A DNA stretch of 64,000 nucleotides. Origin: an uncultured Bacteroidales bacterium (lineage in GTDB: Bacteria > Bacteroidota > Bacteroidia > Bacteroidales > Bacteroidaceae). The position numbers were made by a program, and so were the translations under genes. Below the pieces are notes generated by a model. The model was not told where the DNA came from. It searched no databases and saw nothing but the letters and a program-made list of their open reading frames with translations. The stretch covers positions 4,684 to 68,683 of the forward strand of contig CACXXT010000021.1 in the NCBI GenBank assembly GCA_902771725.1, read 5' to 3'. Numbering within the stretch: the stretch's first letter is position 1; the number at the start of each line of letters is the position of its first letter. Below are positions 1 to 64,000 of the stretch, piece after piece.

Positions 1-1335
1 CATCGAGTTGTTCCACACGTCGTGGTTGTCCTGCATCCATTCGTTGGCACCAGGACCAGCCATGTAGCAGGCGATACCAGCACTATAATAATTATAAGGT
101 GGCAGGCCGAAGATCTGGAAGCCCTCGCTGGTCACTTCGGCACCCGTGTATTCATTGCCGTTGGCCGCCTTGGCAGTCCACTCGTTGTTGGCGGTGAAGG
201 GATCGTAGGCGGTGATGCGCACCTGTCCGCCTTTGGCCACGGGTTTCTTATCCCACTCAATCTTCACAGGAGCCACCATCGGCTGGCGGGCATTGCCGAA
301 ACCGCGGGGAGGACGGTGGTAGAAGACGTACCACTGGCCATTGATTTCCTGCAGGGAGCCATGGGTGTTGTGAGCGGCGTTGGTGGTGACGAGTCTGGAA
401 CCGTCCTCGCTGAGCACCACACCGCGGCTGTCGACCAGCACACCGCCGGAGCGCCAAGGACCCAGGGGTGAGTCGCCGTAGGCGTAGCGCAGGGCGGAAT
501 TGGTGTTGCCGAGGCCGTACTCCTTGCCGCTGTAGCCGGAGAAGACCATCACATACTTATTGCCGACCTGACGGATGCTGCTGGCTTCGAAGAAGTTGAA
601 GTCCAGCGGGTTCTGACCCTGGTAGAGAGCGGGATAGGTGGAGCCTTCCTTGTCGAGCAGACGGCCGTCGGCAGAGCTGGCGGGGATGAAGGGGTCTATC
701 AGTTCCGTGCCGGGGCGCTTGCTGTACATCGTGTTCTGATCCAGCTGGCAGGCGGTGCTGTGCTGGAAGCCGTAGAAGACGTAGGCACGGAAGCCCTTGT
801 CGAAATCCTTGTCCTTCTTGTCCGTGATGTTCTCGATGAACACCGAGGGGTCGAAGTCAATCAACGAACCTTCCACGCAGCGGGTGCCTTCGGCGTTGAG
901 GTTCACGGGCGTGAAAGGCCCGTCGGGGCGGTCGCTCTTGCAGACCATGGCAATGCGTCCCCAGCCACGGGAGTGAGGATAGAGCCAATAGGTCTTCTTG
1001 CCGGTAGCCCTGTCCCGGACTTCCACGAGGTCGGGGGCAAACATCGTGTCCCACTGGCCACCCGTGAACCAGGTGAAGATGGGACCTTCGTCGCGCCACT
1101 GGGTCAGGTCCTCGACAGGAGCCGACCACATTCGGATATCGGGTCCGCAGTAGGCGGTGTAGGTGACATCGTGGGAACCGATGATGTAGGCACGGAACTT
1201 ACCGGGCTGGTCGGGGTCTTCGAAGACACGCGGCTCGCCGTCGGGCAAGTGTTCCCACAAAGGGAGATAGGGATTCTGGGCACGGCCTGCAGCAGCCAGT
1301 GCAATCACGGATAGCAGAAGGAAGAAACGCTTCAT
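1..1335 (-). CDS. Glycoside hydrolase family 43 enzyme, 3' end cut off by window edge
   Basis: Secreted or periplasmic enzyme of the GH43 five-bladed propeller fold, which usually removes xylose or arabinose from plant polysaccharides. The frame is open for 445 codons and leaves the window at base 1 without a stop. Residues 1-20 form a signal peptide ending in GRAQ. GH43-like acidic motifs are seen in order: EDP at about 39-41, DPSVF at about 162-166 and FEASS at about 249-253, followed by the blade motif THGSLQEINGQWYVFYH at about 324-340. A TACCTTTG promoter on the minus strand (1435-1442) lies about 100 nt upstream and is divergent from the acyltransferase promoter. Substrate cannot be read from the sequence. 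The C-terminal part, which may hold a binding module, is missing. Confidence 0.85.
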   Translation of the reverse strand, partial: MKRFFLLLSVIALAAAGRAQNPYLPLWEHLPDGEPRVFEDPDQPGKFRAYIIGSHDVTYTAYCGPDIRMWSAPVEDLTQWRDEGPIFTWFTGGQWDTMFAPDLVEVRDRATGKKTYWLYPHSRGWGRIAMVCKSDRPDGPFTPVNLNAEGTRCVEGSLIDFDPSVFIENITDKKDKDFDKGFRAYVFYGFQHSTACQLDQNTMYSKRPGTELIDPFIPASSADGRLLDKEGSTYPALYQGQNPLDFNFFEASSIRQVGNKYVMVFSGYSGKEYGLGNTNSALRYAYGDSPLGPWRSGGVLVDSRGVVLSEDGSRLVTTNAAHNTHGSLQEINGQWYVFYHRPPRGFGNARQPMVAPVKIEWDKKPVAKGGQVRITAYDPFTANNEWTAKAANGNEYTGAEVTSEGFQIFGLPPYNYYSAGIACYMAGPGANEWMQDNHDVWNNSM

Positions 1336-1434
1336 GACAAATAACTATTAACAATTAATATTTTCCAATAATCAAAGACGGAGTCAGGATATATCTACGA
1401 ATCGATATACACTTAAAGAAGTGATTTTGCGCTG

Positions 1435-1442
1435 CAAAGGTA
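1435..1442 (-). promoter_or_regulatory. Bacteroidetes -7 box for the GH43 gene
   Basis: TACCTTTG on the minus strand, matching the TAnnTTTG consensus, about 100 nt before the GH43 start codon. Confidence 0.6.
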
Positions 1443-1495
1443 TGCTTTTTCATAGAAATAGACTTCCTCTGATGTTTTCTTTTCATATAATTTTG

Positions 1496-1523
1496 TTGCA
1501 AAAGTGCATTTTTACTACCTTTG
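1496..1523 (+). promoter_or_regulatory. Promoter of the acyltransferase gene
   Basis: TTG at 1496-1498 (-33 element) and TACCTTTG at 1516-1523 (-7 element), 17 nt apart. The start codon follows 28 nt after the -7 box, so the 5' leader is short. Confidence 0.7.
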
Positions 1524-1551
1524 CGCTCGAAAAACCAACCCAAGCAACACA

Positions 1552-2724
1552 ATGAACACTGAAAACCGCATCATCTGGCTAGACTGGCTGCGCGTGTGCG
1601 CCTGCCTGATGGTCATGGTGGTCCACTCCACAGAACCATTCTATCTGGGCGGCGAGGGTTCCCGTATCCTCACAGCCACCGATGCCTTCTGGGCCTCTTT
1701 CTCCGATTCCTTCGTGCGCTCGTGCGTACCTTTATTTGTCATTGCCAGCAGCTACCTGCTGTTTCCGCTGCAGACCTCCACGGGGACTTTCTTCCGCCGC
1801 CGTTTGGGACGCCTGTTGGTACCCTTCGTGCTGTGGACACTGGCGTATGCGCTGGTGTGGGGCGAGCCGGTCAGTAACCTGCAAGCCCTGCTGCTGAACT
1901 TCAACTATGCTGCCGGACACCTCTGGTTTGTCTATATGCTGCTGGGTGTCTACCTGCTGATGCCGTTGCTCTCGCCGTGGGCGGAGCGCGTGGGAAGACG
2001 CGAGCTGCTGGGGTACCTTGGTGTGTGGGCTCTGACGCTGTTCATTCCTTTCGTCCGCGAGTGGGCTTCGAACGGCGAACTGCTGGTCATTCACGGTCCC
2101 ACCGGTATTCCGAATGCTGCCGCCTACCCGCTGTGGGGCGAAGCCAGCTGGAACGGCTACAGCACGTTCTACTACGTCAGCGGCTTCATAGGTTACCTGC
2201 TGCTGGGGCTGTACTTCCGCAAGTTCGTGCCAGAGCTGTCGTGGCGTCGCACACTGACCATCGGCGTGCCCGTGTGGCTGCTGGGCTTCGTGATCTGCTT
2301 CGGCGGCTTCCTGCTGCGTGTGTTCCAGACCGCAGATGCCTTTCCCTTCGAAGGCTCCGTGGACTACGCTGTCGGATGGGAGACACCCTGGTACAACGAC
2401 ACCATTGGCGTGGCACTGATGGCCATCGGCTGGGTGCTGCTGTTCCGGAAGTTCAACCGGCCACTGGGGACGCAAGACTCCCCCACCCTCCTGACCAAAG
2501 TGAGCAAGGCCAGCTACGGTATGTACCTCTGCCACATGTTTGTCCTCGCCAAGGCCTCGGGGATGATCTGCAGCTGGATTGGCAGGGGCACCGAGGGCCG
2601 GCTGGGTTTCTGGAGCACGCCCGCCGAGATTATCCTCACCGCCCTCACTACCTTTGTCATCACCGCCGTCGTCTGTACGCTCATCCAGCGGATTCCCAAG
2701 TTGGGAAAGTGGATTGTAGGATAA
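1552..2724 (+). CDS. Membrane acyltransferase, acyltransferase_3 family
   Basis: Integral membrane protein of about 390 residues of the OafA/YrhL-like acyltransferase_3 family, which moves acetyl or other acyl groups onto cell-surface sugars. The N-terminus has the family pattern RIIWLDWLRVCACLMVMVVHS, with the histidine expected near the end of helix 1. About ten hydrophobic segments follow. An open frame extends upstream to 1504, but that region overlaps the promoter (TACCTTTG at 1516-1523), so the ATG at 1552 (MNTENRI) is chosen. A second membrane acyltransferase-type gene follows 32 nt downstream on the same strand, probably co-transcribed. The acyl acceptor is unknown. Confidence 0.85.
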   Translation: MNTENRIIWLDWLRVCACLMVMVVHSTEPFYLGGEGSRILTATDAFWASFSDSFVRSCVPLFVIASSYLLFPLQTSTGTFFRRRLGRLLVPFVLWTLAYALVWGEPVSNLQALLLNFNYAAGHLWFVYMLLGVYLLMPLLSPWAERVGRRELLGYLGVWALTLFIPFVREWASNGELLVIHGPTGIPNAAAYPLWGEASWNGYSTFYYVSGFIGYLLLGLYFRKFVPELSWRRTLTIGVPVWLLGFVICFGGFLLRVFQTADAFPFEGSVDYAVGWETPWYNDTIGVALMAIGWVLLFRKFNRPLGTQDSPTLLTKVSKASYGMYLCHMFVLAKASGMICSWIGRGTEGRLGFWSTPAEIILTALTTFVITAVVCTLIQRIPKLGKWIVG

Positions 2725-2756
2725 TATCACTAGCAAACCTTAAATTAATATAGATC

Positions 2757-3857
2757 ATGTCTCGTCTACAGTCTTTAGATGCCCTACGCGGTTTCGACAT
2801 GTTTTTCATTATGGGAGGAGCAGGCCTCCTGGCTGCTCTTGCCACCTGGTTTCCCTGCGGTTTCACGGAGGCTATAGCCCAACAGATGGACCATGTGGAA
2901 TGGAACGGACTGGCACACCACGACACCATCTTCCCGCTGTTCCTCTTCATCGCGGGTATCTCGTTTCCGTTCTCCTTAGAGAAACAGCGCGCAGGCGGCC
3001 GAAGCCCGTGGCAGATTCATCGTAAGGTGCTCATCCGCGGCCTGGTGCTGTTCCTGCTGGGAGTGGCATACAACGGATTGCTGAGTCATTGGGATTTTGC
3101 CAACGCGCGCTACGCCAGCGTCCTTGCCCGCATCGGCTTCGCCTGGATGTTTGCAGCCCTCATCTTCATGCACACCAGTTGGCGCAGCCGGGTGGGAATC
3201 ACCACCTTCTTGCTGGTAGGCTACTGGCTGCTGGTGCGTTTCGTTCCCGCTCCCGACGCGATGGGCGAAGGCGTCTACACGGCACAAGGCAGCATCGTAG
3301 GATACATCGACCGCATCCTGCTGCCCGGCAAGATCTACTACGGCAACATCGACCCGGAAGGCATTCTCAGCATCATCCCGGCCATCGGCACAGCCCTGCT
3401 GGGTATGTTCACAGGCGAGTGGGTGAAATGGAAGCACGAAGGACTCACGCCGGAGAAGAAGGCTGCCTGGATGGTCGTGGCCGGCATCGCACTCCTCGTA
3501 CTCGGACTGGTATGGAGTCTGGACTTCCCCATCAACAAGAAGATGTGGACCAGCAGTTTCGTCTGTGTCGTGGGAGCCTACTCGGTGCTGATGTTTGCCC
3601 TGTTCTATTACCTGATCGACGTTCGCGGGTGGCGGCGCTGGACCTTGTTCTTCACGGTCATCGGCATGAACAGCATCACCATCTATTTAGGACAGAAGTT
3701 CATCCATTTCAGCTACACGGCCGACAAGCTCTTTGGAGGCCTCATCCAGCTGCTTCCCGAACAGGCTCAACCGTTCTTCAACCAGGCCGCATATATTGCC
3801 GTCTGCTGGTTGTTCCTCTATATCCTCTACCGCAAACGTATCTTCCTGAAAGTGTAG
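2757..3857 (+). CDS. DUF5009 / heparan-glucosaminide N-acetyltransferase-like membrane protein
   Basis: 366-residue multi-span membrane protein. The start SLDALRGFDMFFIMGG is typical of the DUF5009/NagX-like group, related to the lysosomal heparan-alpha-glucosaminide N-acetyltransferase, which acetylates amino sugars across a membrane. A conserved His-Asp pair (AHHDTIFPLFLFIAG, about 53-67) lies in the second segment. About ten hydrophobic helices are visible. It follows the acyltransferase gene by 32 nt and is probably in the same operon. The function in bacteria is not established; acyl transfer to a surface or cell-wall sugar is an inference from the family and the neighbour. Confidence 0.8.
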   Translation: MSRLQSLDALRGFDMFFIMGGAGLLAALATWFPCGFTEAIAQQMDHVEWNGLAHHDTIFPLFLFIAGISFPFSLEKQRAGGRSPWQIHRKVLIRGLVLFLLGVAYNGLLSHWDFANARYASVLARIGFAWMFAALIFMHTSWRSRVGITTFLLVGYWLLVRFVPAPDAMGEGVYTAQGSIVGYIDRILLPGKIYYGNIDPEGILSIIPAIGTALLGMFTGEWVKWKHEGLTPEKKAAWMVVAGIALLVLGLVWSLDFPINKKMWTSSFVCVVGAYSVLMFALFYYLIDVRGWRRWTLFFTVIGMNSITIYLGQKFIHFSYTADKLFGGLIQLLPEQAQPFFNQAAYIAVCWLFLYILYRKRIFLKV

Positions 3858-3858
3858 T

Positions 3859-4605
3859 TCATTCGTAATGACGGATTCGCACGTCTATCCCTTCAGCCTG
3901 GAGCTGAGAGGGCAGCTTGCTGACGTCCGTCTGGCTATAGTGATAGGGGAAGAGTACACGCGGTTTGATGACAAGGGCAGCACGCTGGAGCTGTTCGGTG
4001 GTCATCGTATAGGGCTGGTTGCAGGGCAGGAAGGCGATGTCGATGTCGCGAAGGTCTGCCATTTCCGGAATATCTTCCGTGTCTCCGGCGATGTAGATGC
4101 GCAGTCCATCGAGGGTGAGGACATATCCGTTGTCACGGCCTCGAGGATGGAACTGCGTGTGACCCTCGGTGTTGTTGTAGGCCGGCACGGCTTCCACTGT
4201 GATGCCCTCTGCTAGCTGGAGGCTATCGCCATTGGCCATCACCTCACCCCGCCCGGCCATCTCGGCACAACGGGCGTTGGTAATCAGACGCGTGTCGGCA
4301 GCTGTCAACTGTTCCAGCGCAGCCTTGTCGAAGTGGTCGCGATGCTCGTGAGTCACAATCAGGTAGTCAGCCTTGGGCATGGAAGCATAGTCTGTGGTGC
4401 GCTCGCCTAGCTGGCGGACAGGGTCGATTTGGAACTCGAGTCCATCGTAGGTGATGCGGATACTGGCGTGCATGAGTGCCTGGAAACGCACGCTCTTGCC
4501 TGTCTTCGTCTGGAAGACATCTACATCCGTGCTGGGCTCCTGACTGCAGGCGGTGTTTACGTTCAGCCCCAGGAGAGCCAGAAGAAATGTGGTCAGTTTA
4601 TTCAT
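3859..4605 (-). CDS. MBL-fold metallo-hydrolase, secreted (UlaG-like)
   Basis: 248-residue metallo-beta-lactamase-fold hydrolase. The metal site motif HEHRDHFD is at about residues 106-113 and a second metal-ligand block, IAGDTEDIPEM, at about 173-183. The N-terminus is a signal peptide ending NTACSQ, which could be a lipobox, so the protein is probably exported or attached as a lipoprotein. The fold resembles UlaG/YtnP-type hydrolases; the substrate is unknown. It is convergent with the upstream membrane protein, with only 1 nt between the stop codons, and lies downstream of the esterase-phosphodiesterase fusion on the same strand with a 30-nt gap, so it may be the last gene of that operon. 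Confidence 0.8.
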   Translation of the reverse strand: MNKLTTFLLALLGLNVNTACSQEPSTDVDVFQTKTGKSVRFQALMHASIRITYDGLEFQIDPVRQLGERTTDYASMPKADYLIVTHEHRDHFDKAALEQLTAADTRLITNARCAEMAGRGEVMANGDSLQLAEGITVEAVPAYNNTEGHTQFHPRGRDNGYVLTLDGLRIYIAGDTEDIPEMADLRDIDIAFLPCNQPYTMTTEQLQRAALVIKPRVLFPYHYSQTDVSKLPSQLQAEGIDVRIRHYE

Positions 4606-4635
4606 TTTTTATAAGTGTTTGTATGGTTCAATCAT

Positions 4636-6753
4636 TTATTTAAAGACGGAAAGCAGAGGATGTCCCACCCAGGAATAGGGAGTCGGCAGGGCAAAGATAT
4701 GAGCGATGGTGGCTGCCGTGTCGTACTGCATCATCGGTTCGGCAATCACCATTCCCTGACGGATTCCCTTGCCGCAGATGATGAACGGGTGCTCCATTTC
4801 CAGCAACGTCTTGCCACCATGGCCTTTCTCCTTGCCGCCATGATCGGCGGTGACGATGATGATGGTGTCGTCGTAGATTCCCGCCTTCTTCAACGCCTCC
4901 ACCAGTCGTCCCACCAGGACGTCCAGCTCAGCCAGTGTCTGGTAGTACTCGGGAGTGTCATGACCTACGGCATGCCCCGTATGGTCCAGCTGATCCCAAC
5001 AGACAGCAAAGAGTGTGGGTTTGCGGTCGATGATGTACTGCTCCGCCATGCGGCACAGCTTCTCGTGGTCGTTCTCCCAACCCGTAGCCACCTCGTAGTT
5101 ATCGATGGCCAAGGTATCGACCACATGCTTAATGCCATCCCACTCGGCAATACATCCGGTGATTACATCCGGACGCGCCTTGCTCAACAACGAGAATACG
5201 CTGGGGAAGATGGCGTGTTCGTTCAGTTCGGCGACCGAAGGTATTTCCGGGGTCTTTGAATTCCACTGGGTGTAGCCATGCAGTTCCGGACAGGAGCCAT
5301 TGAACATCGAAGCCCAGTTGACGGCAGAACTCGAAGGCAGCACGGAACGCTTGTGGAGTGTGTAGCAACCCTGAGCCATCAATGAACGAAGATGAGGTAT
5401 GTCATGAGCCTTGGCGAGGCTGTAGCCACCCCACCCGTCGATGCCTATCACCAGCACATGACCGGCACGGGCAGCGGGAGCGAGGGATGGACGCAAGGTG
5501 GGATTCGGATGTCCGAAGACACGATCGCAATAGTCCATGTAGCGGTGCCAATCGTAGGGGGTGACGTCATGTTTGCCTGCACGGATATGGTAGGCCACCT
5601 GGCCGTGAAGAGGGTCGTGGATGACAGGCTGAGTCGTACGTTCTATGCCTTTCAGGCCATAGAGGGCATAGACAGGCGAAGCAGCTCTGGCTGCCAGGAA
5701 TTCTCCGTTGGGGTCGGACCAACGGTCTTCCTCAGCACTGGCGACATACACATGGCGGGGGGCCATGAGTGCGAGCAGTTCGTGCTGGTCGAAGGGCAGC
5801 GACGACTCGTGCTCCCCATACTTCGAAAAGGCAGGACAGAACCAATGGGGGAAGGAACGGGTGATGCGCCCAACGGTCTCGCCGAAGGCACGCTTGGAAA
5901 GAGCGGCTCCGCCACAACCGGAATTGTTGGAGATGACGACTTCGAAGCGTTCGTCCTGAGCACCTGCCCACAGCGTGGCCTTACCCTGACGGGAATGACC
6001 GATAAGTGCCAACTGACGGGAATTGGCCCAAGGCTGACGTGCGACCCAGTCTGCCATGCGACTGCATCCCCACGCCCAGGCTCCCAGCGCCTGCCAACGC
6101 GCATAGCCATCCTGATTCTGCGGGAAGAGCGGAATGATACTCTCGGGCTCTCCCTTGGGATGGTCTGGATAGATATCCTGATAGCACATGGTCACGACAG
6201 CATAGCCCCTGCGCACGATGTCTTCCAGCGGCCAGCGGAAGAACTGATTGTTGCGCATCAGCAGAGGGCTGTTCTTGTCTGCAATGCGTTCGAAATAAGG
6301 TGAATAAGCTATCGTAGGGTCGGACGTGATGCTGTGATTACCCAAGAAGTTCAGTCCAATGAAGACTGGAACACGCCCAGGACGCTGGTTGGGGATATAG
6401 GCCAGCAGAAGGGCTTGTCGCTGCTGCCCCTGACCCGAGAATTTCAGCATCACCTGTTGCGAGGTAGCCAGGCCTCCCAGGGCGTGAGGATTCTCGGAGA
6501 GTAACTGGAAAGAGGTCTTCACCTTGCCGTCGGGTGTACGGCCATATTCCTGGTCTGCAAAGAGTTGCAAGAGTTCCGGGCGACGTTTCTTCTCCCAATC
6601 ACGCACAGACTGTACGCGGGTGCCATCGGCACACAACAAGGGATCCGGCAGCTCGTAGGCAGGCACCTGTGCCTCATCATAGATGGCTTCCGGCTGTGCC
6701 GAAACGCTCAGGCAGCAACCGAATAAGAGTGGCAAGAAAGCAGTTTTCTTCAT
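4636..6753 (-). CDS. Two-domain secreted enzyme: CE15-like esterase fused to alkaline-phosphatase-superfamily phosphodiesterase
   Basis: 705 residues with a signal peptide (about 1-20). Residues 21-415 resemble CE15 glucuronoyl esterases / acetylxylan esterase-like hydrolases, which cut lignin-glucuronoxylan or acyl esters. The nucleophile motif GHSRQGK (Ser254; the family usually has GCSRxGK), an acidic residue in SAEEDRW (about 339-345) and His395 in GKHDVTPYDW make a full triad. Residues 430-705 are a type I phosphodiesterase/nucleotide pyrophosphatase domain with metal ligands Asp439 (GIDGWGG), a Ser run at 473-475, D587-x-x-D590-H591-x-x-H594, His598 and ADHGG at 636-640. The two halves are joined by only about 15 residues and both look active. 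The combination in one chain is unusual. Downstream is the MBL hydrolase. Confidence 0.8.
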   Translation of the reverse strand: MKKTAFLPLLFGCCLSVSAQPEAIYDEAQVPAYELPDPLLCADGTRVQSVRDWEKKRRPELLQLFADQEYGRTPDGKVKTSFQLLSENPHALGGLATSQQVMLKFSGQGQQRQALLLAYIPNQRPGRVPVFIGLNFLGNHSITSDPTIAYSPYFERIADKNSPLLMRNNQFFRWPLEDIVRRGYAVVTMCYQDIYPDHPKGEPESIIPLFPQNQDGYARWQALGAWAWGCSRMADWVARQPWANSRQLALIGHSRQGKATLWAGAQDERFEVVISNNSGCGGAALSKRAFGETVGRITRSFPHWFCPAFSKYGEHESSLPFDQHELLALMAPRHVYVASAEEDRWSDPNGEFLAARAASPVYALYGLKGIERTTQPVIHDPLHGQVAYHIRAGKHDVTPYDWHRYMDYCDRVFGHPNPTLRPSLAPAARAGHVLVIGIDGWGGYSLAKAHDIPHLRSLMAQGCYTLHKRSVLPSSSAVNWASMFNGSCPELHGYTQWNSKTPEIPSVAELNEHAIFPSVFSLLSKARPDVITGCIAEWDGIKHVVDTLAIDNYEVATGWENDHEKLCRMAEQYIIDRKPTLFAVCWDQLDHTGHAVGHDTPEYYQTLAELDVLVGRLVEALKKAGIYDDTIIIVTADHGGKEKGHGGKTLLEMEHPFIICGKGIRQGMVIAEPMMQYDTAATIAHIFALPTPYSWVGHPLLSVFK

Positions 6754-6791
6754 AGCAGGTTTTCATTTCTTATGATGTTTAGTCAATTCAG

Positions 6792-7676
6792 TCAAGGAAC
6801 AATGGGAGTCACAGCCATGGGAACCTGAATAGCGGCATGGGCTGCTTGCTGGGCGAGTGCGGCCTGTTCTGGAGTGACGCCTTTGGGGCGAGTCTTCAGC
6901 CCTACGGCACTGATGCCCGTCAGTGCCTCCAGCCAAGTGCAGGCTGCGATGTAGCGACCGATGGTGTAGTTCAGGTGGAAGCCATCGCGAGTGAGTTCGC
7001 GGTTCACGCCCAAGTCATCACCTGATGCAGCCGGGGCTGACAGAGAAGAGGTTCGGGCGTTCTGGATGGCTGTGCCCGAAGGGATGTAGAACGAAAGGTC
7101 ATCGTGGTGGTAACGCATGGTCTGCTCCACAGCTGCCGTGATGTAGGAGTACATCAGGAACTGGCTACGGTCGTAGTTCTTGAAACCGCCATGATCGGAG
7201 TCCTGCGCGTAGGCCCACGTCTGGTGGAACCCCAGGCGCACGGAATCCACGAGTGCCAACGCCTTCACATAGCCGATGAGTGAACTCAGCCCAGGTTCGT
7301 AGCTGTCCGGGAGTCCTGCTTCCTGACTGACCTGCTGGAAGGTGATGACATCCCAGGGTTCGTCCGTGATGATGTCGCGCAAGGTTCGCTTGCCCAAGTT
7401 GGACCGAGTGCCGTCGACCACCTTGTGATATTCCGTGGAGGCAGATCGCGTGGAGGCATCATGCCAGTGGGCAGCCAGGCTCCATCCACCACGATAGGCG
7501 TTGCCGATTACCAGATTCACTCCTGCCTCGCGGCCGAGCTCATAGAGGTATTGCTCCACGGCATCGGCGGAGAAGGAATTGCCAATTGCCAGCACCCGCA
7601 GCGTCTGCGGCTCCTGACCTGCCATTCTCCCGACAAAGAGACAGAGGACTATCAGAAAGGAAAGACGTGTCTTCAT
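6792..7676 (-). CDS. DUF4886 family secreted protein (SGNH-like)
   Basis: 294 residues with a signal peptide (about 1-20, ending RMAGQ). The start of the mature protein, RVLAIGNSFSADAVEQYL, carries the GNSFS block of DUF4886, which resembles the GDS nucleophile block of SGNH esterases. Later motifs TFQQVSQEAG (about 113-122) and NRELTRDGFHLN (about 225-236, with the candidate Asp/His pair) fit that fold. The family occurs with polysaccharide-degrading genes in Bacteroidetes, so a deacylase role is plausible but not shown. It lies 38 nt upstream of the esterase fusion gene on the same strand, so the two and the MBL hydrolase may form one operon. Confidence 0.8.
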   Translation of the reverse strand: MKTRLSFLIVLCLFVGRMAGQEPQTLRVLAIGNSFSADAVEQYLYELGREAGVNLVIGNAYRGGWSLAAHWHDASTRSASTEYHKVVDGTRSNLGKRTLRDIITDEPWDVITFQQVSQEAGLPDSYEPGLSSLIGYVKALALVDSVRLGFHQTWAYAQDSDHGGFKNYDRSQFLMYSYITAAVEQTMRYHHDDLSFYIPSGTAIQNARTSSLSAPAASGDDLGVNRELTRDGFHLNYTIGRYIAACTWLEALTGISAVGLKTRPKGVTPEQAALAQQAAHAAIQVPMAVTPIVP

Positions 7677-7761
7677 AACTATTTGCTTTAAACATTATTA
7701 TCATTATTTCTAAGCTATTCCCCTTTCTTCAGGATGGGAAAAGAGTTCCCGTGGGGTAGCG

Positions 7762-8787
7762 CTATTTCTTTAACTGGGCAAAAGAACGAAGTTTCTTCAG
7801 ATGATAAGCCACGAGCAGGCTTCCCGAATACATCTCAGGAATCGGATCAAGATGGGTGGCGGCGAGGTTGGCGGCACGATCTGATGCGAAGTCCTGCTTG
7901 ATGCGGCGGAACTCACGACGTGCCTGCCAGACAGCACGAAAGCTGCGACCTTCGCCTTTCAGCAGGAAGACGAGGGAGGCAAGTGCATCGAGCCAGAAAC
8001 GCAGGAAGAACACCTTGCGCAAACGCCTCTGAGGCAGGTTCTTGTAGAGCAGCAGCAGGTTATTCCGGAAGTTAAGGAAGGTCTTACGGGGATTCTCCTT
8101 CGGCAGGGTGCCACCGCCCAGATGATAGACGACACTCTGAGGCACGCAGACGATGCGATAGGCGCGCGAGCGCAAGCGCCAGCAGAGGTCTATCTCCTCC
8201 TGATGCGCGAAGAAGCGACCGTCCAGTCCGCCGACTTCCCAATAAACTGCAGAACGGATGAGCAATGCAGCCCCGGTAGCCCAGAAGATGTCGGCCTCCT
8301 GATCGTACTGCCCCTCGTCTGCTTCCACTGTGTCGAAGATACGACCCCGGCAGAAGGGATAGCCGAGTGAATCGATGTAGCCACCTGCCGCCCCAGCGTA
8401 TTCGAAATGAGTAGGGGTGTGGTGGGCACGAAGTTTGGGCTGACAGGCTGCGACGTCCGGGTGATTCTCCATATAATCTAGCATGGGCTGCAACCATCCT
8501 TCGGGCACCTCAACATCAGAGTTGAGGAGGAGATAAGAATCGTAGTCCTCTCCCACCCTGCGAAGCGCTTGGTTGTAGCCTTCGGCAAAACCGTAGTTCT
8601 GATCGAGAGTGATGACTTCCACAGCAGGGAACTCTGCAGCCAAGACGGCAAGGGAGTCATCCGTGGAACCATTATCTGCAACGATGATGCGGGCACACTC
8701 GTCAGGAGTATGAGCAATGACGCTTGGAAGAAACCGGCGCAACATCTGGGCACCATTCCAGTTGAGTATGACGATAGCTGTTTTCAT
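7762..8787 (-). CDS. Glycosyltransferase family 2
   Basis: 341-residue GT2 (GT-A fold) enzyme, cytoplasmic face. The start MKTAIVILNWNGAQMLRRF and the nucleotide-binding block IIVADNGSTDDSL (about 34-46) are standard. The metal-binding DxD equivalent is in LLLNSDVEVPEG (about 87-98), and the catalytic region includes ED-like FFAHQEEIDLCWRL (about 192-205). The final part is basic and may touch the membrane. Its start codon overlaps the mtaB stop as ATGA, so it is translated with mtaB. The product sugar cannot be read. The family covers rhamnosyl and other surface-polysaccharide transferases. Confidence 0.88.
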   Translation of the reverse strand: MKTAIVILNWNGAQMLRRFLPSVIAHTPDECARIIVADNGSTDDSLAVLAAEFPAVEVITLDQNYGFAEGYNQALRRVGEDYDSYLLLNSDVEVPEGWLQPMLDYMENHPDVAACQPKLRAHHTPTHFEYAGAAGGYIDSLGYPFCRGRIFDTVEADEGQYDQEADIFWATGAALLIRSAVYWEVGGLDGRFFAHQEEIDLCWRLRSRAYRIVCVPQSVVYHLGGGTLPKENPRKTFLNFRNNLLLLYKNLPQRRLRKVFFLRFWLDALASLVFLLKGEGRSFRAVWQARREFRRIKQDFASDRAANLAATHLDPIPEMYSGSLLVAYHLKKLRSFAQLKK

Positions 8788-10094
8788 TCGGCAATAAGGG
8801 CTGTTTGATCGGCGTTGAAGCCGACGAGGTGCAGGGGAAGGATGTGGTTGTCACTCCCCTGGCCACGATATTCCACCTTGATATAATTATCTGTGAATCC
8901 GTTGTAGACACCGCGTTGGCGGGAGTGTTCGAGCAGAACGGGACGCGTCTGACCAATGAAGCGCTCATAGAAATCATGGAGCTTGCGGTCGCTGATGGCC
9001 AAGAGTCGCTGGCTTCGCTCATGTTTCTCCTCCGGCCGCACCACATGAGGAATGCGCAAGGCTGCCGTACCCGGACGTTCGCTATAGCTGAAGACGTGAA
9101 GCTGGGAGACAGGCAGGGAGTCGATGAAGCGCTCGGCTTCATCGAAGAGAGCGGCCGTCTCACCTCGCGTGCCCACGATGACATCAACACCAATGAAACA
9201 GTCGGGCATCAGCTCGCGCGCGCGCGATACCTTATTATAAAATAAAGAGGTGTCGTAGCGACGATGCATCAGCCGCAACACTTCGTCGGAACCCGACTGA
9301 AGGGGTATGTGGAAATGAGGCATGAAGGCACGGGAGCCGGCACAGAACAGCAGGACTTCGTCCGTCAGCAAATTGGGTTCTATACTGGAAATGCGATAGC
9401 GCTCTATTCCCTCCACCCCGTCCAACGCACGCAGCAGGTCGAGGAAGGACTCGCCCGTGGTACGTCCGAAGTCACCAATGTTCACTCCCGTTATCACGAT
9501 TTCCTTACCTCCCTCGGCAGCCGCCTGGCGGGCTTGCTCCACCAGCGAGGCTATGCTCCCATTGCGACTTCGGCCACGGGCAAAGGGAATGGTGCAATAG
9601 GTACAGAAATAGTTGCAGCCATCCTGCACCTTCAGGAAATAACGAGTTCGCTCCCCTCGAGAACAAGATGGAACGAACAAAGATCCTGCCTCCTCCCCTC
9701 CAACCGGAGCAGACGCGATGTCGCTCTTAGAGAATGCCGCTTCGAGATATTCCAGTACTTTTCCTTTCTGATTCTGACTTAGTACTAGGCTCACGCCCTC
9801 GATGGCTGCCACCTCGTCTGGTTTCAGCTGAGCGTAGCATCCCATGACTATGACGTAAGCACCGGGGTGCTGGCGTACGAGTTTGTGTATCGCCTGTCGG
9901 CACTTGTGGTCGGCTACTTCGGTCACACTACATGTGTTGACAATGCAGATATCGGCACATTCGCCCTTTCGAACGGTTCGCACACCGGCCTCGGTCAACT
10001 TTTGGGCAATCGTTGACGTCTCAGCGAAATTCAGTTTGCAGCCAAGCGTGAAGTACGCAGCAAGCTTTCCTTGAAGATTTGAAGGGTCTGTCAC
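8784..10094 (-). CDS. mtaB: tRNA (N6-L-threonylcarbamoyladenosine(37)-C2)-methylthiotransferase
   Basis: 436-residue radical-SAM methylthiotransferase that turns t6A37 of ANN-decoding tRNAs into ms2t6A. The N-terminal UPF0004 domain has its three cysteines in TLGCKLNF, NTCSV and VMGCYAQ. The radical SAM motif CNYFCTYC is at about 160-167. The C-terminal TRAM domain is about 375-436. The order and the TLGCKLNFAE start fit MtaB rather than MiaB or RimO. A minus-strand promoter, TACCTTTG at 10122-10129 with TTG 20 nt upstream, precedes it. Its stop overlaps the start of the glycosyltransferase. Confidence 0.93.
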   Translation of the reverse strand: MTDPSNLQGKLAAYFTLGCKLNFAETSTIAQKLTEAGVRTVRKGECADICIVNTCSVTEVADHKCRQAIHKLVRQHPGAYVIVMGCYAQLKPDEVAAIEGVSLVLSQNQKGKVLEYLEAAFSKSDIASAPVGGEEAGSLFVPSCSRGERTRYFLKVQDGCNYFCTYCTIPFARGRSRNGSIASLVEQARQAAAEGGKEIVITGVNIGDFGRTTGESFLDLLRALDGVEGIERYRISSIEPNLLTDEVLLFCAGSRAFMPHFHIPLQSGSDEVLRLMHRRYDTSLFYNKVSRARELMPDCFIGVDVIVGTRGETAALFDEAERFIDSLPVSQLHVFSYSERPGTAALRIPHVVRPEEKHERSQRLLAISDRKLHDFYERFIGQTRPVLLEHSRQRGVYNGFTDNYIKVEYRGQGSDNHILPLHLVGFNADQTALIAE

Positions 10095-10121
10095 GACAAT
10101 TTGGTTTCTTGTTTACGGGTG

Positions 10122-10152
10122 CAAAGGTAATGCAAACATACGTTATTGGCAA
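10122..10152 (-). promoter_or_regulatory. Promoter of mtaB
   Basis: On the minus strand, TTG (10150-10152) and TACCTTTG (10122-10129), separated by 20 nt. Confidence 0.65.
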
Positions 10153-10290
10153 GAGAGAGGCAATTTTTAACATTTCCGCAGACGCTTAATTATGAGCATT
10201 TTGCAAAAATTGGCAAAAAAAAGTTGTAGATATATGTCAATTTTAGAAAAAAAAAACGGCCAAACTGATACAACGTATTGAAAAAGTCCG

Positions 10291-10298
10291 TACCTTTG
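10291..10298 (+). promoter_or_regulatory. -7 box for the 65-residue lipoprotein gene
   Basis: TACCTTTG, 55 nt before the ATG at 10354. No clear -33 element was found at the usual distance. Confidence 0.55.
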
Positions 10299-10353
10299 AA
10301 AAGTTATAAAAAGCAATTGATTGTTTTACAGAATTAAAAAAGCAAAAAAGAAA

Positions 10354-10551
10354 ATGAAAAAGGTTGCATTTATGTTCGTAGCCGCTATGGCTATCTCTTT
10401 CGCTTCTTGCGGTGGTGCTCAGCAGAAGGCTGAAGAAACTTGTGACAGCGCTCAGTGCTGCGCAGACAGCATCGTCGAGGAAGTTGTTGAAGTAGTTGAC
10501 AGCGCTGCTGAAGTTGTTGACAGCGTAGCTGCTGAAGTTGTTGCTGAGTAA
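10354..10551 (+). CDS. Small lipoprotein with Val/Asp/Ser repeats
   Basis: 65 codons starting MKKVAFMFVAAM. The signal peptide ends in SFASC, a lipobox, so the mature lipoprotein is only about 46 residues. It holds four early cysteines (positions 19, 32, 37, 38) and an acidic C-terminal half made of imperfect copies of EVVDSAAE / EVVDSVAAE, which could form an amphipathic helix. It has its own promoter and a strong terminator, so it is probably a real, separately expressed gene. I do not recognise a family. Small acidic lipoproteins of this style are common in Prevotella-like genomes. Confidence 0.7.
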   Translation: MKKVAFMFVAAMAISFASCGGAQQKAEETCDSAQCCADSIVEEVVEVVDSAAEVVDSVAAEVVAE

Positions 10552-10594
10552 TTAGCCACAAGTTCGGTTACCGAACATCAACAGGAAAACAACG

Positions 10595-10623
10595 AGGTCT
10601 CACGGGAGTGAGGCCTTTTTTTA
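10595..10623 (+). terminator. Rho-independent terminator of the small lipoprotein gene
   Basis: Stem AGGTCTCAC / GTGAGGCCT with one G-T pair around a GGGA loop, followed by a run of seven Ts. Confidence 0.8.
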
Positions 10624-10710
10624 TCCAGAACTCTGGGCTGCCGAACCCGGCTATATGTGTCTTGGGAATACCCAACCACGAAAAAGGCCCGGCACAAAAG
10701 TATAGAAGAG

Positions 10711-10749
10711 AAAGAAATGGCCGCGACTCCGAAAGGGAACGCGGCCATT
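10711..10749 (-). terminator. Terminator of the rpsF-rpsR-rplI operon
   Basis: On the minus strand, a perfect 10-bp stem AATGGCCGCG / CGCGGCCATT (10740-10749 and 10716-10725) followed by a T-rich stretch, 27 nt after the rplI stop. Confidence 0.8.
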
Positions 10750-10775
10750 CAATATATTAGGGGTTTACAGAATGC

Positions 10776-11336
10776 TTATGCCTCCTGAAGGGGAGCTTCG
10801 TCCAGAGCTTCGAGTACTTCAGCCTCATCCTGAGCTTCCTCAGCAACTTCGTCCACAACAGGAGCAGCAGGTGCCTCGACGGGAGCCTCAACAGGACCAT
10901 CGGCAACAACAGTCACGGGGATAACCACGCTGACTTCCTTGTGCAGACGGATGAGTGCCTTGTGCTCACCAACGGTCTTCACGTCCTTGATGGAGATGAG
11001 TTTACGGTCGATGTCGAAACCGAGCTTGCTGAGTTCGTCGGCAATCTGAACGTTGTTCACGCTGCCATAGATAGTGCCATTGGAGCTAACCTTGGCAACA
11101 ATGGTCAGAGCCACGCCTTCGAGCTTTGCTGCGAGAGCTTCTGCATCAGCCTTGATCTTCTCGAGCTTCTTGGCCTTCTGCTTCAGTTCTTCGGCGAGCT
11201 GCTTCTTGGCGCTCTCGGATGCGATAACACCCTTGCCCTGGGGAATAAGATAATTGCGGCCGTAGCCAGGCTTCACATTTACGATGTCGTGCTTGTAACC
11301 CAAGCCGATGACGTCTTCTTTGAGAATGATTTCCAT
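10776..11336 (-). CDS. rplI: 50S ribosomal protein L9 with acidic C-terminal extension
   Basis: 186-residue L9, a 23S rRNA-binding protein of the large subunit. It starts with MEIILKEDVIGLGYKHDIVNVKPGYGRNYL, the usual N-terminal RNA-binding domain, then the long connecting helix (about 50-75) and the C-terminal domain (about 80-148). Bacterial L9 is usually near 148 residues. Here about 38 extra residues rich in Ala, Glu, Pro and Asp follow. Last gene of the rpsF-rpsR-rplI operon, ended by a strong hairpin terminator. Confidence 0.96.
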   Translation of the reverse strand: MEIILKEDVIGLGYKHDIVNVKPGYGRNYLIPQGKGVIASESAKKQLAEELKQKAKKLEKIKADAEALAAKLEGVALTIVAKVSSNGTIYGSVNNVQIADELSKLGFDIDRKLISIKDVKTVGEHKALIRLHKEVSVVIPVTVVADGPVEAPVEAPAAPVVDEVAEEAQDEAEVLEALDEAPLQEA

Positions 11337-11357
11337 AGTGCTTATTCCTCCTATTAA

Positions 11358-11621
11358 TTATTTCATCATGTCAGTTACGAAGGGAAGCAGTGCGAGGTGA
11401 CGTGCACGCTTGACAGCCTGAGCCACGCGGCGCTGGAACTTCAGAGAAGTACCGGTGATGCGACGGGGAAGGATACGTCCCTGCTCGTTGAGGAACTTCT
11501 TGAGGAACTCAGGGTCCTTGTAATCGATATACTTGATGCCGAGCTTCTTGAAACGGCAATACTTCTTCTTCTTTACGTCTACAGTAGGCGGTGTGAGATA
11601 GCGAATTTCTGACTGTGCCAT
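11358..11621 (-). CDS. rpsR: 30S ribosomal protein S18
   Basis: 87-residue S18 of the small subunit platform, which binds as a pair with S6. The core [42 protein letters not shown] and [14 protein letters not shown] are all typical. It sits 3 nt after rpsF and 21 nt before rplI, the conserved bacterial order; no ssb or priB lies between rpsF and rpsR here. Confidence 0.97.
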
Positions 11622-11624
11622 AGT

Positions 11625-11966
11625 TTAGTCCTCCTTAGTTACTTTTTTGTTTCTTCTCTTTTCTGCATATTCTGCAGCATACTTCTCCATCTTGACAGTA
11701 AGATAGCGGAGCACTCTCTCGTCGCGGCGGTAGTTGACCTCAAGCTTGCTAATCAGCGTGGGCTCAGCCTTGAACTCGACTAACACATAGAAGCCCGTGG
11801 ACTTCTTCTCGATGGGGTATGCGAGTTTCTTCAGACCCCACAGCTCTTCGTTCAAGATCTCAGCTCCTCCATCGGTGAGGATCTTCTTGAACTTTTCGAC
11901 CGCTTCCTTCATCTGATCGTCAGACAAAACGGGAGTTAAAATGAAAACGGTTTCGTACTGATTCAT
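11625..11966 (-). CDS. rpsF: 30S ribosomal protein S6
   Basis: 113-residue S6, partner of S18 on the 30S platform. It starts [19 protein letters not shown] and contains [22 protein letters not shown] and the C-terminal [18 protein letters not shown] block. First gene of the operon. A minus-strand TACCTTTG at 12013-12020 lies about 47 nt upstream. Confidence 0.97.
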
Positions 11967-12012
11967 AATACGTTAATTAATGATTAAATGGTGTTTTTGC
12001 AAAAATGCGGTG

Positions 12013-12020
12013 CAAAGGTA
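12013..12020 (-). promoter_or_regulatory. -7 box of the rpsF operon
   Basis: TACCTTTG on the minus strand, about 47 nt before the rpsF start codon. Confidence 0.65.
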
Positions 12021-12204
12021 CTACTTTTTCTTGATATGACAAGCGTTTCGGGGTGTTTTTCTTCAAAAAACATAAAAAAAAGCCTTCGGCACGCACTTTT
12101 TGGGCAAAACGTTTCGGCATTTCAAGTTTTTTACCTTAATTTGTGCTGCCAATCCGAGAAATTGGCACTTGAAAGGCTAAAATCTAACATAAAAAAGCAT
12201 AACA

Positions 12205-12381
12205 ATGAAACTCTATTCCGGTATCATCTGCGCCATCGTGGGCGCCATCATTTTGATTGTAAGTTACCTCACAGGAGGTGTGGACTACAATTGGATTCAG
12301 TTCCTTGGAGTCCTGATTGTGATTGTAGGCATAGCCCTTCACATCTACGTCAACTACAAGAAACCGTCGTACGACAACTGA
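12205..12381 (+). CDS. 58-residue two-helix membrane protein
   Basis: Short gene with start MKLYSGIICAIVGAIIL and end NYKKPSYDN. It has two hydrophobic helices (about 5-22 and 31-48) joined by a short loop with Thr-Gly-Gly-Val-Asp, then a basic tail on one side. It is preceded by an A-rich ribosome-binding region (ACATAAAAAAGC) and followed 5 nt later by a strong terminator, which supports a real gene. I do not recognise a family. It points toward rprY, with which it shares the terminator. Confidence 0.65.
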   Translation: MKLYSGIICAIVGAIILIVSYLTGGVDYNWIQFLGVLIVIVGIALHIYVNYKKPSYDN

Positions 12382-12386
12382 AAAAA

Positions 12387-12426
12387 AATCGGGGGCTGCC
12401 AGTTGCGGCCCCCGATTCTTTTTTCA
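12387..12426. terminator. Bidirectional terminator between the small membrane protein gene and rprY
   Basis: Perfect 10-bp stem AATCGGGGGC (12387-12396) / GCCCCCGATT (12408-12417), with Ts on the plus side and As on the other, so it can end both convergent units. Confidence 0.85.
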
Positions 12427-12440
12427 GTCCCCTTCCGTCT

Positions 12441-13151
12441 TCAATCTTCTTCCATCTGGGCAATGAGGCGGTAGCCTTTGCCATGGACATTGTTGATTTC
12501 GATGTCCGGATCATCCTTCAGATGCTTGCGCAGCTTGGTGATATAGACATCCATGGAGCGTGCGTTGAAATAGTTGTCATCAATCCAGATGGTCTTCAGT
12601 GCCAGTTCACGCTGTAGCACATCGTTAGCGTGGGCGCAGAGAAGGATGAGCAGTTCACTTTCCTTTGTGGTCAGTTTTGTAGACTTGTTGCCAATGGTCA
12701 GGATCTGACGCTTGGTGTCGAAGTCAAACTTACCGATGTGGTAAACTGCCACGTTCTTAGTCTGCTTGCCATGAACACGACGCAGGATGGCTTCCATACG
12801 CAGCACCAGTTCTTCCATGGAGAAGGGTTTGGTAATGTAGTCGTCTGCACCAATCTTGAAGCCCTCGAAGATATCTTCCTTCAGATTCCGAGCCGTGAGG
12901 AAGATGATGGGCACATCCTGGTTCACCTGACGGATTTCCTGAGCAAGTGAGAAGCCGTCCATCTTGGGCATCATCACATCGAGTACACACATATCATAGG
13001 TGTTCTTCAAGAAGGCTTTGTAGCCTGCCTCGCCATCGGGACAGAGGTCGGCGTCGTAGCCCTTGGCCTGAAGGTATTCACGGAGCAGCATGCCGAGGCT
13101 CTCATCGTCCTCGCAGAGCAAAATTTTCAATCTCATTTCTTCTTGTGTCAT
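12441..13151 (-). CDS. rprY: OmpR-family response regulator RprY
   Basis: 236-residue DNA-binding response regulator. Receiver domain (about 8-125): acidic pocket CEDDES, phospho-acceptor Asp in VLDVMMPKMDGF, Thr in FLTAR and Lys in ITKPFSMEEL. Winged-helix output domain (about 140-232) with LTTKESELLILLCAHAN and NARSMDVYITKLRKHL. The close match to Bacteroides RprY and the adjoining rprX identify it. The ATG five codons downstream (MRLKILL, at 13136) is an alternative start. It follows rprX by 55 nt on the same strand. In Bacteroides fragilis this system was found through tetracycline-resistance effects; the native signal is unclear. Confidence 0.92.
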   Translation of the reverse strand: MTQEEMRLKILLCEDDESLGMLLREYLQAKGYDADLCPDGEAGYKAFLKNTYDMCVLDVMMPKMDGFSLAQEIRQVNQDVPIIFLTARNLKEDIFEGFKIGADDYITKPFSMEELVLRMEAILRRVHGKQTKNVAVYHIGKFDFDTKRQILTIGNKSTKLTTKESELLILLCAHANDVLQRELALKTIWIDDNYFNARSMDVYITKLRKHLKDDPDIEINNVHGKGYRLIAQMEED

Positions 13152-13206
13152 AGTGGTAGAGGTTTTTGAGGGTTATTATTCGGATTAACAATTATCTATT
13201 CTCAAT

Positions 13207-14730
13207 TCAGTCTATCAGAGGCAGGGTGATGATAAACTTGGTTCCGTGGCCGTATTCGCTCTCGGCCTTGATGTTACCATGCATGAGTTCCACCATACCC
13301 TTCACATAGGCCAGTCCGAGGCCGAAGCCCTTGACATCGTGCTTGTTACCTGTGTGTACACGGTAGAAGCGGTCGAAGATGTGTTTGAGGTCATCATGGC
13401 GGATGCCGATTCCATTGTCCTGGATAGTGACCACGAGCCGGTCGCCTTGTGTCTGCGTAGCTACAGAAAGCTGCAGGGGTTCGTCGTCGCGGCGGTACTT
13501 TACGGCATTGTCCAGCAGGTTGAAGACAACGTTGGTGAAATGCATCTCATCGACGTAGATGGCAGCATCTTCAGCATCGAGATTTGCTTCCAGGTGCCCT
13601 CCACTCTGCTGCACTTTCAGGGTGAAGGTCTTAACGACGTCATCAATAATGACATTCGCATCCACCTCACGCTCATTGAAACGGATGTTGCCTTTCTCGT
13701 AGAGTGACATCTGCAGTACCTTTTCCACCTGATAACGCAGGCGCTTGGTCTCGTTGACGATGACATGTGAGAGGTTGTCAATCATGGACTCGGACTTCAC
13801 AATGCTCTTGTCGCCCAACATCTGAGCTGCCAGCGAGATACTGGAAATGGGTGTCTTGAACTCATGCGTCATGTTGTTGATGAAGTCGTTCTTCATCTCC
13901 GTGTCACGTTTCTGCCGGGCGATGAGCCAGACGGTGAAGCAGAAAGTGAAGAAGAGGATGAGGGTGAAGAGCAACGAGGGCAGCATCGTACGGGCTGCAC
14001 CAAGGATATAGCTATCCAGATCCGGGAAGTGTACACGCAGGGTGCCCATCTTCTGCGACGGATCGTTGCGGAACAGCGTCTGGGTGTAACTATAGGTTTC
14101 ACCTTCCCTGCTATAATCCTCACAGCGATAGACCTCCAAACCGTTGGCATCAATCACCGAGAAGTGGTAGTTCAGGGTGATACCAGACGCCTGCAACTCC
14201 GACCGCAAGTTGGAGTCCAGCAGTTTAAAGTCTACACGCTCACTGAAATCTTTATCGCTGGAATTGTACAGAATGGTATAAATGACCTCGTCCAAGACAC
14301 CTTTCTGATAAAGATAGGCATTCTTCACAAATTCCTGGAAGCGCCTGCTGGCTACATCCAGCGAAGCCGTGGGACGCAGATTCAGTGACTTTGGCATCTG
14401 GGAGGGGTGTGTGACCTGAGTCTTCAGCCGGAACGGCGTCATGGCCGAATCGCCCAGTTCCAACGTTTCCTCAATCCGTTGCCGGCTCTCTTTGTTGTTG
14501 AGGTTGTCCGCTTCAAAATCAGTCTGTTCAGCCATCGTCTCGAGATAGCGGAAGGTCTCGTTACGCTCCAGGTCGCGACTGGTCTGATCCAAAGCACGGA
14601 ATACGGTCTCGTCGAACTGTTCCTTGCGCATCTTGACCATAGCCTGAACTATCCGGCCCTGCAGGAAAAGCAGACCGAAAAAGGAAATGCCGATGACCAG
14701 GCTGATGATGATGATGGTTGTTCGCTTCAT
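13207..14730 (-). CDS. rprX: Sensor histidine kinase RprX
   Basis: 507-residue membrane kinase paired with RprY. An N-terminal membrane segment (about 6-28), a periplasmic sensor region of about 210 residues, and a second membrane segment (about 247-270, SLLFTLILFFTFCFTVWLI) are followed by the HisKA H-box NNMTHEFKTPISSISLAAQ (phospho-His near 290) and the ATPase blocks: N box FNLLDNAVKYR, G1 IQDNGIGI, F DRFYRV and G2 GFGLGLAYVKGM. It lies upstream of rprY. A minus-strand TACCTTTG at 14762-14769 precedes it by about 30 nt. Confidence 0.93.
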   Translation of the reverse strand: MKRTTIIIISLVIGISFFGLLFLQGRIVQAMVKMRKEQFDETVFRALDQTSRDLERNETFRYLETMAEQTDFEADNLNNKESRQRIEETLELGDSAMTPFRLKTQVTHPSQMPKSLNLRPTASLDVASRRFQEFVKNAYLYQKGVLDEVIYTILYNSSDKDFSERVDFKLLDSNLRSELQASGITLNYHFSVIDANGLEVYRCEDYSREGETYSYTQTLFRNDPSQKMGTLRVHFPDLDSYILGAARTMLPSLLFTLILFFTFCFTVWLIARQKRDTEMKNDFINNMTHEFKTPISSISLAAQMLGDKSIVKSESMIDNLSHVIVNETKRLRYQVEKVLQMSLYEKGNIRFNEREVDANVIIDDVVKTFTLKVQQSGGHLEANLDAEDAAIYVDEMHFTNVVFNLLDNAVKYRRDDEPLQLSVATQTQGDRLVVTIQDNGIGIRHDDLKHIFDRFYRVHTGNKHDVKGFGLGLAYVKGMVELMHGNIKAESEYGHGTKFIITLPLID

Positions 14731-14761
14731 TGCGGAATCGTGGTTTTTATCTTTCTGAATG

Positions 14762-14769
14762 CAAAGGTA
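14762..14769 (-). promoter_or_regulatory. -7 box of rprX-rprY
   Basis: TACCTTTG on the minus strand, about 32 nt before the rprX start. Confidence 0.6.
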
Positions 14770-14961
14770 GGCATTCCCGCCCTACGCACCAAACCTGACA
14801 AACAAACAAGGTACCGCAATTTAACAAAATTAACTTTAAACAGATAGCTGATTGAGCATATACGAACCAATCATAATGTATATAGACTGCAAAAGTACCT
14901 ATTTCGACCGTCTTCATCTATTTTTTCACGAGAAGATGAGGCTACTTTCAGAAAAAGCCAT

Positions 14962-14969
14962 TATCTTTG
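14962..14969 (+). promoter_or_regulatory. -7 box of the sialidase gene
   Basis: TATCTTTG, 27 nt before the ATG at 14997; this position also argues against the upstream start at 14967. Confidence 0.6.
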
Positions 14970-14996
14970 TGCCGAAAACCAATCAAAAACAGATTT

Positions 14997-16244
14997 ATGA
15001 AGAAACTTATCCTCGCTTTGCTCGCACTTTCAACCCTGGCACCTGAGATTGCTCACGCTCAAGCCACCGAGCCGACTTGCCTCTTCAAGAACTACGACAA
15101 CTACAACATCCCCTACCGCATTCCTGCTATCACACTCACCAGGAAGGGACACTTACTGGCAGCCGTGGATCGCAGATATTGCTACCTCGACATCGGCTTT
15201 GGCCGCATAGACATCACGGCACGAACCAGCCGCGACAACGGCCGTACATGGTCACCTGACACCGTGATTCAACGCGGTTCAGGGATCGAAGGCTCAAAAG
15301 ACTGCGGCTACGGTGATCTCGCCATGGTGGCCGACCGGACTTCGAACCGCGTTCTCTGCATGTCCGTCACCGGAAATGTCATATATATTAAAGGTACGCG
15401 CGCGAACCCCAACCGCATCGCCCGCTGGTACAGCCCCGACGGAGGTCGCTCTTGGACCCGTGCAGAGGATGTCACCGATGCCTTCTATCAGATGCTGCCC
15501 CATACGCGTACCATGTTCATCGGAAGCGGGCGCATCATGCAGAGCCGTATTGTCCGGAAAGACAAATACTACCGCCTCTATTGTTCCGTACTGACCCGCA
15601 CCCAAATGGGTGAAGAGGACGTGGCTTGCAACTATGTTATCTATAGCGACGACTTCGGCCAGAACTGGCAGTTGCTGGGTGCTACGACGATGGACGGCAA
15701 GGACAGCCCTTGCGTAGGCGGCGACGAGCCTAAGACTGAGGAGTTACCCAATGGCGATGTCATCCTCTCCTCTCGCAAGTGGTATGGCCGCTACTTCAAC
15801 GTATTCCACTTCAACGACATCAGCCGGGATCAGGAGTCGGGCAGTTGGGGCACCTGTGTGGCAAGTCACGATGTGGAAGGCGGCATCCGCGTGGGAGCCA
15901 ACTCCTGCAATGGAGAGATTCTTCTGGTAGATGCAGAGGAGGTAGCCACCAAGCGCCACGTAAAGCTGATGATGCAGTCCCTGCCCTTCGGCGAAGGACG
16001 TCTGGACGTAGGAATATACTACAAAGAAATCATCCCCAACGGCATCTACTCACCACGAGCCTTCGCAGCCCACTGGACTCGTGGTCTGCAAGTCAGCCAT
16101 ACCTCGTCGGCCTACTCCACGATGATTCAGCAGAAGGACCGGCGCATAGCCTTCTTCTGGGAAGAACGCGAGAACAAGAATGGATACGACATGGTTTACC
16201 AGCCCCTGACTATTGAAGAAATTACTCAGGGCAAATACCGCTGA
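14997..16244 (+). CDS. Exo-alpha-sialidase (GH33)
   Basis: 415-residue secreted neuraminidase that frees terminal sialic acid from host glycans. Signal peptide about 1-22 (ending AHAQA). The arginine-triad RIP motif is at 41-43 (YRIPA). Three Asp-boxes of the six-bladed propeller are seen: SRDNGRTW (78-85), SPDGGRSW (146-153) and SDDFGQNW (217-224). Further family blocks are a Glu-rich PKTEELPNGDVIL (the Glu of the Tyr/Glu pair) and RHVKLMMQSLPFGEGR. The start at 14997 is chosen because it follows the promoter and begins the signal peptide. No other sialic acid genes lie nearby. Confidence 0.88.
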   Translation: MKKLILALLALSTLAPEIAHAQATEPTCLFKNYDNYNIPYRIPAITLTRKGHLLAAVDRRYCYLDIGFGRIDITARTSRDNGRTWSPDTVIQRGSGIEGSKDCGYGDLAMVADRTSNRVLCMSVTGNVIYIKGTRANPNRIARWYSPDGGRSWTRAEDVTDAFYQMLPHTRTMFIGSGRIMQSRIVRKDKYYRLYCSVLTRTQMGEEDVACNYVIYSDDFGQNWQLLGATTMDGKDSPCVGGDEPKTEELPNGDVILSSRKWYGRYFNVFHFNDISRDQESGSWGTCVASHDVEGGIRVGANSCNGEILLVDAEEVATKRHVKLMMQSLPFGEGRLDVGIYYKEIIPNGIYSPRAFAAHWTRGLQVSHTSSAYSTMIQQKDRRIAFFWEERENKNGYDMVYQPLTIEEITQGKYR

Positions 16245-16291
16245 AGCCTGCACAAACGGACATAGGCGTCAAAACCTATGGACAGAAAAGC

Positions 16292-16338
16292 AAACACGTA
16301 CGGACGAAACTGCATTTTCGTCCGTACGTGTTTTTGTT
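16292..16338. terminator. Bidirectional terminator between the sialidase and DUF5606 genes
   Basis: Perfect 18-bp stem (16292-16309 with 16316-16333) around a six-base loop, followed by a T-rich run on the plus side and preceded by an A-rich run on the minus side. Confidence 0.88.
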
Positions 16339-16362
16339 TTGTGAAGTCTGACTTTTACCAGA

Positions 16363-16812
16363 TTACTGCTCGTTGGCTTCCTGGCGGTCGTCTATATTGT
16401 CACCCTCGGTGGGACGCATCTTAGAGAAGTCGTCCAGGCCGTTTTCAATGAGGAGGTTGTACCACTGAAGGAGTTTCTTCACATCGGAGGGATGCACGCG
16501 GTCGCGGTCGAAAGCCGGCAACACCTCGCCGAGGTAGTCGAAGAGTTCTTCCTTCGAAGCCTTCTTCACATCGAGGCTGCTCTTTCCGCCGTTCTCTTTC
16601 TTCTGAATAGCGGTGAGCACATCTGCCAGAGGCACTTCTTCCTCGTCTGTATACATAGCGATGTCTGCCAGCGAAATAACACGGTCGGTGGCAAAGGCGG
16701 GGAAGCGATGGTGGCGGGAATCGATACTCTCAACGATGAGACTGCGGTTGCCGCGCGATACGAGTTTGTAGAGTCCGGGCTTACCGGAAATAGCTAAAAT
16801 TGTTTCAAGCAT
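16363..16812 (-). CDS. DUF5606 domain-containing protein
   Basis: 149-residue cytoplasmic protein of the Bacteroidetes DUF5606 family. The start MLETILAISGKPGLYKLVSRGNRSLIVESI is characteristic: a small beta-rich module of about 60 residues. It is followed by a helical region with LDVKKASKEELFDYLGEVLPAFDRDRVHPSDVKKLLQWY and an acidic tail. No enzymatic motif is visible and the function is unknown. It is the last gene of the nusB-yajC-ybbR-coaE run, an order often kept in Bacteroidales, and ends at the shared bidirectional terminator. Confidence 0.85.
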   Translation of the reverse strand: MLETILAISGKPGLYKLVSRGNRSLIVESIDSRHHRFPAFATDRVISLADIAMYTDEEEVPLADVLTAIQKKENGGKSSLDVKKASKEELFDYLGEVLPAFDRDRVHPSDVKKLLQWYNLLIENGLDDFSKMRPTEGDNIDDRQEANEQ

Positions 16813-16842
16813 TTTTAGTGTTCTTTTATGAATGGATAAAAT

Positions 16843-17427
16843 TCAGTTTTCTTTCTTTATGAATCGACGGACGAAGTCTGCCAGTTGTGGCTGCAGTTCC
16901 CGGCCGTCGTTGACAATGATGTAGTCTGCCGCCTGTAGCAAGGTCTGCTGCTCAGCCTGCTGTGCCATGCGCCGGCGTACCTGCTCCTCCCCCGCCCCGT
17001 CGCGCAACATAGCTCGCTGAAGACGCAACTCCTCGGGGGCTGTGACCACGAGCAGGCAGTCCACGACATCCTGAAAGCCTGCCTCCACAAGGATGGCACT
17101 CTCCAGAGCCACATCACACGAACATACCTGAGCCCAGCGGAGGAAATCCGCTTTGACTGCCGGATGGACAATGGCATTCACTTTCGCAGCATGCTCTGCC
17201 GAAGCAAAAAGATAGCGTGCCACGACGGGTTTGCAGAGTTCGCCATCGGGCGTGTAAGCGTCCTCGCCCAACAAATGAATCAGAGCCTCACGCACATCGT
17301 GGGATGCCACCATCAGGCGACGTGCCTCACGATCACTATCATAGACAGGGATGCCAAACTGCTCAGACAGCTGGCGAGCCACATAGCTCTTGCCGCTGCC
17401 AATCCCTCCGGTGATGCCAATCCTCAT
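16843..17427 (-). CDS. coaE: Dephospho-CoA kinase
   Basis: 194-residue P-loop kinase that performs the last step of coenzyme A synthesis, phosphorylating dephospho-CoA at the 3'-OH of ribose. The Walker A motif GGIGSGKSY is at about 6-14, followed by the family's VYDSDREAR (about 28-36) and the lid-domain region with RLQRAMLRDGAGEEQVRRRMAQQ. Normal length. Its start overlaps the stop of the YbbR-domain gene by 4 nt (ATGA). Confidence 0.94.
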   Translation of the reverse strand: MRIGITGGIGSGKSYVARQLSEQFGIPVYDSDREARRLMVASHDVREALIHLLGEDAYTPDGELCKPVVARYLFASAEHAAKVNAIVHPAVKADFLRWAQVCSCDVALESAILVEAGFQDVVDCLLVVTAPEELRLQRAMLRDGAGEEQVRRRMAQQAEQQTLLQAADYIIVNDGRELQPQLADFVRRFIKKEN

Positions 17428-18446
17428 TCGTCTGCCTCCTCCGATTCTTCGGTTTCTTCCACCTGTTCGATGAGGAACTGCACGACCTCAGGATTGATTC
17501 GCACCTGCGAGACACCCTCTGGAACAGAGCGGAGTTGCAGGCGGAAAGTGGAATCCGGACGTGAAATCAGTTCTTCATACGTTGCCGTGAGCACAAAGTT
17601 TTCTTTCGTGAAACGTCCGAAATCCCGGGAACCCACGCGGAAAGTAATGGTCGCCGAGGTCGGGAATGTGCGCAGGGCATAGCCCGCAGGGAAATTGGTG
17701 CCAATGATAGGCACACTCACGCTTTTCTCGGAATACACATCCACTTCTGCTGTCAAGGTCACCTCCTCAGGCATCAGCTTGACCCCTTTCATGGGAGCCA
17801 GCGGTATCTGACGCGTGGTGCTCTTGCGCAGGTCTGTCAGGGTGGTGGCTACCGTGTTGACGACATTCAGCGAATCCAGGAAATGCTCCTCTGCCCAGAC
17901 GGTGACAGAATCTGGCTCAATCGTCATCGTGGCGAGGTAGGACAAGGCATCGGTCTCCACCCTACCAATAAATTCCACGGGAACGCGTTTGCTCACACCT
18001 CGGGTATAATAATACTCCAGCGTGTCGGGCCGGATGGTGACAATGCGCGTATTGGCATCCAATGACGAGGCCAGTAATTTCTGCACATCTGAATGGGGCA
18101 GGACAACATGGCCATAGGAGTTGCCACGGTCATATTGTGCGAAGTCTATCGTCAACTTGCGCCGCCGGAATTGAGCATAGTAGCGGATGAGCGAGGTGCC
18201 CTTGTCCCGAACGGTGATGTGCATGGGCGAAGGCAGTTCGGAAGTAACCACGGTGCCCTCGGGCACATGCTCCAGCACGAGGTCATACTCCAGCTCCAAC
18301 TCACTGGTTTCGTTCAGCGCCTGCGTGAGCCAGAAGGCTGCGGAGAGCAGGACAAAAAATGCAAAGACCAGTGCCTCCCGACTCATCTTACTGAGCAGGA
18401 AAGTCCTTGTGGCCTCGACGAAACGCTTGAGGTTAGGAGCCTCCAT
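17424..18446 (-). CDS. YbbR-like domain protein (CdaR-type)
   Basis: 340 residues. One N-terminal membrane helix (about 24-44, ALVFAFFVLLSAAFWLTQAL) is followed by a periplasmic part with repeated YbbR-like beta modules, for example VPEGTVVTSELPSPMHITVRDKG and KGVKLMPEEVTLTAEVDVYSE. The C-terminus is a Glu-rich tail. In Firmicutes, YbbR/CdaR controls the cyclic-di-AMP cyclase CdaA; in Bacteroidetes the gene sits with yajC and coaE and its role is not settled. It overlaps coaE by 4 nt and follows yajC by 7 nt. Confidence 0.85.
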   Translation of the reverse strand: MEAPNLKRFVEATRTFLLSKMSREALVFAFFVLLSAAFWLTQALNETSELELEYDLVLEHVPEGTVVTSELPSPMHITVRDKGTSLIRYYAQFRRRKLTIDFAQYDRGNSYGHVVLPHSDVQKLLASSLDANTRIVTIRPDTLEYYYTRGVSKRVPVEFIGRVETDALSYLATMTIEPDSVTVWAEEHFLDSLNVVNTVATTLTDLRKSTTRQIPLAPMKGVKLMPEEVTLTAEVDVYSEKSVSVPIIGTNFPAGYALRTFPTSATITFRVGSRDFGRFTKENFVLTATYEELISRPDSTFRLQLRSVPEGVSQVRINPEVVQFLIEQVEETEESEEADE

Positions 18447-18453
18447 GAAGGAT

Positions 18454-18780
18454 TTACTTTGCGTAGTTCTCGTTGGAGCCTACGGCAGAAGCGAAGACAG
18501 AGTTGCGGTCTACACGAAGGCGGACGCCATTGGCGACTTCCACGATCAGGATGTTGTTCACCGTGTCAATCTCACGAACAACGCCATAAATGCCACCGGC
18601 GGTGACAATCTCCTGACCTTTTTCTATGGCATTGCGGAAATTCTGGATTTCCTTCTGCTTCTTCTGCTGGGGGCGAATCATGAAGAAATACATGATGGCG
18701 AACATAGCCACGAGCATCAGAATCATGCCCAGACCGCCATCGCCTTGAGAGGCTTGGAGGAGAATCATTAGTGTTTGCAT
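18454..18780 (-). CDS. yajC: Preprotein translocase subunit YajC
   Basis: 108-residue inner-membrane accessory of SecDF. A single transmembrane helix at about 20-36 (LGMILMLVAMFAIMYFFMI) is followed by the signature RPQQKKQKEIQNFRNAIEKGQEIVTAGGIYG and a small C-terminal domain with a typical IVEVANGVRLRVDRNSV block. It lies between nusB and the YbbR-domain gene on the same strand. Confidence 0.94.
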   Translation of the reverse strand: MQTLMILLQASQGDGGLGMILMLVAMFAIMYFFMIRPQQKKQKEIQNFRNAIEKGQEIVTAGGIYGVVREIDTVNNILIVEVANGVRLRVDRNSVFASAVGSNENYAK

Positions 18781-18810
18781 AGGGATAAATATTAATGTAT
18801 AAATGTTATT

Positions 18811-19806
18811 TTATTCTTCATTCTCGTTTTCATCGTTCTCATCATCCGTCTTACCGGTGGAATCATGAGCTTCGGGCATCATCTTCTTTATCTTGCCCTC
18901 GTCCACCAGCCGATGTGCAATGGCATCGAGCATACCATTGACATAACGTCCGCTCTGAGGAGTGGAATACATCTTTGCGATTTCCACATATTCATTGATA
19001 CTGACCGAGATAGGAATATTGGGGAACGTGCATATTTCAGCAAGAGCAGTCTGAAGGACAATCAGATCCATGAGTGCCAGTCGATTCAGGTCCCAGTTAT
19101 GCAACATCTGGGAAATCATCATCCTGTAGTTCTCGGCACCAAGCAGCGATGCGCGGAACAGTCGTGTGGCGAATTCGCGATCCTCTTCGTCCTTGAACTC
19201 AGGCATCAGTTGCTGGCGCGAACCAGCCTTGGGATCAAAACGCTTGATGGTCTTCAGCACAAAGGTGTCTACGATGAAGCGGTCGTCGTTCCAGTAGAGG
19301 CTCTTTTCCTCCAGGATCTGGTCGAGGTCCTCATTCTCCACGAACACCGTCCTGTAGAGTCTGCGCCAGAAGTCGCGGTCTTCTTCATAAGTCGTTTCGC
19401 GATCATCAGCCATCCAATCCTTGTAGACGTCCGATTCTATGACCTGCTTGTAGAGGCGGCGTACGAAGTCCTCCTCGTCCGACCAGGTTTTCTTCTGATC
19501 CTCCGTGAACTCCAGAAGCTGGTGATTCGTCTGCAGCTGGGCCATAAATCGGTTTTCGATGAACTTGGTGCTTGGCGGCAGCCCCTCGCCCAGTCGGCGT
19601 TGGCGACTCTGAGCCGTTTCCACACTCCGCTCGGCAATCCGGTTGACCGCCACCATCAACGATAACATATAAAGGTATAAGTCGTATGCTTTAGAAAGAC
19701 TAAAAGCCAATTCCTTCTCTGCGGTATCAAGTTTACTGTTCCCATTCTGATAATGGGCATAAGTGAGTTGGACTACTTTTAATCTGATGAGTTCTCTATT
19801 TACCAT
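18811..19806 (-). CDS. nusB: Transcription antitermination factor NusB, long Bacteroidetes form
   Basis: 331-residue NusB, which with NusE (S10) binds boxA of rRNA leader transcripts. The conserved NusB fold lies in the C-terminal part, about 205-305: EFATRLFRASLLGAENYRM, NWDLNRLALMDLIVLQTALAEI and PISVSINEYVEIAKMYSTPQSGRYVNGMLDAI. The N-terminal 200 residues are the extension seen in Bacteroidetes NusB, against about 140 residues in E. coli. The acidic tail after residue 310 is low-complexity. First gene of the nusB-yajC-ybbR-coaE-DUF5606 run. A minus-strand TACTTTTG at 19850-19857 lies 44 nt upstream. Confidence 0.92.
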   Translation of the reverse strand: MVNRELIRLKVVQLTYAHYQNGNSKLDTAEKELAFSLSKAYDLYLYMLSLMVAVNRIAERSVETAQSRQRRLGEGLPPSTKFIENRFMAQLQTNHQLLEFTEDQKKTWSDEEDFVRRLYKQVIESDVYKDWMADDRETTYEEDRDFWRRLYRTVFVENEDLDQILEEKSLYWNDDRFIVDTFVLKTIKRFDPKAGSRQQLMPEFKDEEDREFATRLFRASLLGAENYRMMISQMLHNWDLNRLALMDLIVLQTALAEICTFPNIPISVSINEYVEIAKMYSTPQSGRYVNGMLDAIAHRLVDEGKIKKMMPEAHDSTGKTDDENDENENEE

Positions 19807-19849
19807 AACTTTTTTAGTTTCTCTAACGCTATATTTTCGTTTTCGAGTG

Positions 19850-19857
19850 CAAAAGTA
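19850..19857 (-). promoter_or_regulatory. -7 box of the nusB operon
   Basis: TACTTTTG on the minus strand, which fits TAnnTTTG, 44 nt before the nusB start. Confidence 0.55.
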
Positions 19858-19931
19858 GTCATTTTAGGGGAAAAAGTCGCTCTTTTGATAAAGTTTTTCA
19901 TCTTTTTTTAGGACGTTCGCCCAATTATACC

Positions 19932-19939
19932 TATTTTTG
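19932..19939 (+). promoter_or_regulatory. -7 box of the PUR-domain gene
   Basis: TATTTTTG, which fits TAnnTTTG, 36 nt before the ATG at 19976. Confidence 0.5.
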
Positions 19940-19975
19940 TCAATCAAAAGATGATTTAAACCCAAGGAAAGACAA

Positions 19976-20317
19976 ATGAAAGAGCATTTTTCTCACCCAG
20001 GAAGTCCTGAGAAGGACATCCTCTTCTCCCGCGCTATCAAGGCGGGCAAACGCATTTATTACATTGACGTGAAGCAGAACAGCCGCAACGAGATGTACCT
20101 CTCGCTGACCGAGAGCAAGAAGATTGTCAGCGGCGATGCCGAGATGCCACAGTTCAGCTACGAGAAACACAAGATCTTCATCTATCCGGAAGACTTTGAG
20201 AAATTCTCAGGTGCCATCGCAGATGCCATGAAATACATCTTCGAACAACAAGGGCACATCGAACAAAGACCTGAACAGCCCAATGCCGAAATCAAGCTCG
20301 ACGAAATTGAATTCTGA
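19976..20317 (+). CDS. PUR-domain (DUF3276) DNA/RNA-binding protein
   Basis: 113-residue protein of the bacterial PUR-alpha-like family. The core reads ILFSRAIKAGKRIYYIDVKQ, NEMYLSLTESKK and KHKIFIYPEDFEKFSGAIADAMKYI: a beta-beta-beta-beta-alpha PUR repeat that binds single-stranded nucleic acid and dimerises. A purine-rich AAGGAAAG just upstream of the ATG may act as ribosome-binding site. It is divergent from nusB and ends at its own strong terminator. Confidence 0.9.
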   Translation: MKEHFSHPGSPEKDILFSRAIKAGKRIYYIDVKQNSRNEMYLSLTESKKIVSGDAEMPQFSYEKHKIFIYPEDFEKFSGAIADAMKYIFEQQGHIEQRPEQPNAEIKLDEIEF

Positions 20318-20335
20318 CTAAGCTTAGAACAAAAG

Positions 20336-20372
20336 TAGGGGGCAGACCTAAATTTGGTCTGCCCCCTATTTC
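20336..20372. terminator. Bidirectional terminator after the PUR-domain gene
   Basis: Perfect 13-bp stem TAGGGGGCAGACC (20336-20348) / GGTCTGCCCCCTA (20356-20368) with short T tracts; shared with the convergent lipoprotein gene. Confidence 0.8.
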
Positions 20373-20389
20373 GTTTAAGGGAGAAGTGG

Positions 20390-21262
20390 TTAGCGAATCA
20401 GGCGGAAGATAACTTCGACATCCCATTTTTCGCCATTGTCTTGCTCAATGGTGCTCTTCAGAGATAGCCAGCACTCACCTTTGTAGACGCCAGTCTTGTA
20501 GACCTGAATGTGAGCGTTGCCCTCATTGAGGAATTGATTGTCCTTAGCATCTTCGTTCTTCCATTCGAACTTCAGGTCGCCAGCAGCTGCTGATGAAGCA
20601 AAACGCCAGTCGGCCTTGTAGTTCTTGCCACTAGTAAACAGCACGCCGAACTCACCGACACCTTGGAACGTAACCTTCTCCACGACATAGCCTTCAGAGA
20701 AATCTTCCTTGATGTGACAGTTTTCTTTCTCAGCACGTGCCTTCAGAGCTTGGAAATCAATACCTTTGAGTTCATCTGTTACAGTGCCCTTGGTACCTTG
20801 TTTGTGCAGGTTCAAGGTTGTCATGAAGGGTTTCCAGTCGCCAATGAAATCCGGGCGGTTGGCAGAAGGAGTCGACTTGCTGGCTGTGATGGTCACAGTT
20901 TCACCATTTGTGGTAATTGTAACCTCCACAGAATTCGTGCCATTGCTGACGGTGAATTTCCAGGTTTGGCCACCTGAACTTACGGTGTAGACACCACCCT
21001 CCTCAGTATAAGTGCCAACAACGTATTCCACAGTTCCGTCTGCAGACGTCTGCTCTATGATAGCAGTGGTACCTTCACCGAAAGAAACGCTCTTGATAGG
21101 AGTCTGCTGAGAGCTGAAAGTGTACTTCGCAGCCTTATCCTGATTCACAGGTACGGGAAACTCATAAGGTGCTTCTTCATCCTTGTCGTCGCTTCCACAA
21201 GCGACAAAACTGAGAGGCAGAGCTACTGCCATCAGCGCTAAAAAGAATTTGTTGTATTTCAT
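20390..21262 (-). CDS. Hypothetical lipoprotein
   Basis: 290 residues, not a family I recognise. The signal peptide ends with a clear lipobox SFVACGSDDKDEE, and the acidic residues after the cysteine fit a Bacteroidetes surface-export signal. Residues about 45-130 are beta-rich with Thr/Ser/Val strands (two similar halves around YTFSSQQTPIKSV and KFTVSNGTNSVEVTI). Residues 140-290 may form a second beta domain with lipocalin-like spacing (GDWKPF, GVGEFGVLFTSGKNYKADW, KGECWLSL). It follows the outer-membrane barrel gene by 42 nt on the same strand, so the pair may act together at the outer membrane. Confidence 0.75.
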   Translation of the reverse strand: MKYNKFFLALMAVALPLSFVACGSDDKDEEAPYEFPVPVNQDKAAKYTFSSQQTPIKSVSFGEGTTAIIEQTSADGTVEYVVGTYTEEGGVYTVSSGGQTWKFTVSNGTNSVEVTITTNGETVTITASKSTPSANRPDFIGDWKPFMTTLNLHKQGTKGTVTDELKGIDFQALKARAEKENCHIKEDFSEGYVVEKVTFQGVGEFGVLFTSGKNYKADWRFASSAAAGDLKFEWKNEDAKDNQFLNEGNAHIQVYKTGVYKGECWLSLKSTIEQDNGEKWDVEVIFRLIR

Positions 21263-21304
21263 TGTTTTATTAATAAAAAAAAGTTGAGCTATTGGAATTG
21301 TTAA

Positions 21305-22096
21305 TTAGAAGAAACGTCCAGTCAGACGGATATTCAGTACGGGCCACACCTTCACTTTGTGGATAATCTTCAAAGCATCCTCCACATCATCGTGGAAGCT
21401 TTCGCCGAAGTCAAAATCATCGGCCTCAAGCTCCGTCCACTGATACAATTTACCTGCCTGAGTCGTAGCCTGTGCATAACCTTCCAGTCGAGGTGTTCCA
21501 TGGAATTGCACTCCAAGATCAAAGGCAACATTGATACGCTTCTTGGGAATAGCGCGACCGAAACCTATGCCCAGATAAGGCTTCACGGAATTGGTTTTCA
21601 GACGAAGGTCTATGGCACCAGAATCATCGGGACGGACTGTCCACTGAGCACCATCAATCATCTTGGCTATACCGCCGCCAATGGGGGAAATAGGATCTTC
21701 GATGAAGCTGGCAGTAAGAATGTTACTCGTACCCATGAACAGACCTGCAGTTACATGGAAAGAGTTCTTCAGACCAAAGGGGTAAGCATCGAATAATATC
21801 TTACCATCAATCTTATTCAGCTTAGCCTCCACAGAACCATGACCTTGGATGCCGTTGCGGGTGTACTTGACATCGTCCTTTGTGTACTTGATACGAGGGA
21901 AGAAGCTCACGCCCGCACGCACACTAACATAAGGTGTTATGGGAGCGGCCACATCAATACCGATACCATCGGTGCCGACGGAGATGCTACCACCAAGGTG
22001 GGTGAAGAGATAGTCGTCAGATTCGGACTCATCCTGAGCCTTTGCGCCAACAGATAGCAACAGGAGTGTTGCAAAGAGGGAAATCGTCTTTTTCAT
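21305..22096 (-). CDS. Outer-membrane beta-barrel protein
   Basis: 263 residues with a signal peptide MKKTISLFATLLLLSVGAKAQ. The rest alternates polar and hydrophobic residues in strands (GGSISVGTDGIGIDVAAPITPYVSVRAGVSF, FHVTAGLFMGTSNI, PYLGIGFGR, AFDLGVQFHG) and ends in the aromatic strand NIRLTGRFF, typical of barrel proteins folded by BamA. The open frame begins three codons earlier (MYL), but MKKT starts the signal peptide. A minus-strand TATCTTTG at 22135-22142 is the likely -7 box. Substrate or ligand unknown. Confidence 0.8.
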   Translation of the reverse strand: MKKTISLFATLLLLSVGAKAQDESESDDYLFTHLGGSISVGTDGIGIDVAAPITPYVSVRAGVSFFPRIKYTKDDVKYTRNGIQGHGSVEAKLNKIDGKILFDAYPFGLKNSFHVTAGLFMGTSNILTASFIEDPISPIGGGIAKMIDGAQWTVRPDDSGAIDLRLKTNSVKPYLGIGFGRAIPKKRINVAFDLGVQFHGTPRLEGYAQATTQAGKLYQWTELEADDFDFGESFHDDVEDALKIIHKVKVWPVLNIRLTGRFF

Positions 22097-22134
22097 AAGA
22101 TACACGGTTTAAGTAATAATTACTAATTTTGCCG

Positions 22135-22142
22135 CAAAGATA
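22135..22142 (-). promoter_or_regulatory. -7 box of the outer-membrane barrel gene
   Basis: TATCTTTG on the minus strand, 39 nt before the start at 22096. Confidence 0.6.
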
Positions 22143-22283
22143 AACAGAAATTGGTAATCAAACAAGTTTTTGACAAAAATTCCACTTTTAAGGTCTATTT
22201 TTGACGAGAAAAAGGCAGTCTTTCCCCAAAAAATGAGCTCCAAACGAACCAAAAGGCGCTGCGCAGACATTTTTCTTCGCGTC

Positions 22284-22317
22284 TTTTCGTCTTTTCGAAG
22301 CTTTTTCCGTATCTTTG
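22284..22317 (+). promoter_or_regulatory. Promoter of purL
   Basis: TTTTCG at 22284-22289 as a weak -33 element, 20 nt spacing, and TATCTTTG at 22310-22317; the ATG lies at 22351. Confidence 0.55.
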
Positions 22318-22350
22318 CACCGCAAAACAAGAAAATAACACTTTACCATC

Positions 22351-25300
22351 ATGGCAATCTTCTTTTTCCGCACCTCTGGACTGAGCGTCATCGCCACTCA
22401 AGTGGATCATCAGCTCACCCAAGATGAAATCGACAAACTCTGCTGGCTCTATGACGGAGCAACACTCATCGACACTCCCACTCTCGAAGGAAACTTCGTG
22501 GGACCGCGTCGCGAAATGATCACTCCATGGAGCACCAACGCCGTAGAGATAACCCAAAACATGGCACTCTGCGGCATCTCCCGTATCGAGGAATACTTCG
22601 GCGTAGACAGCGACGAACCGGACTACGACCCTATGCTCCAACGCCTCTACAAAGGATTGGACCAAGACATCTTCACGGTGAATATCCAGCCCGCTCCCAT
22701 CCAGATTATCGAGAATCTGGAAGAGTACAACGAACAGGAAGGCCTGGCTCTCTCGCCTGAGGAAATCGAGTACCTCCACAAGGTCGAGGGACAGCTTGGG
22801 CGCAAACTGACCGACTCAGAGGTCTTCGGCTTTGCACAAATCAACAGCGAACATTGCCGCCACAAGATTTTCGGAGGCACATTCATCATCGATGGACAGG
22901 AAATGCCCAGCAGTCTTTTTGCCATGATCAAGAAGACCACGCAAGAGAATCCGCATCACATCATTTCTGCCTACAAGGACAACGTGGCTTTCGCCGAAGG
23001 ACCCGTCGTAGAGCAATTCGCACCTGCTGACCAATCCACCAGCGACTATTTCATCATCAAGAATATCGAGAGTGTCATCAGTATCAAGGCCGAGACTCAC
23101 AACTTCCCAACCACCGTGGAGCCCTTCAACGGTGCCAGCACTGGCACGGGCGGCGAGATTCGCGACCGTATGGGCGGCGGAACCGGTTCCTGGCCCATCG
23201 CAGGAACGGCTGTTTACATGACCAGCTATCCCCGCAATGACGAAAGCCGTGAGTGGGAACGTCTGCTGCCCGTACGCCAATGGCTCTACCAGACGCCCGA
23301 GCAAATCCTCATCAAAGCCTCCAACGGCGCCAGCGATTTCGGCAACAAGTTCGGTCAGCCACTTATCACCGGTTCTGTCCTCACTTTCGAGCACGAAGAA
23401 AATGGTGAGCAGTACGGCTACGACAAAGTCATCATGCTCGCCGGTGGCGTAGGCTACGGCACCAAGCGCGACTGCCTGAAGGGCACTCCCCAGAAGGGGA
23501 ATAAGATTGTCGTCGTCGGCGGTGACAACTACCGTATCGGACTCGGAGGAGGTTCGGTTTCCAGTGTAGACACCGGTCGCTACAGCAGCGGCATTGAGCT
23601 CAATGCCGTCCAGCGTGCCAACCCCGAGATGCAGAAACGCGCCTACAACCTTGTTCGTGCCTTGTGCGAAGAAGAAGTCAATCCCGTCGTGAGCATTCAT
23701 GACCACGGCTCGGCCGGACACGTCAACTGCCTCAGCGAGCTCGTGGAAGAGTGTGGCGGACTGATCGATATGACCAAACTGCCCATCGGCGACCCCACCC
23801 TCTCCTCCAAGGAAATCATTGCCAACGAGAGTCAGGAACGCATGGGACTGCTCATTCAGGAAGAACACCTCGACCACGTACGTGCCATTGCCGAACGCGA
23901 GCGTGCTCCGCTTTATGTCGTCGGCGAGACTACGGGTGATGCCCATTTCGCCTTCGAACAGGGAGACGGCGTCCGTCCCTTCGACCTCGATGTTGCTCAG
24001 ATGTTCGGTCACTCACCCAAGACGGTGATGGTGGACGAGACGGTGGAAAGGCACTATGCATCGGTTGAGAGCATTGAGTTGAAAGATGAGGGAATGCTCA
24101 ACCGTGCTCTTTCAAAGGTACTCTCGCTCGAAGCCGTAGCTTGCAAGGACTGGCTGACGAACAAGGTAGACCGCAGCGTCACCGGCAAGGTCGCCCGCCA
24201 ACAGTGTCAGGGCCAGATTCAGCTTCCACTCTCGGACTGTGGTGTTGTTGCCCTTGACTATCGTGGCCGCAAAGGTATCGCCACAGCACTCGGCCACGCG
24301 CCCCAGGCAGGTCTTGCCGACCCAGCAGCAGGTTCGGTCCTCTCGGTAGCAGAAAGCCTGACCAACCTCGTCTGGGCTCCGCTCAGCGAAGGTCTCGACA
24401 GCGTCAGCCTCAGTGCCAACTGGATGTGGCCTTGCCGCTCACAGAAAGGTGAGGACGCACGCCTCTACCGCGCTGTCGAAGCCCTCTCTGACTTCTGTTG
24501 CGCTCTGGAAATCAACGTTCCTACCGGTAAGGACAGTCTGTCCATGACACAAAAATATCCCGATGGCACCAAGGTTATCGCACCGGGAACCGTCATCGTT
24601 TCCTCTGGAGGTGAGGTCAGCGACATCCGCAAGGTCGTCAGCCCCGTGCTGGCAGATGAGCCGAAGTCTGCCCTCTACCACATTGACTTCTCATTCGATG
24701 AATTGCGCCTTGGCGGCAGCGCCTTTGCACAAGCCCACGGCAAGGTCGGTTCCGACGTGCCCACCTGCACCAACCCCGAATATTTCCGCGACGCCTTTGA
24801 TGCCGTGCAGGAATGTGTGCGCAAAGGACTGCTACTTGCCGGTCACGATATCAGTGCCGGCGGTCTGATTACCTGTCTCCTGGAAATGTGCTTCGCCAAC
24901 ACTCATGGTGGTATGAAGATCAACCTCGTCAACTTTGAAACCAATGACATCCTGAAGATCCTCTTTGCCGAGAATCCGGGAGTGGTTGTTCAGGTCAGCA
25001 CCAAGAACGAAGCAGAGTTCAAAGAACTCATGGACGAAGCTGGTGTTGGTTATATTTATATAGGAACACCCGCGCGCGAAAGGAACCTGCGCATCCGCAA
25101 GGGTGACTTCGAGGAAACGTTGGATATCGACCAGCTGCGCGACATCTGGTACCGTCCCTCCTACCTCCTCGATCGTCGTCAGAGCATGAATGGCTGTGCC
25201 GAAGCCCGCTTCGAGAACTACAAACACCAGCCTCTTCAAATCCAGCTCCCCAAGCACTTCACCGGCAAACTCAGCCAATATAGCCTCAACCCCGACCGTT

Positions 25301-26130
25301 GGAAGTCCTCGGCCGGTTCAGTTCCTGGCGGTTCGTCCGCCAAGTCCGCCCCCCACGCAGCCATCATCCGCGAGAAAGGCACTAATGGTGAGCGCGAAAT
25401 GGCCTACTGCCTATACCTTGCCGGTTTCGAGGTGAAGGATGTCATGATGACCGACCTCATCACCGGCCGCGAGACCCTGGATGACATCCAGATGATCGTC
25501 TTCTGCGGCGGTTTCTCGAACTCCGACGTACTCGGCTCTGCCAAGGGCTGGGCGGGCGCCTTCCTCTATAATCCCAAGGCCAAGGCTGCCCTCGACCGCT
25601 TCTATGCACGTCCCGACACGCTCTCGCTCGGCATCTGTAATGGTTGCCAGCTGATGGTGGAACTGAACCTGCTCGGCCTGACCGGTGAGGAGAAGATGAA
25701 GCACAACGACAGCCACAAGTTCGAGTCCGCTTACCTCGGCCTGACGATACCCGAGAACAAGAGTGTCCTCTTCGGCTCCCTTTCCGGCAGCAAGCTCGGT
25801 ATCTGGGTTGCCCACGGCGAAGGCAAGTTCCACCTGCCGCAGCCCGAGAGCGCCTACAACGTCGTTGCCAAGTACTGCTACGACCAATATCCTGCCAACC
25901 CCAACGGTTCGGACTACTCCGTAGCCGGTCTCTGCTCCGCCGACGGTCGCCATCTGGCCATGATGCCTCACCTCGAACGTGCCATCTTCCCCTGGCAGTG
26001 CGCCTGGTACCCCGCCGACCGCCGTATGGATGAAGTCACACCGTGGATTGAAGCTTTCGTGAATGCACGTAAATGGTGCGAGAAGGCCAGCCTCTCCCCC
26101 AACCCCTCCCCTGTTAGGGAGGGGAGATAA
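22351..26130 (+). CDS. purL: Phosphoribosylformylglycinamidine synthase, large form
   Basis: 1259-residue single-chain FGAM synthase for step 4 of purine synthesis: FGAR + ATP + glutamine to FGAM. The FGAM-synthase domains span about 150-950 (motifs INSEHCRHKIFGG, KAETHNFPTTVEPFNGASTGTGGEIRD, HDHGSAGHVNC, DISAGGLITCLLEM). The C-terminal class I glutaminase domain (about 990-1250) has its nucleophile in LGICNGCQLMVEL, with His/Glu later (NPNGSDYSVAGLC). After the natural end near VNARKWCEK, the last residues, ASLSPNPSPVREGR, and the stop are supplied by a palindromic repeat (26092-26126). It is followed by the first chromate transporter gene. Confidence 0.96.
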   Translation: MAIFFFRTSGLSVIATQVDHQLTQDEIDKLCWLYDGATLIDTPTLEGNFVGPRREMITPWSTNAVEITQNMALCGISRIEEYFGVDSDEPDYDPMLQRLYKGLDQDIFTVNIQPAPIQIIENLEEYNEQEGLALSPEEIEYLHKVEGQLGRKLTDSEVFGFAQINSEHCRHKIFGGTFIIDGQEMPSSLFAMIKKTTQENPHHIISAYKDNVAFAEGPVVEQFAPADQSTSDYFIIKNIESVISIKAETHNFPTTVEPFNGASTGTGGEIRDRMGGGTGSWPIAGTAVYMTSYPRNDESREWERLLPVRQWLYQTPEQILIKASNGASDFGNKFGQPLITGSVLTFEHEENGEQYGYDKVIMLAGGVGYGTKRDCLKGTPQKGNKIVVVGGDNYRIGLGGGSVSSVDTGRYSSGIELNAVQRANPEMQKRAYNLVRALCEEEVNPVVSIHDHGSAGHVNCLSELVEECGGLIDMTKLPIGDPTLSSKEIIANESQERMGLLIQEEHLDHVRAIAERERAPLYVVGETTGDAHFAFEQGDGVRPFDLDVAQMFGHSPKTVMVDETVERHYASVESIELKDEGMLNRALSKVLSLEAVACKDWLTNKVDRSVTGKVARQQCQGQIQLPLSDCGVVALDYRGRKGIATALGHAPQAGLADPAAGSVLSVAESLTNLVWAPLSEGLDSVSLSANWMWPCRSQKGEDARLYRAVEALSDFCCALEINVPTGKDSLSMTQKYPDGTKVIAPGTVIVSSGGEVSDIRKVVSPVLADEPKSALYHIDFSFDELRLGGSAFAQAHGKVGSDVPTCTNPEYFRDAFDAVQECVRKGLLLAGHDISAGGLITCLLEMCFANTHGGMKINLVNFETNDILKILFAENPGVVVQVSTKNEAEFKELMDEAGVGYIYIGTPARERNLRIRKGDFEETLDIDQLRDIWYRPSYLLDRRQSMNGCAEARFENYKHQPLQIQLPKHFTGKLSQYSLNPDRWKSSAGSVPGGSSAKSAPHAAIIREKGTNGEREMAYCLYLAGFEVKDVMMTDLITGRETLDDIQMIVFCGGFSNSDVLGSAKGWAGAFLYNPKAKAALDRFYARPDTLSLGICNGCQLMVELNLLGLTGEEKMKHNDSHKFESAYLGLTIPENKSVLFGSLSGSKLGIWVAHGEGKFHLPQPESAYNVVAKYCYDQYPANPNGSDYSVAGLCSADGRHLAMMPHLERAIFPWQCAWYPADRRMDEVTPWIEAFVNARKWCEKASLSPNPSPVREGR
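26092..26126 (+). repeat. Palindromic repeat, left copy of the purL-chrA pair
   Basis: CTCTCCCCCAACC followed by CCTCCCCTGTTAGGGAGGGG. It is a diverged copy of the family found at 40969, 41480, 55915 and 56290. It contains a hairpin CTCCC(TGTTA)GGGAG and encodes the C-terminus of PurL in frame. Confidence 0.8.
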
Positions 26131-26145
26131 GCAATCTTCCTACGA

Positions 26146-26781
26146 ATGAATCCTCCATCAAATTATCAAGAAACACACTATCAATCCACCCCTCTCCCTA
26201 ACAGGGGAGGGGTCGGAGGAGGGGCTTCTCTCTTTAAGACCTTCTTCCACATTGGCCTCTTCACTATCGGCGGAGGCTATGCCATGATACCGCTGATAGA
26301 GGCCAAGGTGGTAGATGAGAAGCAGTGGATAAGCCGCGAGGAACTGATGGATCTGATGGCAGTGGCGCAATCCTGTCCGGGTGTCTTTGCCGTGAACATC
26401 GCCATCTTCATCGGCTACAAGATTCGCGGTACCTGGGGCGCTCTCATGTCTACCATCGGATGCATTCTCCCCTCGTTCCTCATCATTCTTGCCATCGCCC
26501 TCTTCTTCCGCCAGTTCCAGGACAACCCTTGGGTGGCTCGCGCCTTCCGCGGTATCCGTCCCTGCGTGGTAGCCCTCATTGCTGCTCCAACCTTCAAGAT
26601 GGCCAAGACGGCCAAAATCGGGTGGACTAATATATGGATTCCAGTCCTCAGCGCTTTTCTCATCTGGATGTTCGGTGTCTCTCCCATCTGGGTCATCGTC
26701 GCTGCGGGTCTTGGCGGATACCTCTATGGTCTCTTTGTCGAGACACCCGCTCAAGACTCTAAACCAGACTCTGAACTCTAA
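26146..26781 (+). CDS. chrA: Chromate transporter, N-terminal-type half protein
   Basis: 211-residue short-chain member of the CHR (chromate ion transporter) family. The typical domain starts only at about residue 29: SLFKTFFHIGLFTIGGGYAMIPLIEAKVV, then AVAQSCPGVFAVNIAIFIGY with the family's PGP-like PGV, and five or six membrane segments. The first 28 residues are an odd leader; residues 15-28 (STPLPNRGGVGGGA) are translated from a palindromic repeat (26188-26225). Paired with the second half-size transporter at 26864; short CHR proteins are known to work as such pairs. Actual substrate in this organism is uncertain. Confidence 0.85.
   Translation: MNPPSNYQETHYQSTPLPNRGGVGGGASLFKTFFHIGLFTIGGGYAMIPLIEAKVVDEKQWISREELMDLMAVAQSCPGVFAVNIAIFIGYKIRGTWGALMSTIGCILPSFLIILAIALFFRQFQDNPWVARAFRGIRPCVVALIAAPTFKMAKTAKIGWTNIWIPVLSAFLIWMFGVSPIWVIVAAGLGGYLYGLFVETPAQDSKPDSEL
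26188..26225 (-). repeat. Palindromic repeat, right copy of the purL-chrA pair
   Basis: Inverted relative to the copy at 26092-26126: contains CCCTCTCCCTAACAGGGGAG then GGGTCGGAGGAGGGG. In frame with the ChrA leader. Confidence 0.8.
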
Positions 26782-26857
26782 ACTCCATAACTACTCCCAA
26801 CTCTAAACTCCATAAATACTCTAAACTCTAAACTTTAAACTCTAAACTCAAAACTTC
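26757..26857. repeat. Low-complexity AACTCTAAACTC repeat in the chrA-chrA spacer
   Basis: About 100 bp of imperfect copies of CTCTAAACT, starting in the last codons of the first chrA and running to 7 nt before the second. It carries no clear ribosome-binding site for the downstream gene. Confidence 0.75.
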
Positions 26858-26863
26858 CCCCCC

Positions 26864-27436
26864 TTGATATACTTCCAGCTCTTCTACACCTTCTTCCTCA
26901 TCGGCCTCTTCGGTTTTGGAGGCGGCTACGCAATGATCTCTATGATCCAGGGTGAGGTTGTTACGAACCACCATTGGATGACGATGGGCGAGTTCACGGA
27001 TATCGTAGCTGTCTCGCAGATGACGCCCGGTCCTATTGGAATTAATTCCGCCACTTACGTGGGCTACACCGCTGTTGTCAACGCTGGCGGTGCCCATTGG
27101 ATGGGCATTCTAGGTTCGGCCACAGCCACCTTTGCCGTCGTCCTGCCCTCTTTCATTCTCATGTTGCTGATTTCCAAGTTCCTGATGAAATACAAAAACC
27201 GCCCAACAGTGGAGCACGTCTTCCTGGGGCTTCGGCCTGCCGTGGTCGGCCTTCTGGCAGCAGCCTGTCTCCTACTGTTGACCCCTGAGAATTTCTCCAC
27301 CCCTTCGGAATCCCCTTGGCAGTTCTGGATTAGCGTAGCCATCTTCATCTTCACCCTCATAGCCTGTCAGGTCTACAAGTTGAGCCCCATCCGCACCCTT
27401 CTCTTCTGCGCACTTGTAGGCATCCTGCTATTCTAA
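26864..27436 (+). CDS. chrA: Chromate transporter, C-terminal-type half protein
   Basis: 190-residue short-chain CHR family protein. The start FQLFYTFFLIGLFGFGGGYAMISMIQGEVV and the block VAVSQMTPGPIGINSATYVGY (with the family PGP motif) are clear; five or six membrane helices follow. The only available initiation codon is TTG at 26864, because an in-frame stop lies at 26843-26845 and no ATG occurs before the domain begins. The spacer before it is a low-complexity repeat. Likely forms a heteromer with the protein encoded at 26146. Confidence 0.85.
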   Translation: MIYFQLFYTFFLIGLFGFGGGYAMISMIQGEVVTNHHWMTMGEFTDIVAVSQMTPGPIGINSATYVGYTAVVNAGGAHWMGILGSATATFAVVLPSFILMLLISKFLMKYKNRPTVEHVFLGLRPAVVGLLAAACLLLLTPENFSTPSESPWQFWISVAIFIFTLIACQVYKLSPIRTLLFCALVGILLF

Positions 27437-27484
27437 TAAGTCCGGGGCTTCAGGCTAAGTCGTCATTCCCGTACAATCCAGGCC

Positions 27485-29215
27485 TTATTCATCTCCTATT
27501 CTCAACCTCAGCGCTCCCTCTTCGGCCACATCGTAGACACGCCACCCTTGCCGCAGAGCCTCCGTCTTCAGCGCCCCTCGCTGCCATCGTGCCAGACTGG
27601 CATCCAACACCAGCAACCGAGGTCTGTACACTCCGGCGATGTCATCCAACCTTGTGCCCCGGAATCCCCTCGTTATCCACAGCACATCCACCTCTCGCTG
27701 CTTTTCCGTGCAGGTCATCATTCCTTGATGACCCAAATTTCCATTCACCATCACTGCCGTCATCCCCTCCACGGCCAAAGCCCTTCTCCCTTTGAGCACC
27801 ACCGGCTGTGCCGTCAATCGCCTCTTCCAGAAGCTATTGGCGATGTACACCATTCCCGTATCTGCCCGCTCCGGTTCAGGCATCAGCAGCCAGCTCTGCT
27901 CCGGCGATGCTATCACATGCAGGGCGGGGCACTTCCAGTTATGGTACACCACCAACTGCGGTTCTGCCTTCCGGCTCCAGAAATCAGGAATCAGGGCCCC
28001 TGGCAGCTGTGTCTCCACATGCATCACCCACAACTGTGCCCCCACCAGCCATCCCACACCTTTGGCCATCCAAGCGGCTCCGGCTGTCCAGACCAAACCC
28101 ACAAGCATCACGGCCAACGCACCATAGACCAGCAACGTCGTCAGCGGTACCAAAATGATGCTGAACAACGCGCCGTACAGAGGATATTGGTGGAAGTATA
28201 GAAATACCAAAGGCCACGTCAGCAACTGTGCGCACACAGACACCGCCAGCAACTTCAGCGGCCACAGCAGATGATAGTGATCCAGGCGGAAGAGGACAAA
28301 GCGCCAGTGGCGATAGGCCCATTTCATGAATGGCTGATAGAACAGCATGATGCCTGCGACTGCCAGACACGACAACTGTGCTCCAACGTCAAAAAGATAC
28401 ACGGGACGCATCAGCAGCATGAACAGCACCGTAGCCAAAAGCACATTGACACCCTGTCTTCGGCGATGCACGCATGACAACAATACCAACAACGACGTCA
28501 TCAACGATGCTCTCACCAGCGATGCCGGCAGACCAGCCACAAAGGCGTAGCTCCAGATAAAGGCCACGACCAGCATTGCCAGCGGCCACCGCCATCGCGA
28601 ATAGACCAGCCGCGTTGTCAACAACGTCACAAACAATCCCACAATAATTCCCAGGTGCAAACCCGACAGAGCCAACAGATGGCTGGCTCCCGCTGCTGCA
28701 TAGAGGTCTCGTGTCTCCCTTTGCAACTGCGAACGGTCGCCCAGCGAAATGGCAGCCACCACTGCCAGCTGCTCCTCTTCCAGTCCCGACTCATGCAGAC
28801 TTCTGAGCAGACGATTCCGCACTTGCTGTGCTCTCGGATACGTTCTCTCCGTCCCCTGTACCCACCGCCATCTGCGATAGTCAAATTCATCCGGATTCCC
28901 CCGGTTCACCGGCGGGCGTTCCATGCGACTCCATTCCTCTTGCACCTTCTCCGCATAAGCGGCATATCTCGCAAAGCCCACGATCATGCAGAATAGCACT
29001 GTCAGCCCGATGAACAGAGGCCTTCCGACAAATATCGACCGTCCTTCCTGCCACCGGTGCGAAGCCCAGGCCGCAATAGCCACCACCGCAGCAAAGCCCC
29101 AGAGGCAGGCCCCCAGCCAAGGAGGCACAGCCACTGAGGCTCTGTAGAACAAAGCATCTGCCACAACGATTCCCGCTGCCAGCGATGCCAAGAGCAGGAG
29201 AACAGGACGCTTCAC
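27485..29215 (-). CDS. ComEC/Rec2-family DNA-uptake channel protein
   Basis: 576-residue polytopic membrane protein. The competence domain signature AAGASHLLALSGLHLGIIVGLF is at about 191-212, after GDRSQLQRETRDLYA; the N-terminal part (about 1-180) has membrane helices and a DUF4131-like region. The C-terminal region (about 430-576) is short and beta-rich and lacks a complete metallo-beta-lactamase motif, as in many Bacteroidetes ComEC. It probably passes single-stranded DNA through the inner membrane. The start overlaps the end of rpe by 4 nt. Confidence 0.88.
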   Translation of the reverse strand: MKRPVLLLLASLAAGIVVADALFYRASVAVPPWLGACLWGFAAVVAIAAWASHRWQEGRSIFVGRPLFIGLTVLFCMIVGFARYAAYAEKVQEEWSRMERPPVNRGNPDEFDYRRWRWVQGTERTYPRAQQVRNRLLRSLHESGLEEEQLAVVAAISLGDRSQLQRETRDLYAAAGASHLLALSGLHLGIIVGLFVTLLTTRLVYSRWRWPLAMLVVAFIWSYAFVAGLPASLVRASLMTSLLVLLSCVHRRRQGVNVLLATVLFMLLMRPVYLFDVGAQLSCLAVAGIMLFYQPFMKWAYRHWRFVLFRLDHYHLLWPLKLLAVSVCAQLLTWPLVFLYFHQYPLYGALFSIILVPLTTLLVYGALAVMLVGLVWTAGAAWMAKGVGWLVGAQLWVMHVETQLPGALIPDFWSRKAEPQLVVYHNWKCPALHVIASPEQSWLLMPEPERADTGMVYIANSFWKRRLTAQPVVLKGRRALAVEGMTAVMVNGNLGHQGMMTCTEKQREVDVLWITRGFRGTRLDDIAGVYRPRLLVLDASLARWQRGALKTEALRQGWRVYDVAEEGALRLRIGDE

Positions 29216-29865
29216 GCCGTAAGTCCCTTCAGCACCCGCACTTCCTCCACGGGATCAGGCTTGCCGAAGAGCGCACTGCCGGCGACATATACATCCACAC
29301 CGGCTTCGGCCAGCTGCGGTGCCGTAGTGCGGTTCACGCCGCCGTCCACCTCAATAAGTGCTTTCGAACCCGTCCGGGTGATCATCTCACGCAACCGGCG
29401 GACCTTGTCCAGGCTGTGAACAATGAACTTCTGTGCGCCGAAGCCCGGATTAACAGTCATCAGCATCACCACATCCAAATCGCCGATGATGTCTTCCAGA
29501 GTGGAAATCGGCGTAGAGGGATTCAGCGTCACGGCTGCTTTCATTCCTGCTTCGTGGATTTGCTGCACCGTACGGTGGAGATGCACACATGCCTCCTGAT
29601 GCACATTCATGATGGCAGCACCGAGGTCACGCACCTGACTGACGAATTTTTCCGGCTGCACAATCATCAGATGCACATCCAGCGGTTTCGAAGTCATGCG
29701 TGCCACATGCTCCAGCACCGGGAATCCGAAGGAGATATTCGGGACGAACACGCCGTCCATCACATCCAGATGAAGCCAGTCGGCTTCAGAGCGGTTGAAC
29801 CACTCCATTTCATGTTGCAGATTTCCGAAATCCGCAGCCAAGAGAGAAGGAGCTATCAGATTCAT
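29212..29865 (-). CDS. rpe: Ribulose-phosphate 3-epimerase
   Basis: 217-residue TIM-barrel enzyme of the pentose phosphate pathway that interconverts ribulose 5-phosphate and xylulose 5-phosphate. Signatures: APSLLAADFGNL, LHLDVMDGVFVPNISFG (metal His and Asp), HLMI, VMLMTVNPGFGAQKFI and EVDGGVNRTTAPQLAEAGVDVYVAGSALFG. Normal length. Its start codon overlaps the stop of a small upstream frame (29862-30011) as ATGA, and its end overlaps comEC. Confidence 0.96.
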   Translation of the reverse strand: MNLIAPSLLAADFGNLQHEMEWFNRSEADWLHLDVMDGVFVPNISFGFPVLEHVARMTSKPLDVHLMIVQPEKFVSQVRDLGAAIMNVHQEACVHLHRTVQQIHEAGMKAAVTLNPSTPISTLEDIIGDLDVVMLMTVNPGFGAQKFIVHSLDKVRRLREMITRTGSKALIEVDGGVNRTTAPQLAEAGVDVYVAGSALFGKPDPVEEVRVLKGLTA

Positions 29866-30011
29866 AACGGACGGAACGCGCGGGCACGAGCGCGGATTTT
29901 ATTAAGGACGGAAGTTCTCGGGGTGGCAGTCCAACCAAGGGCTGCGAACTGATCTTCATAAGTCATAGGTGTCAGCTGTACCTCAATGAGTAGGGGTTGC
30001 TCCATAGGCAT
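29862..30011 (-). CDS. Possible 49-residue small protein coupled to rpe
   Basis: A frame of 49 codons beginning MPMEQPLLIEVQ and ending RARARAFRPL; its TGA overlaps the rpe ATG (ATGA), as in translational coupling. A second in-frame ATG two codons later is an alternative start. I do not recognise it. The C-terminal half is basic (KIRARARAFRP). It could be a coupled leader peptide, a real small protein or a remnant of a longer gene; there is no promoter that I can identify upstream. Confidence 0.4.
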   Translation of the reverse strand: MPMEQPLLIEVQLTPMTYEDQFAALGWTATPRTSVLNKIRARARAFRPL

Positions 30012-30071
30012 TCATTATTTGCTTTACATCTATATAACGCGCACACTTGGCTGTTTATTGTGCAACGGATG

Positions 30072-30100
30072 AAAAAAAAGGGACGCAATGTTGCGTCCCT
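30072..30100 (-). terminator. Terminator of the C10 peptidase gene
   Basis: On the minus strand, an AGGGACGCA / TGCGTCCCT stem with a four-base loop followed by eight Ts, about 20 nt after the stop. Confidence 0.85.
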
Positions 30101-30121
30101 GTACATTTTTGGGTTGAATTC

Positions 30122-31849
30122 TCAACGGACCACCTTTCGGCTCTGTCCTCCCTGCTCCACAACCAGGATGCCGCGTGCGGGCACATCCCAGAGGTTGAAC
30201 TGGGTGGTGGGAGCAGTGTAGATCAGACGTCCGGCGGTGTCGTAGACACGAGTCATGCCGTCTGTGGCGGAGAGTGAAGACGTGCGGGGAGCAGCGACTC
30301 CGTCGTAGAGGGGCTTCATCTGTTCGGAGATGGTGCAGGTGGCAGGATCACCGGTATAGTAGATCTCATAGCCCAACTCGCCACCATGCGCGATGATGCT
30401 ATGCCACTGGCCTTCGCGCTTGTCGCGTGTACCGAAGCTGATGCGGTAGGTGTGACCGGGTATCATCTCCTTCTCTACATAATAATAGTAAATCATGGAA
30501 GGTGACTGGAGGGTGAAGCCAGCGCCTGGTTCCCAGATATCCTTGTCGGTATCACGAATCTGCCAGTTCTGTCCGGTGGTGATGTCGGTTCCGAAGATGC
30601 CGAACTCGCCGTCCATCTTGGAGGGCGTCATGTTCGCCAGACCTGCAGTGACCGAGATATTCAATGTCACGTGCTTCTGGCCTTCGTCGTCCGTTTCATT
30701 GGTGAAGCTGAAGGTGTAAGGTTCGCCGTCGTAGGAATAGATACGCGGTTCGGGTATGTCCGTCGGCAGCGCCTTGGAGCGAAGTCCATATACCATGTTC
30801 TGAGCCACGGTGTACTGATCTTCAGCCGGATTCAATAGGGCTATGTCGTAGAAACCATTGCCGCTGGCACCCCAACCCCAGTTGACGTAAACCAGTCCAT
30901 CCGCATCCAGTCCGCAGAACACGAAGGCGTGGCCGCCGGCATCCTCGTCAGCGCCGCCGTAGAGGACGGGGCAACGAAGCTGCATCTCGTCGTAGATAAT
31001 CTGGTTCCACTCCTCCTGGGTTCCGCCGAAGCAGTCGCGTTCAGCATACTTCACACTCTCTTCAGGATAGCTGTAGTAGGTGGTCAGGGCCGAACCTGCC
31101 AAAAAGAGGTAAGTGCCGCTGCCACTCTTGGCATAGCGCATGAGGGTGGCATAACCGCAGTCGCGCACCAGGCTGGCCACACTGTTCTTCTGAGCAGTGG
31201 TGGCTCTGCCATAAAGGTCAAGATAGGGGTAAAAGTAGATGGCGTTGATATCCAGAGAGTCCACAACATAGCGCTTGCTGTTGTCTGTTTCGGTGACGTA
31301 GCAGTAGCCACGGAAATTGACTCTGCTGGGATGACGGCAATAGTTAATCGCCTGTGCCATGGCCACAGCCACGCATCCAGCGGGATAGTTTCTGGGAGTC
31401 TTCAGGTTGAAGGGGTCTGACTGAGTCCAGAGCGTAGTGATGAAGGGATCCACGGGCTGCTGGGGAGCTCGTCTGCTTGTCAGCAGAGGCTTCCCGGTCC
31501 GTTCTGCTGCGAGGATGTTGCTCTCAGCCAGGCTAAGGAACCAGCGCAGGTCTGGGGACATCGATTCCTCGGAGAAGGTTGTCTGGGAATAGCCAATCAC
31601 CTCAGGGGCCAGATTACTCTTGGAAACAACGACAAAGGCCTCAGTGCCCGTTTGTTCGAAGACGGCGTAAGCCTGGGACTCGTGGGTGCATCGCAGCTGC
31701 GAGTCCGGGTTCTGGGATGTCTGTCCCTTCACATAGGAAGCAATGGGCAGGTATCTTTGGGCGATGGAGCGCATTTCGCTACGGCTACGCTCGCCGGCAG
31801 AAGCAGCCAGCGATAGTGCCAAGGTTGCGAGGAAGAGTACTTTTCTCAT
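30122..31849 (-). CDS. C10 family (streptopain-like) cysteine peptidase, secreted
   Basis: 575-residue secreted protease. Signal peptide 1-19; an inhibitory propeptide to about 125; C10 catalytic domain about 135-345 with nucleophile Cys159 in YPAGCVAVAMAQ, His307 in DEDAGGHAFVFCGLD and the conserved VNWGWGASGNGFYDI. Residues 350-500 form a beta-rich domain, and the last 40 end with VYDTAGRLIYTAP and GILVVEQGGQSRKVVR, like the C-terminal sorting-type tails of Prevotella secreted proteins. The open frame runs 22 codons further upstream, but MRKVLFLATLAL begins the signal peptide. It lies downstream of susC-susD and a surface lipoprotein, suggesting proteolysis tied to uptake. Confidence 0.88.
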   Translation of the reverse strand: MRKVLFLATLALSLAASAGERSRSEMRSIAQRYLPIASYVKGQTSQNPDSQLRCTHESQAYAVFEQTGTEAFVVVSKSNLAPEVIGYSQTTFSEESMSPDLRWFLSLAESNILAAERTGKPLLTSRRAPQQPVDPFITTLWTQSDPFNLKTPRNYPAGCVAVAMAQAINYCRHPSRVNFRGYCYVTETDNSKRYVVDSLDINAIYFYPYLDLYGRATTAQKNSVASLVRDCGYATLMRYAKSGSGTYLFLAGSALTTYYSYPEESVKYAERDCFGGTQEEWNQIIYDEMQLRCPVLYGGADEDAGGHAFVFCGLDADGLVYVNWGWGASGNGFYDIALLNPAEDQYTVAQNMVYGLRSKALPTDIPEPRIYSYDGEPYTFSFTNETDDEGQKHVTLNISVTAGLANMTPSKMDGEFGIFGTDITTGQNWQIRDTDKDIWEPGAGFTLQSPSMIYYYYVEKEMIPGHTYRISFGTRDKREGQWHSIIAHGGELGYEIYYTGDPATCTISEQMKPLYDGVAAPRTSSLSATDGMTRVYDTAGRLIYTAPTTQFNLWDVPARGILVVEQGGQSRKVVR

Positions 31850-31888
31850 GAAAAGGGTATTGTTAGGTTGATTACTTTTAGGGATGAA

Positions 31889-31917
31889 TTGTGCCGGGCT
31901 TTGGAGGCCCGGCACAA
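31889..31917 (-). terminator. Hairpin between the surface lipoprotein and C10 peptidase genes
   Basis: GTGCCGGGC / GCCCGGCAC stem with a 7-base loop, flanked by A/T. There is no long T tract, so it may be an attenuator or mRNA-stability hairpin rather than a full terminator. Confidence 0.5.
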
Positions 31918-31953
31918 TTATATTAGGAATTGTTCATTAAAGAAGCTGCTGGA

Positions 31954-33720
31954 TTACAGGGCTATGCGACCATCAAACTTCTTCTTCGGAGACAGCATAC
32001 GGAAACCATCCTTGAAATAAGGCCTGATCAAGCCCTTAGCGCTAATCTTCGAAGCAGGCTTAACTTCAGGATAACCAGTGACGGTGAAGGTGTCGTCGCA
32101 GATGCCATATTCGTCCTCTTCGTTGTAGTAAACCGTGTAGAACGTGAATACACCGTCCTTGAAGTTGCTGACATAAGCAGCATACTGCTCATTGTGATCT
32201 GAGTAGGTCTGAACGTCAGTGACGTACAACTCTCCATGAGAGCCTGTGAGGCCTGTAGCCTGGGGAGGCACAGTGATGGAGTTATCCTCATTAATGAAGA
32301 ATTCGAGGGTACATTCATTGCCCCAAGGAGCAATCTGGTAGTGGGATTTATTGTTGGCATCGACGCTGAGCGTGAGACCTTCGTCAATTATGAACTTGTC
32401 ATTCTTGGGATCGCTGAGCACGCGATAGTAGTAGTTACCTACATAGGCAGGTTCCCAAACTGGTTCATCTTCTTCCTCTTTACCAGTTTCGATAACGGCA
32501 TCCACCTTTGAAGCGAGTTCGCCGACAGGATTACCAGCCTCGTCGAAGCCAACGATGAGGACATAGTACGTACCAGTCTCATTGAACGGCAGGCGGACAG
32601 CCTCGCCATCCTTGACATCCACTGCATCTTTGTATTCACCGGCAACGATATCTGCATATACGTCTTCGTAAGTATCGGCAGTCACAAGGGCAGCCTTGGC
32701 GGTAACGATATCAGCGCCAAAAGTGGGAATACCTTCTACATAGTACTGACCAGCAGTGTCGATGAAACGACCTTTGTACTGGAAACCTATGCTATAGTCA
32801 GCAATTCTTGCTCCGGGCAGAGCGATAGCTGTCAGACCGCGGTTGTTGGAGTAATACGAATCATATTTGCCATCGAATCCTGCCAGGAAACTCTTGGGCT
32901 CCGGGAAAGAAATCACGCCGTCCTTCAGCTGGCCGAACAATTCAGGCTTGTTGGCCTTAATGACATCAAGGGTGTTGTTGTTGTCGAGGTAGAGCTGAAC
33001 AAAGCTGGCAATCATCATAGCGCCGTCGCCCCAGTTGAGACCCGTCTCGAATGGAGGCACCCAAACGTAGTCGGGGTCGGAAGCATCAATAACCATGTAG
33101 TAGTTCTTGCTGGTGTCCCAGTCGCCGGGATCGTTGTAGGGATAACCTGCTCCATAGGGGTACACCAGACGGTAAATACCATCCTCGACGATGTTCTTTT
33201 CGATTTCTACTTCGTAGGTGATGGGGTCTTCTCCATAAGTACCGGCAACGAGGTCGTCGCGGAAAGTGGCCATACCCATGCTCACCCAAGCTGTAGCACC
33301 GGCGGAGAAGGTGAAGGCACTATTACCATAAGGAGTGGTAACCTTTTCGTCACCGATCTGCACGGTGATGTCGGTATAATCACCATAGACGATGGCATTG
33401 GGATCGTAGGAGATCACCAGGTTGGTGGTCTTCTGACCATCGGCGAAGGTCACGCTCGTGGGAGCGGTGAAGATGCTGCCGTCGGGCAGAGTGACGGTGA
33501 CGGGCACGGTCAGTGCTCCAACGCTGTCAACACGCGTGACGGGAATCGAGAAGGAGTTTGTGCTCTTGGAGAGTTCTATCGTCTCCGGAAGCTCGCTGCT
33601 GAAGAACACCTGGGGACCTTCAACGGGAATGATAGGTCTCTGGTCGTCCTCATCCTTACAAGCGGTGAAGGCACAGCCAACAGCAAGAAGCATCAAGCTA
33701 TATTTTAAAATCTTGTTCAT
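31954..33720 (-). CDS. Surface lipoprotein downstream of SusCD
   Basis: 588 residues. The signal peptide ends in the lipobox FTACKDEDDQ, with acidic residues after the cysteine that fit the surface-export signal of Bacteroidetes. The N-terminal part (about 45-135) resembles Calx-beta-like modules (SIPVTRVDSVGALTVPVTVTL and IVYGDYTDITVQIGD). The middle (140-400) and C-terminal (420-588) parts are beta-rich with repeated YYVLIVGFDEAGNPVGE-like strands. I do not recognise an enzyme. By position, 45 nt after susD, it probably binds substrate at the surface like SusE/F-type proteins. Confidence 0.75.
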   Translation of the reverse strand: MNKILKYSLMLLAVGCAFTACKDEDDQRPIIPVEGPQVFFSSELPETIELSKSTNSFSIPVTRVDSVGALTVPVTVTLPDGSIFTAPTSVTFADGQKTTNLVISYDPNAIVYGDYTDITVQIGDEKVTTPYGNSAFTFSAGATAWVSMGMATFRDDLVAGTYGEDPITYEVEIEKNIVEDGIYRLVYPYGAGYPYNDPGDWDTSKNYYMVIDASDPDYVWVPPFETGLNWGDGAMMIASFVQLYLDNNNTLDVIKANKPELFGQLKDGVISFPEPKSFLAGFDGKYDSYYSNNRGLTAIALPGARIADYSIGFQYKGRFIDTAGQYYVEGIPTFGADIVTAKAALVTADTYEDVYADIVAGEYKDAVDVKDGEAVRLPFNETGTYYVLIVGFDEAGNPVGELASKVDAVIETGKEEEDEPVWEPAYVGNYYYRVLSDPKNDKFIIDEGLTLSVDANNKSHYQIAPWGNECTLEFFINEDNSITVPPQATGLTGSHGELYVTDVQTYSDHNEQYAAYVSNFKDGVFTFYTVYYNEEDEYGICDDTFTVTGYPEVKPASKISAKGLIRPYFKDGFRMLSPKKKFDGRIAL

Positions 33721-33764
33721 GGAGATTTTTATTTGGGGGTTTGTAACTGAAGTTTAACGCTCTC

Positions 33765-35390
33765 TTACTCCTCTGTCCAAACAGGATATTTGTCGGAGGG
33801 ATCGGGGTTGTTGTAGTTGATGAGGGCATCGTTGTTCATCACCTCGTTGCGGCTGATGACCAGATTCGTCCAAGCGGGACGGCCGTTGGTATTCAGGCGG
33901 AACTGGCTATAGAACGGGGTGTCCTTGTAGCCGCGGGTGACGGAGAGGTTCAGACGCTTCACATCGAAGAAGCGCTGGCCTTCGCCCCAGAGCTCGACTT
34001 GCTTCTGGAACACGATTTCGTTGACGACAGCTTCCTTCGTAGTAGCCTTGCTGGCGTAGTTGGGATCACGATAGGTGCTCATGAAGTTCTTGACCAGCGT
34101 CAGGCCGGCAGCGGGATCGCTCTGAGCAGTAGCCTCGGCCTCGATGAAGTACATTTCCTCAACACGCATCACAGGATAAGCAGAAGCTGCACCCGTAGCG
34201 TAGGCGGAGATGTTACCCTGAGCGGGACGGAACTTGATGGAAGCGTAGGGCACGAGACCGGCTGCATCGGTAGGATTCATATAAGGAATCTGTGCGCGCA
34301 GGGGAGAGCCCTCGGGAGCCTGGAACCAGAGCTTACGCCAGTCGGTGTTGCTGATGCGCTCGTAGAACTTGGCATCGCAGATGAGGAACATCTTGGTAGC
34401 AGCACCCGTGTAGCCGAAGTCTGTCTGGTTGCTGGCCCAGCTGGTCCAGTTGACGATACCGGTGGTGACGGTGCGGTCCTCGCTGGTCTGCTGACCAGCC
34501 CACATGAAGTCGGCAGCGGTGTTCATACCATTGGTGAGGCTGAGACCTTCTTCCTTGGAAATAGGAGCGACCTTGGAGTTGTCGATAGCCTTGCGGGCAA
34601 AGGTCTTAGCGTTGGAATAGTCCTCATTCCACATATAGAGGCGAGCCTTCAGACCATAGACACAAGCGAGGTCGGGAAGCACATTGCCCTTGGTGTCAGT
34701 GAGGTTGACGATATACTTCTCAGCGTTGTCGAGGTCGGAGAGGATGAACTCGGACATCTTCTCGTGAGGAGCGCGGGGATTCTTGCGGGCTTCACTTGCA
34801 GGAGTGGCCTCCGTGACGATAGGCACGGTCAGACCGGTGACGGTCATACCGTCGGAGTTCTTGCCATCGGGGAAGATATCGTTGGGAAGGAACTCATACA
34901 TACGAGCCAGGTCGAGGTAGATGAGTGCGCGGAAAGCGTATGCAGCGCCGAGTGCACCCAGCTGATCTTCAGAAGCGTTCTCGGGATCCACGGTGCCAAT
35001 CATCTGGTTGACGGCAAGCAGGAAACCATAGTAATAGCTCCAGACATAACCGGCGAAGACGTAGTCAGAGCCCTGATACTGGTTGATTCCCCAACGGGCG
35101 AAGTGACCGGCATAGGTCGAGACATTGAAACCTGTGTCGCCACCGAGCATATTGCGAATCATCATCTGTGCGGCATAGCCGAAGGAGTAGTGCCAACCCG
35201 TGTCAGTGTACTGATTCAAATAGGCAGGCATGGCCATCTTCAAGGCTTCGCTCGAAGCGGGCGATTCCTTGACTTGTTCTTCTGTAACCACGGAAGACTG
35301 AGGCTCCAATTCTTCGATGCACCCGGAGAGTGCGGGGACGAAAAGAGCAACGACTCCGAAGGTTAGTATTTTGTTATAGATGCTTTTCAT
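33765..35390 (-). CDS. SusD/RagB-family nutrient-binding lipoprotein
   Basis: 541 residues. Signal peptide ending LSGCIEELEPQSS (lipobox, Cys at about 24), then the helical TPR scaffold of SusD (SSEALKMAMPAYLNQY, GALGAAYAFRALIYLDLARMYEF, AYVFAGYVWSYYYG-like region, LACVYGLKARLYMWNEDYSNAKTFA) and the C-terminal block VNEIVFQKQVELWGEGQRFFDVKRLNL. It caps the SusC channel and binds the ligand on the cell surface. An ATG four codons upstream (35402) is an alternative start. It follows susC by about 40 nt. The ligand cannot be read; the peptidase downstream hints at peptides or glycopeptides. Confidence 0.92.
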   Translation of the reverse strand: MKSIYNKILTFGVVALFVPALSGCIEELEPQSSVVTEEQVKESPASSEALKMAMPAYLNQYTDTGWHYSFGYAAQMMIRNMLGGDTGFNVSTYAGHFARWGINQYQGSDYVFAGYVWSYYYGFLLAVNQMIGTVDPENASEDQLGALGAAYAFRALIYLDLARMYEFLPNDIFPDGKNSDGMTVTGLTVPIVTEATPASEARKNPRAPHEKMSEFILSDLDNAEKYIVNLTDTKGNVLPDLACVYGLKARLYMWNEDYSNAKTFARKAIDNSKVAPISKEEGLSLTNGMNTAADFMWAGQQTSEDRTVTTGIVNWTSWASNQTDFGYTGAATKMFLICDAKFYERISNTDWRKLWFQAPEGSPLRAQIPYMNPTDAAGLVPYASIKFRPAQGNISAYATGAASAYPVMRVEEMYFIEAEATAQSDPAAGLTLVKNFMSTYRDPNYASKATTKEAVVNEIVFQKQVELWGEGQRFFDVKRLNLSVTRGYKDTPFYSQFRLNTNGRPAWTNLVISRNEVMNNDALINYNNPDPSDKYPVWTEE

Positions 35391-35429
35391 ATGAATCTTC
35401 ATTTAAAATTGATTATGTGACTTCAGGAT

Positions 35430-38400
35430 TTAGAATGTGACGCTGACACCTGCGGAGAGTGTACGGATAGCGGAATAGTAGCTGTTGTTGACAGCACCTG
35501 CGAGCACCATACGGGGATCCAGACCCTTGCGCTTGCTCCAAACCCAGATGTTATCACCGACGAGATAGATGCGGAGTTTCTGGATGTGTGCCTTCTGAGT
35601 GAGGTTCTTCGGGAAAGTGTAGCCCACGGTGAGGTTCTGCAAGCAGAGGTAGTTGGCACTGGTCAGGAAGCGGTCGGAAGCACCTGCCATGTAAGTGTCG
35701 TTGTACTGCAAGCGGGGGATATCGGTATTCGTGTTCTCGGGAGTCCAGGCGTTGAAGAGATCCTTGTGCAGAGCACGACCTGTGCTATTCAGGGTCATCA
35801 GGCTGGAATAGGTTTCGTCATAGACCTTACCGCCGAGCTGATAGGTGAAGTCAGCGGAGAAGTCCAGACCCTTGAAGGAGAGGCTGGTACCGAAACCGCC
35901 ATAGACATCAGGCATGATGTCGCCGATGATATAGTCATCAGCTTCGCTGTAGTTGGTCGTGGTGGTCATCTCTTCGAGGATGGGTTTGTCCTTATCGTCC
36001 TTCAGGAGGATTTCGTCGCCGTTCTCGTCTTTCTTGGGATTGCCGTTTTCATCCAGTTCCTTCTTATAGACACTCTTGTACCAGAGGCTCTCACCGTTCT
36101 CGTTCAGGCCGGCGAACTTACGGGTCATGTAGCTATAAGCGGAGAGGCCTTCAGCATAGTAGTAGCTACCGCTGGAGAAGCCGAAGTATTCCTTGCCATC
36201 GAGATCCCAGTACTTCTGGGTGCGACGCTCCTCGGGCAGACGGGTGACCTCATTGTGGTTGGTGGTGATGTTGGCGTAAGCACTCCAAGTGAAATCATGT
36301 GTGCGGAAGATGTCGCCGCTAAGCTCGATTTCAACACCGCGGTTGACCATGTCACCGATATTGTCGTAGAAGCCAGTGTAACCGAAGGAGACGGGGAGAG
36401 GCAGACGGAACAGCATGTCCTTGGTCTTGTTGCTATAGAACTCAATGCCACCGGTGAGACGGCCCTTCCAGAAGCTGAAGTCAACACCAGCATTGAATTT
36501 GGCGTTGGTTTCCCAGGAAATATTTTCGTTCTTTTGCGTGGTGCTCGGAGTCAGGGAGACCTCATCGTTGGAGTTCTTGATGGTGAAGCGGTTGGTGTAG
36601 AGGTAAGAATCGATGCGGTCGTTACCATTCTGGCCGTAGGAGACCTTCAGCTTCAACTCGTCGATCCAGCTCTGATCCTTCAGGAAGCTCTCCTTGTTGA
36701 TCAGCCAGCCGGCAGATGCACCCCAGAAGTTACCCCACCAATGATTATTGTGGAACTTAGGAGAAGCAGCAGCGCGGGTGAAGGAGCCTTCGACGAAGTA
36801 GCGCTGGTCGTAGTTGTAGAGAGCGCGGCTCAGCCAGGACTCGGTATTGTACTGGAGCTTTTCGGAATCACCGGCACCGGCAACGACGGCACCCGTCAGT
36901 TCCTTGTGCTTCTGGGAGAACATATTGGTCTTGTAGTAGTTCAGGTCATAAGTGCTCTGGAGGTAGTATTCGTGACCGAGCATGACCTCAATGTTGTGCT
37001 TGCCATAGTCGTGCTGCCAGTCGATACGCTGCTGGAAGTTGCGAGCCCAAGTGCGGCTGTGGTCCTTGCTGACGATACCCTTGGAGTTGGCATACTGGCC
37101 GAAGTAGGGGTTGGTAACACCCGTGTAGCGGTACTCGTCCACATAGACGTAGTTGATAGAAGTGACCTTGAAGCCGTAGGGCAAACGCAGTTCGATGGTA
37201 CCGGTACCGGAGAAGTTGTTACCTTCGGTCTGACGGGTGTCGAGCAGGTTGGCGGAGATGGGGTTGGACTGCGACAGGTATGCACGCTGCACACCGTTGA
37301 CGCTGCCGTCACCATAGTCGTAGGAACTAATGCCGGCGACATTGTCGTAGATGATCTGGCCCGTAGCATCGCGGTTGTACATCGGATAGATGGGAGCGAT
37401 GTTGTTGAAGGCGAAGGCGTTGCCCGTAGAACCGGCATTACCCTCATCATCGGTGTCGAGGTAATTCTGCTCGTAGTGGTTGTAGCTCATGTTGGCACCC
37501 ACGCGGAGCCAGTCCTTCAGCTGGTAGTCAGCCTTCAGGCGAGAGCTCAGACGCTCGTAGTTCGAAGCGGCGGTGATACCTTCCTGACGCAGGTAGTTCG
37601 TGGAGAGGTAGTAGCTACCACGGTCGTTGGCACCGGAAGCGGTGACGGTATAGTCCTGACGCAGACCAGTCTTGAAGATTTCATTCACCCAGTCGTCGGG
37701 AGTCAGCAGGAACTGCTCGCCGTTGTTGGTCACGAGGCGGCCGAGGGTGGCAGCAGGGTTCATCAAGCCGTTGCGGCCAATGAGGTACTGACCTTCGGGA
37801 ATGGTGAAGACGTTGTAACCGAGACTCTCGTCACCTACGTTGGCAGTGCCGAACATATTGTCATTGGCCCAGCGCCAAGCGGCATCGGCACCCAGACCGA
37901 GGCTGTTGGTGGCGTAGTTGTTCAGGCCCTTGTACCACATCTCGTAGTGGCGGCCGGGATCCTTGATCTTGTCGTACTCCTGAACGCCCTTGGAGTTAGC
38001 ACCCCACTTGGCGTCGAGGGTGATGGTAGCATCCTTACCCTTCTTGGCAGTCTTGGTAGTCACCAGGATGACACCATTACCACCACGGGCACCGTACAGA
38101 GCGGTGGATGCAGCGTCCTTCAGGACGGTCATGCTCTCGATGTCGTTCGGGTTGATGAGGTTGATGTCGCCGTCGTAGGGAGAACCGTCGAGGACGATCA
38201 GCGGGCTGTTGCCGGCATTCAGGGAGTTGATACCGCGGATGCGGATAGAACTCGACATACCAGGCTGACCGGAAGTGTTGGTAATCTGCACACCGGATGC
38301 ACGACCCTTCAAGGCGTCCACTGCGTTGGTGACCTGGTACTTTTCCAGTTCCTCGCTGTTCATGATAGAAGCAGAACCGGTGAACTGGGACTTGGTTTGA

Positions 38401-38729
38401 GTACCATAGGTGACAACCATCACTTCGTCCAGCAATTTGTTGTCAGTGTCCAGGGCAATGCGCATACCGTTGCGAGCCTTAACCACGCGCGTGAGCATAC
38501 CGATATGCGAAATCTGCAGGCGCGTTTCGGCACTGGGCACGGTGATGGTGAACTCACCATCCAAGTTGGTTGTGGTTCCCACCTTCTCGCCCTGAATCTT
38601 GACGGAAGCACCCGGCAGGGGTTCGCCGTCATCGGCAGAGATGATGGTTCCTTTCACTTGAGTTTGAGCAATGGCCATTCCTACACATAGGAAAAGACCG
38701 CTCAGGAAAAGCATTAGTCTTTTTTCCAT
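35430..38729 (-). CDS. SusC/RagA-family TonB-linked outer-membrane transporter
   Basis: 1099 residues. Signal peptide about 1-21; carboxypeptidase-regulatory-like domain about 23-100 (VKGTIISADDGEPLPGASVKI); plug domain about 115-225 with TonB-dependent motifs (GTQTKSQFTGSASIM, VTNAVDALKGRASGVQI, SIRIRGINSLNAGNSPLIVLDG, VLKDAASTALYGARGGNGVILVTTK), then a 22-strand barrel ending in LSAGVSVTF. Imports bulky substrate with the SusD partner encoded next. An ECF sigma factor is upstream. A minus-strand TAATTTTG at 38868-38875 is a candidate -7 box. Confidence 0.94.
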   Translation of the reverse strand: MEKRLMLFLSGLFLCVGMAIAQTQVKGTIISADDGEPLPGASVKIQGEKVGTTTNLDGEFTITVPSAETRLQISHIGMLTRVVKARNGMRIALDTDNKLLDEVMVVTYGTQTKSQFTGSASIMNSEELEKYQVTNAVDALKGRASGVQITNTSGQPGMSSSIRIRGINSLNAGNSPLIVLDGSPYDGDINLINPNDIESMTVLKDAASTALYGARGGNGVILVTTKTAKKGKDATITLDAKWGANSKGVQEYDKIKDPGRHYEMWYKGLNNYATNSLGLGADAAWRWANDNMFGTANVGDESLGYNVFTIPEGQYLIGRNGLMNPAATLGRLVTNNGEQFLLTPDDWVNEIFKTGLRQDYTVTASGANDRGSYYLSTNYLRQEGITAASNYERLSSRLKADYQLKDWLRVGANMSYNHYEQNYLDTDDEGNAGSTGNAFAFNNIAPIYPMYNRDATGQIIYDNVAGISSYDYGDGSVNGVQRAYLSQSNPISANLLDTRQTEGNNFSGTGTIELRLPYGFKVTSINYVYVDEYRYTGVTNPYFGQYANSKGIVSKDHSRTWARNFQQRIDWQHDYGKHNIEVMLGHEYYLQSTYDLNYYKTNMFSQKHKELTGAVVAGAGDSEKLQYNTESWLSRALYNYDQRYFVEGSFTRAAASPKFHNNHWWGNFWGASAGWLINKESFLKDQSWIDELKLKVSYGQNGNDRIDSYLYTNRFTIKNSNDEVSLTPSTTQKNENISWETNAKFNAGVDFSFWKGRLTGGIEFYSNKTKDMLFRLPLPVSFGYTGFYDNIGDMVNRGVEIELSGDIFRTHDFTWSAYANITTNHNEVTRLPEERRTQKYWDLDGKEYFGFSSGSYYYAEGLSAYSYMTRKFAGLNENGESLWYKSVYKKELDENGNPKKDENGDEILLKDDKDKPILEEMTTTTNYSEADDYIIGDIMPDVYGGFGTSLSFKGLDFSADFTYQLGGKVYDETYSSLMTLNSTGRALHKDLFNAWTPENTNTDIPRLQYNDTYMAGASDRFLTSANYLCLQNLTVGYTFPKNLTQKAHIQKLRIYLVGDNIWVWSKRKGLDPRMVLAGAVNNSYYSAIRTLSAGVSVTF

Positions 38730-38867
38730 AAATACTCTCTTAATTAAACATAATACCTATTTTAGTTCACTTTATCTTTGTCTCTATATTCTGCTTCAGG
38801 TCGCCAAAACACCTCTCAAAAGGTGCCACAACCTTACATTTTTTATAAAATTTGCCCTAAGACGGCG

Positions 38868-38875
38868 CAAAATTA
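38868..38875 (-). promoter_or_regulatory. Candidate -7 box of susC
   Basis: TAATTTTG on the minus strand, fitting TAnnTTTG; the susC leader would be about 130 nt. Confidence 0.45.
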
Positions 38876-39090
38876 ATACATTTTTAGCGAACTGCAATAA
38901 AAAATGTAAAAAAATCCATAATCCGAGGCAGAAATAAAGCAAATTGCATCTTTCGCACATCAAAATGGCACGAATTTTGGGGATTTGTGCAGCATTTTGT
39001 TGACCAATCAACACGATAATCGCCCCCCGCAGGTCAGCTGCGACTACACCTTATTAATTAATCGCGCGCGCGAGCCAAAGACAAAAAAAA

Positions 39091-39253
39091 TGCAGCAGGC
39101 TGGATAGCCCGATGCAGCAGGCTGGATAGCCCGATGCAGCAGGCTGGATGGTCCGATGCAGCAGGCTGGATGGCCCGATGCAGCAGGCTGGATAGCCCGA
39201 TGCAGCAGGCTGGATAGCCCGATGCAGCAGGCTGGATAGCCCGATGCAGCAGG
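39091..39253. repeat. 22-bp tandem repeat, 7.4 copies
   Basis: Unit TGCAGCAGGCTGGATAGCCC plus GA. Copies start at 39091, 39113, 39135, 39157, 39179, 39201 and 39223, with a partial copy at 39245-39253. Copies 3 and 4 carry single changes (ATGGTCC and ATGGCCC); the others are identical. It ends 24 bp before the sigma factor stop codon. Confidence 0.95.
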
Positions 39254-39277
39254 GAAGAGACACGCACTGCCGCGGCC

Positions 39278-39880
39278 TCAGTCGTAGTTGACGAAGGTGA
39301 GGTCCAACTTGTTGCGGGCTGCCATGCGACGGAGGTTAATGGTGGCATAGCGCATACGGCCGAGGGCGGTGTTGATGCTGCAGTTGGTGAGGTCAGCTAT
39401 CTCCTTGAAGGATTTCTTATCGTAGATACGCAGACGCACCACTTCCTGCTGTGGCTCCGGCAGGAGGGCAATCATCTTCTGGACATCCTTCATCGTCTGC
39501 TCGTTGTGATAGGAATCCTCGATGCTGCCTTCAACCAGGTCTCCGCGGTTAAACAGGCGGTCGTGGTCCTGGTTGGTGGCAGAATCCACGATGGGTTCGT
39601 GGCGGCGGTGGCGATCCACGATGAGATTGTTGGCAATGCGTATGAGCCACGACTGGAATCGTCCCGTCTCGGTATAGCGATGGCTGCGGAGACAGACGAT
39701 GGCCTTGTAGAAGGTCTCCTGGAAGATGTCTTCGGCTGCGGTGACATCGCAGACCAGCGTCAGGATGAAACCGTAGATAGACTTTTGATAACGTTCGAGG
39801 AGGACGTCAAACGCCTCATCATTACCATTCTCATAGAGTTTGACGAGCATATCGTCAGACTCATTAAACAGGTTTTGCAT
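39278..39880 (-). CDS. ECF-type RNA polymerase sigma factor
   Basis: 200 residues. Sigma-70 region 2 (about 13-85): DEAFDVLLERYQKSIYGFILTLV, AAEDIFQETFYKAI (-10 recognition helix) and FQSWLIRIANNLIVDRHRR. Region 4 (about 125-190): MKDVQKMIALLPEPQQEVVRLRIYDKKSFKEIADLTNCSINTALGRMRYATINLRR, the helix-turn-helix for the -35 site. No anti-sigma factor gene follows it, so control is not evident; susC starts 548 bp downstream on the same strand and may be a target. A minus-strand TACCTTTG lies at 39952-39959. Confidence 0.92.
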   Translation of the reverse strand: MQNLFNESDDMLVKLYENGNDEAFDVLLERYQKSIYGFILTLVCDVTAAEDIFQETFYKAIVCLRSHRYTETGRFQSWLIRIANNLIVDRHRRHEPIVDSATNQDHDRLFNRGDLVEGSIEDSYHNEQTMKDVQKMIALLPEPQQEVVRLRIYDKKSFKEIADLTNCSINTALGRMRYATINLRRMAARNKLDLTFVNYD

Positions 39881-39951
39881 TACTTTCCAATAAGATGATT
39901 TCGGAGTAATGATTTTGCGATAGGCAATGACATTTTAGGGGTTTAGCGGGG

Positions 39952-39959
39952 CAAAGGTA
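39952..39959 (-). promoter_or_regulatory. -7 box of the ECF sigma factor gene
   Basis: TACCTTTG on the minus strand, 72 nt before the start codon. Confidence 0.6.
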
Positions 39960-40019
39960 TGCGTAAATGTTGAAAGATGAAAGTTCGCAGTAGAAAGTTA
40001 TTGTCTTTCGCCCTAAAAT

Positions 40020-41030
40020 TTAACATTCTTTCAGGATTGCGCCCTCTAAATGAGCTCCACGGAGGAAATCGGCGGCTGGCATACGTCGTTTTCCTGCCAA
40101 TTGGATGTCCGTCAGGCGGAGATAGCCGTTGCTGAGGCGGACAACGAGGGGATTTCCGGGTTCGGCGGGCACATCTTTCTCGGCGAAAAAGACCTTGAGT
40201 TGTGTCTCGCGACCGTCGGCGGTGCAGAGGGTGGTCCATGCGCCCGGGTAGGGTGAGAGTCCACGGATGAAGTCGTAGGCGGACTTCACGGTGTGCTGGC
40301 TCCAGCGAATCTGGGTGTTTTCCTTGAAGAGCTTGGGAGCGGGGCGGAGAGCAGACTCGGCGGAAGAACCGCCGAGCACAGTGCTCTGGTCCACGGGGGC
40401 GATGTTGCCAGAGGCGATATCGTCCACGGTGCGGAGGACGAGGTCAGCGCCGAGGTACATCAGGCGGTCGTAGACATCACCGACGGTATCGGTATCTGCA
40501 ATGGGCGAAGGGACACGATGAATGATGCGCCCTGTGTCGATATCGTGGTCGAGGAAGAAGGTGGTGACGCCCGTCTCCGTCTCACCATTAATGACGGCCC
40601 AATTGATGGGAGCTGCTCCGCGGTACTGAGGCAGCAGGGCTGCGTGGAGGTTGAAGGTGCCCAAGGGCGGCATGGCCCAAACGACCTCGGGCAACATACG
40701 GAAGGCGACGACTATCTGGAGGTCGGCCTCGTAGCTGCGCAGTTCCTCGAGGAACGCCTCGTCCTTCAGCTTCTCGGGTTGCAGAACAGGAATGCCCTTC
40801 GAGACAGCGTACTCCTTGACGGGCGAAGCCTGCAGGGTGTCGTGGTGGCGTCCCACCGGTTTATCTGGCATAGTGACAACTGCCACCACATTATAGTTGT
40901 TCTCAACGAGTTTGCGGAGGGATTCAACGGCAAACTCGGGGGTGCCCATGAAGACGATTTTCATCGAAGACTCTCCCCCCGCCCTCCCTGTTAGGGAGGG
41001 AGCAGAATGATTTTGACTGGATGTATTCAT
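40020..41030 (-). CDS. fmt: Methionyl-tRNA formyltransferase with repeat-encoded leader
   Basis: Formylates initiator Met-tRNA using 10-formyl-THF. The normal protein starts at the internal ATG at 40964 (MKIVFMGTPEFAVESL), which gives about 314 residues; catalytic region NLHAALLPQYRGAAPINWAVINGETETGVT with the expected Asn-His and Asp (DHDIDTGRI), and the C-terminal RNA-binding domain after about 210. The frame is open 22 codons further upstream to an ATG at 41030, which overlaps the DUF559 stop as ATGA. Those 22 residues include [13 protein letters not shown] from the palindromic repeat at 40969-41003. Either start could be used; the coupled one is annotated. Confidence 0.92.
   Translation of the reverse strand: MNTSSQNHSAPSLTGRAGGESSMKIVFMGTPEFAVESLRKLVENNYNVVAVVTMPDKPVGRHHDTLQASPVKEYAVSKGIPVLQPEKLKDEAFLEELRSYEADLQIVVAFRMLPEVVWAMPPLGTFNLHAALLPQYRGAAPINWAVINGETETGVTTFFLDHDIDTGRIIHRVPSPIADTDTVGDVYDRLMYLGADLVLRTVDDIASGNIAPVDQSTVLGGSSAESALRPAPKLFKENTQIRWSQHTVKSAYDFIRGLSPYPGAWTTLCTADGRETQLKVFFAEKDVPAEPGNPLVVRLSNGYLRLTDIQLAGKRRMPAADFLRGAHLEGAILKEC
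40969..41003 (+). repeat. 35-bp palindromic repeat, fmt-side copy
   Basis: GACTCTCCCCCCGCC then CTCCCTGTTAGGGAGGGAGC. The second half folds into a hairpin GCTCCCTCCCT/AGGGAGGGAGC-type stem. It is the exact reverse complement of 41480-41514 and identical to 55915-55949. Confidence 0.95.
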
Positions 41031-41392
41031 TTAAAATATGATTCTATTTGAGTTAAAACATTATCAATATCGTATAAGACTTCCTCGTTTGTAAAACGCA
41101 TGACCTGGAAACCCAAGTTTTCCAAATCTCGCTCACGGATAGCATCATCTTCCTGCTGCTGCCTTTCAGAATGATAACCTCCATCCACCTCTATGACAAG
41201 CCCCTCGCGTTGCGAGACGAAGTCCACAATGTAATCGCCAATGATATGTTGGCGGTTGAAACGAGTTCCTACTTCTAACTTCCGCAGTTCTTCCCACAAG
41301 AGAGACTCCGCAAGCGTCATGTTACGCCTGTTCTCCCTTGCAAATTCCCTTAGGAGCATATATCTATCCGGCGAAGCTGTTCTATAATCCAT
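41027..41392 (-). CDS. DUF559 endonuclease-fold protein
   Basis: 121 residues of the DUF559 family (PF04480), a PD-(D/E)xK-type fold related to very-short-patch repair (Vsr) endonucleases. Family signatures: MTLAESLLWEELRKL (25-39), FNRQHIIGDYIVDFVS (45-60) and LVIEVDGGYH (65-74), giving the expected catalytic set Asp57, Glu68 and Asp70 with His74; then LENLGFQVMRFTNEEV. So it looks catalytically intact. Its stop overlaps the upstream fmt start. It is framed by the 35-bp inverted repeats and has its own TACCTTTG. A role in spreading those repeats is an inference; other roles, such as DNA repair or phage defence, are possible. Confidence 0.88.
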   Translation of the reverse strand: MDYRTASPDRYMLLREFARENRRNMTLAESLLWEELRKLEVGTRFNRQHIIGDYIVDFVSQREGLVIEVDGGYHSERQQQEDDAIRERDLENLGFQVMRFTNEEVLYDIDNVLTQIESYFK

Positions 41393-41468
41393 AGGAAAGT
41401 AATCTATTTGAAATGCTGTTCTATACTCTATCTTTTTTGACTACTATTTTTGAAACATATTCTGCGTT

Positions 41469-41476
41469 CAAAGGTA
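41469..41476 (-). promoter_or_regulatory. -7 box of the DUF559-fmt unit
   Basis: TACCTTTG on the minus strand, three bases inside the inner edge of the repeat copy at 41480-41514; the -33 region would fall inside the repeat (near its TGTTA). Confidence 0.55.
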
Positions 41477-41479
41477 ATC

Positions 41480-41514
41480 GCTCCCTCCCTAACAGGGAGG
41501 GCGGGGGGAGAGTC
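41480..41514 (-). repeat. 35-bp palindromic repeat, clcN-side copy
   Basis: Exact reverse complement of 40969-41003; its outer end touches the TAG stop of clcN (41515-41517). Confidence 0.95.
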
Positions 41515-43317
41515 CTATTCATCACTCAAGTCTGCCATCATCTGCCTGTACAGTGCAAAGACGTGGCTGCGACGGATGAATCCGATGAAGGTGCCCTGAT
41601 CGTCTACTACGGGAAGAGTCCAGGCAGAGGTGCGGTCGAAGGCAGCCATGACGATGTCCATAGGATCACCGACTTTTAAGCGGGCAGCGTAGCGGGACAT
41701 GAGGTCACGTACGTGAAGGGTATGATAGAGCTCCGTGCGGAACATGACATGCCGCACGCGGTCGAGAACGAGCACTCCGAGGAGATGCTGCTGGTCATCT
41801 ACCACAGGGAAGATATCGCGTTCGGAAGATGAGATCTGACGGACAATCTCGCCGAGGTCGTCGTCGGGATGCAGGTGCTCCTCATAGCGCTGGATGACGG
41901 AGTCCATAGACATCAGCGTGAGCACGGCCTGATCCTTATTGTGGGTGACGAGCTCTCCCTTGCGAGCCAGACGCATGGTGTAGATACTGTGGGGCTCGAA
42001 GATGATGATGGTCAGGTAGGCACAGACAGCCACAATCATCAGGGGGAGGAAGAGGCCGTAGCCGCCGGTGAGCTCGGCGATGAGGAAGATACCGGTCAGC
42101 GGGGCATGCATGACTCCGCTCATCAGTCCTGCCATTCCCAATAGGGAGAAATTGCTCTCGGGGACGTTCGGCAGATTGAACAGCTGGAAGTCAAACGCCG
42201 AAAGCAGGTTCCACAGCGAGGCGAAAAGGAAACCGGAGACGCAACCCAGGAAGAGCGACGGCGCAAAGGTACCGCCGCAACCGCCGCCGCTGTTGGTCGC
42301 CGTAGTGGCAAAGACCTTGAAGACAATGATGCCGGCGAGGTAGAGGAGCAGCAGGTGGGGAGTGGCGTAGAAGAAGGAGCCCTCGAGCACCTGGTTCCAG
42401 TCGGCTTGCGTCTGACCGTTGAGGAGAAGGCGTATCATGCCATAGCCCTCACCATAGAGCGAGGGGAAGAGGAAGATGAGCACACTGAGAATGGGACTGG
42501 CGATGAGGAATCGCCTCCAAGGGGAGCCGAGACGCCGGAACTGGTCTTCGAGCCAGTTCATGACGCGGGTGAAGTAGAGCGAGACAAGTCCGCAGAACAC
42601 ACCTAATAATATATACGCGGGCACGCGTTCGATGGCAAAAGCGTTGATGAGGTGGAACTCGAAGAGGTTACCCGTGCCGGAAATGGCAAAGGTGACGGCA
42701 GCTGCAGTGACGCACGAAACGAGCAACGGCAGCAGGCTGCCAAGGGTGAAGTCTATCATCAGGACCTCAAGGGTGAAGACGAGGCCCGCGATAGGTGCCT
42801 TGAAAATACCGCTGACGGCCCCTGCGGCTCCACAGCCCACCAGGAGCATCATCTTCTTGGAATCCAGTTGGAAGACTTGTCCCAAAGTACTGCCAATGGC
42901 AGAACCTGTGAGTACAATAGGTGCTTCGGCACCGACACTACCTCCGAATCCGATGGTGATGCCCGATGCCACGACGGAAGACCAGGTATTATGGGGCTTG
43001 ATGCGACTTTGCTTGCGGGCTATAGCATATAGGATCTTCGTGATGCCATGCCCAATGTCATCACGGACGACATAGCGCACGAAGAGTCCGGTGAGCAGGA
43101 TGCCGACGACAGGATAGACGAGGTATGGCCAGTTGGCCCCGGTGATAGAGAAATGCTGTGTCAGCAAGTCCTCGATGGCTCCAATAAGCCACTTCAGCAG
43201 GAGGCCGGCCAAGGCGGTGAGGACACCGATGAAGAGGGCCAGCAGAAGCATAAACTGCTTGTCCGTGATATGGCGGGAGCGCCAGAGGAGAATGCTATCG
43301 AAGGAGGGTGCTTTCAT
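41515..43317 (-). CDS. clcN: ClC-family chloride channel/antiporter with CBS domains
   Basis: 600 residues. ClC membrane core (about 20-440) with the signature blocks GFGGSVGAEAPIVLTGSAIG (the gating Glu is kept as the E of GAEAP), GCGAAGAVSGIFKAPIAGLVF and NSGGGCGGTFAPSLFLG. A tandem CBS pair at about 468-595 (DLGEIVRQISSSERDIFPVVDD and DPMDIVMAAFDRTSAWTLPVVDD) probably senses a nucleotide. It follows tsaC by 84 nt. The stop codon lies directly against the DUF559 element. clcN is a label by family; chloride versus proton exchange cannot be settled here. Confidence 0.9.
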   Translation of the reverse strand: MKAPSFDSILLWRSRHITDKQFMLLLALFIGVLTALAGLLLKWLIGAIEDLLTQHFSITGANWPYLVYPVVGILLTGLFVRYVVRDDIGHGITKILYAIARKQSRIKPHNTWSSVVASGITIGFGGSVGAEAPIVLTGSAIGSTLGQVFQLDSKKMMLLVGCGAAGAVSGIFKAPIAGLVFTLEVLMIDFTLGSLLPLLVSCVTAAAVTFAISGTGNLFEFHLINAFAIERVPAYILLGVFCGLVSLYFTRVMNWLEDQFRRLGSPWRRFLIASPILSVLIFLFPSLYGEGYGMIRLLLNGQTQADWNQVLEGSFFYATPHLLLLYLAGIIVFKVFATTATNSGGGCGGTFAPSLFLGCVSGFLFASLWNLLSAFDFQLFNLPNVPESNFSLLGMAGLMSGVMHAPLTGIFLIAELTGGYGLFLPLMIVAVCAYLTIIIFEPHSIYTMRLARKGELVTHNKDQAVLTLMSMDSVIQRYEEHLHPDDDLGEIVRQISSSERDIFPVVDDQQHLLGVLVLDRVRHVMFRTELYHTLHVRDLMSRYAARLKVGDPMDIVMAAFDRTSAWTLPVVDDQGTFIGFIRRSHVFALYRQMMADLSDE

Positions 43318-43401
43318 TATTTGATCGCGAATTTCGCGGAGTAATAGGATTTCCCGCGCCTTACGGCACGGGCACAGTGGCTATTATTCAGGAGCGGGGA
43401 G

Positions 43402-43977
43402 TTATTTACGGATAATGGTGACTTCGCCGGTGGGAGTAAGCTTGATGATGGAGGAGGGTTCGTGGCGGGAGGTGTCGCGCTGGCGGGAGAGGCAGACGTA
43501 ATCGACAGCCCTCTTGATCTCTTCGGAGATATCGGCGAAGGTCTGGGGGGCAGGCTCGCCGCTGATGTTTGCGGAGGTGCTGACGATGGCCTTCTGGAAC
43601 CGGTAGCAGAGCTGCTGCGAGAACACCTCGGAGGTGACGCGCAGCCCCACACTGCCGTCCTCTGCCAGGAGATTTGGAGCCAAGCCGGTGACACCATTGA
43701 GGATGACGGTGGTCGGACGGGTGGCAAGGTCAATGATGTCCCAGGCTACATCAGGCACGTTGCGGACGTAGCGCTGCAGTCGTCCCGGACTGTCGACGAG
43801 GCAGATGAGCGCCTTGGAGTCCTCACGGCGCTTGATTTCAAAGACCTTCCGGACAGCCTCCGGATTCGTGGCATCGCAGCCGATGCCCCAAATGGTGTCG
43901 GTGGGATAAAGGATGGTGCCGCCCTGGCGGAGCACCTCCACCGCCTTTCTTATATCTTCGTCTCTTTCTCTACTCAT
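43402..43977 (-). CDS. tsaC: L-threonylcarbamoyladenylate synthase (Sua5/YciO/YrdC family)
   Basis: 191 residues. Makes threonylcarbamoyl-AMP from threonine, bicarbonate and ATP for tRNA t6A37. YrdC core motifs: GGTILYPTDTIWGIGCDA (10-30 region), KRREDSKALICLV, RPTTVIL, GSVGLRVT and IVSTSANISGEPAP. No C-terminal Sua5 domain. Start overlaps the stop of prfC as TAATG. Given YciO/YrdC paralogy, the exact activity is not certain, but mtaB in this window acts on the same t6A pathway. Confidence 0.88.
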   Translation of the reverse strand: MSRERDEDIRKAVEVLRQGGTILYPTDTIWGIGCDATNPEAVRKVFEIKRREDSKALICLVDSPGRLQRYVRNVPDVAWDIIDLATRPTTVILNGVTGLAPNLLAEDGSVGLRVTSEVFSQQLCYRFQKAIVSTSANISGEPAPQTFADISEEIKRAVDYVCLSRQRDTSRHEPSSIIKLTPTGEVTIIRK

Positions 43978-45593
43978 TAGAATTCGGATGTGAAGTGGAA
44001 CTTGATGTGCTCGAAGTCCTGCTGCGCCATGGAGAGAACGTAGGCGGAATCGGCAAGGAAGACGTCGCGGCCTTCGAGGTCGCGGGCCATATACTGGTAC
44101 TTGCGTTTCTTGAAGGACTCCAGCTGTACGGGGTCATCGCTTTCAATCCAGCAGGCCTTGTAGAGGCTGGCCGGTTCCCAGCGGCACTTGGCACCATACT
44201 CGTTCTCGAGGCGGTACTGAATGACCTCGAACTGCAGCTGACCTACGGTGCCGATGAGCTTGCGGCCGTTGAACTGGTTGATGAAGAGCTGTGCTACGCC
44301 TTCGTCCATGAGTTGGGCAATACCCTTCTCCAGCTGCTTGGTCTTCATGGGGTCTGCGTTCTCGATGTACTTGAAGAGCTCCGGCGAGAAGCTGGGCAGC
44401 CCGCGGAAATGGAGCTGTTCGCCCTCGGTGAGGGTGTCGCCAATCTTGAAGATGCCGTTGTCCGGCAAACCCACGATGTCACCCGGCCAGGCTTCGTCGA
44501 TGGTGGACTTGCGCTGGGCCATGAACTGGGTTGGCGAGGAGAAGCGCACGGTCTTGCCCTGACGCACATGCAGATAAGGAGCATTGCGCACGAACTTGCC
44601 GGAGCAGACCTTGCAGAAGGCGATGCAGGAACGGTGGTTGGGATCGATGTTAGCCGTGATCTTGAAGACGAATCCGGTGAACTTCGGTTCTTCGGGCTGT
44701 ACGTCGCGCTCCTCGGCCTTGGTTGGACGAGGCGAGGGGGCTATCTCGACAAAGCAGTCGAGGAGTTCCTTCACGCCGAAGTTGTTCAGTGCAGAGCCGA
44801 AGAAGACCGGCGCCACTTCAGCATCAAGGTAAGTCTGGCGGTCGAACTCCGGATAGACACCCTCGATGATTTCGAGGTCTTCACGCAGTTTGGCAGCGTC
44901 GTCGGAACCTACGTAGTTGTCCAGCTCCTCGGAATCGAGCTGCACACTCACCTTCTCGGTTACGCGCTGCTTGTCGGGAGTGAAGAGGTTGAGATTCTGC
45001 TCGTAGATGTTATAAACACCCTTGAAGCGAGCGCCCTGATTGATGGGCCATGAAAGCGGACGCACCTTGATTTGCAGTTCCTCTTCGAGTTCATCGAGGA
45101 GGTCGAAGGGATCCTTGCCTTCGCGGTCCATCTTATTGATGAAAACGATGACGGGAGTCTTGCGCATACGGCAGACGGTCATCAGCTTGCGGGTTTGGGT
45201 CTCCACACCCTTGGCACCATCGACCACGATGATGGCAGAGTCCACGGCAGTGAGAGTGCGGAAGGTGTCTTCTGCGAAGTCCTGGTGACCGGGGGTGTCA
45301 AGGATGTTGACCTTGTACTCGGGTGCGACGGCACCGTCGCCTGCACTGAGCAAAGAGGGTGCGTCGGGAGTATAGTCGAATTCCATGACGGAGGTTGTCA
45401 CGGAGATACCGCGCTGTTTCTCGATATCCATCCAGTCGGAGGTGGCGGTCTTCTTGATTTTATTGCTCTTTACGGCACCGGCCACCTGAATCTGTCCGCC
45501 GAAGAGGAGGAACTTCTCGGTCAGGGTGGTCTTACCTGCATCTGGGTGCGATATGATGGCGAAGGTTCGCCTGCGTTCTATTTCTTGGTTCAA
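43977..45593 (-). CDS. prfC: Peptide chain release factor 3
   Basis: 538-residue GTPase that recycles RF1/RF2 from terminating ribosomes. G motifs: G1 [15 protein letters not shown]3 [15 protein letters not shown]4 [23 protein letters not shown]; later domains with [25 protein letters not shown] and the C-terminal [18 protein letters not shown]. Length is normal. Probably first gene of prfC-tsaC-clcN. No obvious -7 box was found in the 103 bp before it. Confidence 0.95.
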
Positions 45594-45696
45594 GGGAGTA
45601 TGGAGTTTAAGGGGTTGTGTAAGGGGAATGGGGGAATGAGGTTACTGGGGAGGCTAAGCCAACCGGCGGGGCGGGGGCAACAAAGTGCCCGGGGGA

Positions 45697-46719
45697 CTAT
45701 AGGAGTTCTTGGAGGCAGTCGCGGAGGCTGTCCTCCCAATAGGGGATTTCGAGGTGGTAGGTCTGCTTGATCTTTGTCTTGTCGAGGACACTGTAGTGGG
45801 GACGGGCCGCCGGAGTCGGGTACTCGGTGGTATGGAGCGGGCGTACGTGGCAAGTGGTGATGCCTGCCAGGCGATGAATGGCCTTGGTGAAGTCGTACCA
45901 CGAACAGACACCCTCGTTGGAGAAATGATAAACACCAGGCTGAACGCCCTGCGTGATGGCAGCCATGATGGCAGCAGCCAGGTCTCTGGCGTAAGTGGGT
46001 GTTCCTATTTGGTCAAAGATTACACCGAGCTCGGTTTTCTCGCGGCCCAGGCGTAACATCGTCTTCACGAAGTTATTCCCGAAGCGGCTATAGAGCCAGG
46101 CAGTGCGGATGATGAGGGCCGAGGGATTTGCCGCGAGAACGGCCTGTTCGCCAGCGAGTTTGGTGCGGCCGTAGACGGAGTTGGGACAAGTGGGGAGGTC
46201 CTCGGTGTAGGGGGTGTGGGCGGTGCCGTCGAAGACGTAGTCGGTGGAGATCTGAACCAGCTGACCGCCACGGCCCTGGATGGCTGCGGCAAGGTAGCCG
46301 GGAGCGGTGGCATTCAGGAGGGCTGCCCGGTCTGCATCGGACTCAGCGCGGTCCACTGCGGTGTAGGCGGCACAGTTGACGATGAGGTCTACGGAGTGCT
46401 CCTCCACGAAGGAGAGGACGGCGGCGGAGTCGGTGATGTCCAGGGAACTGACGGCGGACGAACTGACGGCGGACGAACCGCCGTCCACTGAACCCGAGGC
46501 GGGGGAAGGGGAAGAGCCCGAGGCGGGGGAAGGGGAAGAGCCAGGGGCGGGGGAAGGGGAAGAACCAGGGGCGGGGGAAGGGGAAGATGCAGACGCAGCG
46601 GGGACGGGAGCGGGCACTACGTCCGTGAAGAGCCAGAGGTATTCGGGATGAAGCCGGGCTTGCAGCTGCATCTCATTGCCGAGCTGCCCGCAGGCGCCAG
46701 TGACGAGGATTGTTTTCAT
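45697..46719 (-). CDS. rfbD: dTDP-4-dehydrorhamnose reductase with repeat insertion
   Basis: 340 residues; reduces dTDP-4-dehydro-L-rhamnose to dTDP-L-rhamnose for surface polysaccharide. Short-chain reductase fold: TILVTGACGQLGNEM (NADPH loop), DLIVNCAAYTAVDRAESD, ISTDYVFDGT, catalytic YGRTKLAGEQ and the C-terminal RPHYSVLDKTKI. Enzymes of this family are near 285 residues. The extra length is an insertion at about 35-92 made of SPSPAPGS-type repeats followed by SSAVS units, placed after the beta strand LWLFTDV and before LDITDSAAV. It is coded by a minisatellite and should loop out from the enzyme surface. Function is probably kept. Confidence 0.9.
   Translation of the reverse strand: MKTILVTGACGQLGNEMQLQARLHPEYLWLFTDVVPAPVPAASASSPSPAPGSSPSPAPGSSPSPASGSSPSPASGSVDGGSSAVSSSAVSSLDITDSAAVLSFVEEHSVDLIVNCAAYTAVDRAESDADRAALLNATAPGYLAAAIQGRGGQLVQISTDYVFDGTAHTPYTEDLPTCPNSVYGRTKLAGEQAVLAANPSALIIRTAWLYSRFGNNFVKTMLRLGREKTELGVIFDQIGTPTYARDLAAAIMAAITQGVQPGVYHFSNEGVCSWYDFTKAIHRLAGITTCHVRPLHTTEYPTPAARPHYSVLDKTKIKQTYHLEIPYWEDSLRDCLQELL
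46446..46591. repeat. Minisatellite inside rfbD: 24-bp x4 and 15-bp x2
   Basis: Four 24-bp units (46496-46519, 46520-46543, 46544-46567, 46568-46591) built around GCGGGGGAAGGGGAAGA, with changes at two or three positions, plus two 15-bp copies AACTGACGGCGGACG (46446-46460, 46461-46475). All units are multiples of three, so changes in copy number keep the reading frame. Confidence 0.92.
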
Positions 46720-46774
46720 ATAGATGGAGTCAACTATTCAACTATCAACTTTTCGGTTGTCTTCTTTAATATAA

Positions 46775-47317
46775 TCACAGTTCCAACTCCCCTGCCCTCT
46801 CCTTTCTCCATGCGTCGGCAAGGAGTGCGAGCAGGTGCGAGATGTGAGTTACGGCTTCCTGTGTTTCTTTGGAAATAGGCTTCTGCTGCAGACGGAGTAA
46901 CATAGTGCCATAGAGCGCCTCGAAGCAGTTCTCCAGTTCGGGGGCATCAGTGTGACCACTGCGAGAACGGAACTCGACGATGAAAGGCAAAGCCTTGTAG
47001 TAGGCCGCCGAATAAAAAGGGTGCTTGGTGCTCTGCAGCAGCTGCTGGTGGAGGTCCGTCAGCAGGGAAATCGTTCCCTGATTGATCTGCAGGTGACCTT
47101 TTTCCATTTTCCCCTCCTCGCGCATCATCTGACAGAGGTCGCCGAGCCATTGGGCTTCGGCAGCCCGGTCTTCCTCGCTGTAGTCAAACCGTGCGACATA
47201 CTCGTCACGCAGTCGGTCGGCATCGCACCCATAGGCTCGCAGGGTATCTTCCAGCTGCCACATATACAGCAGGTACTCAGCAACGTTCTTATCTTTCAGT
47301 TGTTTGGCTATCTTCAC
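46775..47317 (-). CDS. DUF4924 family protein
   Basis: 180-residue soluble, mostly helical protein of the Bacteroidetes DUF4924 family. The start MKIAKQLKDKNVAEYLLYMWQLEDTLRAYG and later GHLQINQGTISLLTDLHQQLLQS, FYSAAYYKALPFIVEFRSRSG and ELENCFEALYGTMLLRLQQKPIS are conserved features of the family. No catalytic motif or membrane segment is seen. Function unknown. It lies between rfbD (about 55 nt) and the LysE-type transporter on the same strand. Confidence 0.82.
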   Translation of the reverse strand: MKIAKQLKDKNVAEYLLYMWQLEDTLRAYGCDADRLRDEYVARFDYSEEDRAAEAQWLGDLCQMMREEGKMEKGHLQINQGTISLLTDLHQQLLQSTKHPFYSAAYYKALPFIVEFRSRSGHTDAPELENCFEALYGTMLLRLQQKPISKETQEAVTHISHLLALLADAWRKERAGELEL

Positions 47318-47361
47318 GACTCCATCCTCCTAATTCTCAGCTTTCAATAATCCGACTTCAA

Positions 47362-48015
47362 TTAATACAACGTCAGTCCCAGCAGTGTAGAGAACAAGCC
47401 GAGCGCCGAAACGGTCATCACGATGACACCTATTATTTTATTAATGAGAGAAATGCGTTCGAGTTCAAAAGTAGCACGGAGCTTGTCCACCACATAAGTG
47501 AGTCCGTACCACCACAGCATAGCTCCGAGGAAAATGCTCAGGTAGCCCAGTGTCTGCTGCCCTATGTGTTCGGGCACCACGAAGGTGAAGCGGGCAAAGA
47601 GCGCCAGGAAGAGGAAGATGATGAGCGGGTTGCTGACGGTGACGAAGAAGCCCGTCAGGCCATTGTAGGCCAGCGTTCCCTTTTCGGTGGAAACCTTTCG
47701 CAAATGAGGTTTCGTCCGGAAGGTGTAGTATCCGAAGGCGAAGAGGATGATGCTGCCAAAGAGCTGGAGGAAGTACATCGTGCGGGGCTGCTCGATGAAT
47801 TCCAGCACAAAGCTCATACCAAAACCCGTCATGAGGGCGTAGATGATGTCGCTCACGGCAGCGCCCAATCCGGTGACCAAACCATACCAGCGTCCCTTGT
47901 TCAAAGTGCGCTGAATACACAGCACACCCACAGGCCCCATAGGAGCACTTGCGACGATGCCTACGAGGAGACCTTTGACGGTCAAATCGAGTAAAGTTAC
48001 ATGTTCAAACCACAT
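47362..48015 (-). CDS. LysE/RhtB family amino-acid exporter
   Basis: 217-residue inner-membrane protein with six hydrophobic segments. The start after MWFEHVTLLDLTVKG has the LysE-family block LLVGIVASAPMGPVGVLCIQRTLNKGRWYGLVTGLGAAVSDIIYA, with the PxGPVG motif, and later GLTGFFVTVSNPLIIFLFLALF. Likely exports an amino acid or related small molecule; the substrate cannot be assigned. The open frame reaches 48159, but the upstream 48 codons are Lys/Phe/Cys-rich and overlap probable leader DNA, so the start at 48015 is chosen. Confidence 0.85.
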   Translation of the reverse strand: MWFEHVTLLDLTVKGLLVGIVASAPMGPVGVLCIQRTLNKGRWYGLVTGLGAAVSDIIYALMTGFGMSFVLEFIEQPRTMYFLQLFGSIILFAFGYYTFRTKPHLRKVSTEKGTLAYNGLTGFFVTVSNPLIIFLFLALFARFTFVVPEHIGQQTLGYLSIFLGAMLWWYGLTYVVDKLRATFELERISLINKIIGVIVMTVSALGLFSTLLGLTLY

Positions 48016-48135
48016 ACAGGGCACAAAGTTCGGCTTTTTCTTCGAAAAAAAGAAAGAAAATGGAAGAAAAGCGCATTCTTCCCTGCAAAAATGCATTTTT
48101 CTTAGCTTTTTCTTCCTCTCCTGACAAACTTTTAC

Positions 48136-48143
48136 TACCTTTG
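48136..48143 (+). promoter_or_regulatory. -7 box of the ROK kinase gene
   Basis: TACCTTTG, 57 nt before the ATG at 48201. Confidence 0.6.
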
Positions 48144-48200
48144 GCGCCTGAATAGTCATTCCAGCAAATACCAGAACCCTAAAGTATAAAACTTAAAAAA

Positions 48201-49163
48201 ATGGAAAAGAAACCTTATGTTATTGGCCTCGACCTGGGAGGCACCAACTCTGAATTCGGAATCGTTGACCAGAATGCCAACATCATTGCCTCGACCCGTG
48301 TGAAGACAGCCGGACACGGCAATGATCCCAACCAGTATGTGGATGACTGCGTGGCAGCCCTTCGTCCCATTATCGAACAAGTGGGCGGCATAGAGAAAAT
48401 ACATGCTATGGGAATCGGAGCCCCCAATGGCAACTACTACAGCGGTGCTATCGAGTTCGCCCCCAACCTCCCGTGGAAGGGCAAGATTCCTCTCGCACAG
48501 ATGTTCTCGGAGCGTCTGGGTATTCCCGTGCGCTTGACGAACGATGCCAACGCCGCAGCTATGGGCGAGATGCAATATGGTGCAGCCCGCGGCATGCAGA
48601 ACTTCATCATGATCACCCTCGGCACGGGCGTAGGTTCGGGTATCGTCGTCAATGGACAGATGGTGCTTGGCTGCGACGGTATGGCCGGCGAATTGGGCCA
48701 CGTGATTGTTGAGAAGGACGGTCGTCAGTGCGGTTGCGGCCGCAAGGGCTGTCTTGAAGCCTACTGCTCTGCTACAGGCGTTGCCCGCACGGCACGTGAG
48801 ATTATCGAAAAGACGGATAAGCCGACAATCCTCCGTGACATACCCCTCGACAAGATCGAATCGAAGGACGTCGCCATCGCCGCTGGCAAGGGTGACGAGG
48901 TGGCCAAGCAAATCTTCGAGGAAACAGGACGCATCCTCGGTGAAGCCTGCGCCAACTTCGCTGCCTTCAGCTCTCCCGAGGCTTTCATCTTCTTCGGTGG
49001 TCTGACCAAGGCTGGCGACCTCATCATGGAGCCCATCAAGAAAGCTTATGAAAAGAGCGTGCTACGCATCTTCAAGGACAAGGCTAAATTCCTCGTCAGC
49101 GAACTGGATGGTGCCGGAGCAGCCGTGCTCGGTGCCAGCGCTCTGGGATGGGAGGTGAAGTAA
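48201..49163 (+). CDS. ROK-family sugar kinase (glucokinase-like)
   Basis: 320 residues. ATP-binding start GLDLGGTNSEFGIVD (about 8-22); catalytic NDANAAAMGE (Asp in the ND pair, about 114-123); ROK zinc motif CGCGRKGCLEAYCS (about 176-189) with GELGHVIV before it. Phosphorylates glucose or a related hexose with ATP. No helix-turn-helix, so it is an enzyme and not a ROK repressor. Glucose is the most frequent substrate for Bacteroidetes members of this type. pepT starts 20 nt downstream on the same strand. Confidence 0.9.
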   Translation: MEKKPYVIGLDLGGTNSEFGIVDQNANIIASTRVKTAGHGNDPNQYVDDCVAALRPIIEQVGGIEKIHAMGIGAPNGNYYSGAIEFAPNLPWKGKIPLAQMFSERLGIPVRLTNDANAAAMGEMQYGAARGMQNFIMITLGTGVGSGIVVNGQMVLGCDGMAGELGHVIVEKDGRQCGCGRKGCLEAYCSATGVARTAREIIEKTDKPTILRDIPLDKIESKDVAIAAGKGDEVAKQIFEETGRILGEACANFAAFSSPEAFIFFGGLTKAGDLIMEPIKKAYEKSVLRIFKDKAKFLVSELDGAGAAVLGASALGWEVK

Positions 49164-49182
49164 AGAGAAATGAAAAGTGAAT

Positions 49183-50412
49183 ATGGAAAGTGAAAGATTA
49201 ATAACGCGTTTCCTCGACTACATCAGCTACGACACCCAATCCTCCGAAGAGGCTGAGGGCTGTCCGAGTACTCCTAAACAACTGGACTTTGCACGCCACT
49301 TGGCAGAATCCCTTGAAGAAATGGGGCTGGAAGAAGTGGAAATGGACGAGGCTGGCTACATCTATGCCACCCTGCCCAGCAACATCCCCGCCGAAGTGCC
49401 TACCATCGGCTTCATCTCACACTACGACACCAGTCCCGACTGCTCTGGAGCCAATATAAAGCCCCGCATCGTGGAACACTACGACGGCGGCGACATCGTG
49501 CTCGATGCAGCTGAAGGCATCGTCACCTCCCCCAAGATGTTTCCCGAGATGCTGGATCACGTGGGCGAAGACCTCATCGTCACGGACGGCCACACCCTGC
49601 TGGGAGCCGACGACAAAGCTGGCATCGCCGAAATCGTGGAAGCCATGGCGTACCTGATGGAACACCCCGAAATCTCCCACGGCCGCATCCGTGTGGCCTT
49701 CAATCCCGACGAGGAGATCGGTGCCGGAGCTCATCTGTTCGATGTAGAAAAGTTCGGTGCCGAATGGGCTTATACGATGGACGGTTCTGAGGTTGGCGAA
49801 CTGGAGTACGAGAACTTCAACGCTGCCAGCGCCACCATCCGCATCAAGGGGCTCAACGTTCACCCGGGTTATGCCAAGGACAAGATGCGCAATGCCTGCC
49901 TCATCGCCACGGAGTTTGCGCGCGAGATGCCAGCTGCCGAGGTGCCCGAGCGCACCGAGGGCTACGAGGGATTCTATCACCTCACGGGCATCAAGGCCAC
50001 TGTCGAAGAAGCCACCCTCAGCTACATCATCCGCGATCACGACCGCCAGCGCTTCGAGGAACGCAAGAACTTCGTGGCCGACCTGGCTGCCGTCTTTGAG
50101 GAACGCTACGGCGAAGGTATTGTCACCGCTGATATCCGCGACCAATACTACAACATGAAACAGCAACTCGAGGGCAAGGAGCACATCATCGACATCGCCC
50201 GCCGAGCCATCGAAGAAGCTGGTATGGAGTGCAAGGTCAAGGCAATCCGTGGCGGCACCGACGGCGCACAGCTCAGTTTCAAGGGTCTCCCCTGCCCCAA
50301 TATCTTTGCCGGCGGCCTCAACTTCCACGGCCGCCACGAATTTGTGCCCATCCAGTCCATGCAAAAAGCGACGCAGACGGTGGTGAACATCTGCAAGATT
50401 GTAGCTGAATAA
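49183..50412 (+). CDS. pepT: Peptidase T (tripeptide aminopeptidase)
   Basis: 409-residue M20B zinc aminopeptidase that removes N-terminal residues from tripeptides in the cytosol. Metal and catalytic motifs: [10 protein letters not shown] (first metal His), [13 protein letters not shown] (bridging Asp), [17 protein letters not shown] (catalytic Glu pair), [17 protein letters not shown] and the final [24 protein letters not shown] and [17 protein letters not shown] two codons upstream (49177) could also start it; ATG at 49183 is preferred. It ends at a bidirectional terminator shared with the opposite WG-repeat gene. Confidence 0.95.
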
Positions 50413-50452
50413 AAAAACGAACCTATGTTTGTAAGCCAACGAACATAGGTTG
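50412..50452. terminator. Bidirectional terminator between pepT and the WG-repeat gene
   Basis: AACCTATGTT (50420-50429) / AACATAGGTT (50442-50451) stem; seven As at 50412-50418 make a T tract on the minus strand, so it is strongest for the WG-repeat transcript. Confidence 0.8.
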
Positions 50453-50829
50453 CCCTGTCTGTCAATATGAAAGAAAGCGCCAGAGGAATCCTCCACGGCC
50501 GCCTCACCGCGGGTGAAGGACCGAGCACTCGCCCACCGGCAAGGGATGACGACCTCTCCGTCCTTATTGACATATCCCCACTTGCCATCAGCAGCCTGCA
50601 CCACAGCCAGATCCTCACTGAAAGAATAGACGCGCTGCCACGTACAGGGAATGACCAACTGGCCTTTCTCATCTATAAATCCATATTGTCCCCGCTCATC
50701 CCGCACCCAGGCACGTCCACAATGAAAACCGCGTACATCGCGCCATCGGCATGGAATGACGATGTTTCCGTCCTTATCGGCAAAGCCGACAAGGCCTTGT
50801 TGCCTAATGGGTTGCAGTCGATATGCCAT
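50413..50829 (-). pseudogene. WG-repeat protein lacking a stop codon before its terminator
   Basis: About 125 codons with three clear WG (KWG) repeats: GLVGFADKDGNIVIPCRW, QYGFIDEKGQLVIPCTW and KWGYVNKDGEVVIPCRW, each followed by a short variable strand, and the start of a fourth ending in FHIDRQGNL. After that the frame does not stop: it runs through the terminator hairpin (50420-50451) and stays open antisense to pepT to 49417. Natural WG-repeat proteins close with a stop before the terminator. So the 3' end is probably lost by a deletion or rearrangement against pepT. It follows the beta-galactosidase gene by 25 nt. WG-repeat proteins have no firmly known function. Confidence 0.55.
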
Positions 50830-50853
50830 AATTCCGGAAGTATGAGTCCGTTG

Positions 50854-53667
<2,814 letters not shown>

Positions 53668-53673
53668 TTACTG

Positions 53674-55407
53674 TTATTCCGTTAATACTTCAATATCACC
53701 ATATCCCAAGCGCTCCCCAGAAGCCAGGCGGTCTGCCTCAAAGCGGAGCATACGCACTTTGGTGGGGGTAAGCTTGATGGTTTGCCAGATGGGATTGTTC
53801 ACGATATTCGAGAACTCGCCCGAAGCCAGCTTCGTCCAGTTGTTCCAGTCGGTAGAACCCCAGAGGGTAAAGTGGGTGATGGTTCCTTCCCTCGTCTCTT
53901 GCGGCGGCAGGTAGCGGAACGAGGTGATGGTTTGCTCTGTGTTCCAGTCTATCATCATCTGGCGCGGACTGCTGAAGAAAATATGCAAGTTTGAGGATTT
54001 CTTCTCACCGCTATTGGGAATATCAGCTGTTAACGGCGGAGCCAGATAGACAGCCAGTTTCTTGATTAGGGGTTCTGCTTTTGTCCCGGTGATGGTGAAA
54101 CGTAGTTTCGTGGCCTTCACTGTGGGGAAGCAGATGATGCGACGATGACCTATGGTCGTCAGTCCGTCGCCGTTCTCCATCAGTTCATCTTTCAGTGGCT
54201 GCCAGACTCCATCGACAAGGGCTTCCAGCGTGAATTTCTTCACTCGCTGACCATACCGGATGTCTTCCTCTGCTACAAAGCGGTTGAAGGACGTTGGCTT
54301 CTTAAACTCAATGAGGGTCACATTCCCTTGAGTTTTTTTCTTCGCCTTCCTCGTCAGGTCTTCCTTAAACACCAGGTCAATCATCTTCTTGAACGCGATG
54401 CCACGCAGACTGTCGTTGGGGTGGATACGTCCATTAGGGGCTACGGGGAAGTTCAGCAACAGACAGGAGTTGCGTCCCACCGATTTATAATAAGTTTCCA
54501 TCAATTTCGACAGGCTTTTCACGTGCTCGTTCTCTGCCTCATGATAGAACCACCCGGGACGAATACTTGTATTTGTCTCGCCCGGCACCCAAGAATCACC
54601 ATCCTCCAATCCATAATGCAGCATCGGCCACGTCACCTCGCCTTCACGATTCAACAGGCTCCAATTGGTCTCGCCGACACTGCCAGCCTCGGTACCCACC
54701 CAACGCAAATCGCCACGATCACTGCCATCGTTCCAGATTAGGCAACGGGGTTGCAACTCGCGGATCATCTTGTAGGTCTCAGGCCATTGGTAATACGTCG
54801 TTCTGTCAATCTTGCGCACCTCATTGGCACCTCCATACCAGCCGTCGCCGCCGTTGGCACCGTCGAACCACACCTCAAAGATGTCGCCGTACTGGGTCAG
54901 CAGTTCTCGCAGCTGGTTGCGGAAGTAAGTGACGTATTCCGGCCTACCATATTCTGGATAGTTCCTGTCCCAGGGCGACAGGTAAACCGCGAATTCCAAT
55001 CCTTCTTCCCGGCAGGCGTCGGCCAACTCGCGTACCACATCACCCTTGCCATTCTTCCATGGAGCGTTTTTCACCGAGTACTCGGTATATTTCGAAGGCC
55101 ACATACAGAAGCCGCAGTGATGCTTGGCCGTGAAAATAATCCCCTTCATACCAGCCTGCTTGCACACACGTGCCCACTGACGGCAATCCAGGTCCGAAGG
55201 ATTGAACAACTTGGGATCCTCATTGCCGAAACCCCATTCCTGGTCGGTATAGGTATTCAGCGAATAGTGGATGAAGGCATACATTTCCATAGCCTGCCAA
55301 CGCAACTGATTCTCAGTTGGTATCGGGCCGCAAGGCTCCACTTTTGCGGACACACTGAAGTGGCACAGCAGCATCAGTGTCAGTAACTTTAGTTTCATTG
55401 TCTGCAT
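53674..55407 (-). CDS. Alpha-L-fucosidase, GH29, with C-terminal binding module
   Basis: 577-residue secreted enzyme. Signal peptide about 1-21 (ending SVSAK). GH29 barrel about 25-350: FIHYSLNTYTDQEWGFGNEDP, GIIFTAKHHCGFCMWPS, and the nucleophile Asp182 in FEVWFDGANG. The region after about 430 (beta-rich, ending EADRLASGERLGYGDIEVLTE) looks like an F5/8-type (CBM32) module, which would hold the enzyme on sugar chains. Fucose release next to a GH2 beta-galactosidase fits trimming of host-type glycans. A start three codons later (MKLKLLT, 55398) is possible. Confidence 0.9.
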   Translation of the reverse strand: MQTMKLKLLTLMLLCHFSVSAKVEPCGPIPTENQLRWQAMEMYAFIHYSLNTYTDQEWGFGNEDPKLFNPSDLDCRQWARVCKQAGMKGIIFTAKHHCGFCMWPSKYTEYSVKNAPWKNGKGDVVRELADACREEGLEFAVYLSPWDRNYPEYGRPEYVTYFRNQLRELLTQYGDIFEVWFDGANGGDGWYGGANEVRKIDRTTYYQWPETYKMIRELQPRCLIWNDGSDRGDLRWVGTEAGSVGETNWSLLNREGEVTWPMLHYGLEDGDSWVPGETNTSIRPGWFYHEAENEHVKSLSKLMETYYKSVGRNSCLLLNFPVAPNGRIHPNDSLRGIAFKKMIDLVFKEDLTRKAKKKTQGNVTLIEFKKPTSFNRFVAEEDIRYGQRVKKFTLEALVDGVWQPLKDELMENGDGLTTIGHRRIICFPTVKATKLRFTITGTKAEPLIKKLAVYLAPPLTADIPNSGEKKSSNLHIFFSSPRQMMIDWNTEQTITSFRYLPPQETREGTITHFTLWGSTDWNNWTKLASGEFSNIVNNPIWQTIKLTPTKVRMLRFEADRLASGERLGYGDIEVLTE

Positions 55408-55454
55408 ACTAGTTCATAGCGTTATAAGTTAATCAATCCCCTTCACACATTTGC

Positions 55455-55979
55455 TCACGACTCCTCTTCCTCGTCCTCGTCGCCCAGGTCAAAGTCGAAG
55501 TCTCCGAAGAAGACGGGAATGTCGGCCGCCTGTGCGCCGAAGTCATCGAGGGCACGGCGCTCCTTCTTGGTAGGACGACCCGTTCCACGGGCACGATCCA
55601 CAAAACCGCTGATACGGTTCATCTCCAGCAGTTCGTACTGCTCGGGCGCCGTGACGTTCTCCAGAATCTGGGGAATGAGTTTGGCTCCCACGCGGTGCTC
55701 TATGGCCTGCAGGATGCGGAACGAATAGGTGATGGGCGGTTTGCGTACATCGATGACATCACCTACCTTGACCATGCATGAGGGCTTCTTTTGGGCGCCG
55801 GCGATGCTGACCTGCCCTTTCTTGCAGGCAGCAGCAGCCATCGTGCGGGTTTTAAAGATCCGGGCTGCCCAGAGCCATTTGTCGAGGCGGGCAATAGAAG
55901 GGCCGGACTCTCCGGACTCTCCCCCCGCCCTCCCTGTTAGGGAGGGAGCAGATACATTTGCTGATTGGTTCTTGCTCAT
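55455..55979 (-). CDS. hslR: S4-domain RNA-binding protein (Hsp15/HslR type) with repeat-derived leader
   Basis: 174 residues. The S4 domain of heat-shock protein 15, which binds blocked 50S subunits carrying nascent chains, begins at about residue 30: IARLDKWLWAARIFKTRTMAAAACKKGQVSIAGAQKKPSCMVKVGDVIDVRKPP. An acidic tail (FDFDLGDEDEEEES) ends the protein. The family normally starts almost at RLDKWLW. Here the first 29 residues include [17 protein letters not shown], coded by the 35-bp repeat (55915-55949), and no other Met lies between the start and the S4 domain, so this repeat must be translated unless a non-AUG start is used. Confidence 0.88.
   Translation of the reverse strand: MSKNQSANVSAPSLTGRAGGESGESGPSIARLDKWLWAARIFKTRTMAAAACKKGQVSIAGAQKKPSCMVKVGDVIDVRKPPITYSFRILQAIEHRVGAKLIPQILENVTAPEQYELLEMNRISGFVDRARGTGRPTKKERRALDDFGAQAADIPVFFGDFDFDLGDEDEEEES
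55915..55949 (+). repeat. 35-bp palindromic repeat, S4-side copy of the pth/S4 pair
   Basis: Identical over 35 bp to 40969-41003. A duplicated GGACTCTCC precedes its outer end. In frame with the S4 gene. Confidence 0.95.
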
Positions 55980-56070
55980 GCGCTTAAGGTTTTGTGGTTT
56001 TTGCTGATACTTTTAGGCTTGGGTGTCCTTTGCCGTTTCGTCTTTGCTCCTACTCTGAGGATTGGTATTC

Positions 56071-56180
56071 GCTCCCTCCCTCACAGGTAGCGAAGGGATT
56101 AACGGGTTGACTCAATGTCAAGCCGTCCTGAGCGACCGAGGATTAACTCCTAATCCGAGGACGGACAGGCGGGGGGAGAG
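56071..56180 (-). repeat. Palindromic repeat copy split by an internal segment
   Basis: GCTCCCTCCCTCACAGG (56071-56087) and ACAGGCGGGGGGAGAG (56165-56180) are the two ends of one copy. The roughly 78 bp between them contain a hairpin: CCGTCCT (56123-56129) pairs with AGGACGG (56158-56164), and GGATTA (56140-56145) with TAATCC (56151-56156). ACAGG occurs at both edges. Confidence 0.6.
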
Positions 56181-56235
56181 CCCTTTAGGGCTTGGTTGCC
56201 GTTTCGTCTTTGCTCCTACTCTGAGGATTGGTATT

Positions 56236-56264
56236 CACTCCCTCCCTTATAGGGAGGGCGGGGG
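56236..56264 (-). repeat. Palindromic repeat, diverged copy
   Basis: CACTCCCTCCCTTATAGGGA and then GGGCGGGGG; loop changed from TAACA to TTATA. Confidence 0.75.
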
Positions 56265-56270
56265 CTGCCT

Positions 56271-56996
56271 TCACCCGTCATTGGTATTCGCTCCCTCCCT
56301 AACAGGGAGGGCGGGGGGAGAGTCTGGGGAGTCTTTCTTCCTCTTGTTCAACTGATTCATCGCCATCTGAATCCCCGCAAGACAGAAAGTCTTAATAGCG
56401 GCGGAGGTCTCCTTGGTTCGCTCTGGGATGAGTGCTTCCTGCTCGGGCGGAATCTTTCCGAGGACGTAATCCACCTGCTGCCCGGGGAAGAAATCGTTGC
56501 CGATACCGAATCGCAGACGGGCGTACTGCTGGGTGCCCAGGATTTGTGCGATGTGCTTCAGTCCGTTGTGACCGGCGTCGCTGCCGCCGGGTTTCATTCG
56601 CAGCTGCCCAAAGGGCAGAGCGATGTCGTCAACACAGACGAGCAGATGCGGCAGTTCAATCTTCTCCTGCTGCATCCAGTAGCGGACGGCATTGCCGCTG
56701 AGGTTCATGAAGGTGCTGGGTTTCAGCAGGATGAGCTGACGTCCCTTGACGCTGATGCGGGTGACGAAGCCATAGCGCTTGTCCTCCCAGACGGTCTGTC
56801 GGCCTTTCTCCTCGTTGACCGAAGCGGCGAGGGCATCAACCATGCGGAAACCGATATTGTGGCGAGTGCCTTCGTAGTCGGGTCCGATATTTCCGAGACC
56901 GACGATGAGGAATTTTTCCATAGGAGGCTCAGATGAAATTGGCTGCGCAGAAGAACCACGCAGCCAATCTATCATACATTGGAATAAATGTTTCAA
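56271..56996 (-). CDS. pth: Aminoacyl-tRNA hydrolase (peptidyl-tRNA hydrolase) with repeat-coded tail
   Basis: Frees tRNA from peptidyl-tRNA. The Pth core begins at the internal ATG at 56921 ([27 protein letters not shown]), with the catalytic His in GTRHNIGF, Asn and Asp motifs [14 protein letters not shown] and [29 protein letters not shown], and [10 protein letters not shown]. An in-frame extension upstream to 56996 (about 25 residues, WLRG) may or may not be translated. The C-terminus runs [20 protein letters not shown], which comes from the 35-bp repeat at 56290-56324. It follows rplY by about 30 nt. Confidence 0.92.
56290..56324 (-). repeat. 35-bp palindromic repeat, pth-side copy of the pth/S4 pair
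   Basis: Identical to 41480-41514 and the exact reverse complement of 55915-55949. It codes the tail of Pth in frame. Confidence 0.95.
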
Positions 56997-57025
56997 TTGT
57001 CAATCTTACAAATATACCATTCAAA

Positions 57026-57628
57026 TTATGCCTCAGCCTCCTCAGCGCTGGCGGCACTGCGGGCATTACGGGTCATCTTAACCTGGCATACGACAACACT
57101 GGGGCTGGTGACGAGTTCGAGACCTTCGAAGCTGAGGTCAGCAACCTTGATGGTCTTGCCGAGCTGGAGGTTGGTGACATCGATATCCAGACGCTCGGGG
57201 ATAGCAGTGTGAACAGCTTTCACCTTGAGCTTGCGTACGCTGGCGGAGAGCTTACCACCGGCCTTGACACCTTCTGCGAGGCCGTTGAGCTTGATGGGCA
57301 CTTCCATGACGATGGGCTTCTCGTCGGTAATCTGATAGAAATCAACGTGCAGGACGTTGTCCTTGACGGGGTGGAACTGAGCCTCCTTGAGGATGGCGAT
57401 GCACTGCTGGCCGTCGACGTCGAGCTTGACGGTGTAGATTTCGGGAGTGTAAAGGAGCTTGCGGAGTTCAGCCTCGGTCACGCTGAAAGCGAAGGCCTTG
57501 GGCAGACCGTTCTCGTCCTTGAGTTCACCATAGAGATTGCAGGGAACGAGACCCTGCTTGCGGAGCAGCTTGGCAGCCTTCTTGCCGCCGACTTCACGGG
57601 CTGTGCCCTTGATTTCAATTGTCTTCAT
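57026..57628 (-). CDS. rplY: 50S ribosomal protein L25 (general stress protein Ctc type)
   Basis: 200-residue L25 of the Ctc type, binding 5S rRNA. N-terminal L25 domain (about 1-95): IEIKGTAREVGGKKAAKLLRKQGLVPCNLYG, then the TL5/Ctc C-terminal beta domain (about 96-185) with DVDGQQCIAILKEAQFHPVKDNVLHVDFYQI and AIPERLDIDVTNLQLGKTIKVADLSF, and a short Ala/Glu tail. A minus-strand TACCTTTG at 57725-57732 lies upstream. pth follows, a common pairing. Confidence 0.95.
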   Translation of the reverse strand: MKTIEIKGTAREVGGKKAAKLLRKQGLVPCNLYGELKDENGLPKAFAFSVTEAELRKLLYTPEIYTVKLDVDGQQCIAILKEAQFHPVKDNVLHVDFYQITDEKPIVMEVPIKLNGLAEGVKAGGKLSASVRKLKVKAVHTAIPERLDIDVTNLQLGKTIKVADLSFEGLELVTSPSVVVCQVKMTRNARSAASAEEAEA

Positions 57629-57724
57629 TTCGTTTAATTTTTTGTGTTACTCTAAATTAAGTTGCTTTGCTTAATTCGCCATCACACGAGCGCCCGAGGG
57701 CGAGGATGTGCTCAAAAGCGGGTG

Positions 57725-57732
57725 CAAAGGTA
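57725..57732 (-). promoter_or_regulatory. -7 box of rplY-pth
   Basis: TACCTTTG on the minus strand, about 97 nt before the rplY start. Confidence 0.6.
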
Positions 57733-57837
57733 GACAAAATAGTTGAAAGATGAAAGTTTAAAGCGGAAAGTTTTGTCTTTTGGTGTGCTTTTTGTGCTTT
57801 TTCCCTTGTTCATAAGCGCATTTTGTTTTCTTTTATG

Positions 57838-57845
57838 TATCTTTG
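57838..57845 (+). promoter_or_regulatory. -7 box of the 1159-residue secreted protein gene
   Basis: TATCTTTG, 29 nt before the ATG at 57875. Confidence 0.6.
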
Positions 57846-57874
57846 ACCCCGAAAAAACCTACTAAGTCACATTT

Positions 57875-60800
57875 ATGAAACACCTACGACATCTATTTCT
57901 GACACTGCTGGTGGTGCTGGGCACGACCAGTGCTACAGGGCAGACGGACGTGGCATCGCCCACCGAGGGCGTCATCACCCACCTGTTCGTACCCGAAGGC
58001 GCGATGATGCAGGACTTGCTGCAGATGCTCACCGACCACCTCACGTATATGAAGAGCCGCTACGCGCCCTGCGTCTCGCCTACCTCGCAGGGCGAGGACT
58101 GCGGCTACTTCAAGGACACCGAGGGCTCGAACAACGACGAGAAGGTGGTGCGCCCAAACGCCGACTTCTCCATGATATGTGCCTTCCTCTGCAAATACGC
58201 ACAGGGAAAGGTGACACTGCCCGAAGGCATCACCTGGGACGAGGTGAAGGAGATGGCCATGAAGAGCCTCATCTGGGGCTACAGCAGCCACAAGGCCAAC
58301 AAGTTCAAGGTCACATCGCGCAACGCCTACTGGGGCTCGGTCAGTACCTCGGACAACACCTGGGAAAGCTCGCTCTGGGCCATGTCTCTCTGCTACGCTG
58401 CCCACTTCCTAATGGACGAGCTGACGGATGCCCAGCGCACGTATATATATAATATGGTGAAGGCCGAGTGCAACTACGAACTCGGTCGCGGTATCCCTAC
58501 GGGCTACGCCGGCGACACGAAGGCGGAAGAGAACGGCTGGGAGGCAGACATCCTCGCCTGCGCACTAGGACTCTATCCAGATGATGCACTGGCACCGAAG
58601 TGGTTCGACCGCCTGCGCGACTTTGCCATCAACAGCTACTCGCAGGCAGACGACGCGCAGGACCAGACCATTATAGATCCCGACTACGACAAGAAGACCG
58701 TAGCCAACTATTTCCGCGGCCCTAATCTCTACGACGACTATACGCTGCAGAACCACAACCTCTTCCACACCTCCTACCAGAATGTAGTCATGCAGGAGCT
58801 GGGCGAGGCGCATCTGGCTATGCTTCTCTTCCAGGGCAACGCACTGAAATGGAAGACCAACGCGCTGATGCACAACCAGCAGAAGGTCATGGACGAAGTG
58901 CTGAACCGCCTGGCGCTGGCCGACGGCGAGCTGGCGATGCCCAATGGCAACGACTGGAGCCTGTTCCTCTTCGACCAGATCACCTCCTACTCCACGATGG
59001 CCTGCTTCCTGCGCGACAAGAACGCGCTGCTGCTGGAGAATATGGCCTACAAGTTCATCAAGGCCCGCCAGCAGACTACCGGCGACGGTTCGTGGCTGCT
59101 GCGTTCTGATGTAGGCAGTCGCAGAATGGGTGTGGAGGCACACCGCGTGATGATGACCTACCTGATGCACGTCGCCGCCTCCACCGCAGACCTGCAGCCC
59201 TCCACGTGGAAGGAATTCAGCGAGCAGTACCAGGATGCTCACCTCTTCCGCAGCCAGAACATCGTGCGCGCCTCCAGCAAGGATCGCTTCGTCACCTTCT
59301 CCTGGAGCGACGGACTGAAGAGCTACACGGGCTACTTCACCGACACCACCCCCGACCGCAATAAGATCATCTGCCCCTTCCGCGCCAACAATACGGGCAA
59401 CATCCTCGGATGGTATAACGTCAGCGGCAAGGGCACAAACGCCACACCCGTGGTCAACGGAATCTACAACCTCGACGGCAACGCCTTCACGATGAACGGC
59501 CGCATCCACACGAACGACGCCTCGCTGGAGAACAGTTTCCTGCTCGCTGCCACACGCGGCAACGCCGTCGTCTACATGAATCATGTCAAGGGGCTGCAGA
59601 GCGGCACCATCACCGGTCGTCGCGGCGGACTGCTGGCCATCACCACCGACGAGTTCACCCGTCCGCAGCGCACCCTCTACTATGGCACAGGAAACGCGCA
59701 GAGCGACGGCAAGAAGACAGTGCAGTTCGACAGCGACTGGGCAAATATCGACAACTCCATCGGCATCATCACCTTGGGCGGCACGGGCAAGATGGCCTTC
59801 GGCGAACAGGCCAACAACAATAGCATTCTCTGCTCGAAGTTCTATCCGCTCTACTCCACCAAGAGCGAAGCCTTCACGAAAGGCAAGGTCGTGGACAGCT
59901 CCATCGTGGTGTACTTCAGCCAGGTCAGCAGTGAACAGACGGCCACCCTCGCCCAGCAGATTATCCCCCTGACCGGGAGCCTGCCCGCCGGATGGAACGG
60001 CCTCATCGTCAGCGACCCCGACGGAGAGCGCAACCTCGTCGTGGCCAACCTGGCCGGCGGCAGCAAGAACAAGGCAGAACTGAAAGACCTCGCCTTCGAG
60101 GGACTGGGAGCTCCCGTGCTGCGGTGCGAGACCTTCGTCACCGACAGCAAGGGCACCGCCACCATTGCCCTCGACGAGAACCACGCCCTGATGCAGCCCC
60201 TGACAATGTTCATCCAGGGAACGGGCGTAGCAGCGAAGATGTTTAATCAATGGGACGACGCGCAAATTTACGTACGCTCGCTGAGCAACCAGGTACAGGA
60301 AATCACCGTCACCTGCCTGTATGAGGGAAAGACCTACACCGACAAAGTGAAAATCGAAGGCCTCGGCACCACCATCGTCCGCTTCGACGACGGACAGATA
60401 TACTCGAAGATTGACACCAGGGATATGTACGAACCCGAAGGTCTGCCCAAGTACGTCGACGAGACGGCACTCTATCTGGCAAACCCTAGTTTCGAGGAGG
60501 ACAAGACCTGGGGCACCACAGGCAGCATCACCCTGAACGGCACGACCTATAACCCCTGCTACACGCAGACGGTGAAGGCCACCAACAGCCAGTTCCCCCA
60601 GGTGCTGCCCGTGCAGGGCTGGAAGGCAGAGACCAAGCTCTCGCCCGCCAGCAACTTTGCCCTCCTCTATTCGATGCCCTACAGCTTCACCCAGTACTGC
60701 GTCTCGCCCTCCAACCTGGGCAACAGCACCAGTATCATGGCTCCACCCGCCGAGTTCGACGAGGAGGCCGGAGCACGATGCCTCAGCGTCCTTAGTTCAT

Positions 60801-61354
60801 GGACGGCCGGCACGAATGCCATCAGCCAGACAGCCGTGCTGCCGACGGGAGAGTACATCATCAGCTATTGCCTGCGCTACGACTGCCCGAACGAGAGCCG
60901 CCGCACGGCTTCCAACGTGCTCACCACCACGGGCGGAAACACCTGCACCAGCCTCTGCGGCATCGCGCTGGAAGACAAGGATGCAAAGGTCATCGTCTGG
61001 GACGAAGACCGCACCGAGCCGACTCCGCTGACGACGCTCTACTCCCTGCCCTCACAGGCTGGCACCTGGGAGAAAAAGACCATCCGCCTGACAGTGAACG
61101 AGGATCAGGCGCACCTCACCTTCCGCTTCGGCCTGAAGACGACAGCCAATATAGGCGCAGCCAACCAGGTCCGGCTCTATGCGGACAACGTGCAGATTAT
61201 CAAGCTGGAATATAGCGGAACGGGAGTAAAGGCTGCGCCCTCTGCCGACGACCACGACCGCACCTCATCGCTCTATGACCTCCAGGGGCGTCCCCTCACA
61301 CACCTGCCCGCAAAGGGCCTCTTCATTCAAGGCGGCCACAAGATGGTAAGATAA
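57875..61354 (+). CDS. Large secreted protein, polysaccharide-lyase-like
   Basis: 1159 residues; signal peptide about 1-23 (ending SATGQ). The N-terminal half (about 40-420) is helical with aromatic and Asn/His/Tyr-rich blocks, such as NAYWGSVSTSDNTWESSLWAM, NYELGRGIPTGYAGD and NHNLFHTSYQNVVMQELGEAHLAMLLF, similar in style to the alpha/alpha toroid of heparinase- or hyaluronate-lyase-like enzymes. The middle (about 440-800) is a beta-sandwich region, then a further beta domain (about 860-1120), and the end SLYDLQGRPLTHLPAKGLFIQGGHKMVR resembles a Prevotella C-terminal sorting-type tail. Active-site residues cannot be assigned. Its promoter is the TATCTTTG at 57838-57845. Confidence 0.7.
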   Translation: MKHLRHLFLTLLVVLGTTSATGQTDVASPTEGVITHLFVPEGAMMQDLLQMLTDHLTYMKSRYAPCVSPTSQGEDCGYFKDTEGSNNDEKVVRPNADFSMICAFLCKYAQGKVTLPEGITWDEVKEMAMKSLIWGYSSHKANKFKVTSRNAYWGSVSTSDNTWESSLWAMSLCYAAHFLMDELTDAQRTYIYNMVKAECNYELGRGIPTGYAGDTKAEENGWEADILACALGLYPDDALAPKWFDRLRDFAINSYSQADDAQDQTIIDPDYDKKTVANYFRGPNLYDDYTLQNHNLFHTSYQNVVMQELGEAHLAMLLFQGNALKWKTNALMHNQQKVMDEVLNRLALADGELAMPNGNDWSLFLFDQITSYSTMACFLRDKNALLLENMAYKFIKARQQTTGDGSWLLRSDVGSRRMGVEAHRVMMTYLMHVAASTADLQPSTWKEFSEQYQDAHLFRSQNIVRASSKDRFVTFSWSDGLKSYTGYFTDTTPDRNKIICPFRANNTGNILGWYNVSGKGTNATPVVNGIYNLDGNAFTMNGRIHTNDASLENSFLLAATRGNAVVYMNHVKGLQSGTITGRRGGLLAITTDEFTRPQRTLYYGTGNAQSDGKKTVQFDSDWANIDNSIGIITLGGTGKMAFGEQANNNSILCSKFYPLYSTKSEAFTKGKVVDSSIVVYFSQVSSEQTATLAQQIIPLTGSLPAGWNGLIVSDPDGERNLVVANLAGGSKNKAELKDLAFEGLGAPVLRCETFVTDSKGTATIALDENHALMQPLTMFIQGTGVAAKMFNQWDDAQIYVRSLSNQVQEITVTCLYEGKTYTDKVKIEGLGTTIVRFDDGQIYSKIDTRDMYEPEGLPKYVDETALYLANPSFEEDKTWGTTGSITLNGTTYNPCYTQTVKATNSQFPQVLPVQGWKAETKLSPASNFALLYSMPYSFTQYCVSPSNLGNSTSIMAPPAEFDEEAGARCLSVLSSWTAGTNAISQTAVLPTGEYIISYCLRYDCPNESRRTASNVLTTTGGNTCTSLCGIALEDKDAKVIVWDEDRTEPTPLTTLYSLPSQAGTWEKKTIRLTVNEDQAHLTFRFGLKTTANIGAANQVRLYADNVQIIKLEYSGTGVKAAPSADDHDRTSSLYDLQGRPLTHLPAKGLFIQGGHKMVR

Positions 61355-61379
61355 CCGCATATCTCATATTCCTTAATCT

Positions 61380-61446
61380 TTAAATCATAAAATCTTTAAG
61401 TCTTTATTTAATTTTTTAATTTTCTAATTTTCTAATTTTCTATTTG
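61380..61446. repeat. AT-rich short repeats between the lyase-like gene and ansA
   Basis: Imperfect tandem copies of AATTTTCT (three in a row at about 61418-61441), preceded by similar AT runs such as AATCTTTAA. No clear promoter box; the ansA ATG follows at 61449. Confidence 0.6.
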
Positions 61447-61448
61447 TC

Positions 61449-62492
61449 ATGTTGCCTCGCACAGGTCGTGTTCTTCTTATCTATACAGGCGGCACTATCG
61501 GAATGGGATTAAATCCGGAGACGGGTGCCCTGGAACCGCTGGACTTCAACCACCTGATTGCTCGTATGCCCGAATTTGCCCAATTGCCAACGGGCATCGA
61601 TGTCCACCAATTTTCCGAGCCCATCGACAGCAGCGATATGGACCCGAAGCTCTGGTCGCGCATCGTGGAAATCATCGTGGGGCACTACGACCACTACGAC
61701 GGCTTCGTCATCCTCCACGGCACAGACACGATGGCATTTACCGCCTCTGCCCTGAGTTTCATGCTCGAGAACCTGACGAAACCCGTCATCCTGACAGGTT
61801 CGCAGCTACCTGTAAACCAGTTGCGTACGGACGGCAAAGAAAACCTCATCACCAGTATAGAGATTGCAGCAGCCCGCCGTCCCGACGGCACTCCGCGCGT
61901 GCCCGAGGTATGTATTTATTTCAGCGGGAAGCTGCTGCGCGGCAACCGTGCCACCAAAATCAACAGCGAAGGGTTCAACGCCTTCGACAGCTTCAACATG
62001 CCTCACCTGGCAGATGCCGGTGTCAACATCATTTACCACGACGACCTCATCCTTCATCCCGACTTTGACCTCCCGATGACGCCCCATTTCGCCATGGATT
62101 CCAGCGTGGTGGTCTTCACCCTCTTCCCTGGAATCCAGGAGGAGACGGTGCGCTACCTGCTCGCCTCGCCCAAGCTGCGCGGTATCGTCATGCGAACCTA
62201 TGGCAGCGGCAACGCACCCCAGCTGCCGTGGCTGATGCAGGTGCTGGAGGAAGCCTGCCAACGTGGCATCGTCATCATCAACATCACCCAGTGCGCTGCA
62301 GGTCCCGTGGAGATGGCCCGCTACAGCGGAGGTTTCCTGCTGCAGAACGCAGGCGTCATTTCCGGCTACGACTCCACCGTAGAGTGCGCCATCGCCAAAC
62401 TGATGCATCTGCTGGCCCACAGCAGCGATGCCGACTTCATCCGCAGCCAGATGAATCGCCCTCTGTGCGGCGAAATCACCATTAATGAGTGA
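61449..62492 (+). CDS. ansA: Type I L-asparaginase
   Basis: 347-residue cytoplasmic L-asparaginase: asparagine to aspartate and ammonia. First catalytic Thr in LLIYTGGTIGMGLNPETGALEP (about 10-31), second block VILHGTDTMAFTASALSFMLENL (Thr-Asp of the active site) and VILTGSQLPVNQLRTDGKENLITS. C-terminal dimer region with GIVMRTYGSGNAPQ and NITQCAAGPVEMARYSGG. No signal peptide, fitting the type I class. The gene stands alone, between the lyase-like gene and lplA. Confidence 0.93.
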   Translation: MLPRTGRVLLIYTGGTIGMGLNPETGALEPLDFNHLIARMPEFAQLPTGIDVHQFSEPIDSSDMDPKLWSRIVEIIVGHYDHYDGFVILHGTDTMAFTASALSFMLENLTKPVILTGSQLPVNQLRTDGKENLITSIEIAAARRPDGTPRVPEVCIYFSGKLLRGNRATKINSEGFNAFDSFNMPHLADAGVNIIYHDDLILHPDFDLPMTPHFAMDSSVVVFTLFPGIQEETVRYLLASPKLRGIVMRTYGSGNAPQLPWLMQVLEEACQRGIVIINITQCAAGPVEMARYSGGFLLQNAGVISGYDSTVECAIAKLMHLLAHSSDADFIRSQMNRPLCGEITINE

Positions 62493-62541
62493 AAAGAAGA
62501 AAAATCTTGCGTTTTTCTAAGGTGCATTCAGAGAAAATGAC

Positions 62542-62549
62542 TATATTTG
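62542..62549 (+). promoter_or_regulatory. -7 box of lplA
   Basis: TATATTTG, 28 nt before the ATG at 62578. Confidence 0.5.
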
Positions 62550-62577
62550 CACCCGTAAAACCACTTTACCACCCATT

Positions 62578-63306
62578 ATGACCCATTTGACACTGCCTTC
62601 CGACGAGAACCGTCGCCTAAGTTTCTACCTGGCGATGGAGGAGTTTGCTGCTCGCCGGCTGCGTCTGGAGGACGATGTCTTCTTCCTCTGGCAAGTGGAA
62701 CCCACGGTCATCTTCGGGCGCAATCAGGTCATCGAGAACGAGGTGAACCTCGACTACTGCCGCCAGCACAACATCCAGTTCTACCGCCGCAAGAGCGGGG
62801 GCGGATGTGTTTACGCCGACCGCTCGAACGTCATGATGAGCTACATCACCCCGTCCGACGAGGTGGTGAAAACCTTCGACCGCTATATGCAGCTGGTGGT
62901 ATCTATGCTCACCGCCCTGGGGCTGCCAGCCACGAGCACGCAGAACAACGATGTGCTCATCGGCGGGCGCAAGGTGTCGGGCAACGCCTTCTACCACCTA
63001 CCCGGCTACAGCATCGTGCACGGCACGCTGCTCTTCGACACGGATATGCAACATATGCTGAGTGCCATCACGCCTCCGCAGACCAAGTTGGACAAGCACG
63101 GTGTCCAGAGCGTCCGCCAGCGCATCACGCTGCTGAAGGAGCACACCGACCTCACCATCGGGGAATTCAAGCGCTTCGCCGTCAGCCACCTCTGCGACAG
63201 CGAGTACCGGCTGAGCGACAAGGACGTGGCAGCCGTCGAAGAACAGGAGCGGGAGTACCTCAATCCTCAATTCATCTTCGGAAACAGCACCCCATCAACC
63301 CCATAA
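62578..63306 (+). CDS. lplA: Lipoate-protein ligase A-type enzyme
   Basis: 242 residues of the biotin/lipoate ligase fold. FLWQVEPTVIFGRNQVIENEVN (about 37-58), RRKSGGGCVYADRSNVMMSYI (about 76-96; the RRxSGGGxVY lipoyl-AMP loop) and GRKVSGNAFYHLPGYSIVHGTLLFDTD (the catalytic Lys in GRKVSGNA). Attaches lipoate to the glycine cleavage H protein and possibly 2-oxoacid dehydrogenases. It is followed by gcvT 43 nt downstream, which fits this role. The end of the gene reads into a short CCCATCAACC repeat. Confidence 0.92.
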   Translation: MTHLTLPSDENRRLSFYLAMEEFAARRLRLEDDVFFLWQVEPTVIFGRNQVIENEVNLDYCRQHNIQFYRRKSGGGCVYADRSNVMMSYITPSDEVVKTFDRYMQLVVSMLTALGLPATSTQNNDVLIGGRKVSGNAFYHLPGYSIVHGTLLFDTDMQHMLSAITPPQTKLDKHGVQSVRQRITLLKEHTDLTIGEFKRFAVSHLCDSEYRLSDKDVAAVEEQEREYLNPQFIFGNSTPSTP

Positions 63307-63339
63307 CCCCCATTAGACCCATCAACCCCATAAAAACCC
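63290..63339. repeat. CCCATCAACCCCATAA repeat between lplA and gcvT
   Basis: About 50 bp of imperfect copies: CCCCATCAACCCCATAA, CCCCCATTAGA, CCCATCAACCCCATAA. It covers the last codons of lplA and the spacer up to 11 nt before the gcvT ATG. Confidence 0.8.
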
Positions 63340-63349
63340 TTTAAACCTC

Positions 63350-64000
63350 ATGGAAAAGAAAACTTGCCTTTATGACCGCCACGTGGCACTCGGCGCACTG
63401 ATGTCGCCCTTCGGCGGATTCATCATGCCCATTCAGTACTCCAACATCACCGACGAGCACAACGCAGTACGTCAGCACTGCGGCGTCTTCGACGTGAGCC
63501 ACATGGGCGAAGTGCGCATCACCGGTCCCGAAGCCGAGCGCTACGTCCAGCACATCTTCACCAACGATGTGACCGACGCGCCCCTCGGACAGATTTACTA
63601 CGGTATGATGTGTTACCCCGACGGCGGTACGGTGGACGACCTGCTCGTCTATAAAATGGGCGACAACGACTTCTTCCTCGTTATCAACGCTGCCAATATC
63701 GACAAGGATGTGGCTTGGATGAACGAGCAGGCAGAAGGCTTCGACATCAACCTCGACCACCAGAGCGACTACTACGGCCAGCTCGCCGTGCAGGGTCCGG
63801 AGGCCGAAGCCGTCGTGGAGGAAGTGCTCGGACTGCCCTGCAAGGAACTGAAGTTCTATACCGCCAAGACCCTGGACGTCGCAGACGACAACGAGGGCGA
63901 GACCATCATCATCTCCCGCACGGGCTATACCGGCGAGGACGGCTTCGAGATCTACGGCTCTCACGCCTTCACCCAGCAGTCCTGGGACAAACTCATCGAG
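63350..64000 (+). CDS. gcvT: Glycine cleavage system T protein (aminomethyltransferase), 3' end outside the window
   Basis: 217 codons to the window end, with no stop. Transfers the methylene group from aminomethyl-lipoyl H protein to tetrahydrofolate. Starts MEKKTCLYDRHVALGALMSPFGGFIMPIQYSN; folate- and structure-defining blocks GVFDVSHMGEVRITGPEAERY, YGMMCYPDGGTVDDLLVYK, LVINAANIDKDVAWM, LAVQGPEAE and IISRTGYTGEDGFEIY are all present. Full-length proteins are near 360 residues, so about 60 percent is here. Confidence 0.95.
   Translation, partial: MEKKTCLYDRHVALGALMSPFGGFIMPIQYSNITDEHNAVRQHCGVFDVSHMGEVRITGPEAERYVQHIFTNDVTDAPLGQIYYGMMCYPDGGTVDDLLVYKMGDNDFFLVINAANIDKDVAWMNEQAEGFDINLDHQSDYYGQLAVQGPEAEAVVEEVLGLPCKELKFYTAKTLDVADDNEGETIIISRTGYTGEDGFEIYGSHAFTQQSWDKLIE

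Follow-up and report, generated by a model that had tools for sequence, protein, structure and literature searches.

A unit of about 546 bp, lying between clcN and fmt in the 64,000-nucleotide stretch of an uncultured Bacteroidales genome analysed here (the window), is probably a mobile element bounded by palindromes, with a DUF559 nuclease that moves both the element and its derivatives, much as RAYTs move GTAG REPs, though the enzyme is unrelated. What is observed is the unit with its boundaries, its occurrence at more than one site, derivatives of it that arose by deletion, and purifying selection acting on its enzyme. That the REP-to-REP unit is a mobile element is well supported by sequence comparison. 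The DUF559 protein is likely its mobilising nuclease, a putative role for which we infer catalysis.

The element at the clcN-fmt junction

The first-pass annotation had described a perfect 35-bp inverted repeat, each copy with a hairpin of its own, that encloses only a DUF559 gene, touches the clcN stop codon at one edge and ends 4 nt from the native fmt start at the other, and all of this is borne out. The two arms are reverse complements at 35 of 35 nt (100%), with no mismatch, and each combines a perfect hairpin of an 8-bp stem and a 3-nt loop (40982-41000 and 41483-41501) with an unpaired, asymmetric, C-rich tail (consensus RGACYC..CCCCC), the tail lying outside and the hairpin inside. The features of the junction are as follows.

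40020-41030, minus strand: fmt with an N-terminal extension through the arm, from ORF reading; its native ATG (40962-40964) lies 4 nt beyond the arm
40969-41003, plus strand: outer arm on the fmt side, composed of the tail GACTCTCCCCCCG, the hairpin CCCTCCCTGTTAGGGAGGG and AGC; homology with elements at unrelated sites begins exactly here
41004-41026, plus strand: subterminal sequence AGAATGATTTTGACTGGATG..., kept at one end of REPINs (18/24)
41027-41392, minus strand: DUF559 (PF04480) nuclease gene of 121 aa, the sole ORF between the arms, from profile match and residues invariant among relatives
41456-41479, minus strand: subterminal sequence GATTACCTTTGAACGCAGAATATG, including a TAnnTTTG promoter-like motif, kept at the other end of REPINs (up to 19/24)
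41480-41514, minus strand: outer arm on the clcN side, the exact reverse complement of the fmt-side arm, from repeat comparison
41515-43317, minus strand: clcN (chloride channel), host flank, from ORF reading; its stop codon directly abuts the arm

The proposed TACCTTTG promoter fared less clearly. The motif is present and promoter-like, but it lies within a subterminal sequence common to REPINs and may therefore serve for recognition, either alongside a promoter function or in its place.

The 121-aa protein scores 114.2 bits against the PF04480 profile (gathering cut-off, 20.6), which makes it a DUF559 member, and otherwise matches only the MTES_1575 and DUF2726 profiles; the profile search found no Y1_Tnp domain, with its HUH motif, in this protein. 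DUF559 stands alone between the arms, where no DDE, HUH, or serine/tyrosine recombinase is found. The intact PD-(D/E)xK site read from the sequence (Asp57, Glu68, Asp70) stood up well, these residues being invariant, together with E29 and H74, in an alignment of 42 sequences. The solved structures nearest to an AlphaFold2 model of the protein (pLDDT 88.9) are NGO0050 of Neisseria (3hrl; Z 13.8) and the catalytic domain of I-Bth0305I (3r3p; Z 11.3), with Vsr at Z 10.3 and TnsA at Z 8.0; as modelled, the protein is an EDxHD/Vsr-fold nuclease. Between DUF559 copies at different sites, dN/dS is 0.03 to 0.17, and the protein is therefore under selection, as expected of a mobilising enzyme.

DUF559 genes are enriched between inverted palindromes

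Enrichment of DUF559 genes between inverted repeat copies, suggested earlier as a check, proved strong. In Bacteroidales, the best inverted match between both flanks reached the threshold score of 40 at 72 of 79 DUF559 loci, versus 8 of 509 control ORFs of the same loci (median scores, 62 versus 18). These loci come almost entirely from Prevotellaceae, Bacteroidaceae, and relatives. Of the eight control hits, at least three are C-rich repeats of this very class, and 7 of the 79 DUF559 loci fall below the threshold. Within the genus, DUF559 lies between inverted palindromes at most loci. Outside Bacteroidota, the comparison covers 23 records of a plasmid collection that includes whole chromosomes and chromids, from cyanobacteria, Deinococcus, and alpha-, beta-, and gammaproteobacteria; here a score of at least 34 was found at 14 of 23 DUF559 loci, compared with 0 of 55 control ORFs. 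Flanking C-rich palindromes stand on both sides at 10 of 23 loci versus 1 of 55 controls. In one sample, DUF559 was present in 78 of 148 Bacteroidota genomes. DUF559 domains occur in other settings too, for instance at the end of large helicases, and these need not be part of palindrome-bounded elements.

Several individual loci may be recorded here. On Deinococcus plasmids (L211, L213, L219), the hpa catabolic operon has a DUF559 gene inserted antisense, at differing points and each time between inverted palindromes; on Sphingomonas plasmids (L257, L258), DUF559 elements separate neighbouring genes in the transhydrogenase and suf operons, with the DUF559 stop one or two bases ahead of the next start. 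In S. meliloti (L215, 2300-3040), the rhizobial DUF559 gene is flanked on both sides by REPINs of about 114 bp, which we take to resemble RIME1 repeats, and an ISRm16 copy adjoins the downstream one. No fresh empty site appeared in the Sinorhizobium megaplasmids, K101, C101, and Ak57 all carrying the element; the extra length of C101 reflects a difference in the stretch compared and was rejected as an insertion. The E. coli gene ycjD, which adjoins fabI (L204, 2489-3080), speaks against the general picture in that repeats of the CCCTCACCCTAACCCTCTCCC class accompany it only on the 3' side. Most E. coli genomes contain a few copies of this class; possibly, ycjD is a domesticated or decaying element.

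Empty sites and mobility of the unit

The proposed insertion into the clcN-fmt gene pair is upheld by related genomes with and without the element, the junction being variable across the genus. Seven genomes carry the element (our own, G114, G016, G076, G010, G075, and G087), and in 12 the junction is empty, with clcN close to fmt (L155, L157-L160, L162, L164, L165, L174, L175, L190, and L191). Two junctions hold a REP pair alone (L156, L161), and one holds a deletion remnant consisting of the 3' end of the DUF559 element and one arm (L163). The missing target duplication, conceded from the outset as a weak point, is indeed missing, both in every occupied/empty pair and at other sites. Filled sites differ from empty ones by up to about 24 changed or replaced target bases, the exact number being uncertain because the flanks are only about 75 to 97% identical in these comparisons between species, each represented by one genome. 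The element has terminal inverted repeats as insertion sequences do, but we rejected a classic insertion sequence given the lack of both a target duplication and a DDE, HUH, or serine/tyrosine recombinase.

The two outcomes that the first-pass annotation had set as refuting its candidate mobile element were both checked, and both checks turned out favourable to it. Besides the empty junctions, further support comes from units that are nearly identical although their sites are unrelated, and from deletion-derived REPINs. Genome G093 contains two DUF559 elements 4.6 kb apart that are 89% identical in unrelated flanks, and an element of another species (G124) is 91% identical to one of them; homology stops at the outer arm edges, RGACTC...GAGTC. 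Likewise, the window element compared with elements at other sites has its homology edge at 40968/40969. REPINs hold both distinct subterminal sequences of the DUF559 element, one per end (18/24 and 19/24 matches, versus 6 to 8 in the opposite-end comparison), which makes them look like internal-deletion derivatives of the element. A clear internal deletion is seen in L149 relative to the L068-type element.

Palindrome populations and the enzyme that tracks them

The window contains the palindrome pattern 21 times, versus 2.3 +/- 1.9 in shuffles, and the genome 42 times, versus 0 for the reversed control; a sample of ~460 kb, made up of the window and 397 kb of the genome, yielded 47 C-rich palindromes versus 4 for a shuffled control. 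Four full DUF559 genes are present in this genome, each flanked by inverted palindromes of a distinct sequence type. Two of these types form REP populations, with 42 copies for the window type and 26 for that of contig C22, and the type of contig C8 has only four copies. Among neighbouring window-type pairs less than 600 bp apart, 11 of 12 face each other as the arms of the DUF559 element do. The genome hence has what marks a RAYT/REPIN system, an enzyme gene flanked by REPs together with a population of inverted REP doublets. Two further features of the window, both given without strand, belong here.

26090-26225: REPIN belonging to a second family (CCCCTCCCCTGTTAGGGAGGGG), whose type also flanks the DUF559 gene of contig C22 in this genome
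55904-56325: REP array of the clcN-fmt element's own family, with no DUF559

The window also contains a 22-bp tandem repeat at 39090-39253 (7.5 copies, 97% identity; ATGCAGCAGGCTGGATAGCCCG), downstream of a sigma-factor-like gene, and a 24-bp tandem repeat at 46496-46587 (3.8 copies; GAGGCGGGGGAAGGGGAAGAGCCA).

Across genomes, the median number of window-type REP copies is 39.5 where a DUF559 at least 74% identical is present, 6 where the best DUF559 is 62 to 73% identical, and 0 where there are only other DUF559 genes or none. The association of REP copy number with the matching DUF559 subtype (Fisher OR 25.6, p 9.5e-11) is inflated by kinship and is partly shared ancestry; a hand count restricted to the closest clade, with an fmt identity of about 80% or above, gives 16:5 versus 3:4, which is not significant. 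Six REP-rich genomes have no close DUF559 match, being incomplete MAGs or cases of loss. Similar DUF559 proteins tend to have similar arms (Mantel r 0.45, p 0.001), for which linkage within one element suffices as an explanation.

Conceivably, the palindromes are moved by another enzyme, such as a Y1 RAYT-type transposase, and DUF559 is cargo caught between REPs. RAYTs do mobilise REPs elsewhere (PMC3116915, PMC8049555), and our genome has a single, weak Y1_Tnp gene (L036, contig C62, 364-1764; 466 aa with a low-complexity insert); among the listed exact copies of the window-type palindrome, none is on that contig. Against a cargo role, REP abundance is not associated with Y1 transposases (OR 1.8, p 0.18), ten REP-rich genomes have no Y1 at all, the GTAG tail is absent, and DUF559, rather than other cargo, recurs between very different palindromes in several phyla. 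We rejected a Y1 RAYT as the mobiliser for lack of that association, and we consider it unlikely that DUF559 is a passenger of any other enzyme.

Arms and whole elements inside host genes

In the window, the ATG of the extended fmt ORF overlaps the DUF559 stop and the frame then reads through the arm; such an arm-encoded N-terminal extension is also found in L163, L167, L168, L171, and L183. Since the native ATG has been lost in several relatives (LRII, LRIV), fmt translation there probably starts inside the mobile element. In many species, different REP types are also inserted in frame in the fmt loop after QLKVFFAEK (L167, L168, L170, L184, L185, L191-L196, L202), and in L184 the REP has expanded to give a peptide repeated in tandem (SSQIDLTPLSSANDAA).

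Across Bacteroidota, whole DUF559 elements are found in frame inside conserved enzymes: in LeuRS at two sites (L284 and L286 share one, L308 has the other), in MetH (L297, L302), in HsdR, again at two sites (L287, L289), in HsdM (L294), and in an epimerase of polysaccharide synthesis (L044). A further one lies in a PglX of the cyanobacterium Pseudanabaena, named from its BREX neighbourhood (L255), and others are fused to guanylate kinase or phosphoglycerate mutase. At the in-frame insertions, Pfam host domains stand on both sides of the element and the arms are translated. An intein identity was rejected, ten in-frame or fused host proteins having no match to a Hint splicing domain at E 1e-5. 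By a strict census, one arm is read through by at least 40 codons at 8 of 97 genus and Prevotella-type loci, so that the in-frame state is a minority there; it is commoner in a phylum-wide sample, in which 12 of the 24 evaluable loci, these being the best-scoring ones, lie in frames of more than 250 aa. The arms do not appear specially stop-free as an adaptation to this state, with 4.47 open frames of 6 versus 4.38 in shuffles. Element arms explain odd N-terminal extensions or loops (PSPSPSREGE-type peptides) in annotated proteins, and whole elements are able to ride in frame within enzymes such as LeuRS and MetH.

Such insertions in conserved genes (LeuRS, MetH, HsdR) are reminiscent of homing elements, and DUF559 might cut a target into which host repair then copies the element, with the arms as short homology or inert translatable spacers. 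The absence of target duplications fits this reading, as does the homing endonuclease I-Bth0305I as the closest characterised fold. However, the insertion sites are numerous and unrelated, and REPINs that lack the gene but share its element's ends have spread too, which argues that the ends themselves matter, and the 121-aa protein lacks an extended DNA-binding domain. Homing of this type thus seems improbable, and an intron homing endonuclease proper was rejected for want of both an intron location and a DNA-binding extension. Far less credible still is a role of the palindromes in RNA or supercoiling (as terminators or mRNA stabilisers), with an ordinary repair or defence nuclease alongside in a recombination-prone place: the arms do fold into hairpins and weak PADLOC matches were found, but Rfam gave no match, and empty sites, unit-exact homology at unrelated sites, and insertions within coding genes all contradict it.

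A proposed mechanism

We favour an element moved by its own nuclease. The arms would be REP-like recognition ends, with the C-rich tail (RGACYC...CCCCC) outside and the hairpin inside, and the DUF559 protein, as the element's own EDxHD/Vsr-fold nuclease, would most likely recognise tail and hairpin and cut at the outer tail edge. Units between two inverted arms, containing either the nuclease gene or, after its internal deletion, a REPIN, could thereby be excised or copied, and the resulting unit might then enter a break at another place, with no target duplication and often at the cost of a few target bases. Arm binding and cutting, strand chemistry, and the copy-or-cut mode are steps that we infer.

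DUF559 is a widespread family of unknown function, and C-rich REPs are found in many bacteria without a known mobiliser; their link gives a testable role to both. Judged by title and abstract, none of 14 open-access papers that name DUF559, or of 4 that name COG2852, connects the family with repeats. On balance, we lean towards DUF559 as a new class of mobilising enzymes, stand-alone Vsr/EDxHD-fold nucleases that would recognise and move palindrome-bounded DNA. They would supply the pan-bacterial CCCTCYCC...GGRGAGGG repeats with their missing partner and, inserted and still translated in essential genes, would form an unspliced counterpart of inteins.

Comparison with known systems

TnsA of Tn7 has a related nuclease fold and acts in transposition, but it works together with the DDE transposase TnsB, whereas no partner gene lies between the arms of the DUF559 element. 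The EDxHD homing endonuclease I-Bth0305I, the nearest characterised relative in fold and sequence, is likewise a mobile-element nuclease, and the modelled DUF559 protein has the fold of its catalytic domain. In contrast, the 121-aa protein is a catalytic domain only, without a NUMOD-like DNA-binding extension, and its element has no intron or intein and is bounded by inverted palindromes.

Rickettsia palindromic elements, as far as the cited part of the source describes them, are palindromes in frame within unrelated coding genes (PMC10969869), similar to what we observe; that part of the source names no partner nuclease, whereas the autonomous DUF559 element carries one and occurs in several phyla. 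CGTC-tagged REPs are also tailed palindromes, mostly head-to-head dimers, that 'apparently lack a dedicated transposase' (PMC3733652). Their stems of 8 to 9 bp, A-T first pairs, and CGTC tail differ from the C-rich stems and other tail found here, and the two are different classes.

The closest parallel in behaviour is with RAYTs and GTAG REPs, for which a nuclease gene between REPs, inverted doublets, and intragenic copies are known (PMC3116915, PMC3733652). Here, too, REPs enclose a dedicated nuclease gene, non-autonomous units spread in the form of inverted REP doublets, and several REP types per genome each have their own enzyme. The RAYT/REP analogy drawn in the first-pass annotation accordingly holds for behaviour and fails for membership: the enzyme is a DUF559 protein with an EDxHD/Vsr-like fold rather than a Y1 HUH protein, and the tail is of the RGACYC type, with no GTAG tetranucleotide at the foot of the REP. 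Moreover, RAYTs have been described as single-copy and vertically inherited (PMC8049555), in contrast to the patchy, one- to eight-copy occurrence of DUF559 at differing sites. If our reading is true, one more nuclease fold joins the enzymes known to move REP-type DNA.
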